A program made the position numbers and the translations under genes. Of a DNA stretch of 42,966 nucleotides, positions 1 to 42,966 are shown piece by piece. The DNA is taken from NCBI GenBank assembly GCA_903896615.1, contig CAITYM010000032.1:1-42966 (forward strand). The letters are read 5' to 3'. How positions within the stretch are numbered: position 1 is the first letter of the stretch; each line of letters opens with the position of its first letter. The stretch is from an uncultured Burkholderiales bacterium. Its GTDB lineage: Bacteria > Pseudomonadota > Gammaproteobacteria > Burkholderiales > Burkholderiaceae_C. The notes beneath the pieces are model-generated. The model saw only the letters and a list, made by a program, of their open reading frames with translations. It had not been told where the DNA came from and made no database searches.

Positions 1-549
1 CGCAGGTATGCCAGCATCAAATGCATGTTTGATCATTTTCATCTCTGTCACCGTATCCGCTATATCAATAATTTCAGTTGGACAGTTACGCCCTGTTAAT
101 ACAACATGAACGTCTTTTGGACGGTTTTTTAAGGTGTTCACAACATCATTTAAATCGAGCCATCCAAAGATCAAAGGATAAGTGATTTCATCTAAAACTA
201 TCAGAAAAAAATCCTTGCTCAGGATACTAGACTTGGCTTTTTCCCAACCCTCTCTTGCAAGTTGTGCCGATCTATCTAGGTCATGGCTTTGCCAACTAAA
301 ACCATCGCCCAAGCCTTCTATGGGTATTCCTAATTTTTCAAAGACCCTGTGCTCACCAAAACGGGAGCTCGGAACCTTCATAAATTGGTATATTTTGACG
401 TGTTTTCCTCTGCCGTGAGCACGAATAGCAAGTCCAAATGCGGCTGTACTTTTACCCTTGCCGTCTCCTGTATTGATAATCAGCAACCCTTTGCGTTCAC
501 CAGTAGATGCTTCGTAGGGTTTTTCAGTGGGTGGAGATTTAATTTCCAT
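1..549 (-). CDS. cobO: Corrinoid adenosyltransferase, 3'-truncated by window edge
   Basis: Transfers the adenosyl group of ATP to cob(I)alamin or cob(I)yrinic acid a,c-diamide in the cytoplasm, making adenosylcobalamin. Reading from the ATG at 549, 183 residues are visible with no stop, so the last part lies outside the window; the family is about 200 residues, so roughly 15-20 are missing. The P-loop GDGKGKST is at residues 28-35, followed by AAFGLAIRAHG, and the VLDEIT segment and the VVLTGRN motif are both typical of the CobO/BtuR/CobA family. The ATG follows directly on the TAA stop of the ABC ATPase gene, so it is the last visible gene of the riboswitch-led B12 operon. No corrin-ring synthesis gene is visible, which fits salvage of imported corrinoid. 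Identity is certain at family level. Confidence 0.93.
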   Translation of the reverse strand, partial: MEIKSPPTEKPYEASTGERKGLLIINTGDGKGKSTAAFGLAIRAHGRGKHVKIYQFMKVPSSRFGEHRVFEKLGIPIEGLGDGFSWQSHDLDRSAQLAREGWEKAKSSILSKDFFLIVLDEITYPLIFGWLDLNDVVNTLKNRPKDVHVVLTGRNCPTEIIDIADTVTEMKMIKHAFDAGIPA

Positions 550-1329
550 TTAGATATCCGAAATCATTCTAGGTAGAGAAATCCAACGATCTTGAATTCG
601 ATCTATTCGAATTCTATTTTCAAAAACTTGTTCTATCGATTTGTGGGTCTTTACATCCGAGCATGACCCTTGATGTTGAATTTGACCACAGTTCAAAATA
701 ATTGCATCATCACCTAATAATGCAATTGATACTTCATGCAGGACACTTATGACAGTTTTTTGTTCAGATATGAGTGTCTTGACCGTATCCAACAAGTCTA
801 CTTGATGCGGGGGATCCAAATTTGCGAGTGGTTCATCCATTAGCAAAATATCTGATTTAACAGCTAAAGCACGAGCTAACAGGGCTCGTTGGCGTTCGCC
901 CCCTGATAGATCCTTTAATGCTCGGCCTTTAAGATCCCAGGCTTGAGTTCTCTTTAGAGCACTTTCTACTTCGAAGCGGTCCTCTTGACTTGGGGCAGTT
1001 AACCAACCCTGGTGGGGAACTCTCCCAAGCATTGCTACATCATAGACACTTAATTCATCTGCACTTGCTTGGTTTTGACCAAACCAAGCGATGTGGCGAG
1101 CCTTTTCTTTGCTGGTAGGACTTGAAGGTCCAAGCATTGGAAAGCTCACCTCTCCACTAAAGCTCATGAGCCCTGCCAATACTTTGAGTAAACTCGATTT
1201 CCCGGCCCCGTTGGGACCAATAATATTGGTCCACTTCCCCAATTTGATGTCGAGATTAATATCTTTTAGAACCTGCCGTGACCCGATCGCAGCATTGACG
1301 TTATGTAACGATATGGCTATTGGGGTCAT
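550..1329 (-). CDS. btuD: Cobalamin/iron-siderophore-type ABC transporter ATP-binding protein
   Basis: ATPase that energises corrinoid import across the inner membrane with the permease encoded just upstream. The 259-residue protein has Walker A GPNGAGKS (residues 38-45), the signature LSGGERQR near 140, Walker B ILLMDEP followed by the D-loop near 160, and a switch His in SVLHEVS near 198. The ATG overlaps the permease stop by four bases (ATGA), indicating translational coupling. The family (FecE/BtuD/HmuV) also serves iron-siderophore and haem; the assignment to B12 comes from the cobalamin riboswitch, btuB and cobO in the same operon rather than from the ATPase itself. Confidence 0.9.
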   Translation of the reverse strand: MTPIAISLHNVNAAIGSRQVLKDINLDIKLGKWTNIIGPNGAGKSSLLKVLAGLMSFSGEVSFPMLGPSSPTSKEKARHIAWFGQNQASADELSVYDVAMLGRVPHQGWLTAPSQEDRFEVESALKRTQAWDLKGRALKDLSGGERQRALLARALAVKSDILLMDEPLANLDPPHQVDLLDTVKTLISEQKTVISVLHEVSIALLGDDAIILNCGQIQHQGSCSDVKTHKSIEQVFENRIRIDRIQDRWISLPRMISDI

Positions 1330-2345
1330 AGCGCTTCTTGATTAACGTTTTGTGAATACATCAGCCACAGGAGATAGGTACCTCCTAAGACTGCTGTCAA
1401 AATGCCAACCGGTAGTTCTTCAGGGGCAATTAGCCACCTTGCTCCTAGATCGGCAACAACAAGTAAAAGTCCTCCCGCAAGGCTAGATAAGAGAATCAAC
1501 CAATTGTGGGTTACCCGAAGTAGGGAGCGAATTAAGTGAGGAGAAGCGAGACCCACAAAAGCAATTAAACCCGTTTGAGCTACGGCGGCACCAATGGCCA
1601 ATGCAAGCACGAAAATTAGACTTGCCCGTAACGGAGGTAAATGAACTCCCAAGCTAGTGGCTGTAGATTCACCCAGGCTAAGTGCGTCCAAGGCTTTGCT
1701 TAAAAACCACGAAAGTGAAGCGCAAATTAACCAAATGCTGCCCATTAAAACAATAGAGTTCCAATTCATAAAACTTGTAGTCCCTAGTAAAAAGGACTGC
1801 ATAGTTTGAATAATCTTTGGATCCATGAGTGTGATTAGGGATGTAATCGCACCTAAGATTACGCCGACAATAATACCCGCTAACAAAAGTCGCATGGTTT
1901 GTTGAACGCCGCGGGACAAAATGATGGTTAAAGAAACAGCGAGTATTGCTCCTAAGAAAGCAGCCCCACTTAGTCCGAGTTTGAATAACCAAGACGAGCC
2001 ATCAAGCGTTGATCCGAATGCGGTCATTATGAAGGCCACTCCCAGCGATGCACCAGAAGCACTCCCAAGCAAGTACGGATCCGCAAGGGGGTTCCTAAAT
2101 AGTCCTTGCGCAAGCGCCCCTGACAAACCCAGTAGCGCTCCCGCAAGCCAAGCGCCAAGAGTACGAGGTAAACGAATATCCCAGATAATCTGTAAGCCAC
2201 TTGGATCATGGAGGGTGGCCGGTGTAATTTCAAAACCAGAGCTTCCAATGGCACAGCCCAAACCCACAAAGATTACGGATAACACACAAAGTGCAGTTGT
2301 TACTGTCCTTCTGCGGTTGTTAGGTTGTGAATCAAAAGAATTCAA
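1326..2345 (-). CDS. btuC: Cobalamin ABC transporter permease (FecCD family)
   Basis: Integral inner-membrane permease for corrinoids, expected to work as a homodimer with the ATPase next door. It has about ten hydrophobic segments and FecCD-family blocks such as IRLPRTLGAWLAGALLGLSG near the N-terminus and FVGLASPHLIR in the C-terminal half, the region that contacts the ATPase. I place the start at the TTG at 2345 (339 residues) because it forms a four-base TTGA overlap with the btuF stop, the same arrangement as the ATGA overlap at its other end. A TTG at 2372 would add nine residues and overlap btuF by 31 bases. It belongs to the B12 operon and is presumably under the riboswitch upstream of btuB. 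Confidence 0.9.
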   Translation of the reverse strand: MNSFDSQPNNRRRTVTTALCVLSVIFVGLGCAIGSSGFEITPATLHDPSGLQIIWDIRLPRTLGAWLAGALLGLSGALAQGLFRNPLADPYLLGSASGASLGVAFIMTAFGSTLDGSSWLFKLGLSGAAFLGAILAVSLTIILSRGVQQTMRLLLAGIIVGVILGAITSLITLMDPKIIQTMQSFLLGTTSFMNWNSIVLMGSIWLICASLSWFLSKALDALSLGESTATSLGVHLPPLRASLIFVLALAIGAAVAQTGLIAFVGLASPHLIRSLLRVTHNWLILLSSLAGGLLLVVADLGARWLIAPEELPVGILTAVLGGTYLLWLMYSQNVNQEAL

Positions 2346-3202
2346 GGAATAAGGCCCTTGGTTGTAATGCAATTAGCAATGATTTGCGCGCCTTCTCCCA
2401 TTCTAGGCCCAGGACGAAGGACCACATCAGATTGATCCTTTGAGAGCGCGCAAACTCTATTGGCTTTAATAGCGCTCAACTGTTTCCATCCTGGTCTTTG
2501 AGTGAGATCAAGTAGATTGTTGTCTCCAACAATAATGAGCTCAGGATCAGCTTTAACTATAAACTCTGGATTGAGTTTGGGAAACTCCCCCAAACTCTTC
2601 GGGACAATATTTTGAACCCCTAAGCGGCTCAGTGTTTCTCCAATGAATGATGATTGTCCAGCAGCGTATGGCCCAGTCGAAACTTCAAAATAAACGCGAA
2701 GGTTTTTAACGCTAGAAGGAAGCGATTTTGCAACTTTTGTAATCTCAGTTTGCATAGATTGCCAAACACTTTGTGATTTATGAGTATTAAAGATAAGGTC
2801 TAATTTATTTAAGGAGCGCCTAACGTCTTCGTGAGTCTGTGTCTCAATTACGAAAACTTTGATGCCAAGTTGCTGCAACTTATGAATAACGCGTTGATTA
2901 TTAGATAGCAATACGAGGTCAGGTTTTAAGGAAACGAGAAGTTCTATATTGGGCGTCAGTCCGCCGCCGAGATGAGGAAGAGCCTTTACAGGTGGAGGTG
3001 AATTGGAGTAATCATCAACTCCAACCAACGAAGTGCATTGACCGATACTGCAGACTGACTCTGTGATGGACGGCAGTAAACTGATAACTCGAACTGAAGG
3101 TGAAGAAAGGATTATCTTTTCCCCACTATCGTCAGTTATCTCATTGGCAAAAGCCTGTGGTGCAAATAAAAAAAATGATAATAGAAATATCTTTAGATAC
3201 AT
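2342..3202 (-). CDS. btuF: Periplasmic cobalamin-binding protein
   Basis: Class III periplasmic binding protein that delivers corrinoid to the permease. The 286-residue precursor starts with a clear Sec signal peptide (charged MYLK, a Leu/Phe-rich core, likely cleavage after AFA near residue 19). The mature part opens with the family pattern of a short beta strand and then RVISLLPSITE, and continues with PNIELLVSLKPDLVLL, both typical of BtuF/HemT/FepB-like proteins. There is no lipobox cysteine, so it should be soluble. It lies 76 bases after btuB and overlaps the permease start. B12 specificity is inferred from the operon; the fold family is clear. Confidence 0.88.
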   Translation of the reverse strand: MYLKIFLLSFFLFAPQAFANEITDDSGEKIILSSPSVRVISLLPSITESVCSIGQCTSLVGVDDYSNSPPPVKALPHLGGGLTPNIELLVSLKPDLVLLSNNQRVIHKLQQLGIKVFVIETQTHEDVRRSLNKLDLIFNTHKSQSVWQSMQTEITKVAKSLPSSVKNLRVYFEVSTGPYAAGQSSFIGETLSRLGVQNIVPKSLGEFPKLNPEFIVKADPELIIVGDNNLLDLTQRPGWKQLSAIKANRVCALSKDQSDVVLRPGPRMGEGAQIIANCITTKGLIP

Positions 3203-3278
3203 AACGTCTTTATAAGCAAAATCATATTTAATTTTAGAGAGTTGATTTTAAAGAAAGCTCTATCTATAGTTGGGGGCG

Positions 3279-5348
3279 TTAAAAAGAGTATCTTCCAAGT
3301 AAGCTAATATTTCTACCCGGATTAGGATAAACGTTGTAGTGTGGGCTTGCAATATTTTGTCCAAAAATCGCAGTATCAAAATACTTTCTGTCAAAAACAT
3401 TATTTAAGTTTGCCGTGAATAGCCACTGTTTCATGGAATATCGATAGCTCATGTCCGCCACAGGGTAGGAACCTAATTTAATTAGATTCGTGTTGTCTCC
3501 TTGTGCATATTGAGCACCCACAACTCTTTCCATAAAACCAATAGTTTGATTCTGATCGATCGCAACATCTATCCCGCCGCTGAATGTGTAGTTTGGTGTT
3601 CCAGAAACGCTCTTATCGTATATATTGTCGGACGTGTTCGTAAGGGAATCAGTCAAGAACTTTGCTTGCACAAAGTTAAGGCTTGCTTTAACAGTTAAAT
3701 AATTATTTGATTTATATTGATCTGCTAACTCAATTCCTTGGCGAAAGGTTTTTGAAGCATTCACATTGCTGAGGGTGGTTGCATCTAAAATGATTTCATT
3801 TTGGATATTGGATCTGTAAATTTTGAATGTGCTTTTGTTGGTGGCGGTGCTTTGGATAACACCTAATTCAAAATCTTTGTTAATTTGTGGTAACAAACTT
3901 AGGGTGTTATTTAAGCAGTTATGGTTCCCGGAAAATCCAGCACAAAATGACCCATAAAGATCGTCAACATTTGCAATCCTATAACTTTGAGCTGCCTTAG
4001 CGTAACTTGATACGCTATTTGATAGCGATCTAGAGTACTGCAATTCATAAGCATTTAAATTAATTTTTCCATTCTGACTAGAACCCGTGTTTGTTTGATC
4101 GTTGTAAATTTTTGTGAATAATTCCTTACGAAAACCAATGGATATTTTGTCTATTTCAGTAACACGAAAATCGTCTTGAATAAACCCGCCGCCTCCTTTT
4201 TGAGTTGCATGGACTGAATCGATTGATTGCTGATCATTTGCTCCGCCGTCTCTTAGCCACGAACTCCCATCCACTCCTATAGTCATACTGTTTCCAGTAA
4301 GTAAAAAATCACCAATTTTTGCCTTGAATGAATATCCGTCTTGAAAGCCATTGAAACTTGAGGTATATGCATACGGGTCTGTAGAATCTCCAGTGATTGG
4401 GTTATAAGCAACTCCAGCGGGTTGGCTATTAACAGCGTTTATTGAATATGTTCTTTTAAATACATCCGCCAAATACTCCACTTTGCCATCAATTATTTTT
4501 AAATAACTACTTGCTAAATCGTTTTTATTATTAAACGTGTTCGCTGCCAAAAGTGTTGAAAGGTTGTATTGGGCTTGAGTGGGATTAAGTGCAAATTGAG
4601 CTTGAGATAATCCTCCGGAAAGGAGCGAATTATTTGTATCCGTGCTTAACTTTATTCCAGCGAAAACGTTTGTCGTCACGTTGTAATCTAGGTTTACTCC
4701 GCCTGTTCTATTTTGACTACTATTTTGATCCCTATAGCCTTGAGAGTTTTGCGATTTCTCGTAAGCACTAATTTGCAGATTGTTAATATTTTTTGATGCG
4801 TAGGCGCTAGATTGGTAGGTTCCGAAGCTGCCAACACTTGCGCTTACCACCCCTAGATCTGCTTTTTGTTTATTTGTGATGATGTTAATCACACCTGATG
4901 TAGCGCTCTCTCCATACAGGACACTGCTTGATCCTCTGACAATTTCGATATGATCAATTAATTCAACTGGAACTGTCCAAATTCTTGCTGCTGACTGCTG
5001 ATTTTCTGATAATCGCACGCCGTCTAGAAGAACTAACACGTTGTTATCTGAAGTAGCCCCATATCCACGTATATCAATTGATGAGTTTAAATTGCCAGAT
5101 AGGTCTGTTCTTGTATTGATATTTCCTAATTTTTGTAAAACATCCCCCACATTGGTAAGCCCACTATTTCTAATGGAACTTGATGTAATGATCTCAGTTT
5201 GTGGAAGGGAGTTTTCAATCGACTCTTGAAAGCCTGTTCCGTAGACATAAACTTCAGACAAAAGATGATTCGGTTCACAGAGCGCACTGCAGGCGTAAAA
5301 AATTAAAGCACAAGCGAGGCTGTGCTTGAGGGGTGTATTAGATTTCAT
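3279..5348 (-). CDS. btuB: TonB-dependent outer-membrane cobalamin receptor
   Basis: Outer-membrane 22-strand barrel with a plug, taking up cobalamin using TonB energy. The 689-residue precursor has a signal peptide (cleavage likely after SALC near residue 24) and a TonB-box-like EVYVYGT right after it. The plug follows, with VLVLLDGVRL, IDHIEIVRGSSSVLYGESATSGVINI and then long alternating barrel strands. The protein ends in aromatic Phe (GRYSF), the usual outer-membrane-protein sorting signal. The cobalamin riboswitch directly upstream and the btuF-btuC-btuD-cobO genes downstream support BtuB over other TonB receptors. No Shine-Dalgarno is obvious; the stretch before the ATG is very GC-rich and could be folded by the riboswitch expression platform. 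Confidence 0.92.
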   Translation of the reverse strand: MKSNTPLKHSLACALIFYACSALCEPNHLLSEVYVYGTGFQESIENSLPQTEIITSSSIRNSGLTNVGDVLQKLGNINTRTDLSGNLNSSIDIRGYGATSDNNVLVLLDGVRLSENQQSAARIWTVPVELIDHIEIVRGSSSVLYGESATSGVINIITNKQKADLGVVSASVGSFGTYQSSAYASKNINNLQISAYEKSQNSQGYRDQNSSQNRTGGVNLDYNVTTNVFAGIKLSTDTNNSLLSGGLSQAQFALNPTQAQYNLSTLLAANTFNNKNDLASSYLKIIDGKVEYLADVFKRTYSINAVNSQPAGVAYNPITGDSTDPYAYTSSFNGFQDGYSFKAKIGDFLLTGNSMTIGVDGSSWLRDGGANDQQSIDSVHATQKGGGGFIQDDFRVTEIDKISIGFRKELFTKIYNDQTNTGSSQNGKINLNAYELQYSRSLSNSVSSYAKAAQSYRIANVDDLYGSFCAGFSGNHNCLNNTLSLLPQINKDFELGVIQSTATNKSTFKIYRSNIQNEIILDATTLSNVNASKTFRQGIELADQYKSNNYLTVKASLNFVQAKFLTDSLTNTSDNIYDKSVSGTPNYTFSGGIDVAIDQNQTIGFMERVVGAQYAQGDNTNLIKLGSYPVADMSYRYSMKQWLFTANLNNVFDRKYFDTAIFGQNIASPHYNVYPNPGRNISLLGRYSF

Positions 5349-5439
5349 AAATGCTTACCAACAAGGCGGCCGCGGGCCTCTCCCACGTAGGCACTGGGTC
5401 TCAACAACTACAAGCACTCCCGCATGTAATTGACGATGT

Positions 5440-5595
5440 TGTTAGCCGGTATCCGGGCTTACAAACTTGACTCAATGACCTTCCCAGCATTTGCCAGTGG
5501 TAATTCGATTGAGCTAGTACTTGGGGGTACGTTTGCTTACCGTTGCGGGGACAGCACAGGTTAACTCTTTTGAGTCTCTGTTTCCCGTTTAACTG
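5440..5595 (-). promoter_or_regulatory. Cobalamin (AdoCbl-class) riboswitch in the btuB leader
   Basis: On the minus strand this leader carries the diagnostic cobalamin-aptamer blocks in order. They are a GGGAA-type element near 5580-5590, CTGTCCCCGCAACGGTAAG at about 5535-5553, CCACTGG followed by GGGAAGG in the peripheral stem (about 5485-5510), and the B12 box AAGCCCGGATACCGGC at 5445-5460. About 90 bases separate the B12 box from the btuB ATG. That stretch holds possible alternative pairings: minus-strand CTAACAAC (5438-5445) can pair with GTTGTTGAG (5400-5408), and a GC-rich run lies at 5365-5378 just before the start. There is no U-rich terminator, so translational control is more likely than attenuation. 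Boundaries are approximate. Confidence 0.93.
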
Positions 5596-5646
5596 TTTTT
5601 GAAGATTTCAAAAACGAGCACTATCAACAATTAAACTATATCACAC

Positions 5647-6219
5647 CTAAACCACGAGTAAGATTTTGAACCGATGGGCATGGCCAGATCCGTACATGGG
5701 TGGTTTTGTAAACGTCTCTATTAATATGCCGCCGTTCTTTTCAATGACTCGAATGGATTCTTTATTGCTGATATCTGTGACAAGATACACAAAGGGTAAT
5801 CCCTGCAGTTTGGCAACTTTTAGAATCTCTCCTAAGGCAAAGCTGGCATATCCTTTGTTTTGCTCCCAAGGTACAACTGAGTAGCCAATGTGACCCATCA
5901 AATGGGGCGGTAGTTCAGTGGTGCCTTTTTGCCATCTCAGAGATATAGTCCCGCAGTACTGCATCTTGTGCTCATCCCAAATCCACCGTCGAAGGCTCGG
6001 AACGGCATAGGCCACGGTTTGGTCCGGTAGCAAGTAGGGTAGGGCGCGCGCGTCTAAATCGTCAAAGAATTCCAGGAATTGAGTAGGGTTCTCCTGTATT
6101 TCATCGATTTTGTTTTTTACAGACACTGCTGAGGTGCCAGTAGGCAGGTCATGCCATCCCCTTTTTAGAGAGTTGATGTAACTTAGAACATGCGACAGGT
6201 TGGGTTTAATGAGTTGCAT
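5647..6219 (-). CDS. GNAT-family N-acetyltransferase
   Basis: Predicted acetyl-CoA-dependent N-acetyltransferase of 190 residues, cytoplasmic, acceptor unknown. The central block HIGYSVVPWEQNKGYASFALGEILKVA (near residues 110-135) is the GNAT beta4-loop-alpha3 with the acetyl-CoA pyrophosphate loop (QNKGYA), and DISNKESIRVIEKNGG is the usual last helix and strand of the fold. It resembles acetyltransferases of the YjcK/RimJ-like group that take diverse small molecules. The gene starts 13 bases after the MerR-type regulator gene on the same strand, so the two probably form a bicistron. It ends about 50 bases before the riboswitch region, so read-through into the B12 operon is possible. Confidence 0.8.
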   Translation of the reverse strand: MQLIKPNLSHVLSYINSLKRGWHDLPTGTSAVSVKNKIDEIQENPTQFLEFFDDLDARALPYLLPDQTVAYAVPSLRRWIWDEHKMQYCGTISLRWQKGTTELPPHLMGHIGYSVVPWEQNKGYASFALGEILKVAKLQGLPFVYLVTDISNKESIRVIEKNGGILIETFTKPPMYGSGHAHRFKILLVV

Positions 6220-6232
6220 TTAAGAGGGGCTA

Positions 6233-7348
6233 TTAGGGCTCTAAAGTGAAGCCTTCGTGAGCAGCAAGGCGCTCAAGGGCCAATTCAAAGAGCGCGCGGG
6301 CTGTTCCCGATACGATGCTTAAATAGCCGTGCATTTCCTTGTCACCCTGGGACTGACTTTGGCAATCTTGGCTGTACTTCTCAAACCCAGCAAGTTGTGT
6401 CAGTATTTCACTAACGTGCTTAGGGCACTCGCAAAAGATATTTGTTGAAATCGACGCGATTTTTAGCAATGACTCGTCAGAGTATTTTCTTGGTGGTATC
6501 AAAGCTAAACCTAGGGGTTGTGATAAATAATCATTCGAGAGAGTGCTGGGTACTCGTACCGATTGTTCTTCATTGCCGAACATTACAGCTGATATTAACT
6601 CTGCTAATTCTGGCTCAGTGAGTGGTTCTCTTTTAGGTACCATCCCATTTCTTCGCAAGAACTCTGTAGTTATAGTTGGAGCGAATTGGTAAAGAACAAT
6701 TACTCGCTGGTAATGTTGGGAGCTAGCTAATCTACATATCGACTCTGCACTTTCTTGGTGAAGGGTATTTTGACTTACAACTAAAAGTTGACTTGGTGCA
6801 TCTTGAGCTATTGTTGCAGCAGTTTTTGCCGATCCTTGAGAAACAGCTTCTTGCAAATCTGAATAAATAATTTCAATTTGTAATTTTGCCCTTGTGAGCG
6901 CTTGAACAAATTTCGATCCATTAAGCCGACTTGCTAGAGCCAGGCCTACGACAGTAGCTTTTACTGGTGTAGTTTCTTCGGTCCTTTTCTCGCTCAAGTT
7001 CTCGTTTTGTTGGACATTCATTAATTGAGCAACAAGGCGGGCTTCGTTTCGGGGAAGGGCTGTGCTGTTGCTTAACTCAGCGAGTCTGTATTTTCTTAAT
7101 AAGTTTTGCAGCTCATTATTGGTAAGTTTTGCAACGGTACTAATGGATTGGCCATGTTCACTGAGCAACTTGAATAATGAAGCGCGTTCAACATCAGATT
7201 GAGAATAGACTCGGTGCTTGCCGTCTGTTTTTGTGGGGGTGAGAGCTTGGTATCTGTTTTCCCAATCTCTAATCGTAGTCACTGGGATTCCGGTCAGCTC
7301 TGACAATGCACCAATTTTGTAACATAGCGAGCTTGGTAGTTTTTCCAT
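6233..7348 (-). CDS. MerR-family regulator with degenerate cobalamin-binding-like C-terminal region
   Basis: DNA-binding regulator of 371 residues. Residues 8-75 form a MerR winged helix (YKIGALSELTGIPVTTIRDWENRY, then HRVYSQSDV). Residues about 130-255 look like a Rossmann-type fold in the position where LitR/CarH-type regulators bind B12. The DxHxxG cobalamin motif expected near IIYSDLQEAV (159-169) is absent, so B12 binding is doubtful. The C-terminal segment with CECPKHVSEILTQL and ARALFELALERL resembles a tail I associate with burkholderial MerR proteins. It is divergent from an Rrf2-type gene and shares a 162-base intergenic region with it containing a near-perfect palindrome. Its target is unknown; proximity to the B12 operon is suggestive only. 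Confidence 0.82.
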   Translation of the reverse strand: MEKLPSSLCYKIGALSELTGIPVTTIRDWENRYQALTPTKTDGKHRVYSQSDVERASLFKLLSEHGQSISTVAKLTNNELQNLLRKYRLAELSNSTALPRNEARLVAQLMNVQQNENLSEKRTEETTPVKATVVGLALASRLNGSKFVQALTRAKLQIEIIYSDLQEAVSQGSAKTAATIAQDAPSQLLVVSQNTLHQESAESICRLASSQHYQRVIVLYQFAPTITTEFLRRNGMVPKREPLTEPELAELISAVMFGNEEQSVRVPSTLSNDYLSQPLGLALIPPRKYSDESLLKIASISTNIFCECPKHVSEILTQLAGFEKYSQDCQSQSQGDKEMHGYLSIVSGTARALFELALERLAAHEGFTLEP

Positions 7349-7403
7349 TTTTTTACTAAATGAGTAGATATTGAATAGATTGTAGTGTGATTTTTGTCAA
7401 AAT

Positions 7404-7419
7404 AACCTAATATTTGGTT
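7404..7419. promoter_or_regulatory. Near-perfect 16-bp palindrome between the MerR and Rrf2 genes
   Basis: The sequence AACCTAATATTTGGTT is symmetric at seven of eight paired positions. It sits centrally in the AT-rich 162-base region between two divergent regulator genes, about 56 bases upstream of the MerR-type start and 92 upstream of the Rrf2-type start. Both encoded families bind such dyads, so it is a candidate operator for autoregulation. That function is inferred. Confidence 0.4.
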
Positions 7420-7510
7420 GTAAATATAATTTTGCGTAGATTTTATGTTTTTTAAGCTTTAGAATTCGAATTGGTTTGACCACATAACATAAACATTACG
7501 CGAGGAATTT

Positions 7511-8092
7511 ATGATTTCAAAGCGCGCTATTACAGGGCTTGATGTCACAGTGCTAATTGCCTGTGGATCCAGGACCAAGATGGTTACTACGACTGAGTTG
7601 TCAGAGTCGACGGGATTATCTGTCTCTAATTTAGAACAAATCCTCAAGCAACTTAAAAATAATCAGATCATCAAGTCTGTCAAAGGACCTGGTGGAGGCT
7701 ATCAACTTAGTGCTAATTTAGAGCAACTCACCGTTCTAGATTTGGTACGTATTTTTGATAAATCCAGCACCCATTCAAAAGTACCCACCCCAAAAGCTGA
7801 GCTAAATTCGCAGCAATTAGATAGCTCAATGGACTTAAGTGAGGACTTAACTCAGTTGGTTATTGACTCTGAGTCAATTGAGAACTCATTCGTTTCATTG
7901 ATTGAGGAGTTTTTAGCTTCTCAAAAACTAATTGATTTGATATCGCTTTTACCTCAGTGGAGTGCAACTGAGTCTAGTTCAATGACTACAGGACGTTTTA
8001 AGCTAAAAGATCCTCCGCCCAGAATGATTCCAAGAAGCCCTAACTCTGTCTTTCAACTCTCCGCTTTTATGGCCACACCGGCATTTGGTTGA
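7511..8092 (+). CDS. Rrf2-family transcriptional regulator lacking Fe-S cysteines
   Basis: Predicted DNA-binding regulator of 193 residues. Residues 1-83 are an Rrf2 winged helix: MVTTTELSESTGLSVSNLEQIL is the recognition-helix region, GPGGGYQLS is the wing, and LTVLDLVRIFD begins the dimerisation helix. IscR and NsrR hold an Fe-S cluster with three cysteines after that helix; here the only cysteine is Cys18, so no cluster of that kind is possible. The C-terminal 100 residues are acidic and Ser-rich, then Pro/Arg-rich near the end, and are longer than in typical Rrf2 proteins. The start is well supported by GAGGA eight bases before the ATG. The ligand and targets are unknown. Confidence 0.82.
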   Translation: MISKRAITGLDVTVLIACGSRTKMVTTTELSESTGLSVSNLEQILKQLKNNQIIKSVKGPGGGYQLSANLEQLTVLDLVRIFDKSSTHSKVPTPKAELNSQQLDSSMDLSEDLTQLVIDSESIENSFVSLIEEFLASQKLIDLISLLPQWSATESSSMTTGRFKLKDPPPRMIPRSPNSVFQLSAFMATPAFG

Positions 8093-8290
8093 TCAAGGGG
8101 CTTAGACGAGATGCTAGGAGGGGTTTGTTTTAATTACCCCATTCGTTGTGTTTAGCAAATAGTAGTTTGAATATCCACACTTTTATCAATGGAGTACTGG
8201 AGAGTCCCTAGGATTGCAAGCTCAATGACACTTCCATTGGTATCCTGGGTAACTGTTGCTGGATTCCAAGGTTTGATTACTATAGCTTGG

Positions 8291-8340
8291 AGCGGTTGCT
8301 ACCGGTTGCTACCGGTTGCTAGCGATTGCCAGCGGTTGCT
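8291..8340. repeat. Five tandem copies of a 10-bp unit
   Basis: Five consecutive decamers share the form A(G/C)CG(G/A)TTGC(T/C): two identical ACCGGTTGCT units, two AGCGGTTGCT units at the ends and one divergent AGCGATTGCC. The period is close to one DNA helical turn. No spacer structure is present, so it is not a CRISPR array. No coding frame runs through it. Confidence 0.85.
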
Positions 8341-8412
8341 CTGACTTTTTATTCCCTTAAAAAAAGTTCAGTTGACGGGCAGATTATTGTTCAATTTATT
8401 TTGAATATTCAA

Positions 8413-8448
8413 TAAAAAAATCCTCCAAAGTCTACCTTTGAAGGATTT
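8413..8448 (-). terminator. Rho-independent terminator of hppA
   Basis: On the minus strand, a 12-base stem (AATCCTTCAAAG pairing with CTTTGGAGGATT, one G-U pair) with a five-base loop is followed by a run of seven T. It begins about 30 bases after the hppA stop codon. Confidence 0.88.
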
Positions 8449-8476
8449 TGGACACAACTTAACTTGTTGAGATATT

Positions 8477-10675
8477 TTATTTTGTAGCAGCCTGCGCCTG
8501 GGGCGCGTTAGCATTAGGTGAAATTGCACCAGCAGCTGTTTCTGTCGCAACTGAGGGAGCACTAATGGCAGGTGGATTTTGCACACTTGCAGAGGGCACA
8601 GAAGCCTTGGCAAGGTGACTACCAGGTAATAACGGGACGATCAGTAAGGCCACGATATTGATAATCTTAATCAAAGGATTTACGGCAGGACCCGCTGTAT
8701 CTTTGTATGGATCGCCCACTGTGTCACCAGTTACCGCTGCTTTATGAGCATCGCTTCCCTTACCCCCAAAGTGCCCGTCTTCAATGTATTTCTTTGCGTT
8801 ATCCCAGGCACCACCGCCAGTGCACATCGATATCGCTACAAAAAGGCCAGTCACGATAGTACCCATCAGCAATCCCCCCAGTGCTTTAGGACCCAGTAAG
8901 AGTCCAACCAGGATGGGAGCTACAACTGGTAATAGTGAGGGAATCATCATCTCTTTGATCGCCGCTGTCGTTAGCATATCAACTGCACGCCCGTACTCAG
9001 GTTTTGCAGTGCCGTCCATGATGCCTTTGATTTCTCTAAATTGTCTTCTGACCTCTTCGACCACTGCTCCGGCTGATCGACCGACCGCCTCCATTGCCAT
9101 AGCTCCAAAGAGGTAGGGGATTAAACCACCTATAAAAAGTCCCACGATCACCATTGGGTCTGATAGATCAAAGCTGACTGAGTTACCAAAGCTCTCTAAC
9201 TTGTGCGTGTAGTCCGCGAAAAGGACCAATGCGGCGAGCCCTGCAGACCCAATCGCATACCCCTTCGTTACAGCCTTGGTTGTGTTCCCAACTGCGTCTA
9301 GGGGATCAGTTACGTCACGAACGCTGGAGGGAAGCTCGGCCATCTCCGCAATACCGCCCGCGTTATCTGTGATGGGACCGTAAGCGTCTAACGCCACAAT
9401 GATTCCGGCCATACTAAGCATCGCTGTAGCCGCAATGGCAACACCGTATAAACCAGCTAAGCTAAAGGAGGCCAATATGGCTAAACAAACACAAATCACA
9501 GGCCAAGCTGTAGATTTCATTGAAACCCCTATACCCGCAATGATGTTTGTTGCGTGACCCGTAGTAGAGGCTTGAGCGACGTGTTTTACTGGCGCGTAAT
9601 CTGTGCCTGTGTAGTATTCGGTAATCCATACGAGTGCTGCTGTCAACACCAATCCAACGACACATGAGCCAAATAAAGCCAAGCGAGAACCGGTGGGAGT
9701 AATTGCATCATCTGGCATTAAATTCCAGGTTACGTAAGCAAATGCAATCAAACTAAGCGACCCAGCAACGATCAGTCCCTTGTAAAGTGCAGGCATTACG
9801 TTTTTCATACCAGGGCTTGCTTTTACAAAGAAGCATCCAATAATGGATGCAATGATAGAGACAGCTCCTAATACGAGAGGGTACAGAACCGCTTCGCCGT
9901 GGCCATTTGTAACAACCAAAGCGCCCAACACCATCGTTGCAATCAAAGTGACAGCGTAGGTCTCAAAAAGATCAGCGGCCATTCCTGCACAGTCGCCCAC
10001 GTTGTCACCTACATTGTCTGCAATCACCGCCGGGTTACGCGGGTCATCCTCAGGAATGCCCGCCTCAACTTTGCCAACTAAATCCGCGCCAACATCTGCA
10101 CCCTTGGTGAAGATGCCTCCTCCAAGACGCGCAAAAATAGAAATCAATGATGACCCAAAAGCCAACCCAATTAAGGGATTGAGCATTGTGGCTAATGCCT
10201 CACCATTAGGGTGACCAGCGTTACCTACCAAGTACCAATAAAAGCCTGTCACACCAAGTAACCCCAGTCCTACAACTAACATACCTGTGATCGCGCCGCC
10301 CTTGAACGCTACATCTAACGCAGGTCCGATACCGTGGGTTGCGGCTTGGGCGGTTCGCACATTTGCCTTTACAGACACGTTCATACCAATAAATCCGCAT
10401 GCCCCTGAGAGAAATGCGCCGATAATGAATCCAACAGCAGTTTGCAAAGGCAAGAAAATAGCAATTAATATTGCTAAAACAATGCCCACCAAAGCTATGG
10501 TCCTGTACTGGCGAGCCAGGTAAGCTGCTGCCCCTTGTTGAATGGCTGCCGCAATTTCTTGCATCCGCGCATTTCCCGCATCTAACGAGAGGATGGAGGA
10601 GCGGGCCCAAAAGCCGTAAAGTACGGCAATTAGCCCACAAGCGAGCGCAAATATCAGTGCTGAACTTTCAGACAT
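8477..10675 (-). CDS. hppA: Membrane-bound proton-translocating pyrophosphatase, K+-independent type
   Basis: Hydrolyses pyrophosphate and pumps protons across the inner membrane. The protein has 732 residues and about 16 membrane helices. The substrate-site motifs are [11 protein letters not shown] (194-204), [19 protein letters not shown] (210-228) and, near the C-terminus, [18 protein letters not shown]. Lys467 and Thr470 in [15 protein letters not shown] mark the K+-independent class; K+-dependent enzymes have Ala and usually Gly there. I start at the ATG at 10675 because AAGGA lies six bases upstream and the family begins there; an upstream frame extension has no such support. Residues 691-732 form an unusual Ala/Pro/Ser/Asn-rich tail after the last helix. 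It is divergent from soluble ppa. Confidence 0.96.
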
Positions 10676-11018
10676 ACAGTTTCCTTCAAGTAATTTCTTA
10701 AATAAAACAGGGAAAGGCATTAAACCTGCCAGGAACCAATAGGTTTCCTAATTGTTCCTAAAACGTTTAATAACTCCCTAATGAGTAATTCTTTAACTCA
10801 CACATCATTGCCATTTACTCCTTAATCTGTCCCTGAAAAAGGCACGGCATGCCTACTGTAAGCGATTGAATTGATCAAAAATGTAATTTCAGCTCAAAGG
10901 ATCTGTAAAATGCGGGTTATTACTGACGTGTAGGGGTGTTGATTTTGACTACTTAGAGGGTTATGCCTTAGTCGGTTCACGGAGTTCCTTTTTTATAAAC
11001 AATTAATTCATTTAAATC
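10676..11018. other. Divergent hppA-ppa intergenic region
   Basis: This 343-base region separates the two pyrophosphatase genes and must hold both promoters. It contains a long imperfect inverted repeat at 10731-10759 in the hppA leader. I see a TTGATT-like -35 about 80 bases before ppa but no convincing -10, and no Shine-Dalgarno before ppa. No gene is visible. Confidence 0.5.
10731..10759. repeat. 29-bp imperfect inverted repeat upstream of hppA
   Basis: Arms of 13 bases, AGGAACCAATAGG and CCTAATTGTTCCT, match at 11 of 13 paired positions around a three-base loop. The element lies 56-84 bases upstream of the hppA start codon. It could be an operator for a dimeric regulator or a hairpin in the hppA leader RNA; no U-run follows it, so it is not an obvious terminator. 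Confidence 0.6.
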
Positions 11019-11558
11019 ATGTCCTTAGATAACGTCTCCCACGGTAAAAATGTGCCCGATTCATTCAACGTCATCATTGAAATTCCAATGAATGCGGATC
11101 CAGTTAAATATGAAGTTGATAAAGAAACAGGGGCCATATTCGTGGACCGTTTTATGAGTACTTCCATGCACTACCCGACGAACTATGGATACGTGCCAAA
11201 AACAATAAGTGGTGACGGTGATCCCGTAGATGTTTTAGTAATCACACCAGTACCTCTCATTCCTGGTGTTGTCGTTACATGCAGACCGATTGGTATTTTG
11301 AAAATGCAGGACGAAGCAGGTGAGGATGGAAAAATTTTGGCTGTTCCAACTGACAAAATTCTCTCCATCTACACACAGTGGCAAAAGCCGGAGGATTTAA
11401 ATCCATTGCGACTCAAGACAATTGCCCATTTCTTTGAGCATTACAAAGACTTAGAGGTGGGTAAATGGGTCAAGATTATTGGATGGGAAGGACCTGAGTC
11501 TGCTAAAAAAGAAGTAATGGACGGAATTGCAAACTACAACGCTCATAAAAAGGCTTGA
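11019..11558 (+). CDS. ppa: Soluble inorganic pyrophosphatase (family I)
   Basis: Cytoplasmic Mg2+-dependent hydrolase converting pyrophosphate to two phosphates and so pulling biosynthetic reactions forward. The 179-residue length fits the hexameric bacterial type. The signature DGDPVDVLV is at residues 66-74. The metal-ligating aspartates align as Asp66, Asp71, Asp98 and Asp103, one residue offset from the E. coli enzyme, and NYGYVPKT and the KILAVPTDK segment are also typical. It is divergent from the membrane pyrophosphatase, so the two routes for pyrophosphate use share one intergenic region. No Shine-Dalgarno is visible; the ATG is preceded by TTTAAATC. Confidence 0.97.
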
Positions 11559-11579
11559 TAACCCCTGAGGTTACACAAA

Positions 11580-11611
11580 GGGGATGTGCCTGCATTTAAA
11601 GGTGTGTCCCC
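11580..11611 (+). terminator. Stem-loop downstream of ppa, possible terminator
   Basis: A 12-pair RNA stem (GGGGATGTGCCT with AGGTGTGTCCCC, including four G-U pairs) surrounds an eight-base loop. It starts 22 bases after the ppa stop and is followed only by CCTTCG rather than a proper T run, so it may terminate weakly or protect the 3' end. Confidence 0.5.
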
Positions 11612-11656
11612 CCTTCGCGTGCGTTTTGTTGATACTTAACTTTTCCATTGTTTTGG

Positions 11657-12880
11657 CTACCCATTCGTATCTCTTAACTTAACTGGAGACCTGCGGTCTA
11701 GCTCTTCCATGTAATTCTCGATGCCTTGTTCCTCGCGTGCTAAAAAGTTATCTACAGCAGTTGCGAATGAGGGGTGAACTAAGTAGTGTGCGCTACTGGT
11801 TTTAACGGGCAATAAAGCCCTTGCCATTTTGTGTTCCCCTTGAGCTCCTCCCTCAAAGCGTTTAATACCTTGTTGAATGCACCACTCTATGGGTTGGTAA
11901 TAACAGGCTTCAAAATGCAAGCAATCAACCCGTTCTAGGGCACCCCAATAGCGCCCATAAGCAACAAGGGGATGTCCTCCCGGGTCGTCCCGACCCGCTT
12001 GCACTGCGTCCGAGAGAGCAACTAAACTACATGCTATTCGTGCGCCTTTGCTATTACTTGCAATAAATAAGACCCAATTTTCAGGCATGCTGATTTGCAT
12101 TTTTCTGAAAAAGTCCGGCGTTAAGTAAGGGGCATTTCCATGCTCTAGGTAGGTCCGTTCATAGCATTTGTAGAAGAAATCCCAATCAGAATCTGTGATG
12201 TCATAACTTTGTTTGGTACTAAATTTAATGCCTGCATTTGAAACTTTGGCTCGTTCTTGTTTGATTTTTTTTCGCTTTTCTTGATTTAAGCTACTTAAAA
12301 AATCCGCAAAATCGATGTAATTCTCGTTTTGCCAGTGGAATTGCACGGTATGCCTTGTGGAATAAGAGTTAGCTGTACAAGCTTTAAGATCCTCTTCTGA
12401 CCCAAATAGCAGATGGGCTGAGGAAAGGCCCTCTTTTTGGGTCCACGCCTTTATTGTTGCGGCAAGCAGGATCCGGGTACTCTCATTGATTGCCAAAAGA
12501 CGCGTTCCGGGGACGGGTGTAAAAGGTACTCCAATGAGGGCCTTGGGGTAGTATTGCAGCCCGTGTTGTTCGTATGCATTTGCCCAGGCCCAGTCAAATA
12601 CAAACTCACCGTAAGAATGCATTTTGAGATAAAGGGGGCAAGCCGCTACGAGTTGTTGCTTAGAGCGAATGACTATAAAGCGGGGAGTCCAGCCTGTTTG
12701 GGGCGTTGCGCTAGCGCTGGTCTCCATCGCAGTTAAGTACTCGTACTTCATGAATGGAGTAGGACAAGGTTGGCACTTTAATAGCGAATTCCACTCCAAC
12801 GCACTGATTTCATTAATGCTGGGCAGCACTTGGATGTCATAATCGTGCAGTTCGGATGTTCCAGATGGTGTGGCTTGCAT
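11657..12880 (-). CDS. FemAB/GNAT-like acyltransferase, COG3146 (DUF482) family
   Basis: Predicted GNAT-fold transferase of 407 residues belonging to a widespread proteobacterial family of unproven substrate, sometimes called peptidogalycan biosynthesis proteins. Family hallmarks are the N-terminal block NEISALEWNSLLKCQPCPTPFMKYEYL, the YGEFVFDWAWANAYEQHGLQYYPK segment, LNQEKRKKIKQERAKV in the middle, and GRYWGALERVDCLHFEACYYQPIEWCIQQGIKRFEGGAQGEHK in the C-terminal half. There is no signal peptide, so it is cytoplasmic. It is divergent from nadE with 128 bases between the starts. The family call is firm; function is not. Confidence 0.85.
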   Translation of the reverse strand: MQATPSGTSELHDYDIQVLPSINEISALEWNSLLKCQPCPTPFMKYEYLTAMETSASATPQTGWTPRFIVIRSKQQLVAACPLYLKMHSYGEFVFDWAWANAYEQHGLQYYPKALIGVPFTPVPGTRLLAINESTRILLAATIKAWTQKEGLSSAHLLFGSEEDLKACTANSYSTRHTVQFHWQNENYIDFADFLSSLNQEKRKKIKQERAKVSNAGIKFSTKQSYDITDSDWDFFYKCYERTYLEHGNAPYLTPDFFRKMQISMPENWVLFIASNSKGARIACSLVALSDAVQAGRDDPGGHPLVAYGRYWGALERVDCLHFEACYYQPIEWCIQQGIKRFEGGAQGEHKMARALLPVKTSSAHYLVHPSFATAVDNFLAREEQGIENYMEELDRRSPVKLRDTNG

Positions 12881-12933
12881 TTTTGCTAAAAATTTCCAAT
12901 GATTAAGGCGTTTTGACTAGGCTGCTGAAGTAC

Positions 12934-12962
12934 TTGACTTTTTGAGTCTTGTTATTTGTAAA
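12934..12962 (+). promoter_or_regulatory. Possible sigma-70 promoter for nadE
   Basis: TTGACT (12934-12939) is followed after 17 bases by TGTAAA (12957-12962), about 45 bases before the nadE ATG. The -35 is close to consensus and the -10 is only a partial match. A small dyad GACT-TTTTG-AGTC overlaps the -35 box. Confidence 0.35.
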
Positions 12963-13008
12963 TAAAGTATTTTGATGAATATTTTGTAAGTGTGTTTTGT
13001 TTTAAATT

Positions 13009-14706
13009 ATGACCCTTCAACTTGACCGAATCTGCATTGCTCAACTAAATTTTGTGGTTGGGGATATTTCTGGCAATGCAGAAAAAATCATAGACGCCTG
13101 CTCCAAAGCTTATGCAAGAGGTGCAAGGCTTGTTTTGACTCCTGAGCTCTCATTGTGTGGGTATGCATGTGAGGATTTGTTTTTACGACCGTCTTTTATT
13201 AAAGCCTGTGACGAGGCACTAGTGCGAATCTGCAGAGAATTGGCGCATTACAAAGATCTTCACGTCGTAGTGGGTCATCCCTCGGGTGGGGACCTTCGCA
13301 CGCGCTCAGTGAGCACTCCGCTGCGTCAGAACAAAGCAAGTGTTTTGAGCGAAGGACTTGTGGTGGCCTCCTACGCTAAACGCGAATTACCCAATTATCA
13401 GGTTTTTGATGAACGAAGGTACTTTGCTCCTGGTTCAGAGCCCTGCGTTTTTGAAGTCCTGGGGGTTAAGATTGGACTTTTGATTTGTGAGGACGCTTGG
13501 TTTGAAAACCCAGCGCATTCGACCGCCAAAGCTGGCGCGCAGCTTCTTGCTGTACTTAATGCGTCCCCATTTCATGTGGGCAAAGGATCAGAGCGCGAGC
13601 AGGCCATGCGCGAGCGCGTCTCAGAGACTGGACTGCCGCTTATTTATGCACATTTGGTTGGAGGGCAAGACGAGGTCGTTTTTGAGGGAAGATCTTTTGT
13701 CCTTGACGCAGATGGATCGGTGGTTGGTCGAGCCAAGAGTTTTGAGGAAGATCATTTTGACATTGATCTAGTTATGGCTGAGTCCACTCCTACTTTGCCT
13801 AAACCCAAAGCGATTCAACTCAGTGCCCGCATAACTGTTGAAGGTACTACGGAGTTAGACCTTTGGCATGCTCTCGTGCTAGGTGTGAGGGACTATATTA
13901 ATAAAAATGGATTTCCTGGAGTGATTATCGGACTCTCAGGGGGAATCGATTCCGCTTTGGTCATGGCAATTGCTGTGGACGCACTCGGACCCGAGAAAGT
14001 TAGGGCGGTCATGATGCCATCTCCCTATACAGCTGAGATGAGTTGGGTAGATGCTAAAGAGATGGCTCTTAGACTTAGAGTTCGGTATGACGAGATCAGT
14101 ATCAAGCCTGAGTTTGATGCGTTCCTAAAGTCCCTGGAGGATGAATTTAGGGGCTTAGCCATTGACACTACTGAGGAGAATATACAAGCACGCATCAGGG
14201 GTACCCTTTTAATGGCTTTGTCCAACAAGATGGGCTCAATCGTATTAACGACGGGTAATAAAAGTGAGATGGCAACTGGTTATTGCACTTTGTACGGGGA
14301 TATGGCGGGTGGCTTCGCTGTGATTAAAGATGTTGCCAAAATGATGGTCTTTAGATTAGCCAGATGGCGAAATGAAAATGATCCATTTAACAGGGGGTCT
14401 GATCCCATTCCTGAACGAATTATTACAAGGCCACCCAGTGCAGAGCTCAGACCTGATCAAACGGATCAAGACAGCCTGCCTGCATACGAAATACTTGACG
14501 CTATTCTTGAGCGGTATATGGAGCAAGACATGGATGTTGAGCAAATCGTTCTAGCGGGTTATGCCAGAGCAGATGTAGAGCGGGTCACGCGACTGATAAA
14601 GATCAGTGAATACAAGCGTAGACAGTCTCCAATTGGTATCAGAATTACACACAGAAGTTTTGGAAAAGATTGGCGATATCCCATCACAAATCGGTTCAAA
14701 GATTAA
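13009..14706 (+). CDS. nadE: Glutamine-dependent NAD+ synthetase
   Basis: Last step of NAD biosynthesis: amidation of nicotinic acid adenine dinucleotide using ATP and glutamine. The 565-residue protein is a fusion of an N-terminal nitrilase-type glutaminase (residues 5-260) and a C-terminal synthetase. The catalytic triad is Glu46 (LTPELSLCGY), Lys124 (SYAKRELPNY) and Cys160 (LLICEDAWF). The ATP-pyrophosphatase P-loop SGGIDS is at 310-315, with TTGNKSEMATGYCTLYGDMAGG further on. The ammonia donor is therefore glutamine. The start has no Shine-Dalgarno and follows TTTAAATT, like ppa. In related genomes a P-II gene often follows nadE; here a convergent DUF6172 gene does. Confidence 0.96.
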   Translation: MTLQLDRICIAQLNFVVGDISGNAEKIIDACSKAYARGARLVLTPELSLCGYACEDLFLRPSFIKACDEALVRICRELAHYKDLHVVVGHPSGGDLRTRSVSTPLRQNKASVLSEGLVVASYAKRELPNYQVFDERRYFAPGSEPCVFEVLGVKIGLLICEDAWFENPAHSTAKAGAQLLAVLNASPFHVGKGSEREQAMRERVSETGLPLIYAHLVGGQDEVVFEGRSFVLDADGSVVGRAKSFEEDHFDIDLVMAESTPTLPKPKAIQLSARITVEGTTELDLWHALVLGVRDYINKNGFPGVIIGLSGGIDSALVMAIAVDALGPEKVRAVMMPSPYTAEMSWVDAKEMALRLRVRYDEISIKPEFDAFLKSLEDEFRGLAIDTTEENIQARIRGTLLMALSNKMGSIVLTTGNKSEMATGYCTLYGDMAGGFAVIKDVAKMMVFRLARWRNENDPFNRGSDPIPERIITRPPSAELRPDQTDQDSLPAYEILDAILERYMEQDMDVEQIVLAGYARADVERVTRLIKISEYKRRQSPIGIRITHRSFGKDWRYPITNRFKD

Positions 14707-14839
14707 CCCACTCTAAGACACTACAAGTAACTCTCCAGCAGAGGCTAGACCCGTACCAGTAGTGCATAGAAAAAATCAGATCGCTTAAATCTCGTGCCTA
14801 ATTTAACGCAGTCAAATAAGGGATTGTGCGCAAGGTTGA

Positions 14840-15250
14840 TCAAGATTTATTTACAGGCTCATTTGGCTTGCTGTCATTGCTTGTATGGGTGTCTTCAATG
14901 AACTCATCATTTAAAGAGCCATCCTCTAAGGCACGCGCTTCTTCTTCATCCCCCATTTTTCTTTGAGCCTTCGGATTTCGCTTTACCGCTTTGGCAACGA
15001 TCTCAACATAAAGTTGTGAATGATTGGCTTTAGCTGCCTCGTCTATGTGACCAATAACTGTGGAGAGATGGACTACTTCGCTAGACTCTTCTGCGAGTCC
15101 GAATTTGCAATCAAAATCCCAGTAATCGGTGTCAATTGGGAGGACCCTGCGGCGTTCACGTTTGAGGTATTTGCGTACCTCATGTTTGATGGAATCTAGG
15201 ACGCGGTCGGGCTTTTTACCCTCAATTTGGAGTTGGAAAGTTCTTTTCAT
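14840..15250 (-). CDS. DUF6172 family protein
   Basis: Small cytoplasmic protein of 136 residues and unknown function. The first 90 residues are the conserved part: a basic strand MKRTFQLQIEGKK, then VLDSIKHEVRKYLKRERRR, a DTDYWDFDCKFG segment and a second strand-helix unit around SQLYVEIVAKAVKRNPKAQ. The remainder is an acidic, Asn/Asp-rich tail. I match it to DUF6172, a family of short betaproteobacterial and gammaproteobacterial proteins, from memory of its sequence pattern. It is convergent with nadE and has no close operon partner. Confidence 0.68.
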   Translation of the reverse strand: MKRTFQLQIEGKKPDRVLDSIKHEVRKYLKRERRRVLPIDTDYWDFDCKFGLAEESSEVVHLSTVIGHIDEAAKANHSQLYVEIVAKAVKRNPKAQRKMGDEEEARALEDGSLNDEFIEDTHTSNDSKPNEPVNKS

Positions 15251-15568
15251 AGCTAATCTTAAGCCCTGTACATGGCTATTTCCAGCTTTGCCTGTTAAAT
15301 GGGTTGAATTTGGTCAAAATAGGGCTTTTTTCGCTGTTTTTTGAGCTTTTCTTGGCGTTTTTTACGTGTTGATAAGTATTCCAGCGACCTGCTCTGTAAC
15401 CAAGGGCCAAAGGAGCTCAAAATCTAAAACTGGAAATGCTGATATTTTCATCAAAAAGGGGTGAAAAGAACTTCCTTAATCTTTTGAAATTCAGTATCAT
15501 GTCCGCTTGGCGATTTGTTTAAGCTTTCCACCCCCCCCCTAAGTGTTCCCAGTCCTAGCTCTTAAGTA
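15251..15568. other. 318-base divergent intergenic region with C9 tract
   Basis: It lies between the divergent DUF6172 gene and the Ser/Asn/Gln-rich gene. The stretch 15300-15370 is T-rich on the plus strand. A run of nine C sits at 15531-15539, 29 bases before the downstream ATG. I see no gene and no clear promoter. Confidence 0.5.
15531..15539 (+). repeat. C9 homopolymer tract in a 5' leader
   Basis: Nine consecutive C (preceded by CCA and followed by TAAG) lie 29 bases upstream of the start codon of the gene at 15569. Such tracts in leaders or promoters are known slipped-strand sites in some bacteria. Whether this one varies cannot be told from a single sequence. Confidence 0.6.
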
Positions 15569-16759
15569 ATGAACGTAATACCCCCGTACTCTAGGTCTAC
15601 AAGCAATCCTATGCTCGCTCAGACCTTCATGTCCTCGCGTTCCCTGACCCAAGGGCTGGACATCATAAACATGGAGCCGAGTGCACCAGGGGTGCGTACC
15701 TCGGTGATTAATTCTTATTTGTCAAACTCTGGGAGCCAAAACGGTATCAATGTTTCAAATCCTAACGCTCTCATGGCAAGTCTGGAAACGGATATCAACT
15801 TAGTTCAAGGCAATAATGGTGGCGTCCCCGTAAATGCAGCGCCAAGTACAAATGCGGTTGCATTGATTCAACACACAAATCAAGACCCAACTGTTGTTTC
15901 CCCAAAAATTTATTCTGTAATTAAAAACTCAATTGCACAAGCATTGAATGATCAAGTTGCAAATTCACAATCAGTGGGTCCTGGTCCAAGTAGCAATGTA
16001 AATGCGCTGCTAACAGACCAAGTCTCGCCGGGTTCAATGGTTGACGCTGCTGGTGCTCAAATCAATTCCTTTGTGAATTCCTTGATATTTACTGTCCAGG
16101 CACAGACAAACCTGTCGCCGCAAGGAGATATTTTGGGGCGTGGTTTGATTGGTAACCCGAGCCCCTCAGAAAATATTCAACCCCTAGTAATGAACTCTAC
16201 AAACAACCTGGATCAATTGAGTTCTCAGACTGAGTTGGGTCAACCCCAATCCTCTGGACTCAATTTGAATTCCAATTCAAATATTACGGATGTTCATCCG
16301 ACCTACATGGGCTACCCATCAAGCGCAGACACCACCGGCAACTTTGCGCCAGCCCAAAGTGTTAGCAGTCAAGAAAATAGTGTTTTGGGCAATGCTGGGG
16401 GGCAAAACTCCTATACTGATTCGTCATCTCTTGAGCAACTCACGCAGCAACAAGAGACCGCACAAAACATATCAAACGTTCACGGCTGGGTTGTTGGCCG
16501 TATTTATTCGGGCATGCAATCTATGATTGAGATGCTCGCTGTGAATCAGTCTCAAAATGCGCAGCAGCCTGGGGGCGTTGCAGTGAGTACTTCTACCGCA
16601 GGCCTAGATTCACTTATTCAAAGTGCAAATAGTCTCTTTGCTTCAATGGGGTTGACTTCTACCGTAGCAGCTTCTACGCTACAAACAGCTTTGCAAGATA
16701 TACAACGCAACCTAATGAGCGCCCCTGCACAGGGACAGTGGATTAATGTAGTTGCATAA
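15569..16759 (+). CDS. Cysteine-free Ser/Asn/Gln-rich protein of unknown function
   Basis: I do not recognise this 396-residue protein. It is strongly biased: Ser, Asn, Gln, Ala and Gly dominate, there is no cysteine and I count only two lysines (both near residues 112-118). It has no N-terminal signal peptide and no membrane helix. Short amphipathic stretches at the N-terminus (SRSLTQGLDIIN) and the C-terminus (GLDSLIQSANSLFASMG, then TLQTALQDIQRNLM) flank a long disordered-looking middle. Such composition is common in secreted, non-Sec or filament-type surface proteins, but no export motif is visible. It is convergent with the four-gene operon 16826-20443. The start is uncertain; no Shine-Dalgarno is seen and in-frame ATGs occur at residues 15 and 21. 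Confidence 0.65.
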   Translation: MNVIPPYSRSTSNPMLAQTFMSSRSLTQGLDIINMEPSAPGVRTSVINSYLSNSGSQNGINVSNPNALMASLETDINLVQGNNGGVPVNAAPSTNAVALIQHTNQDPTVVSPKIYSVIKNSIAQALNDQVANSQSVGPGPSSNVNALLTDQVSPGSMVDAAGAQINSFVNSLIFTVQAQTNLSPQGDILGRGLIGNPSPSENIQPLVMNSTNNLDQLSSQTELGQPQSSGLNLNSNSNITDVHPTYMGYPSSADTTGNFAPAQSVSSQENSVLGNAGGQNSYTDSSSLEQLTQQQETAQNISNVHGWVVGRIYSGMQSMIEMLAVNQSQNAQQPGGVAVSTSTAGLDSLIQSANSLFASMGLTSTVAASTLQTALQDIQRNLMSAPAQGQWINVVA

Positions 16760-16825
16760 CATTTGCAAAGTCGATATAAGTTCAGCACCTGAGAATAATG
16801 AATCACATATTAATGGCCGCCTGAA

Positions 16826-17605
16826 TCAAATTTTTTGAGTCCATTTCTGCGAGCACTTAGGACAGGTCATCTCCATATGAGCAAACTTTGTGCCCCTGCA
16901 GCGCTGTTTACATTTAGGGCAGGAGATGATTACTTTATTGTCTTGAATGACAGGTTTCTCAATTAGCTCTGAATTAATGAATTGAGGCGCACGAAGATCG
17001 TATTGATACGTTTCACCAAATGTAATTTGATAGCCAGGCATAGGCAATCCCACTTTGGATAAGTCGCCCGTTTTTATAAAGATATTAGACAATTTGTCCC
17101 CAATGCCTTCATCTGTTTGGTACCAAGCTCCTGAGTAACTGGGTTTAATGAGTGCTAGGGTTGCTGGGTCTTTAGTGATACGGTTTGCGTTGTCAATTAA
17201 AAACTTCAAATCTTTGATTTGATCCCGAACGATAAATTTGGACTGACTGTTGAAGAGATAAAAATAGTAGCCAAAGAATAGGCAGGCGTCCAGACTATTT
17301 CCAAATTGATACCACTTCAGGCAAAGTGCTCTTAGTAAATCAATATATGCTGTGATGTCAGAGTCAATTCCAATTAAATTATCATTTAACATTGCAACCC
17401 ACAATAGGTTCAATGCAGTCTCAAATCCGTTGTCCCTCCTAAGCCCTCCGTATTTGCCGTAGATATTTCTTTGTTCAATACTTCGGTAAGCAATGCTCAT
17501 CGTTCTAAAAAGCTCTGGAATAGAGGATGAAATATGAGGCAATTTTTCTTTAAATAGCTTCTCGTCTGATTTATTTACCACCGTATATTCAAATGGATAA
17601 GTCAT
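16826..17605 (-). CDS. Unknown protein with C-terminal zinc ribbon
   Basis: Not recognised by name. The 259-residue protein ends in a treble-clef or zinc-ribbon-like module with CPKC (229-232) and CPKC (248-251), separated by 15 residues, plus one extra Cys236. Residues 1-180 look helical and globular, with hydrophobic helices around 60-115 (LLWVAMLNDNLIG, CLFFGYYFYLF) that are too broken by polar residues to be clear membrane spans. No signal peptide is present. It is the last gene of a four-gene minus-strand operon and begins 21 bases after the J-domain gene. The ribbon may bind nucleic acid or a partner protein; function is unknown. Confidence 0.72.
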   Translation of the reverse strand: MTYPFEYTVVNKSDEKLFKEKLPHISSSIPELFRTMSIAYRSIEQRNIYGKYGGLRRDNGFETALNLLWVAMLNDNLIGIDSDITAYIDLLRALCLKWYQFGNSLDACLFFGYYFYLFNSQSKFIVRDQIKDLKFLIDNANRITKDPATLALIKPSYSGAWYQTDEGIGDKLSNIFIKTGDLSKVGLPMPGYQITFGETYQYDLRAPQFINSELIEKPVIQDNKVIISCPKCKQRCRGTKFAHMEMTCPKCSQKWTQKI

Positions 17606-17626
17606 AGATGTTGTGAATTCTTCAAT

Positions 17627-18172
17627 TTATCTGGTTAAATGATTGATAAGTTCGAGTTTAATTTTCTCAAAATTGACGATATGGCGTTTGTCGTCCTTCA
17701 TGTAAGAGTAGTTGTTAATGTATCCACTGGATATTTCAACTTTCAAAGAGAAGGTATTCTCGAATAAATTGATCAGCTGATACTCATCCATTTGGTTTTC
17801 ACGCAATTTTTTTAGAATATGATCAAATTCTGTTTTTCTTTCTTTGGTATCTGTCTTATGCTCTGCCTCGTTGTGTTCGCTTTTTGGGGGTTCGCTCGTA
17901 TCTGGAGTGCTATGGTGCGGGTGCTGCTTGGTCTTAGTAGGTTTCGATTTGGCACTTGCCTTTGACCACTTTAAATCGTATTCTTTTCTTCTGTGCTTGA
18001 AACCCAACACAGCGTAGGCTTCGTTTAATTCACTCATGATCCGATTGTGTTCGGCTTTATCAGCAGGGTGTTTGTCGGGATGATATTTTTGAGCTAAAGC
18101 TTTGTAAGCAGCCTTTATAACAACTTCATCAACCTCTCTTAGTAGTCCAAGTACTTGGTAGTGATCCTTCAT
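17627..18172 (-). CDS. J-domain (DnaJ-like) co-chaperone
   Basis: Predicted to stimulate an Hsp70 (DnaK) ATPase and recruit it to the neighbouring membrane proteins. Residues 3-68 form a complete J domain: DHYQVLGLL, AAYKALAQKYHPDKHP with the essential HPD at 31-33, and LNEAYAVLGFKHRRKEYD. The Gly/Phe and zinc-finger regions of true DnaJ are missing. Instead there is a charged, His/Lys/Pro-rich linker (70-115) and a unique C-terminal domain (115-181). It is thus a specialised class C J protein, not the housekeeping DnaJ. It sits 14 bases after the VWA-like gene. The client is likely encoded in the same operon, which is inference. Confidence 0.85.
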   Translation of the reverse strand: MKDHYQVLGLLREVDEVVIKAAYKALAQKYHPDKHPADKAEHNRIMSELNEAYAVLGFKHRRKEYDLKWSKASAKSKPTKTKQHPHHSTPDTSEPPKSEHNEAEHKTDTKERKTEFDHILKKLRENQMDEYQLINLFENTFSLKVEISSGYINNYSYMKDDKRHIVNFEKIKLELINHLTR

Positions 18173-18186
18173 AGTTTATAAATATA

Positions 18187-18990
18187 TTATCCTGGAAGAT
18201 TTGTGATTTCAAGAGATTTTGTATTAGCGCGTTTGAAGTAAGCATTCCAAAAATCAATAAACGCAGGACTTTGGTTTTTAATATTGTTATTTAGAAGTAT
18301 GATGTGAACGTCAACTGAGCTTAAATCAACCCAAAGCTTTTTGGCCATATAAGTAGCATCATATTTTTCAAAATTCGGGGTTGATCTGTACATATCTAAG
18401 GCAGTGCTAAATTGCATTAGATCTGATAGCACGTAAAGCTCTACGGGCCCCTGTGTTTTATGAGCCTGAATGGAGTTCAAATAAACCAGTTGGAGCATCT
18501 CAATGATCGGCGACTCTTTAGCGGAGTTAGCCGTCAATAGTTCAGTGGTTACCTTATCCAAGGGCTGGATAAATCCGTTGGTGTACTGGTTTCTTAGGGC
18601 CTTGGTATTTTGAGTAAATTCACTCTTGTCCTCACCAGTCCCTGGATTACAAAGCTCGATAAGCGGCTTTGTTTCAGCCTTGAAATCATCGCCCAAAACA
18701 AATACAGAGAGCATGTAGCCTACGGGTAGCTTTTCTACAATGTCTTTTGCAAAGTTGTCAAAAGCAGCTTTTTGTGCTTGGTTAAATGGGTCGGTTCTGT
18801 CTACCAACAAAACTTGATGTCCTAGCGGGCCTTTAGATGGACATAAGGTTGTTGGATCTAATGGCAGGGGGCGCTGCCCTAACCACCAAACTACTCCCCC
18901 AACGACAAAAGCAATAACCAAAATGAACCCGATACCCAAAACCAAGTGGTAGCGGGCTCTTTGTTGGGCTAATTTACTTTTGCGTCTCAT
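18187..18990 (-). CDS. Membrane-anchored VWA-like protein
   Basis: Unnamed 267-residue protein. A basic N-terminus and one membrane helix (residues 15-37, LVLGIGFILVIAFVV then WW) place the rest in the periplasm. The soluble part reads like a von Willebrand A-type Rossmann fold: HQVLLVDRTDPF (58-69) occupies the DxSxS position with Asp64 and Thr66, a Ser/Thr segment SPIIEMLQ follows (160-167), and ELYVLSDLMQFS (184-195) supplies the second acidic loop (Asp190), ending in a VDVHIILL strand. The metal site is therefore degenerate but plausible. I choose the ATG at 18990, seven bases after the previous stop; a TTG at 19032 would overlap the upstream gene by 35 bases. Confidence 0.72.
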   Translation of the reverse strand: MRRKSKLAQQRARYHLVLGIGFILVIAFVVGGVVWWLGQRPLPLDPTTLCPSKGPLGHQVLLVDRTDPFNQAQKAAFDNFAKDIVEKLPVGYMLSVFVLGDDFKAETKPLIELCNPGTGEDKSEFTQNTKALRNQYTNGFIQPLDKVTTELLTANSAKESPIIEMLQLVYLNSIQAHKTQGPVELYVLSDLMQFSTALDMYRSTPNFEKYDATYMAKKLWVDLSSVDVHIILLNNNIKNQSPAFIDFWNAYFKRANTKSLEITNLPG

Positions 18991-18997
18991 AACCAAT

Positions 18998-20443
18998 TTA
19001 GTAGTATCGGAGGTGGTTGAGTTGGGTAACAAATTTCTCGAAAACTTGATAAACCTCCTCGCGTTGTTTAGCGATCGTGCGCTCGTGATGCTTTATTAAT
19101 TCGTTTAGCTTTCCCATTAAAACTGTTTCGCGGTTTTGTTCAATCTTGGGCAAAGTAATGGGGTTCAAAGAGGGCATAGTGTTGAAATATGCAGGAATAA
19201 GGCCGTCCTCTCTGACTATTTCGTTCTCAAACCTGAACTTTCTTATAGTGGCGTAAAGAACAACCTCTGAGTCATTGAGCTTATCTTGATATTTTTTGAT
19301 AATCGATTTTTTAGAGTCTAGTAAGTTTTGTATAGAGAATAAAAGCTCATTGCAAGTATTAACTTGCTGATCTATGAAATCTAACTTTTCTTGCTTAAGT
19401 TCTTCAAGTTCAAAACGAATATCTTCATACTCCGACTCAAACTCCTCCTTCGCTGACTCAGTGCGTCTAAAAATACTTCCATACCCGGGGTATATATCAT
19501 CAATATACACGCCGTCAACAACTGCAGCAATTCCAAATCCAAGCGTTAACATGATTAAAAACCAAGAGGTTAAATCTTTAAATGTCCATAGGCTTGTTTG
19601 CATCATGCTCCAAGCGATTTGAGTAGGATTGTCAACAGACAGTGCCATTGCCTCTCGGATGTGGGCAATAGAGAAGGCCATGCCGCCTAAAAAGAAGAAT
19701 GCAATAATTAAACTTAAAATCCCAATGACTTTTCCGTAAATCTTGTTGTGGTTGAGCCAGTGCACCCCAATTTTTCCGATGAAAAAGCAGCCTGAAATAT
19801 TTATGAGAGCCAGTGACGCTGCATACACGAACCCACCAATTAGTCCTGTGCTTACGCCCTCAGAGAAAAAACTAGCGTTTAATGTTCCCTCTATTGCAAT
19901 CAGTATTAGCAGTAAGGTGTAGCGGAAAAATATTTGAGTCTTCTCAGGGTAATTGGCCTGACGCTTCAAATTATTCTCTTCCCTAAAAATCTCAAGCTCT
20001 TTGATGTTGGCGATGGCATTGGAGGCCAATCTTTTCAGCCAAGCGCCTTGAGTGTCCATTATTTGTCTGGCTTTACGTTCAAACTCCGCACTCAGACTTT
20101 GGGTCATGTACCTTTGATATTCATGTTCTTTATCGGTGAACTTAAGGTCTAATTCAGCAATCTCGTTCTCTGCATTTACCAGTAGCAGTTCTCTTTGAAC
20201 ATTTAAATGATGAAGCAGTTCCGTCTCTACGCTTGTTAATTCTTTTGCGTGAAACGCTGGCAATCCCATTTTGCCTAAACGTTTTGCTTCCTCATTAATT
20301 TTAAATTTGCGTGTGATCTCATCAATTTCGAAAGACATTAAATGAGGAGTGGCCTCAGAAAATCTGAATAGACCCTTGAACCAAGCCATTAAACCGGCTT
20401 GACTGCGTTTTTTATTTCTTTGCTTACTGCCAGGTCCAGCCAT
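18998..20443 (-). CDS. Coiled-coil membrane protein with four central helices, unknown
   Basis: Not recognised. The 481-residue protein has a basic N-terminus, a long helical and coiled-coil segment (about 40-170, rich in Glu, Lys and Leu heptads), four membrane helices (about 172-195, 202-228, 240-262 and 288-312), then a second coiled-coil region (about 328-385) and a helical C-terminus (445-478). Both ends should face the cytoplasm. This layout suggests a scaffold that assembles in the inner membrane. It is the first gene of the operon with the VWA-like, J-domain and zinc-ribbon genes and so probably defines the complex. No signal peptide and no catalytic motif are visible. Confidence 0.72.
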   Translation of the reverse strand: MAGPGSKQRNKKRSQAGLMAWFKGLFRFSEATPHLMSFEIDEITRKFKINEEAKRLGKMGLPAFHAKELTSVETELLHHLNVQRELLLVNAENEIAELDLKFTDKEHEYQRYMTQSLSAEFERKARQIMDTQGAWLKRLASNAIANIKELEIFREENNLKRQANYPEKTQIFFRYTLLLILIAIEGTLNASFFSEGVSTGLIGGFVYAASLALINISGCFFIGKIGVHWLNHNKIYGKVIGILSLIIAFFFLGGMAFSIAHIREAMALSVDNPTQIAWSMMQTSLWTFKDLTSWFLIMLTLGFGIAAVVDGVYIDDIYPGYGSIFRRTESAKEEFESEYEDIRFELEELKQEKLDFIDQQVNTCNELLFSIQNLLDSKKSIIKKYQDKLNDSEVVLYATIRKFRFENEIVREDGLIPAYFNTMPSLNPITLPKIEQNRETVLMGKLNELIKHHERTIAKQREEVYQVFEKFVTQLNHLRYY

Positions 20444-20892
20444 AATGATGCGTTCAGTTTCGTAATAACAAAGTATTTGTTTTCGGTATTTTGCCTAGTA
20501 TCTCACTTTATAGGCCGTTGATTCGTGAGGTGCGCGAATCAGCACATGAAAAGCTTACTTTTGTAGTAAATAAGTCGAAATTTCAAACTTAAAATCTTGA
20601 CCATTTTTCACTCACCCCTTCGGTGGGAGAAGGTTGTAATGAAAATATAGGTTTAGGGTTAAAAATGAGGGGTTAATAAGGATCTTTAACGCCTCAGATA
20701 TAACGCGACTCAAACCAATTGGGTAATGCCTTCAAAGTACTCTTTGTGCCGAAGAATTACCTTATTGCAAGAGAAAACCTCGTGATCCAGCAATATTTTG
20801 AAACTTGATGGGTCAACTACATTCAACAACTCAATAACCCAGTCTCAAGCGGAGCGGAATCACGATTACTGGACTGTTTAGGCCTCAGAGTG
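20444..20892. other. 449-base intergenic region
   Basis: It separates the upstream end of the coiled-coil/VWA/J-domain/zinc-ribbon operon from the dctP stop. It must contain the promoter of that operon and any dctP terminator, but I recognise neither. A small GC hairpin (20611-20629) is the only clear structure. A 44-codon open frame at 20710-20844 has no start and is not reported as a gene. Confidence 0.45.
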
Positions 20893-21921
20893 TTATTTTT
20901 TATTCTCTGCATCTTTGACGGCTAACTGGATGCTATCGATCAACTTAGGATCGATTTTAGTCTTCAAGAATTCAATAACAGGAGGCTGAGTTGCAGCCCT
21001 AAATTGAGCCGTTTCAGCTGGGGTAGGTGTGTATACGGTCACGCCTTTTTCGGTCAAAATCTTTTTGCCATTGGTTGTGAACGACCGGTTTGCTTTGCGC
21101 TCTTCAGCGCAAGCTACTTTAGCTGCATCGGATACAACCTTCAATAGATCTGGGGGTAGGGATTTGTAGAATTTATCACTCATCACAAACCAGTCAATAC
21201 CGTAATTGTGAGCATCTAGGGTTACAAATTTCTGCACTTCGTAAAATTTAGCAAAAATGATAGTTGGTATTGGGTTTTCTTGACCATCAACTACTCCTGT
21301 TTGAAGCGCTGTGTACGTTTCTGGGAATGCAATCGGAGTGGGTTGGGCGCCAAGTGCTTTCATCTCTGTGACGTACAAAGGGGTTTCCTGCACCCTAATC
21401 TTCAACCCCGCAAGATCCTTAGGAGAATGAATGGGTGTTTTGCCGCTACTGAAATGTCTAAATCCAACTTCTCCAAAGCACATGTTGTGCATACCCGTTG
21501 CAGCGGTAAAGTCCTCTGAGAGTTTTTGACCAAATGGGCCGTCCATTACCTTGTCCGCAACGTCATCACTTGGAAAGAGGTACGGAAGGTCTGTGACCAT
21601 CGCGCTTTGAAAGAAGTTAGCAACTACGCCTGATGCTAGACCCGCTTGAATGAAGCCGTTTTTTACGCCTTCTACTAAATCTTTCTCTCCCCCGAGCGCG
21701 CCTGCCCCAAAGACTTGAACCTCAATGCGTCCACCGCTTTTTGCTTTGATCTCTCTTGCAAAAGCCTCAGACATCACTGCTTTTCGGGACGTCGTTATAT
21801 CCACAGAGTCGGAGTGTGCCAGTTTAAGGATAAATTTATTTTCAGCATAAGTTACCGAACTAGAGCAACAAATTAAGGTCGATAGTGTTAGCTGAGTTAA
21901 TACTTTAAGTGAGTGTTTCAT
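20893..21921 (-). CDS. dctP: TRAP transporter substrate-binding protein (DctP family)
   Basis: Periplasmic receptor that captures an organic-acid anion for the TRAP permease. The 342-residue precursor has a Sec signal peptide (cleavage likely after TYA near residue 26). Family markers are the LKLAHSDS strand, FGAGALGGEKDLVEGVKNG, the conserved Arg176 in GLKIRVQE that salt-bridges the substrate carboxylate, and PETYTALQTGVVDGQENP (200-217). The start is supported by AAGGA upstream. It follows the fused dctQM gene by 35 bases. The ligand cannot be read from sequence; the neighbouring ring-cleavage genes suggest an aromatic or related carboxylate. Confidence 0.93.
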   Translation of the reverse strand: MKHSLKVLTQLTLSTLICCSSSVTYAENKFILKLAHSDSVDITTSRKAVMSEAFAREIKAKSGGRIEVQVFGAGALGGEKDLVEGVKNGFIQAGLASGVVANFFQSAMVTDLPYLFPSDDVADKVMDGPFGQKLSEDFTAATGMHNMCFGEVGFRHFSSGKTPIHSPKDLAGLKIRVQETPLYVTEMKALGAQPTPIAFPETYTALQTGVVDGQENPIPTIIFAKFYEVQKFVTLDAHNYGIDWFVMSDKFYKSLPPDLLKVVSDAAKVACAEERKANRSFTTNGKKILTEKGVTVYTPTPAETAQFRAATQPPVIEFLKTKIDPKLIDSIQLAVKDAENKK

Positions 21922-21956
21922 TTGAAGGGTTCCTTGATAGGGTTAATGATTTTTGT

Positions 21957-23855
21957 TTATTTTAAATTCAATATGTGCGGCAACCACAAGCTAATGGAAG
22001 GAAAGATGGCGATACAAATCAGTCCAATTACCAGGACACTTAGGTAGGGTAAAAATCGCGGTGTTACCTCCTCAACTGTAGTGTCCATGACCGAGCAAGT
22101 AACGAAATAACAAATGCCAAACGGAGGGATGAATGTTCCTATCCCCATGGAGATGATAATCACAATCCCAAATGCCATGGGATCAATACCGTAGACTGAA
22201 GTTAAATGCAAAAGCATTGGGCCAAAAATAAGCAGTGAGGGCAGTCCCTCCAAAATTGACCCCATCACAACCATTAGTACGATAGAGAAAGCAATAAATG
22301 AGAAAGTTGATCCACCTAAAAGATTTAGAAAATCCGACACAACACTTTGTAATCCGCTAATTGCAAGAGTCCACGAAAGGGCGCTGCCTGCACTTACCAT
22401 GAATAAAACCATACCTGCCATAGCCCCAGAGTCCGCTAAAGTGGTGATGAAGGACCTAATACTCATTCCTCTGTAAATGAAAACAGATACCAATATTGAG
22501 AAGACAACTGCTATAGAGGATACTTCAGTGGTAGTGGCTATGCCCCCAACAATACCAATAATAAGGATGATGGGGATCATAAGAGCTGGTAGTGCTTTAA
22601 AACTAACTTTAATTCGCTCGGGCCAAGAAAGAGCAGGGCACCTTGGCCAGTCAAACTTCCTTGCACGACGGTTGATGATTAACATGAGGCAAAGACCTAA
22701 CACAGCAGCAGGCACTACGCCAGCCACAAAAAATGTTGCCACTGATAGAGTAGTAATTGAGGCCAAAACCATCATAACCAGGCTTGGGGGTATTGTTTCC
22801 CCCATAATCCCTGCCGCAGACAATACGGCACTGCTTTCCGCTGGGTCATAGCCTTGCTCCTTTAGCATGCCCTTAAGCGTAGTTCCAACTGCCGCAACGT
22901 CAGCAATTTTAGAGCCGGAGATGCCAGAGAAGATATACATCGCAATGACAAGTGCTTGGAGTAAACCTCCTCGCATTCGACCTACCATGGCTGTAACCCA
23001 ATCTGCCAAGGGTTTAGTTAGTCCGCCGTCAGTCATCACGTTACCAGCCAAAATAAAGAAAGGAACTGCTAATAGGATAAAGCTGCTAATTCCATTTGAC
23101 ATAGCAAGAGATACAGCCATGGGATCCTCTCCAGAGCTGTAGATAAAAATATACGCAGTTACGGATAGCACGTATGCAATAGGTACCCCCGCAAATACCA
23201 AAAAGAGAAGCAAGAAAAGTGCAAATCCAATTCCACTTGTGCCCAGCCAAGGTCCGGTAAATGTTTGTAATAGGAACCAACACAAACTAAGACTTAGAAC
23301 TAGTAAAAAAGCAAATATATTCTCACTTTTACTATGACGTCGTAATTCAAAGAATGCAAATATAAGTGTGAGTCCCATTCCAATAAAGAAGGGCAGCAGC
23401 GTCCAGGACTTTGGAATTTGAAGAACAACAGTTAAAGTATTCCATGAGTCATGCCACATTGGAGTTGCGAAATAAAGTCCAATTAAAGCAACTGCGATGA
23501 CAAAATAGTGGCGAGCACATTCAACACTTTGTTGGTATGCTTTGGGTAATTTATCTATGCCCAATCTCATCACTAAATGAAGGCCCCGGTGGTAAGCTAC
23601 TGCCCCACCTATGAAAGCAAGGCTTGTTAATGAATATTCAGCTACCTCATTTGCCCAAACAAATGACGTATTAAATGTTGCGCGTGAGACGGTGTTGCCG
23701 AATAACAAAATGAGCTCGAGAAATAGAACGAGTGCGATAAAGAGATCGAATGCGCGTTCAATTTGTGGCGCGAAGCTTTGGTGTGAAAGGCCTAATTCTG
23801 AAGTAATTTCAATGCTTAGGTTGTGGTGCTCAGAAGGCGAGTTTTTTGTATTCAT
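21957..23855 (-). CDS. dctM: Fused TRAP transporter permease DctQM
   Basis: Inner-membrane Na+-coupled secondary transporter for organic anions. The 632-residue protein joins the small DctQ subunit (residues about 30-190, four helices, including FVWANEVAEYSLTSLAFIGGAVAYHRG) to the large DctM subunit (about 205-632, twelve or so helices). The latter is seen in the VPFFILAGNVMTDGGLTKPLADWV, SGSKIADVAAVGTTL, and IPPSLVMM blocks and in FIPPFGICYFVTCSV near the C-terminus. Such QM fusions are common in TRAP systems. It is the first gene of the dctQM-dctP pair; a 552-base region upstream separates it from the divergent glutathione-transferase gene. Confidence 0.94.
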   Translation of the reverse strand: MNTKNSPSEHHNLSIEITSELGLSHQSFAPQIERAFDLFIALVLFLELILLFGNTVSRATFNTSFVWANEVAEYSLTSLAFIGGAVAYHRGLHLVMRLGIDKLPKAYQQSVECARHYFVIAVALIGLYFATPMWHDSWNTLTVVLQIPKSWTLLPFFIGMGLTLIFAFFELRRHSKSENIFAFLLVLSLSLCWFLLQTFTGPWLGTSGIGFALFLLLFLVFAGVPIAYVLSVTAYIFIYSSGEDPMAVSLAMSNGISSFILLAVPFFILAGNVMTDGGLTKPLADWVTAMVGRMRGGLLQALVIAMYIFSGISGSKIADVAAVGTTLKGMLKEQGYDPAESSAVLSAAGIMGETIPPSLVMMVLASITTLSVATFFVAGVVPAAVLGLCLMLIINRRARKFDWPRCPALSWPERIKVSFKALPALMIPIILIIGIVGGIATTTEVSSIAVVFSILVSVFIYRGMSIRSFITTLADSGAMAGMVLFMVSAGSALSWTLAISGLQSVVSDFLNLLGGSTFSFIAFSIVLMVVMGSILEGLPSLLIFGPMLLHLTSVYGIDPMAFGIVIIISMGIGTFIPPFGICYFVTCSVMDTTVEEVTPRFLPYLSVLVIGLICIAIFPSISLWLPHILNLK

Positions 23856-24407
23856 CTTGGGTTAAGATTTTGTGATGACAGGGGTAGGGCGAGAGCTTGT
23901 TTGGATAACAGCTTTTTGGGAGAGCAACACCCAATCGACTAAAGTATCACAATACTGAGGTCAAGTGTTAATAAGATGGCCTAAAAAGATGATTGAATTT
24001 AATTTTATTAAATCTAGTTTAAAAGATTATCAGAGGTAACCCTTAATATGGTGTGTCTGCTTTTTTTGGGTAAGGACCATGGTTAGGTTAGGGTAGGGTA
24101 TAGGATATTTTTATTTGTATATTTCCAGTTTGATTCCAATTCAGTAAATAAAGATTGGGTTTGTTAAAGTTTGCCCCTTAAATCTAAATCGTTTTTTTGC
24201 GTTCAGGAGATATCTAAACAGCCAGTCTCGGTGGCGATTTCAATGCATCATAAAGTAAATAATAAGGTTTTATACTCTATAGCAATCAAGTGACATATGT
24301 TGAATTTAATTTTATAAATTTTAGTTATCTAAATAGCAAGTTGATATTTACGCTCACTTTAATCTACAATGAATAAAGAATGTTTTAAATCATAAGGACT
24401 AAATAAA
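23856..24407. other. 552-base AT-rich divergent intergenic region
   Basis: It lies between the divergent dctQM and glutathione-transferase genes, so both promoters should be here. The stretch 23970-24400 is very AT-rich. Short near-repeats GGTTAGGGTAGGGTATAGG occur at about 24083-24101. AAGGA before the TTG at 24408 serves the transferase gene. I see no gene or clear hairpin. Confidence 0.45.
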
Positions 24408-25052
24408 TTGAGCGATTTAACAATATGGGGTCGGACTAATTCCATCAATGTACAAAAGGTTCTTTGGGTTTGTGAGGACTTAAATATTGCCCATAGGCGT
24501 ATCGATGCAGGTATGGAACACGGTGTTAATAAAACTCCAGAATATCTTCATATTAATCCCAATGGTCTCGTACCAACTATCAATGACGGCGGATTCATAC
24601 TTTGGGAGTCACACGCCGTAATGCGTTACCTAATTCGGCGTAGTGAATCTGCTGTGAGTCCTAATGTTGAGTCCCTATATCCGGTAAACATTAAAGGGGC
24701 TGCACTCGTTGATCAGTGGCTTGACTGGGTCAACACAGTGGCATGGCCTGCAATGAGGCCACTTTTTTGGGGCTGGGTTAGGTTAAAGCCCGAGGAGCGA
24801 AACCTGCAAGATTTGGAGAATAGTCGTCAACTTGTTATCAAAGCTTTGACAATGTTTGATGCTCATTTAAAGAACAGTACCTACGCAGCAGGAGAGTATT
24901 TCACCTTAGCCGATATACCTATTTCATTAATCGTATATCGTTGGTTTAACTTACCCATAGATAGGCCTCATTTTGAGCACTTAGAGCGGTGGTACACATT
25001 GGTGGGAAAGCGGGCAGGATTTAAAAAATATTGCACTAGCCCACTAACCTAG
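24408..25052 (+). CDS. Glutathione S-transferase family protein
   Basis: Cytoplasmic enzyme of 214 residues, probably conjugating or isomerising a substrate with glutathione. The N-terminal thioredoxin-like domain (2-78) has LTIWGRTNSINVQKVLWVCEDL with Arg9/Ser12 near the active site, the cis-proline NPNGLVPTI (51-59) and the glutathione-binding Glu67-Ser68 in LWESHAVMRYL. The C-terminal helical domain contains YAAGEYFTLADIPI. It starts at a TTG with AAGGA nine bases upstream; no ATG fits. It is divergent from the TRAP genes and convergent with the ring-cleavage operon. A role in the same catabolic route, for example maleylpyruvate-type isomerisation or stress, is possible but unproven. Confidence 0.88.
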   Translation: MSDLTIWGRTNSINVQKVLWVCEDLNIAHRRIDAGMEHGVNKTPEYLHINPNGLVPTINDGGFILWESHAVMRYLIRRSESAVSPNVESLYPVNIKGAALVDQWLDWVNTVAWPAMRPLFWGWVRLKPEERNLQDLENSRQLVIKALTMFDAHLKNSTYAAGEYFTLADIPISLIVYRWFNLPIDRPHFEHLERWYTLVGKRAGFKKYCTSPLT

Positions 25053-25085
25053 CCGCGTAATTTTATTACGCTCCCAATCCACCAC

Positions 25086-25892
25086 TTAGTTCGCTAGGCT
25101 TAAGTTGTCATCAAATATTGCAACCGCACGGGTCCAACCTGCAGAAGCACCCCTTATCTTGTGTGGAAAGCAGCTGATGTAAAAACCGCTATGCGGGAGT
25201 GACTCAAGATTATGAAGCTTCTCTAAATGGCAATAACCAATTTCGCGTCCTGCTTTATGTCCTTCCCAAATAAGACTTGAGTCCTGGGTTGCGGCATACT
25301 TTTTGGCCGTGTGGACAAAAGGCGCGTCCCAACTCCATGCATCTGTACCCGTTAATCGTATACCCCTTTCTAAGAGGTACAAGGTTGCCTCGTATCCTAT
25401 GCCGCAACCAGCGCTTACGAAATCATTGTGTCCATAGCGCGATCCAGCGCGCGTGTTGACTAAAACTATCTCAAGTGGTTCGAGTGTGTGGCCAATTCTT
25501 TTGAGCTCAGCTTCCATGTCTTTTGCCTGAACGACATAGCCATCTTCAAAGTGCCGAAAATCTAGTTTTACGCCCGGTTGAAAGCACCATTCGAGAGGGA
25601 CTTCGTCAATGGTAATCGAAGGCTTGGCCTCTCCAGAAGCTGCGTCCATGGTGCTGTGAAAATGATAGGGAGCGTCAAGATGAGTACCGTTGTGAGTAGA
25701 GAGTTTTACAACCTCCACAGCCCAACCTTCACGATCAGGGAGGTCGCTTGCTTTTAGCCCAGGGAAAAAACTCTCAATTTGCTCAACTGTGTTTTTGTGA
25801 GTAAAGTATTCGATTTGAGGAGCAAAGGCAGGCGGATCACTGATCACATCATTTTCTAAATAAATCGATAAATCTACAAATTTACGGCTCAT
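25086..25892 (-). CDS. Cyclase-family metal-dependent hydrolase
   Basis: Hydrolase of the family that includes kynurenine formamidase and isatin hydrolase. The 268-residue protein carries the signature HNGTHLDAPYHF, giving His67, His71, Asp73 and His77 as metal ligands, plus the VLVNTRAG strand and TGTDAWSWDAPF. I use the ATG at 25892. A TTG at 25910 would add six residues and overlap the dioxygenase stop as TTGA, which is equally typical of coupled genes, so the start is uncertain. It is the third gene of a minus-strand set after the amidohydrolase and the extradiol dioxygenase. A likely role is opening an ester, amide or lactone in the same degradation path. Confidence 0.88.
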   Translation of the reverse strand: MSRKFVDLSIYLENDVISDPPAFAPQIEYFTHKNTVEQIESFFPGLKASDLPDREGWAVEVVKLSTHNGTHLDAPYHFHSTMDAASGEAKPSITIDEVPLEWCFQPGVKLDFRHFEDGYVVQAKDMEAELKRIGHTLEPLEIVLVNTRAGSRYGHNDFVSAGCGIGYEATLYLLERGIRLTGTDAWSWDAPFVHTAKKYAATQDSSLIWEGHKAGREIGYCHLEKLHNLESLPHSGFYISCFPHKIRGASAGWTRAVAIFDDNLSLAN

Positions 25893-25906
25893 ATTCGTAT
25901 CGATGA

Positions 25907-26899
25907 TCAAGCAATCTCGAAGTTTTGAACAAAATCATCTGGCAAATCAGGGCCCCAAACATACAGTGAATCTTCTGGTGGATGATTTGCTGTTGGCCAG
26001 TCAAGGGTGTGCGGGATGAAGTCAATATCATAAGAATACTCGCAGTACGAACCCCAGGGATCTCTCACATATCTAAAATAATTTGATCCAAGAACATGGC
26101 GACCAACTCCCCACCCTTTTTCATATCCTGCTTTTGCCATTTGTTTCATGCCAAGACCAACCTCGTCAATGGAGCGGACTGCCCAAGAGGTGTGATGAAG
26201 TCCGTAATCAGTTGATGTAAATAAAGCAATTAAATGATGGTCGCTCCCGTGGGGGGAGTGCATAAATGCAATTAGATCGTCCCCTGCAGAATCTGATAAT
26301 CGAAGACCAAGTACCTCTTTGTAAAAGGCTTCTGACTGGTTAACATGCGGTGTAAACATCAAAACATGTGACAGATGTGCTGGCCGGATGACTGGAACCT
26401 TAGCGCCGTTAGGCGCGCGCCCGTGGTCAGCTAGTGCAGGAGGAAATGCTCGCTCAAAAGCATCTGAGGGAGATGTTTTCTCGGCAACACGAATCTGTAA
26501 AGGTAATCCATCGGGGTGTTTAAACCAAATACTTTGACTTTTAGGTGACTCTGGGTCTAAGGAATCCATTAATTCAACCCCGCATTTTTTCAGATGATGT
26601 CTAAAGGGTTCTAAGTCTTCTTGATAGATACCAAAGGTCATCCACTGAAGGCGTTTTTTTTCTCCACCTTGTAACACCCGTCCCCAACGATGGGTGTGGG
26701 TATCGGTGTAGAGTCCGAGAGCGGGTTGTCCCTTAAAATTTTCTTGCACTACCTTGAGTCCAAAACTCTCATAGTAGTGCACAGCCTCAGATAGAGCAGG
26801 AACACTAAATACAAACTCATCGACTGAGTGGACGGCTAAAACACCCGGCCTACGGGTTTGAGCTGTGAATTTTGTATTGTTGAGAGTAGCTGTCATCAT
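25907..26899 (-). CDS. Two-domain extradiol dioxygenase (VOC superfamily)
   Basis: Probable Fe(II) or Mn(II) enzyme cleaving an aromatic diol next to the hydroxyl pair. The 330-residue protein has two VOC domains: a degenerate N-terminal one (22-140) and a catalytic C-terminal one (172-297). Candidate 2-His-1-carboxylate ligands are His178 (HLSHVLMFTP), His236 (GLHHTSWAV) and Glu287 (YCEYSYD), in the spacing of type I extradiol enzymes. The length is a little over the usual 290-310 for this class. AAGGA precedes the ATG at 26899. It overlaps or abuts the cyclase-family gene and follows the amidohydrolase by 67 bases. The substrate is unknown. Confidence 0.87.
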   Translation of the reverse strand: MMTATLNNTKFTAQTRRPGVLAVHSVDEFVFSVPALSEAVHYYESFGLKVVQENFKGQPALGLYTDTHTHRWGRVLQGGEKKRLQWMTFGIYQEDLEPFRHHLKKCGVELMDSLDPESPKSQSIWFKHPDGLPLQIRVAEKTSPSDAFERAFPPALADHGRAPNGAKVPVIRPAHLSHVLMFTPHVNQSEAFYKEVLGLRLSDSAGDDLIAFMHSPHGSDHHLIALFTSTDYGLHHTSWAVRSIDEVGLGMKQMAKAGYEKGWGVGRHVLGSNYFRYVRDPWGSYCEYSYDIDFIPHTLDWPTANHPPEDSLYVWGPDLPDDFVQNFEIA

Positions 26900-26966
26900 T
26901 CAAATCCTTGTTCGAATTGGTTTTGTAAATCAGAGGGGAAAATTGATAATTTATTAGTCAATTTTC

Positions 26967-28094
26967 TTAAATTAAATGTTCCGCGTTTTTGTGTTCGATC
27001 ATATCAATTGTTGCCTTACTCAATCCCAGTTCATGTAGTGCATTTACCTGGGTATTCATGGGTAAATAGGGATAGTCGCTACCGTAAACAACCTGGGATG
27101 CAGGGACTAGTTTTAAGAGTGCTGCCATGCTTGCAGGGTAGGTGGCATTGGCAGTATCGTAATAGAGCTTTCGAAGCTCAGCCTCGATGCCGTTGGGTGC
27201 AAAGTCATTTACGTTTTTAGCATTTCCGTGAAAATAATTAATTCTTCCCGCCAACATCGGAATAGTGCCTCCCGCGTGTGAGAATAGCCATCGAATATTT
27301 TTGTGTTTAACGAATGCTCCAGCTAATAATAAACTGACCACAGCCCGCGAGGTATCATGTGGTGCTTCTAATACGGCTGGAAAGGTGCCTGTGTTAAGCC
27401 TTCCACAACAATTTGCAGCAAGTGGGTGAAAGTAAACCAAGGCTTTACGCCGATTAAGCTCCTCGTAGATAGGTGCGTAATCTTGGTGGCCAGCCCATTT
27501 ATCTCCGTAATTGGTTTGGAGTCCAACCCCGTCTGCTTTGAGTACATCAAAGACATATGCAATTTCTTCCAGCGTACTTTTGACATCCACCATGGGAAGG
27601 GTCGCAAATAGTCCAAATCGACCAGGATGGTCCTGTATCATTTGGGCTGCGAAGTCATTGCAACTGCGCACCATTTTGTTGATGTCCTCCAGGGGTAAAT
27701 CAAACCATACCCCAGGTGTTGAAGCCATTGAGAGCATTGCTTTTTTAACGCCTGCAACGTCCATATCCGCAAGTGCGCTCTCTACGCTCCAAGAAACCTG
27801 TCGGGTGAAATGTGGAATATTACGTTTATCTTCATAATCCAGCCAAGCCTTTTGGTAAGCTGGGGGGTAAAAGTGATGATGAGTATCAATTCTGTAATGC
27901 TCAGCGGGATGACTCTCTTTAGACTCTGCCCAAGTACTTCCCCATAATCCAGCTGATAGCAGGTTTAGCGCACCTATTGCTTTTAATGCGCCTCGTCGGC
28001 CGTTGTCTTTGCACAAACAAGTTAACAATCCCCGCTCAGTGCTTCCCATGGATTTGCTGCATTTAGTCGTGTGCGTTGTCTGATTAAAGTGCAT
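26967..28094 (-). CDS. Amidohydrolase/decarboxylase with Tat-like N-terminus
   Basis: Metal-dependent TIM-barrel enzyme of the amidohydrolase_2 group, which includes ACMSD and gamma-resorcylate decarboxylases. The 375-residue protein has the metal motif HxH (His72, His74 in IDTHHHFYP), His223 (VYFHPLA), His273 (FSHAGG) and Asp340 (YGSDYPYLP). Upstream of the enzyme domain are 65 extra residues with a twin-arginine-like stretch, [19 protein letters not shown] (31-49), followed by AES, so export through Tat is possible. Most relatives are cytoplasmic. An AAGGA precedes the ATG at 28094. It opens the minus-strand set with the dioxygenase and the cyclase-family hydrolase. Confidence 0.87.
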
Positions 28095-28540
28095 TAAAAA
28101 TCCTTAAATTATTAAAAGCCAAACCACTTTGCAATCTTATTTTTGAAATAGGTTATTGCTCAGCTTAAGAGTGAAGTCTTAGGATCGCTATCTGAACACA
28201 TTTTCAGGTTGTTGCAATTTGGGGCATACCCTGAAAAAGACCCCTGATTTCAGGTTTCTTGAGTCCGCCTTATTCAGCAGTATGAAGCTTGAATAGGGAA
28301 GTTTATAGTTTCGTTGTCTACCCACAATTAAATTTAATAGGCTACTAAGGTTCGGGGTCATTTAATACTAAGCTTCAAGAAGTACAGATCACAAAATCAC
28401 AGGTGAGCTAGCTAGATTCAATTTTTCGTCAAAAGGCGCCAAAGAATTCGATCTAAAGGATTAATTTTTTTGGAATCTATGCTTAGGACTTTGAAAATGT
28501 AGAACCACCCAATAAAATAAACATTTTAAAAGTTAAATCA
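28095..28540. other. 446-base divergent intergenic region
   Basis: It lies between the divergent amidohydrolase and Gfo/Idh/MocA genes and should hold both promoters. The copies TTTCAGG (28202-28208), CCTGAAA (28230-28236) and TTTCAGG (28248-28254) can form two mutually exclusive hairpins. I see no gene, no clear -10/-35 pair and no remnant of a mobile element. Confidence 0.45.
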
Positions 28541-29587
28541 ATGACAACCCTAAACATTGGCATTCTAGGTTCTGCAAATATTGCAAAGCAATTCATAAGA
28601 GATGCAAAACCTAGCGCCAAACTCAAAATAACTACGGTAGCCAGCCGAAGTAAAGAAAAATCAGAACTTTTTGCAGAAGAAAATGGACTCCATGTGGCGT
28701 ATGGGTCCTACGAAGAATTGCTCGCAGATAAGGCTGTAGAGGCCGTATACATACCACTGCCTAACAGCATGCATGCTGAGTGGGCTATCAAGGCTGCACA
28801 GGCTGGCAAGCATGTTTTGTGCGAGAAACCCCTAGCTCTGAGCGTAACCGAGGCTCGTAACATGTTTGAGGCAGCACGCAGAAATAATGTTTTTTTGCTT
28901 GAATCTTTTCCCTATTATTTTCAACCGCAAACTAAAGAATTGCTCTCCATTTTAGCTAGCGGAAAGATCGGCAGGGTAAAGTCTGTTCAATCGTGCTTTG
29001 GTTTTACTGTACCCAATCCCGATAAGAACATTCGGCTCATTCCAGAATTAGGCGGCGGCGCTTTACTGGACGCCGGAAGCTACGCATTAAGCGCAATTAG
29101 ACTTGCGATGGGCGAGGCTCCAACCCACGTAAGGGCTGATGCAAACTGGGCAGATTCTGGTGTAGATATCAGTGCAGTCGCAACTCTTTTTTATGCGCAA
29201 GACCGTAAAGCTCAGTTATCTTGCGCAATGGACGTGGCAAACTTTCGCAGAACTACAATTGCCGCAACTGCAGGTACTATTGATACTGAATACTTAAATC
29301 ACACAAGCAGTATTCATGGTGGCGATTCATTTGGCTACCTAACTAGTCAATTAAGAGTGCGTTACGGAACGGCAAATAACATTGCATTTGAGGAAATAAG
29401 GGCTGAAACTGGAAGTGGCTTTTTCTTTGCTGCTGAAGCTTTCGTGGATATGGTGATGACTGCAAATAAAGAATTATTTGAATTTCACGCTAAATCCAGC
29501 ATAGACAACGCTGCAACATTGCAAGCAATGGCTAAAAGTGCAAAACTAAACGCCACGGTGCAAGTTCAGTCAGGGGCAATAAATTAA
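28541..29587 (+). CDS. Gfo/Idh/MocA-family NAD(P)-dependent oxidoreductase
   Basis: Cytoplasmic sugar or diol dehydrogenase of 348 residues. The N-terminal Rossmann domain starts NIGILGSANIAKQFI (the dinucleotide-binding glycines at 8, 10) and includes VYIPLPNSMHAEWAI and CEKPLAL with the conserved Lys96. The C-terminal domain has GGGALLDAGSYALSAIRL, which carries the Asp and Tyr found in dimeric dihydrodiol and D-xylose dehydrogenases. The exact substrate cannot be assigned. It is 90 bases upstream of panC on the same strand, possibly in one transcript but without functional link. The ATG is preceded by AAAAGTTAAATCA with no good Shine-Dalgarno. Confidence 0.9.
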   Translation: MTTLNIGILGSANIAKQFIRDAKPSAKLKITTVASRSKEKSELFAEENGLHVAYGSYEELLADKAVEAVYIPLPNSMHAEWAIKAAQAGKHVLCEKPLALSVTEARNMFEAARRNNVFLLESFPYYFQPQTKELLSILASGKIGRVKSVQSCFGFTVPNPDKNIRLIPELGGGALLDAGSYALSAIRLAMGEAPTHVRADANWADSGVDISAVATLFYAQDRKAQLSCAMDVANFRRTTIAATAGTIDTEYLNHTSSIHGGDSFGYLTSQLRVRYGTANNIAFEEIRAETGSGFFFAAEAFVDMVMTANKELFEFHAKSSIDNAATLQAMAKSAKLNATVQVQSGAIN

Positions 29588-29677
29588 TAAATCTATTTTC
29601 AAACCTGCATTATTCGGCATCTTAGACTTTTAGGAGAGAATAAGACAGTTTTGGATTTTGTTTGGAAAGACTTTTAC

Positions 29678-30583
29678 ATGAAAACGGTACGCACCATTGC
29701 CGAATTGAGAAATAGCATTGATTACGGTAAAAAGGTCGGATTCGTACCGACCATGGGAAATTTACATGCCGGCCACTTGGATTTAATCACTGAGGCTAAA
29801 CGGCAATCATCCTTCGTTGTTGCAAGTGTTTTTGTGAATCGACTTCAATTTGCACCCAATGAAGATTTCGATTCATATCCAAGAACGTTTTTGGAGGATG
29901 CCAAAAAGTTGGAGGCAGCTGGGTGTGAGCTACTTTTTGCTCCTGGAGAGACAGATTTATACCCTGTGCCGCAGGGCTTTGAAGTCTTTCCTCCCGATGG
30001 ATTAGCAAGTATTTTGGAGGGTGAATTCAGACCCGGTTTTTTCAAAGGTGTTTGTACGGTTGTTCTGAAACTTTTCAACTGCGTAAAGCCAGATATCGCG
30101 TTCTTTGGAAGAAAAGATTTTCAACAAGCCATGATCATTGAGAACATGATCCAACAATTGGCTTTGCCCATTAAAATGGTTAAGGTACCTACTCGCCGCG
30201 AATTAGATGGATTGGCGATGAGTTCTAGAAATGGTTATTTAAGCGATGCTGAGCGCGCCGAGGCGGTTCAACTGTTTTTAACGCTCTGCCAAATGCGTGA
30301 ATCGTTTAAAGCTGGCCAAAGCGTCGCAGAAATAGAGGTTGAAGCAATGCATCAACTTCAAGCTAGAGGTTGGAAACCGGATTATTTGACAATTCGCAAC
30401 GCCTGGGATCTGAGCCCTTATGTTGGCAGTAGTCAAATCACTACCGAAGTTTTTACTCCAGACAAAGCTGCTTCATCACAAGAAGCTTTAAGCGCTTACC
30501 CCAACCAATGGGTGGCATTAGGAGCTGCCCGTATTGGTACAACACGGTTAATAGACAACCTTGAATTCTCACTCAACCCATAA
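29678..30583 (+). CDS. panC: Pantoate--beta-alanine ligase (pantothenate synthetase)
   Basis: Joins D-pantoate and beta-alanine with ATP to make pantothenate, the precursor of coenzyme A. The nucleotidyltransferase signature VPTMGNLHAGHL has His30 and His33, FVNRLQFAPNEDFDSYPR and the FGRKDFQQ block follow, and VPTRRELDGLAMSSRNGYLS holds the KMSKS-like loop. I use the ATG at 29678 (301 residues), where the family begins. A TTG at 29651 with AGGAGA about 12 bases ahead would add nine residues. At 301 residues it is about 20 longer than usual, with an extra segment around residues 255-282 (SSQITTEVFTPDKAASSQEA). panB and panD are not in the window. Confidence 0.95.
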   Translation: MKTVRTIAELRNSIDYGKKVGFVPTMGNLHAGHLDLITEAKRQSSFVVASVFVNRLQFAPNEDFDSYPRTFLEDAKKLEAAGCELLFAPGETDLYPVPQGFEVFPPDGLASILEGEFRPGFFKGVCTVVLKLFNCVKPDIAFFGRKDFQQAMIIENMIQQLALPIKMVKVPTRRELDGLAMSSRNGYLSDAERAEAVQLFLTLCQMRESFKAGQSVAEIEVEAMHQLQARGWKPDYLTIRNAWDLSPYVGSSQITTEVFTPDKAASSQEALSAYPNQWVALGAARIGTTRLIDNLEFSLNP

Positions 30584-30595
30584 CCTAGTTCTGAG

Positions 30596-30988
30596 CTAGG
30601 CAGATCGGGGCGCTCCTTGGTGCGCACACATGACCCAGTTATCCCCGCTTTGCCTTATCCATGTTGCCATATAAATACTTTGAACGGCCTTTTGCTCGGA
30701 ACCAAGAATTAACTCAGCGTTCATTTTGCCAGTAACAATAAGAGTGTCCCCGAACAAAGTGCCCGACAAATCAACATAATCTACATCTAGGTAGACTAAA
30801 GATTTGTTAATTAACTTTTCAAAGTATGAACTAAATGTATCGACCCCGCCGGTACTGTGCACATAAACAATATCTGGTGAGAGAAGTGTTTTAAGTGTCT
30901 CAAAGTCTTTTGATCTAATTAAATTGCGCCTTCTACCCTCAAGTTCTATAGCAAGTTCAAGTCCACGGGTCTTATTGGATGATGACAT
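30596..30988 (-). CDS. NTF2-like (SnoaL/DUF4440-type) protein
   Basis: Small 130-residue protein with the cone-shaped NTF2-like fold pattern. It has an N-terminal helix (LELAIELEGRRRNLIRSKDFETLKTLL), a conserved SPDIVYVHSTGGVDTFSSYFEKL turn, and then a curved sheet ending in MATWIRQSGDNWVMCAHQGAP. Such domains act as isomerases, dehydratases or ligand-binding units; no catalytic residue set identifies the role. AAGGA stands before the ATG. It is convergent with panC (13 bases between stops) and divergent from phaC. Confidence 0.75.
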   Translation of the reverse strand: MSSSNKTRGLELAIELEGRRRNLIRSKDFETLKTLLSPDIVYVHSTGGVDTFSSYFEKLINKSLVYLDVDYVDLSGTLFGDTLIVTGKMNAELILGSEQKAVQSIYMATWIRQSGDNWVMCAHQGAPRSA

Positions 30989-31230
30989 CTAAGGGTTTCC
31001 TTTTGGTTAAGTTTCTCTGATTCTAAAGTTTAAATTTCCCCTCATCGGCATCAAAGTGGAGCTTTATTTTGACAGTTTGGCTGAAGTGCGTTCATATGCT
31101 TTAAGGAGTGATGGGACTTAAGCAAGAGATGCGCAAGCCTAGGGGCTTTGTGTGCCCTTGATAAATATCAAATTAAAACTGCTTGACTGGCGTAATATGG
31201 ATAAATTGTCACCCGATAGTCAATTTACAC

Positions 31231-33054
31231 ATGAATACCCCAAAACAAGCGATTCTTCCCAAAGAAAATAAAAAATTGAGCACTGATGCTATGCGAAAGG
31301 GTAAGCATCGAATATTTGAGGCAACCCATAATCAGCATGCACAGGATGTGGTTATAAAAACCATTTCGAGGAAACACGCAGCTAGACACGAAAGGGAGGA
31401 GGACTTTAAAGCCCTTCCTTTAACAACAAGTTTTCAAGATTGGTTGCTTGATTTGTTGGAGGATCCACATAATTTGAAGCGTGTGCGCGAGCGGATCGAG
31501 CAATCAGTTCGCGATTTTCCGAGTTTTATAAATCAAGTTGAACGTGCTGTTAAGGACGTACCCCTTGGCCCTATTAAGGCAGATTACAGATATCAAGATG
31601 AGTTATGGAAAGACTGGCCATTTAATATTTATAGTCAAAGCTTTTTGCATTTAAAGCAGTGGTGGACACATGCATTTAGTACTTTACCTGGTGAGCATAA
31701 ACATCAAATGACAATGGTTCACTTTGCAATATTGCAATTCATTGAATCTATGTCACCTGCTAATTTCATGATAACCAACCCAGTAATTTTAGCTAGGACT
31801 GCCAGGGAGGTTGGTTTTAATCTTATGAGAGGTCAGGGCTATTTGATGGAGGATACTTTTAGGTCCCTCGCGAAACTTCCACCCAAGGGTGTTGAACATT
31901 TTGTGGTTGGACGGGATGTAGCAATTACTCCAGGTAAAGTTATTTTTAAAGATGACCTAATGGAATTGATTCAATACACCCCAACAACAAAGTCCGTGAA
32001 AGCTGAACCTATATTGATAGTCCCTGCTTGGATTATGAAATACTATATTTTGGATTTAAGTCCTCAAAACTCCATGGTTAAACATCTCGTGGATGAGGGA
32101 CACACAGTCTTTGCAATTTCTTGGAAAAATCCAAATTCAGAAGATCGTTATATGGGTCTAGATGATTACTTAAATCTTGGCGTATTGGGCGCCTTAGATC
32201 AAATTAATATGATTTGTCCGGATGAGAAAATTCACGCTGTAGGATATTGTTTGGGGGGGACTTTACTCTCAATTGCGGCTGCCAAAATGGGTAGAGACAA
32301 GGATCACAGGCTGGGTAGCATAACGTTATTGGCGGCACAAACAGATTTTTCAGAGCCCGGAAACATAGGAATGTTTATTGACGAAGCAAAGGTCGGTTTC
32401 ATAGAGAGTTTGATGCGACCTTCAGGATATTTGGATAGCGTACAAATGTCCAGTGCCTTTCAAATGATAGGCTCAGCTGATCGTAAATGGGCTCAACTCA
32501 CAAAAGAGTATGTCTTGGGGGATCGATCCGAACTTAATGACTTAATGGCTTGGAACGCTGATGGAACCAGACTCTCCATCAAAATGCACTCGCAGTATTT
32601 ACGTCATATGTATTTAAACAATGATTTAGCCAAGGGGCGGTATAAAGTTGGTGATTTGCCCATTCACCTAGAAGATATCGACTGTCCTGTCTTCGCAGTA
32701 GGTACCGCAGAGGATTTTGTCGCACCATGGCGCTCTGTCTACAAATTACACCAGCATATTAAGACAACCATTGAATTTGTACTTGCCTCGGGAGGACATA
32801 ACGCTGGCATTGTGAGTCCACCAGGACTTAACCATCGAAGCTATCAACATTTAACCAGATCTCCTAATGGCCAATATCTTTCACCCGACGAATGGGTAAA
32901 TACCGCTAAATATTGCGATGGCTCTTGGTGGAATCACTGGGCAAAATGGCTAGACCTGCACTCAACTAGGTCCGTTCAGCCTGTTGGATTCTCGGCATCC
33001 TCCAAAGATCCAGACCTATTGATTAATGCGCCGGGTGAATATGTATTGAATTGA
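31231..33054 (+). CDS. phaC: Class I poly(3-hydroxyalkanoate) synthase
   Basis: Polymerises short-chain 3-hydroxyacyl-CoA into polyhydroxybutyrate on granules. With the ATG at 31231 the protein has 607 residues; a TTG at 31183 would add 16 without better support. The N-terminal PhaC domain (about 60-240) is followed by an alpha/beta hydrolase domain. The lipase-like box GYCLGG contains the nucleophile Cys340, with Asp495 (GTAEDFVAPW) and His523 (GGHNAG) completing the triad. The N-terminal 35 residues are basic. phaA, phaB, phasin and phaR are not nearby, so it is an orphan synthase gene here. It is convergent with livF, with only 12 bases between stops. Confidence 0.95.
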   Translation: MNTPKQAILPKENKKLSTDAMRKGKHRIFEATHNQHAQDVVIKTISRKHAARHEREEDFKALPLTTSFQDWLLDLLEDPHNLKRVRERIEQSVRDFPSFINQVERAVKDVPLGPIKADYRYQDELWKDWPFNIYSQSFLHLKQWWTHAFSTLPGEHKHQMTMVHFAILQFIESMSPANFMITNPVILARTAREVGFNLMRGQGYLMEDTFRSLAKLPPKGVEHFVVGRDVAITPGKVIFKDDLMELIQYTPTTKSVKAEPILIVPAWIMKYYILDLSPQNSMVKHLVDEGHTVFAISWKNPNSEDRYMGLDDYLNLGVLGALDQINMICPDEKIHAVGYCLGGTLLSIAAAKMGRDKDHRLGSITLLAAQTDFSEPGNIGMFIDEAKVGFIESLMRPSGYLDSVQMSSAFQMIGSADRKWAQLTKEYVLGDRSELNDLMAWNADGTRLSIKMHSQYLRHMYLNNDLAKGRYKVGDLPIHLEDIDCPVFAVGTAEDFVAPWRSVYKLHQHIKTTIEFVLASGGHNAGIVSPPGLNHRSYQHLTRSPNGQYLSPDEWVNTAKYCDGSWWNHWAKWLDLHSTRSVQPVGFSASSKDPDLLINAPGEYVLN

Positions 33055-33066
33055 CGACAATTCAAT

Positions 33067-33774
33067 TTAGTTAATTCCAAGATAAGCTTTTTGGATAGCA
33101 GAACTATTAAGCATATCTTCGGCTAAACCTTCCTGAGCAATTCGACCTTCTTCTAGTACGTATGCTCGTTTTGCGATATCTAGGGCCAAGCTAACGTTTT
33201 GTTCAACCAGCAAGACTGAAATTCCGCTTGCGTTTATTTGCTTTATAGCCTTGAACATATCTAAAACGATCGAGGGTGCTAGCCCTAAGGAGGGCTCATC
33301 GAGCAATAATATCTTAGGGCGCGCCATCAGGGCTCTAGAAATTGCCACCATTTGTTGCTGACCCCCTGATAATGAGCCAGCAGGGGCGCCTAATTTCTGC
33401 TTCATAGCAGGGAAGAGTTCTAAAACATATTCCAACGAAGTGCTACGGTGAGCTTTTGCTTCTTTAATGTAGCTGCCAAGTTCTAGATTTTCGAGAACGG
33501 TCATATTTGCAAATAAACGCCTGCTCTCAGGCACCAGCGCTACACCGTGGCTGCAAAACTGATGGGGCTCAGTTTTTGTAAGGTCATGACCATTGAAGAT
33601 GATTTGACCCTTGATTGCCTTGTTAAGCCCTGCAATTGTATTGATGAGTGTAGTTTTTCCAGCAGCATTAGGGCCAATTACACAGACGAGTTCTCCCGTA
33701 TTTACGTGGAGGTCGATATCCCATAGTGCAACTGCGGGACCGTAACAAACTTGTATGGATTTAATTTCAAGCAT
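33067..33774 (-). CDS. livF: Branched-chain-type ABC transporter ATP-binding protein LivF
   Basis: Second ATPase of a HAAT-family importer. The 235-residue protein has Walker A GPNAAGKT (34-41), the Q-loop VPESRRLFANMTVLENLELG, the signature LSGGQQQMV near 137, Walker B ILLLDEPSLGLAP and a switch region LLVEQNV, the form typical of LivF. It is the last gene of the livK-livH-livMG-livF operon; the ATG overlaps the preceding stop by eight bases. The transported ligand is unknown: similar systems carry branched amino acids, amides, urea or aromatic acids. Confidence 0.93.
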   Translation of the reverse strand: MLEIKSIQVCYGPAVALWDIDLHVNTGELVCVIGPNAAGKTTLINTIAGLNKAIKGQIIFNGHDLTKTEPHQFCSHGVALVPESRRLFANMTVLENLELGSYIKEAKAHRSTSLEYVLELFPAMKQKLGAPAGSLSGGQQQMVAISRALMARPKILLLDEPSLGLAPSIVLDMFKAIKQINASGISVLLVEQNVSLALDIAKRAYVLEEGRIAQEGLAEDMLNSSAIQKAYLGIN

Positions 33775-35587
33775 GGTCTAATTTTTTACCCAAATAGGCA
33801 GTTATAACTTCAGGATTACGCATAACCTCTTGCGGATCTCCCTGCGCAAGTAGTTGACCGTAATTGATTACTGCAATTCGGTCTGCGAGTGCCATAACGG
33901 CACTCATTACATGCTCTACAAATAGTATGGTCGTACCTTGTGCTTTGATACTGAGAATCAAATCGATTGCACTTTGAATCTCACTGGGGGTAAGTCCTGA
34001 TAACACCTCATCAAGCATAAGCAATTTGGGTTTAGCTGCTAAAGCTCTAGCGAATTCTAGAAATTTACGTTGATGAAGATTTAAATCTTGGGGTAAACCA
34101 TCAATTTTTGAACCCAAGCCTACTTTTTCTAGAGCCTCAATAGCGTAAGGTGTTGCCTGATTGAGAGTTATGCCTCTCGCATAGGCGGCGACAAGTCTGG
34201 TATTTTCAAAAACTGTAAGGTTAGCAAAAGGCCTAGGAATTTGATAGGTTCTCGCAATCCCTTGTTGAGCAATCGCATGCGCCTTCATATCAGAAAGTTC
34301 TACGTTTGCAAAAGTTAGACTTCCACCCGTTGACTTGTAGTGACCACTGACAACATTGATAAACGTTGACTTACCTGAACCGTTAGGTCCAAGCAAGCCA
34401 AGAATTTCGCCTGTGTATATTTCAAGGTTTAAGTTTTGCAGGACCTTTAGCCCACTAAAGCTCATGCAAAGATCCTTGGCTTTCAAAAGTACTTCAACAT
34501 GGCTTTGTCTCTTGTTGGGTTGATCGTTAGCGGGGGCGTGATGGTGATGATCAACATGAAAATGGGTAGGGGTGTCATGATGAACTACTTCAGAGCTAAC
34601 GCCGTACAAGTCGGCTACGTCCTTAGCGGCTTTTTTATTATTCGCTTTGGCTTTATTTCCTAAAAAACCCTCTGGTTTAAAGAGAATGACCAATATTAAT
34701 ATGAGGCCTAGTGCCATTTTTCCGATTAAAGCATTGTCTCCGATAGTAAAAACATATTGAAGCGATGTAATGACAATTGCACCCAGTGCCGGACCCGCCC
34801 AGTGGCGAGCACCTCCCAAAATGCTCATGAGAACTACGAAGAGTGGAACAGTAATGGAGAAGACTTCATTGGCAGTTACATAAGACACGAAGACTGCGTG
34901 AATTCCACCCGCAATGCCAGCTAAACCTGAGGAGATGAAAAGTGCAATTAGCTTTGTTTTGAAGGTGGGCACTCCCATTACTTCAGCTGCATCTTCATCA
35001 TCATGAATTGCAAAAAGGGCAGCTCCGAGTTTTGATGTGCTAATTTGCTTAGAGAGGAGCAGTGCTCCGACAAAGACAATCAATATCAGAAGATAAAAGG
35101 TGGCGGGGGTAGATGGGGCAAGTTTTGGAATTTGCACTGAATTCAAATAAACTCCAGGTCCACCATCTATGGGGGTGTTTAGGACAACTGTTGCGATAAT
35201 AAAAGTCACAGCGAGAGTAAGCAGTGCAAATAACTCACCCCTTACTCTCTTAACTCTAAATACCAATGCTCCTAACAGTACTCCTGCTCCCCCAGCCAGT
35301 ATGCCTGCTAAGCCAACCATTGGCAAGAATGGCATCTCAAGTTGCCCACACATGTAAGCGACTGTATAGATGCCGATACCAAAAAATGCACCGTGACCAA
35401 AGGAGAAATAGCCAGAATATCCTGAAAATACGTTCCAAGATAACGTAAGCACAGACCAGTAAAGTATCAGGTAGAAAAAGGACAACCAAAAGGCTGATAA
35501 CCCAAACCATGGCACAGCAGCTAAAAAAAGTCCAAATATTAAGATATTTAATAATGGACGATGAGTTTGCATTCGTTTGAGTTGCAT
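33767..35587 (-). CDS. livM: Fused LivM permease-LivG ATPase of a branched-chain-type ABC importer
   Basis: One 606-residue polypeptide combines the LivM permease (residues 10-310, about nine helices, with the WNVFSGYSGYFSFGHGAFFGIG and PLFVVLMSILGGARHWAGPALGA motifs) and the LivG ATPase (365-606). The ATPase has Walker A GPNGSGKS (400-407), ARTYQIPRPFANLTVFEN, and LLMLDEVLSGLTPSE. The two are joined by a linker with a His-rich stretch (HHDTPTHFHVDHHHHAP, 336-352). The start ATG shares one base with the livH stop (TAATG). The fusion keeps the Walker A motif and the EAA-like permease loop, so it should be functional. Ligand unknown. Confidence 0.93.
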   Translation of the reverse strand: MQLKRMQTHRPLLNILIFGLFLAAVPWFGLSAFWLSFFYLILYWSVLTLSWNVFSGYSGYFSFGHGAFFGIGIYTVAYMCGQLEMPFLPMVGLAGILAGGAGVLLGALVFRVKRVRGELFALLTLAVTFIIATVVLNTPIDGGPGVYLNSVQIPKLAPSTPATFYLLILIVFVGALLLSKQISTSKLGAALFAIHDDEDAAEVMGVPTFKTKLIALFISSGLAGIAGGIHAVFVSYVTANEVFSITVPLFVVLMSILGGARHWAGPALGAIVITSLQYVFTIGDNALIGKMALGLILILVILFKPEGFLGNKAKANNKKAAKDVADLYGVSSEVVHHDTPTHFHVDHHHHAPANDQPNKRQSHVEVLLKAKDLCMSFSGLKVLQNLNLEIYTGEILGLLGPNGSGKSTFINVVSGHYKSTGGSLTFANVELSDMKAHAIAQQGIARTYQIPRPFANLTVFENTRLVAAYARGITLNQATPYAIEALEKVGLGSKIDGLPQDLNLHQRKFLEFARALAAKPKLLMLDEVLSGLTPSEIQSAIDLILSIKAQGTTILFVEHVMSAVMALADRIAVINYGQLLAQGDPQEVMRNPEVITAYLGKKLDHA

Positions 35588-36438
35588 TAGATTTTGTCCG
35601 GCCTAAAGAGTAACAACCCGATGAGTAAGGTGAAAGATACGATTGGAGCCCAAGATGGGGCAATAAAGACCATGGTGATGGACTCTGAAATTCCGATCAG
35701 CATCCCTGCCAATAGTGGGCCAAATGCGGAGCCTAGGCCACCTAACATCACCACCGCAAAGACGACTCCGATCCATGTATAGAGCTGAGAAGGATTTAAT
35801 GTGAAGATTAGGGATACACAAATTCCAGCTATGGCAGCAAGTGCTGTGCAAGTACCTGCTACGCACGTAGTGATAAATTTCTGATTGATCCCGAATGCGG
35901 TTGACATTTGAGGGTCTTGCGCAATAGCCCTTACCGCTTTTCCAATGTCGGTTCGTGTCATGACCCAGTAAACCCCACTGGCACAAATAAGTGAGAGCGC
36001 AAAGCTAAAGGACTCTGCATACGGGAAGTAAATTCCGACGATCTCAAATTTTGAATTGGAGTAGGTTGATTCGAGTTTTCGAAAATCCGCAGTCCAAATC
36101 CACTGTATCAAAGCATCTATGATCACCGTTAACCCAAAGGTTAATAGCAACGAGTTAAACGGAGTCATCTTAAATCTTCGAATGAGTGCGTGTAACCCAG
36201 CACCCAATGCAAAGAAAATGGGAGGCAATATACAAAGTGCACACCAAGGGTTAAGCTCAAAGGTAGTGCTGAATTGGTAGCTTAGATAAGCGGATAAAAA
36301 GACAAATGCAAAATGCGCAAGGTTAATTTGCCCGAGTAATCCCCAGGACAAACCAAGCCCGAGACCGATGAGTCCATAAAGTCCTCCCAGCAATAGACCT
36401 GATACCGCGGATTGAATGATGAGATTGATGCTTGGCAA
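35587..36438 (-). CDS. livH: Branched-chain-type ABC transporter permease LivH
   Basis: Inner-membrane permease of 283 residues with about eight helices. Family blocks are SGLLLGGLYGLIGLGLGLSWGLLGQINLAH at the N-terminus, LLLTFGLTVIIDALIQWIW, TDIGKAVRAIAQDPQMSTAFGI (the EAA-like coupling loop) and VVMLGGLGSAFGPLLAGMLIG. The start must be the TTG at 36438: the frame closes upstream and no ATG or GTG lies before the first helix. It follows livK by 84 bases that contain a perfect eight-pair hairpin. It pairs with the LivM half of the next gene. Confidence 0.92.
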   Translation of the reverse strand: MPSINLIIQSAVSGLLLGGLYGLIGLGLGLSWGLLGQINLAHFAFVFLSAYLSYQFSTTFELNPWCALCILPPIFFALGAGLHALIRRFKMTPFNSLLLTFGLTVIIDALIQWIWTADFRKLESTYSNSKFEIVGIYFPYAESFSFALSLICASGVYWVMTRTDIGKAVRAIAQDPQMSTAFGINQKFITTCVAGTCTALAAIAGICVSLIFTLNPSQLYTWIGVVFAVVMLGGLGSAFGPLLAGMLIGISESITMVFIAPSWAPIVSFTLLIGLLLFRPDKI

Positions 36439-36478
36439 AGTAGGCGATGGGTAAAAGAATTGTTTAACACATTACAAA

Positions 36479-36501
36479 GGCTCTAGCATTTATCTAGAGC
36501 C
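36479..36501 (-). other. Stem-loop between livK and livH
   Basis: GGCTCTAG and CTAGAGCC form a perfect eight-pair stem with a seven-base loop in the 84-base livK-livH gap. On the minus strand it is followed by CTTTGTAATG, not a T run. Such intercistronic hairpins often stabilise the upstream mRNA and raise binding-protein levels over permease; that role is inferred. Confidence 0.65.
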
Positions 36502-36522
36502 CTTGTAGTCAAAGGAGGCGGT

Positions 36523-37743
36523 TTAAATCGTCTGAATGCTTGCGCCTGGGGCGGCAAATGCCTTAGGGTAAACCATTTTCCACTCCCCTTTTTGGAGTTG
36601 TTTAATATGCATTAAATCATCTCCGTAGTTCGAGGGGCCATCAAACCTAAGTTTGCCAACAATAGTATCCACTTTATTAGATTTGATCCATTTGGCAAGT
36701 ACTTCATCATCCAGACTCTTTGTTGCAACAACTGCAGCTTCAATGAGTTGCCAAGCACCGTAAGAGCAGGCTGCCTGTACTTCAACCTCTTGATAGGGTA
36801 GGCTGGCAGCTTTGGCTTTTTCGTGGAAGGCTTTGATGAAAAATTCTGCGCCTTTGTTTTTAGTAAAAGGAGCATGTTCCTCAAACAATGAAAGAGCAAG
36901 TGCACCCTGTGTTTCTGGAGCTTGAGCCATTAGGCCAGGAGAGGGGAAAGTGTGTATGTGCAGCGGGGGGGTGTAGTCAATCTTCTTGCAGGCCTCTAAG
37001 AGTTGATTGCCCTCGGCCCCAATATCGCCAACCCAAACCACATCCGGAGCTGCGTCTTTTAAACGAGCGGCAATAGGACCAAAGTCACGATTACCAAAAT
37101 CCCACTCTAGGTATAGGACTTCCTTGAGCCCCTTTTCTTTTGCAATGTCTCTTGCCCCCGCGGATAGGAAATAAACTGAAGCAAATTTTGTTGTCACTAT
37201 AGCTATGGTCTTAGGAGGCTTGGCTAAGGTTGCTACCGCATCAAAGGCCGTTGTTGGAACAGTCTTCTCAGGGTTGGGACCCAAGGCCCAAACTGGAAAC
37301 TGCTTGTCGTATTTTGCTTTTGCAGGGATGCCAAAGGTATGGTGAACTAGCACCTTGTTGTATCGTTCCGCCACGCCCATTGCCGACAAGATGCCTTGGG
37401 TAGCATAGGGGCCAATAATTAGGTCTACTTTGTCATTCGTAATAAGTTGTTCATATAGAGTGCGAGTAACGTCTGGTTTTGATTGGTCATCCTTTAATAC
37501 ATATTCAACTTTGCGGCCAAGCAAACCGCCCCTTTTATTTAAATCTTCAATAGCAATCTCAGACACTAACTTGTGGACTAAACCTGTTGCAGACAATGGG
37601 CCGGTAAGTGCCAGGGTGCCACCGATACGAATGGGGCCTGACTGTGAAAAGGCTGAAGGGGTGAGTCCAAGGCCAAAATAACCTAGTGCACTTGCTAGGG
37701 TTTTGATGGTTGATCTTCTATTTAGTTCGGGGCTTTGTCTCAT
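36523..37743 (-). CDS. livK: ABC transporter substrate-binding protein (LivK/Peripla_BP_6 type)
   Basis: Periplasmic receptor of the HAAT importer. The 406-residue precursor has a twin-arginine-type signal (RRSTIKTLASALGYFGLGL, from residue 9, cleavage near AFSQ) rather than an ordinary Sec signal, which suggests export in folded form. The mature protein begins IRIGGTLALTGPLSATG and continues with DLNKRGGLLGRKVEYVLKDDQSKP and the GPYATQG loop, all typical of Peripla_BP_6. The ligand cannot be read from sequence; this family takes amino acids, amides and aromatic acids. AAAGGAG and GGAG lie directly upstream of the ATG, so translation should be strong. It is the first gene of the livKHMGF operon. 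Confidence 0.93.
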   Translation of the reverse strand: MRQSPELNRRSTIKTLASALGYFGLGLTPSAFSQSGPIRIGGTLALTGPLSATGLVHKLVSEIAIEDLNKRGGLLGRKVEYVLKDDQSKPDVTRTLYEQLITNDKVDLIIGPYATQGILSAMGVAERYNKVLVHHTFGIPAKAKYDKQFPVWALGPNPEKTVPTTAFDAVATLAKPPKTIAIVTTKFASVYFLSAGARDIAKEKGLKEVLYLEWDFGNRDFGPIAARLKDAAPDVVWVGDIGAEGNQLLEACKKIDYTPPLHIHTFPSPGLMAQAPETQGALALSLFEEHAPFTKNKGAEFFIKAFHEKAKAASLPYQEVEVQAACSYGAWQLIEAAVVATKSLDDEVLAKWIKSNKVDTIVGKLRFDGPSNYGDDLMHIKQLQKGEWKMVYPKAFAAPGASIQTI

Positions 37744-38019
37744 TCTCCAATCTCCTTTTAATATCTTTGACAGAATTTAAACTCAACCCAATCAAAATAC
37801 CTTGAAAAATGGGCTAAGCAACGATTAGCTAAATATCATAGCGTTATCTGGAGTTGGGTTTATTAGTGGATTTCCCTTCGGCAAGGCAATGTTTTTTAAC
37901 CATTCCTTTAGAATCCCCTTAAAAAACGTTTTAAATGATTAATTTGCGGTGGCTAAATTGACTGTGTCAATATTAGAGAGTCCTTAGAACCGCGGTTTAC
38001 CCAACATCTTTACTGCACT

Positions 38020-38382
38020 ATGCCATTTGTTCGGATCTTCCCCCTACGTATATCGGGTCAGTACCATGATTCAAGAACCTATAAAGCTCGGCTGTTCTAT
38101 GACATCGAGTCGCAGGGAGAGCTCATAAAGGATCGTGACTGTGAGGTATTTTTTAAAAAAGGAGCGAACCCTGTGCATCCTTGGAGGCTGCAAGTTGGAA
38201 GACACAGTTCAGACTTAAGCGATTACAAAACTTTTATGGATTCGCTGTGCTTTTATATTTTTCATGAGCTAAGATATTTCTTGGAGACAAATGAAGATCA
38301 AATGCAATCCTTTTATATTGCTATTGATTTTAAGGATGTGCATTTTTCAGTTTTTAGTGAAACTCAACTCAGCGAGGATTGA
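38020..38382 (+). CDS. Hypothetical 120-residue protein
   Basis: Not recognised. Residues 3-50 look like beta strands (FVRIFPLRISG, YKARLFYDIESQGE), residues 65-90 form a helix (YKTFMDSLCFYIFHELRYFLE), and the end returns to strands (SFYIAIDFKDVHFSVFSE). There is no signal peptide, membrane helix or metal motif, so it is probably a small cytoplasmic alpha/beta protein. It stands alone between the divergent livK and the convergent flavin-reductase-like gene, 22 bases from the latter's stop. The coding call rests on its length, protein-like alternation of strands and helix, and lack of a competing frame. Confidence 0.6.
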   Translation: MPFVRIFPLRISGQYHDSRTYKARLFYDIESQGELIKDRDCEVFFKKGANPVHPWRLQVGRHSSDLSDYKTFMDSLCFYIFHELRYFLETNEDQMQSFYIAIDFKDVHFSVFSETQLSED

Positions 38383-38404
38383 GTATTCCGATTGTCGCCC
38401 ACCT

Positions 38405-39028
38405 TCAAACTTGAGGTCGTGACATTTTGAATAAGTTTTCGGGGGCGATTTCAAAGTAATCAGCAGGTCCACCACCACGTAAAATATGGTGCGCGTTGGC
38501 AGTGTCATAAACACCGTTTACGAGGAGTGATTGGTTGATATGTACCCCTACAACTTCACCGAATACGACCCAGGTATTTACTTTGCTCCCCTGTTGGTTT
38601 TCTAATTGAAAGACTTGAGTGGCTTTGCATTCAAAGGAGACCTTGCTCTCTAAAACTCGGGGCACAGCAACTTCCCTAGACGCTGAAGGCGTAAGCCCTG
38701 CCAAGACAAATTCATCCACCTCAGGTCCCACCGCGGCGCAGGTTTTGTTCATTTGCTCAGCAAGATCTTTGGTAACCAAATTCCAGCAAAATTCTCCAGT
38801 TTCCTGGACATTTCTGACACTATCCTTTAACCCGATACTTGAAAAAGCAACGATCGGTGGGATGTAGTTAAAGGCATTAAAGAAGCTGTACGGGGCAAGG
38901 TTCAAGACTCCTGAGCTACTTTGTGAAGAAATCCATCCAATGGGACGAGGTCCAACAATGGCATTAAAGGGGTCGTGTGGAAGTCCATGACCTTCTGATG
39001 GTTTATAAAAGTGAATTGGATTGCTCAA
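38405..39028 (-). CDS. Flavin reductase-like FMN-binding protein
   Basis: Split-barrel flavoprotein of 207 residues, related to HpaC/NTAB-type flavin reductases and oxygenase partners. Hallmarks are HDPFNAIVGPRPIGWISSQ near the N-terminus, LNLAPYSFFNAFNYIPPIVAFS, the SVRNVQETGEFCWNLV helix and VFGEVVGVHINQSLL. Such proteins bind FMN and use NAD(P)H, or serve as small oxidoreductases of unknown substrate. The start is a TTG at 39028 with a weak GAGA ahead; no ATG fits, and homologues begin with HFYxPSxGHGLP at this place. It could supply reduced flavin to a monooxygenase, but none is in the window. Confidence 0.85.
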   Translation of the reverse strand: MSNPIHFYKPSEGHGLPHDPFNAIVGPRPIGWISSQSSSGVLNLAPYSFFNAFNYIPPIVAFSSIGLKDSVRNVQETGEFCWNLVTKDLAEQMNKTCAAVGPEVDEFVLAGLTPSASREVAVPRVLESKVSFECKATQVFQLENQQGSKVNTWVVFGEVVGVHINQSLLVNGVYDTANAHHILRGGGPADYFEIAPENLFKMSRPQV

Positions 39029-39263
39029 TTTAGTCTCTGGGTTTTATGGACTTAAAAAGGCTGAGTTCAAGCGCGAGCAAGGACAGCCACGTCCCCATAT
39101 TTTAGGAGGAGGTCGTTAAAAGTCATAAATAGATTTCTAAATAATTAAATTAAATTTAAAAAATGAATACTTATGTAGTATTTAGAAAGTCTTTAAAGAG
39201 TCGATACCTTACTTGAGTTGAATTGGAGAGTAAGAGTACTCATTTGTAAATAGGTCCAAAATC

Positions 39264-39656
39264 ATGAAATTATTTGAAACAGTCACCAAAGAAAATGTTT
39301 ATAAAACATTTCAAAGTACTTTTAATGAATTAAAAGTGCGCGATAAACATTTTCAAATTGAGGTGGGAGAGAAGATTTGGAGTGATCTAAATGAACAAAG
39401 AAACCTATATCACGATAGCTTGGGAGAGTCGCTTGTTCAAATGGTTGGAGACTACAAGCAAAAACAATCCAAAATTCAAGAAGTTGATTCTAATTTTAAA
39501 TTGAATCCTTCCTTCGTGTATGCCAATATCATGGAATGTATTTTCAATGGAGTGAGTGATACTTTGGTATTTAATAAAATGATGAATGAGGTTATTTCTT
39601 GGCTGGCTTATGTTGAAATTCTCAATGCTGCTTCAACCAGAAAAGTAAAAGTATAA
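39264..39656 (+). CDS. Hypothetical helical protein, first gene of the 39-43 kb block
   Basis: Not recognised. The 130-residue protein is mostly helical and charged (KLFETVTKENVYKTFQSTFN, then QIEVGEKIWSDLNEQRN, and a hydrophobic last helix near 108-122). It has no signal peptide, transmembrane span or cysteine cluster (one Cys92). TAGGT lies ahead of the ATG. It begins a plus-strand run of four genes ending at 42864, with a 56-base gap to the next gene. It could be a cytoplasmic partner of the membrane proteins that follow; this is inference from position only. Confidence 0.65.
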   Translation: MKLFETVTKENVYKTFQSTFNELKVRDKHFQIEVGEKIWSDLNEQRNLYHDSLGESLVQMVGDYKQKQSKIQEVDSNFKLNPSFVYANIMECIFNGVSDTLVFNKMMNEVISWLAYVEILNAASTRKVKV

Positions 39657-39712
39657 AGTTTTCAACTTATGTCCCAATTTAAGATTCTTTTTGAAAAGCT
39701 AAGAACATTAAT

Positions 39713-40366
39713 ATGAGTAACTCATTAAAAATTTGGTTACTGATATTAGCGCTCGTTTTGGTGAGTGTGAATGCTTGGTTCTTTATCTATAGCTCTAATT
39801 TCTTAGATGGGTTGACCACCCAACTTGAGGATGAGGAACTCAGTCCCGAGGAGTTAGCTCGAGTGACCGAGACTGCAAGCACCTCGGACTCCCCCGGAGC
39901 CGATAAGCGTGAAGACCGCAAAGGCGAGGAAAATGTTTCTCAAAAGTCCGCCGAAATGCCTGTTGGAGCTGAAAAAGAAGGGGCGAAAAGCAAAGATACT
40001 GAGAAATTGGCATTAAAAATGCAAGAAAACGAACTTGGGGCTAAAGAGGTTGCCCGACGAGACGAAAAAGATAATAAGGATTCAGAAGGTGTCGAAGCGG
40101 CGGAGTCTGGTGTTATTAAAACCAAATACCGTCCAAAACTGATTGGACAGTGTAAGAGTCTGTATGAAAAGTATTTGAGGAAGGGTGATTTAACAGGGAA
40201 TCATCGGGCATTTACTTATAGTTATGATGGAAACTCAGGAAATTGTGCAATTGTCGAAGAGCAAAAAAGCAAGCAAATTGCAGAAAAAGAAGCCTTGAAG
40301 GCATGTGAGAAAAGCAAAACCGATGCTGCCAACTATGCACCGTGTTTTGTGATGGCTAGTTTTTAA
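39713..40366 (+). CDS. Single-pass membrane protein with charged stalk and four-cysteine domain
   Basis: Not recognised by name. The 217-residue protein has one N-terminal membrane helix (6-27) that is uncleaved-looking, then a long Glu/Lys/Ser-rich stalk (37-130), and a compact C-terminal domain (140-217) with Cys147, Cys178, Cys198 and Cys211. Such a four-cysteine arrangement outside the membrane suggests two disulfides in the periplasm. The end resembles the small repeats of DUF4189-type exported domains (alternating ALKAC and PCFVMA), but I would not assign a family. It lies 15 bases before the 601-residue zinc-ribbon gene and is probably co-transcribed with it. Confidence 0.68.
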   Translation: MSNSLKIWLLILALVLVSVNAWFFIYSSNFLDGLTTQLEDEELSPEELARVTETASTSDSPGADKREDRKGEENVSQKSAEMPVGAEKEGAKSKDTEKLALKMQENELGAKEVARRDEKDNKDSEGVEAAESGVIKTKYRPKLIGQCKSLYEKYLRKGDLTGNHRAFTYSYDGNSGNCAIVEEQKSKQIAEKEALKACEKSKTDAANYAPCFVMASF

Positions 40367-40381
40367 TGACCAGGTGAACTT

Positions 40382-42187
40382 ATGAATTGTGATCACTGCG
40401 GTAAACCCGTAAACCTAAACGCAAAGTTCTGCGGGAAATGTGGCGCCTTTCTGAATTTCGCTAAGAAGATTCAAGCAGAGTCGGACGCTGTAACCGCATT
40501 TATCAATGAAAACAATTCTGACGCTGCAAGCGTGTCAGTCACTTCAACTCTGTCGCAATCAGAACATACTTTGGAGCAACACGTTTTAGTTGAGGCCTCA
40601 GAAAACATTGCCTCTAAAGAAGTCGAAGCGGTTTATGAACATAATCAAGACCAAGGGCTACCAGAGATTTTGGTTGCCCATCAAGACTCTATTGACTCCT
40701 TACCTGATCATGTTGTTCATGAAGAGTTGGTCAATGCTGGGAAGCAAGAAACAGTTGCGCAAATACACGAAGAAGTACATGAAGTACACGAAGTAGTGAG
40801 TGAGGTGACTCAGCATGTTATTGAGGCTAAACCTGAACACTTACCCGAACCCGAACCCGAACCCGAAAAAGTATCAAAGCTTCATGAAGGTGAGCATTCA
40901 GTTGAAGTTGTAGAAGCTTTGCCAGCTAATTTGGAGCATGCAGTACATAACACTATTTCACAATCCCATATAGGTGAGAAGGCGGTTGAAGAGGTTGTAA
41001 ATATCGAGCAATTAGCGCCAATTTTGAATAATTCAATTCCAATTTTGACTGCTGAATTTGGAGCAAGCTTGGATTCGCTTCGCATAGCAATAGACGCAAT
41101 GCGCACAGAAATGGACGCTATCGTAGCCAACATCAAGGGCGATGTTCATTCCACAGCACAATCTTTGGCCCAAAAAATCCAGGCCTCCCAGGGTGACTCA
41201 GCCAAGGTTGATATGCAAGGGTTTAATTCGAGTATTGAACAGCTTAGAGCTGAGATCGCATTGCATTTTGGAGAGATGAAGGAGATGTGGGTAACCAGTG
41301 CGCAATCATTGGTGAATAAGAATTCAGATGACATACAAACTATTTTGTCTGCAGAATTCAAGAAAATTCAGACGGGTATTGTTAATTTATATAACACACA
41401 ACAAAATAATGTTGTTAAATCAACATCTGCATTTGATGAGGTTGTTGCAGGACTAACTTTTAAAATTCAAAATATTGAAAACTTTGTAAATAGCCAATTG
41501 GCCAATCAAGCCCAAGCTCAATCAGCAGCTCAGACAGCAAATCGTTCACTAGTGACTGCAGTAAACGAGATCAAAACCCAGCTCCAAGCTCAACAAGAAC
41601 TTTTGAGTGGTTTGACAATTGATCCAGCATTGATCAAAGCGATGAATTCGTTCAACATCAATTTTAGAAAACAACAGGAGCAAATGGCTGCAGCAAAGGC
41701 TCAGCCTCAGACTCCAGTGAAAACAAAGTCAAATGATTCGAGCTCAGTTAGCGATACTGTTGTCATGTGGTTTGTTGGATTCCTTTGCGGGCTGACGATA
41801 TTGCTTGGAGGATTTAGCGTTTATAACTATTATTCTGCTCAGGAGGTGAAAGCTGAACTGCACAAGAAAAAAATTGAAGATGCTTTGAAGTCTAAAGATA
41901 AAGTTGACCAAGATGATCATGTTGAAAAAGACTTGAAGAAATCTGAGACAGAGGAAGGTTCCAAGGGCTCAAGTAAAGAAGATTCAAAATCCGCCTCCGA
42001 TCCAGAAGCTGTTAGTAAGGGTAAGGAAGTCGAGAAAGAACGTGCAGACAAATCAGAAAAAGTTGTGAAGAGCTCAGAGAGCTCTAAAGAAAAGTCTACT
42101 ACAAAAGCCGGTGAACGAGAAAAGGGTGATGAAAAGCAAAGTGATAAATCTTCATCTAAAAAACACGTTAACCCTGAAAAAGAATAA
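40382..42187 (+). CDS. Zinc-ribbon, coiled-coil, single-span membrane protein (601 aa)
   Basis: Not recognised. Residues 3-20 form a zinc ribbon (Cys3, Cys6, Cys17, Cys20). Residues 35-210 are acidic, His/Val/Glu-rich, with an EPEPEPEPE stretch at 155-163, and look disordered. Residues 215-440 are long helices with heptad-like spacing, probably a coiled coil (DSLRIAIDAMRTEMDAIV and similar units). One membrane helix lies at 460-482, and residues 485-601 are a Lys/Ser/Glu/Asp-rich tail. If the zinc ribbon is cytoplasmic, the charged tail is periplasmic, like the stalk of the preceding protein. AGGTG stands before the ATG. Confidence 0.72.
   Translation: MNCDHCGKPVNLNAKFCGKCGAFLNFAKKIQAESDAVTAFINENNSDAASVSVTSTLSQSEHTLEQHVLVEASENIASKEVEAVYEHNQDQGLPEILVAHQDSIDSLPDHVVHEELVNAGKQETVAQIHEEVHEVHEVVSEVTQHVIEAKPEHLPEPEPEPEKVSKLHEGEHSVEVVEALPANLEHAVHNTISQSHIGEKAVEEVVNIEQLAPILNNSIPILTAEFGASLDSLRIAIDAMRTEMDAIVANIKGDVHSTAQSLAQKIQASQGDSAKVDMQGFNSSIEQLRAEIALHFGEMKEMWVTSAQSLVNKNSDDIQTILSAEFKKIQTGIVNLYNTQQNNVVKSTSAFDEVVAGLTFKIQNIENFVNSQLANQAQAQSAAQTANRSLVTAVNEIKTQLQAQQELLSGLTIDPALIKAMNSFNINFRKQQEQMAAAKAQPQTPVKTKSNDSSSVSDTVVMWFVGFLCGLTILLGGFSVYNYYSAQEVKAELHKKKIEDALKSKDKVDQDDHVEKDLKKSETEEGSKGSSKEDSKSASDPEAVSKGKEVEKERADKSEKVVKSSESSKEKSTTKAGEREKGDEKQSDKSSSKKHVNPEKE
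40844..40867 (+). repeat. Four tandem CCCGAA hexamers inside the 601-residue zinc-ribbon gene
   Basis: Four exact CCCGAA units encode the Glu-Pro dipeptide repeat. A shorter nine-base repeat, GAAGTACA(T/C), lies just upstream at 40772-40789. Unit loss or gain would keep the frame and change linker length only. Confidence 0.8.
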
Positions 42188-42219
42188 AGTTTATTTTAGA
42201 CATATAAAGAATATAAGCT

Positions 42220-42864
42220 ATGAACTGCAATATCTGCCATCACCCTAACGATGAAGACAATGCTTATTGTGAGAATTGTGGAATCAAATTATTACCAAGC
42301 GTAGCTGGTGAAGTTTGGAGAGCCAAAGATATAGTGAGCTTTTTCTCAGAGTCCTTATTACTAGATATGGATTTCTTTAAAGCTGTTTTATTTACCACGT
42401 TTTTAGCTGCAATTGGTTTTGTACTACTGATTTATATATTAGCCCTCCCGTTAAAGTATGCTAGCGCATTGTTAATATTGTTTTTCTGGACAGGATTACT
42501 CCAATATAGAAACACCCACAAAGTTTTGAAGTCACTTTCGTTAACCGATCGAAATAAAAAGGTCGTTGCACATGGCCCTGCTTCACTTGTCGGGCCTGCT
42601 GCGACAATAGGTGGGTGGCTTTATTTAATGTCAGATGGATTGATTTTCACGCCAGAGAGTTATTTTGTTAATTCAAATGTCGTCTCAATTCCTTTTTGCC
42701 GCGTAAGGTCTCAAAGTGCAGAGCTGGGGTTTCGAATTAAGAACGATCAATTTCGAATCATTACTACTGAGGGGCAGGAATTTATTTATGCTGTCTACAA
42801 TCGAGAGAATTGGTCCAGATTAATTGATTCAGCCCTTTCTGAGCGCATTCAAAGCGAAAAATAA
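42220..42864 (+). CDS. Zinc-ribbon, two-helix, PH/GRAM-like membrane protein
   Basis: Not recognised as a named family. The 214-residue protein has an N-terminal zinc ribbon (Cys3, Cys6, Cys17, Cys20) with the same spacing as in the gene before it, two membrane helices as a hairpin (about 54-75 and 78-95), and a C-terminal beta-rich domain (128-205). The LYLMSDGLIFTPES and FRIITTEGQEFIYAV strands and the final NWSRLIDSAL helix of that domain fit a bacterial PH or GRAM-like fold. Both ends should be cytoplasmic. It follows the 601-residue gene by 32 bases and ends 29 bases before a strong terminator. Confidence 0.74.
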   Translation: MNCNICHHPNDEDNAYCENCGIKLLPSVAGEVWRAKDIVSFFSESLLLDMDFFKAVLFTTFLAAIGFVLLIYILALPLKYASALLILFFWTGLLQYRNTHKVLKSLSLTDRNKKVVAHGPASLVGPAATIGGWLYLMSDGLIFTPESYFVNSNVVSIPFCRVRSQSAELGFRIKNDQFRIITTEGQEFIYAVYNRENWSRLIDSALSERIQSEK

Positions 42865-42893
42865 ATCAGCTATTGTTTCTAACTTTAAACAAC

Positions 42894-42920
42894 AAAGGGC
42901 TCACAAGAGCCCTTTTTTTT
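42894..42920 (+). terminator. Rho-independent terminator of the 39-43 kb block
   Basis: AAAGGGCTC and GAGCCCTTT form a nine-pair stem around a four-base loop, followed directly by a run of T. It starts 29 bases after the stop of the PH-like gene and closes the four-gene plus-strand block. Confidence 0.93.
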
Positions 42921-42966
42921 GAATCATTCGTTTAAATCAACCTATGTAAATCACCCCTTGTAAATC

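Follow-up and report, generated by a model that had tools for sequence, protein, structure and literature searches.

The described systems closest to the locus examined here are Zorya, in which ZorA and ZorB act with ZorC/D or ZorE (PMC11890865), and the FtsZl1/vWA/OmpA/GTPase operons (Makarova and Koonin 2010; PMC2875224). The window (the whole 42,966-nucleotide stretch of DNA from an uncultured Burkholderiales bacterium that was analysed) contains four genes, g1–g4 (table 1), whose distant relatives resemble Zorya in having a nuclease, defence neighbours and two genes that look MotA/ExbB-like (a membrane gene with a long tail) and MotB-like. The window's set, however, lacks a match to ZorA, ZorB, ZorC, ZorD or ZorE, and a search of its genome found no stator of the distant type; g1–g2 do not figure in Zorya as described, and the nuclease of the distant relatives is of the SNase type with a signal-like N-terminus, not ZorD or ZorE. 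Zorya was rejected as the identity of the window's set on the grounds that none of g1–g4 matches a PADLOC 2.0.0 component model of a known defence system at E values up to 1, and that the distant-type stator (profile A10) occurs in 0/17 same-genus g1-positive genomes and likewise not in the window's own. The FtsZl1/vWA operons are alike in that one operon brings together a VWA protein, membrane partners and partners of the OmpA type, but FtsZl1 (PF13809, Tubulin_2) is absent from 17 of 18 g1-positive genomes, and the lone PF13809 match (G061) lies on another contig than g1, which excludes this system as well. No published account of the g1–g4 gene set was found in the open-access literature (subscription papers and preprints lay outside the scope of this search).

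The ORF coordinates confirm what the earlier note had read from the sequence, namely four genes on the same (minus) strand separated by 7, 14 and 21 bases; a longer alternative ORF for g2, from a TTG start at 19032, would begin within g1. Relative to two related loci (L054 and L051), g1–g4 show pN of 0.08–0.20 and pS of 0.73–0.96 (near saturation), and this combination of few non-synonymous and many synonymous differences indicates that all four are real genes. The promoter scan performed no better than shuffled sequence (9 found, 11.3 expected), and the terminator scan was near shuffle level (5 vs. 3.8). The three non-J proteins, which the earlier note did not recognize, are indeed unnamed in the libraries searched: g1, g2 and g4 return nothing above curated cut-off or below E 0.002 in Pfam, NCBIfam, PADLOC or PHROGs.

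Table 1. Coordinates of the four genes and their parts within the window.
Feature	Position	Strand	Description	Basis
g1	18998..20443	-	481 aa, inner-membrane protein, four transmembrane (TM) stretches with long flanks at both termini	ORF list, hydropathy, homologues
g1 membrane part	19517..19936	-	TM1–TM4, residues 170–309	hydropathy
g1 signature	19478..19501	-	DDxYPGYG, residues 315–322, just C-terminal of TM4	alignment, 31 rows
g2	18187..18990	-	267 aa from ATG, N-terminal TM anchor and periplasmic (presumed side) VWA domain	ORF, model
g2 TM anchor	18889..18945	-	residues 16–34	hydropathy; helix 6–38 in model
g2 VWA domain	18190..18834	-	residues 53–267	MIDAS-type D64, T66, S160, D190
g3	17627..18172	-	181 aa, J-domain protein	ORF, PF00226 E 5.4e-17
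g3 J domain	17975..18166	-	J domain with HPD	PF00226, alignment
g3 C-terminal domain (CTD)	17630..17827	-	about 66 residues	profile A9
g4	16826..17605	-	259 aa, unnamed N-terminal domain and C-terminal zinc ribbon	ORF, alignment A7
g4 zinc ribbon	16853..16921	-	C229xxC232 ... C248xxC251	invariant in 18/18 rows

The membrane protein g1 has 68 homologous proteins and is present in 17 of 61 relatives and in 17 of 37 genomes of the same genus. Its hydrophobic stretches (residues 170–188, 204–222, 239–257 and 291–309) lie between two long flanks that are presumably cytoplasmic coiled coils, and the "four-helix" protein of the earlier note is best taken to mean four TM helices. Within the signature that follows TM4, D316, P319 and G320 are invariant in all 31 aligned rows, and D315, Y318, Y321 and G322 are kept in at least 90%. 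A MotA-type identity for g1 was rejected, as profile comparison with the third gene of the stator-type loci gave a probability of 2.1%.

By its predicted structure, g2 is a VWA protein: the model (pLDDT 87.1) covers the TM stretch with a helix, and fold comparison places a VWA (Rossmann-like) fold behind it, bearing out the earlier VWA-like reading. The fold model settles the assignment, which sequence profiles alone do not provide; hhalign against VWA yielded a probability of 2.0% (E 0.024; positive control 95.8%) for an alignment that, at low stringency, brings each of the three MIDAS loops into register yet is not significant, and the PDB profile search gave only E values >0.3, one of its 14 matches being a VWA protein by title. 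Four of the five MIDAS positions (D64, S/T66, S/T160 and D190) are kept in 29/29 rows; the fifth, position 68, is not conserved (proline in 21 of 29), and the complete motif (DxSxS ... T ... D) is thus short of its third serine. Compared with bacterial VWA proteins (e.g., 4fx5, BatA/BchD types), g2 is alike in the fold and most MIDAS residues, but differs in that missing serine, in having no sequence-level VWA family match (Pfam, NCBIfam) and in two invariant cysteines, C50 (just before the VWA domain) and C114.

The J domain of g3 (62.1 bits, cut-off 27.8) retains the intact HPD motif (H31-P32-D33) that the earlier note had stated, and the motif is invariant in all 16 aligned rows. g3 shares this domain with J proteins of the DnaJ/CbpA type but differs from them in carrying a small, genus-shared CTD in place of the zinc-finger and DnaJ C-terminal domains; neither of these was matched in Pfam, where the J domain alone was found, excluding a class A/B DnaJ, and g3 scores 56 bits against the bacterial DnaJ equivalog of NCBIfam (cut-off 377). 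Further proteins of the genus carry the same type of CTD, examples being L137 (366 aa, from the window's genome) and L138, a TM protein of G003. The description of g4 as a zinc-ribbon protein is sustained by its invariant CxxC pairs near the C-terminus, and C236 is likewise invariant in the same alignment; g4 is present in 14 of 61 relatives, and its only match among solved structures is a weak one in the zinc-ribbon range (E 0.64). A convergent gene rich in S/N/Q travels with g3–g4 and not with g1–g2.

Conservation across 57 loci shows two modules, g1–g2 (the core) and g3–g4, not one fixed four-gene operon. The core genes are adjacent in 54/57 loci, spread from Pseudomonadota to Nitrospirota and Campylobacterota, and g3 adjoins them in 17, every one a betaproteobacterial MAG, which rules out a fixed four-gene complex; in 15 distant loci g1–g2 are followed by MotA/ZorA-like and MotB/ZorB-like genes, and in the remaining 25 neither g3 nor a stator stands beside them. 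Gene order is conserved across many species within one group, but distant genomes, where the earlier note had proposed to seek the four genes in unchanged order, do not show this arrangement: there g1–g2 have another partner pair, and the g3 CTD (profile A9) is found in 0/12 distant g1-positive genomes. Neither module strictly needs the other, since G031, G082 and G085 have g1 with no CTD match, and g3–g4 stand alone in G011 and G027, which have no g1 match. The two modules co-occur (16/17 vs. 2/20, uncorrected), but this indication that they are functionally linked is not phylogenetically independent. On a recA tree (leaving out G001, G006 and G027, which have no recA locus, and also G029 and G035), the genomes with unlinked J and CTD genes fall in one clade and so count as one independent pair, for which reason they were rejected as independent evidence of a link; there are four such pairs in total, and even all four cannot reach significance.

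Starting from gene order, homology, the VWA fold and MIDAS residues, the J domain and the exchange of modules, all of which the data support directly, we tentatively hypothesize that g1–g4 form a modular, envelope-spanning apparatus in which the g1–g2 core works with exchangeable output modules, g3–g4 being the output in the window's lineage. A single helix would anchor g2 in the inner membrane, with the VWA domain of g2 probably toward the periplasm, where it may bind a ligand (a protein or wall component) via a metal in the MIDAS-type site; g1, with both long ends in the cytoplasm, would partner g2 and relay its bound or unbound state inward. In distant bacteria, a stator pair resembling MotAB/ZorAB would be the output, often accompanied by an apparently secreted thermonuclease. 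In the window's lineage, the J protein might dock by its CTD, recruit DnaK and remodel either the ends of g1 or a client that the zinc-ribbon protein g4 holds. The purpose may be envelope surveillance, possibly anti-phage; chaperone-assisted envelope assembly, as the earlier note had it, is possible too.

One rival reading, which we consider rather unlikely, casts g1–g2 as the sentinel in a Zorya-like system against phages that is as yet undescribed; its stator form would act by way of a motor resembling MotAB plus a nuclease, and the window's form would be a derived one with a chaperone-type output. The composition of the stator-type loci points this way. An SNase-family (thermonuclease) gene occurs in at least 7/15 of them, and the MotB/ZorB-like gene has an invariant E15 within its TM helix (and an OmpA domain in alphaproteobacterial members); the fourth gene of L026 matches the ZorB2 model at 87 bits, L025 and L024 match ZorB weakly, and the MotB-like genes of L084, L088 and L089 match no ZorB model. 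Counting against an immune role, PF01618 (MotA_ExbB) is found in just 2/9 third genes, below cut-off. The ZorA matches of the third gene fall mostly in the long tail, and a PDB profile search with it brings up ZorA chains 8vvn (1.5e-4) and 8qyd (0.0015), but unrelated coiled coils score better. Neighbours scanned singly in four stator loci of named isolates give strong PADLOC matches, namely Hachiman HamB (8e-266) and HamA (9e-103) near L090, mREase_IV/HEC-06 (2e-94) near L085, PDC-S36 (1e-98) near L084 and PDC-M27C (5e-63) near L086, but these are raw matches, uncorrected for the background in these betaproteobacteria, and some models catch general helicases; next to L027 lies a DUF4041 protein, which we take to have a SNIPE-type domain. 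In the window's genus defence neighbours are rare and form no comparable island, since the best matches among 85 of 135 non-redundant neighbour ORFs are PDC-S01 (4e-62, one protein) and, beside g1 in G006, an AriA/OLD-like ATPase (8e-30). Also at odds with immunity are the failure of g1 and g2 to match anything in PADLOC and the vertical retention of g1–g2 in one seven-species clade of the recA tree, unlike a labile defence gene. The defence role that the earlier note raised is accordingly suggested by the surroundings of distant relatives and not by those of the window.

A second rival is a housekeeping role with no part in immunity, in which g1–g2 would tether or monitor the wall or outer membrane with the J/zinc-ribbon pair as a dedicated assembly or quality-control helper; we regard this as unlikely. 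J proteins and VWA proteins are in many cases assembly factors, and in one clade (L042–L046 and L048) g1–g2 stay at the same chromosomal site, surrounded by metabolic genes; elsewhere they accompany a membrane protein that reads as PrsW-like (Pelagibacter-type genomes, L099 and L100) or a glycine-zipper/SH3-like lipoprotein (an Alteromonadales MAG, L096). The patchy distribution of g1 within the genus (the recA tree requires at least 4 changes), the differing chromosomal sites of g1–g2, their plasmid copies in alphaproteobacteria and the defence neighbours of distant forms all argue against it. That two unrelated accessory modules share a neighbourhood by chance in one lineage, g3–g4 having a function of their own, would fit the loci where g3–g4 stand alone or are divergent (5 loci), the CTD on other proteins and the S/N/Q-rich companion gene, but is quite improbable given the uncorrected co-occurrence and the fact that, on deep branches within the 23-row J-Zn clade, the modules lie adjacent in either of two orientations.

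Returning to the modular apparatus, g1–g4 apparently constitute an undescribed cell-envelope apparatus of two separable parts, whose g1 and g2 are clearly conserved families paired across several phyla and whose chaperone-like g3–g4 pair has been seen in this lineage alone. In its most ambitious form, which we hold to be very unlikely, g1–g2 would be the sensing part of an undescribed envelope-immunity apparatus of wide occurrence. A VWA sentinel in the periplasm, mounted on a relay with four TM helices, would in most lineages drive a Zorya-like stator and a periplasmic nuclease, and the window's lineage would have exchanged the motor for a J protein that recruits DnaK, with a zinc-ribbon protein to hold the client; to our knowledge, this would make it the first membrane sentinel of its kind to be coupled to a chaperone. 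The switch between stator-type and chaperone-type partners within one branch is a natural experiment that should tell the sensing protein from the acting one. Should the stator-type operons prove anti-phage, the few membrane-powered immune systems would gain a periplasmic VWA sensor; otherwise, these operons would indicate an unrecognized envelope-maintenance machine.

We could assign a solid family to only one of the four minus-strand genes (intergenic gaps of 7, 14 and 21 bases, as read from the ORFs of the window) across Pfam, NCBIfam, PADLOC and PHROGs, namely g3, by its J domain (PF00226, 62 bits). The other three, encoding the four-TM protein g1, the VWA protein g2 and the zinc-ribbon protein g4, have no match reaching the curated cut-off in Pfam or NCBIfam, no PADLOC match at E up to 1 and only weak PHROGs matches (lowest E = 0.03, for g4). 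These families and the whole gene set are without a name in the libraries searched, and no description of the set was found in the open-access literature searched. All four genes are under purifying selection relative to loci L054 and L051 (pN 0.08–0.20, pS 0.73–0.96). As contig C32, the window belongs to an assembly of 3.18 Mb in 173 contigs, and the relatives compared belong to the same order.

The conserved core is the g1–g2 pair. Homologues of g1 number at least 68 proteins; among 61 relatives, g1 is present in 17, all of the window's genus, and it occurs on 24 alphaproteobacterial plasmid records (20–25% identity among the 20 matches listed). In a set of 57 loci (52 genome loci gathered with two short g1 motifs, and five from plasmids), g2 adjoins g1 at 54, 52 via a profile and two (L026, L028) via tblastn; it was not found beside g1 at L060, L093 or L069, where the contig stops 184 bases beyond g1. 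What accompanies the pair varies: g3 adjoins g1 at 17 loci, a stator-type gene pair follows g2 at 15, and 25 have neither. In Pelagibacter-type genomes a multi-TM gene, whose product we read as PrsW-like, comes after g1–g2.

In the stator-type loci, the third gene (profile A10, 14 rows) has invariant D69, Y72-Y73, G75-F76, T79, F104-G105, A107, S110-T111, G114 and R118, which we take to be the MotA/TolQ/ExbB TM3–TM4 pattern. Formal backing for this is weak: PF01618 matches two of nine third genes tested, both under the cut-off (E 9e-4 and 8.5e-3), and the ZorA model matches at E 1e-6 to 1e-3, mostly within the long tail. The fourth gene (profile A11, 14 rows) encodes a single TM segment with an invariant glutamate; that of L026 scores 87 bits against ZorB2, and those of L084, L088 and L089 match no ZorB model. 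An SNase-family gene lies inside or adjoins the cluster in at least 7 of the 15 loci (twice on the opposite strand), and all seven sequences begin, by eye, with a hydrophobic, signal-like stretch. In its layout, a stator-like pair plus a nuclease, this distant form resembles Zorya. Profile A10, which recovers both known carriers tested, finds nothing in the 17 same-genus g1-positive genomes. A DUF4041 protein adjoins the SNase gene of the stator-type cluster in Sinorhizobium fredii (L027); DUF4041 is the domain found in the SNIPE nuclease family.

Sixty-three hand-picked neighbours from 14 stator loci, scanned with six other proteins, matched 161 PADLOC families at E up to 1e-10. Ten proteins scanned singly gave Hachiman HamB and HamA (encoded on the other strand, 1.5 kb upstream of g1) and, downstream, an LmuB/mad3-like protein at L090, mREase_IV/HEC-06 at L085, PDC-M27C directly upstream at L086 and PDC-S36 at L084; proteins L086:2354, L084:6229 and L027:5703 had no match at E up to 1e-20. 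In the window's genus (85 of 135 non-redundant neighbour ORFs scanned, 13 loci), a single protein matched PDC-S01 (4e-62), the next best match was an AriA/OLD-like ATPase adjoining g1 in genome G006 (8e-30), and the remainder were weaker. The contrast, drawn between these two sets of neighbours, is no more than suggestive. An immune role, the reading on which these neighbours bear, seems rather unlikely to us, and pure envelope maintenance we judge unlikely.

All 17 loci with g3 beside g1 (12 same-strand, five divergent) are, judged by record title, from betaproteobacterial MAGs, and g4 is present in 16, the other being broken off at a contig end. By profile, the g3 C-terminal domain (CTD) occurs in 21 of 37 same-genus genomes versus 0 of 12 distant g1-positive ones. 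Reading the sequences gave J+CTD proteins in 18 of the 37 (including G023 and G027, whose genes are broken by contig ends). Of the 17 genomes that have g1, 16 carry one, against 2 of the 20 that lack g1 (Fisher p 1.9e-7, uncorrected). A J+CTD gene lies apart from g1–g2 in G005, G018, G020, G025, G028 and G033, which count once because they form one clade on the recA tree; across the four independent g1 pairs on that tree, J changes in the same direction in a mean of 3.8, and so small a number of pairs cannot reach significance. The modules lie on different contigs in G074, and may adjoin in G073, because both are at contig ends. Genomes G011 and G027 (g3–g4, no g1 match) and G031, G082 and G085 (g1, no CTD match) speak against a link between the modules. 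That g1–g2 and g3–g4 are unrelated modules we judge improbable.

An S/N/Q-rich protein, a possible client of g3, follows g4 in all seven genomes looked at (window and six relatives), including G074. Second J proteins in G012 (L135) and G026 (L136) have a longer, different C-terminal part, and L029 and L030 carry, beyond the convergent S/N/Q-rich gene, a start similar to that of the window's DUF6172 protein.

Coordinates of features in and beyond the window
Location	Positions	Strand	Feature
Window	5427-5640	-	Cobalamin riboswitch, 74.7 bits (gathering score 31.5)
Window	14840-15250	-	DUF6172 protein near the four genes (PF19669, E 6e-30)
Window	15569-16759	+	396-aa S/N/Q-rich protein, convergent with g4, no Pfam family
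L137 (C172, window's own genome)	6475-7575	-	366-aa protein, g3-type CTD at its end, no J domain
L138 (G003, no g1)	5097-5729	+	210-aa protein, hydrophobic N-terminal stretches and CTD
L027	13932-15407	-	DUF4041 protein
L099; L100	3715-4554; 10317-11129	+	Multi-TM gene after g1–g2

In a quick g1 tree with 57 rows in all, the 34 rows of window-type lineages, none with a stator, group together in a single clade (SH-aLRT 99). The J/zinc-ribbon rows sit inside a 23-row sub-clade of it (SH-aLRT 100). The 15 rows with a stator fall outside the window-type clade and are not monophyletic. We infer, as the simplest history, that the stator was lost at the base of this betaproteobacterial branch and g3–g4 attached later; the deep branching order is unsure because of long branches.

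Conservation of the pair, the VWA fold and MIDAS-type residues of g2, the J domain and the exchange of modules are shown. The whole modular mechanism, which we favour tentatively among four partly overlapping readings and hold to be possible, builds on them: g2, exposed to the periplasm, would bind a ligand via a metal, g1 would relay its state, and the stator or J/DnaK module would act on the relayed state.
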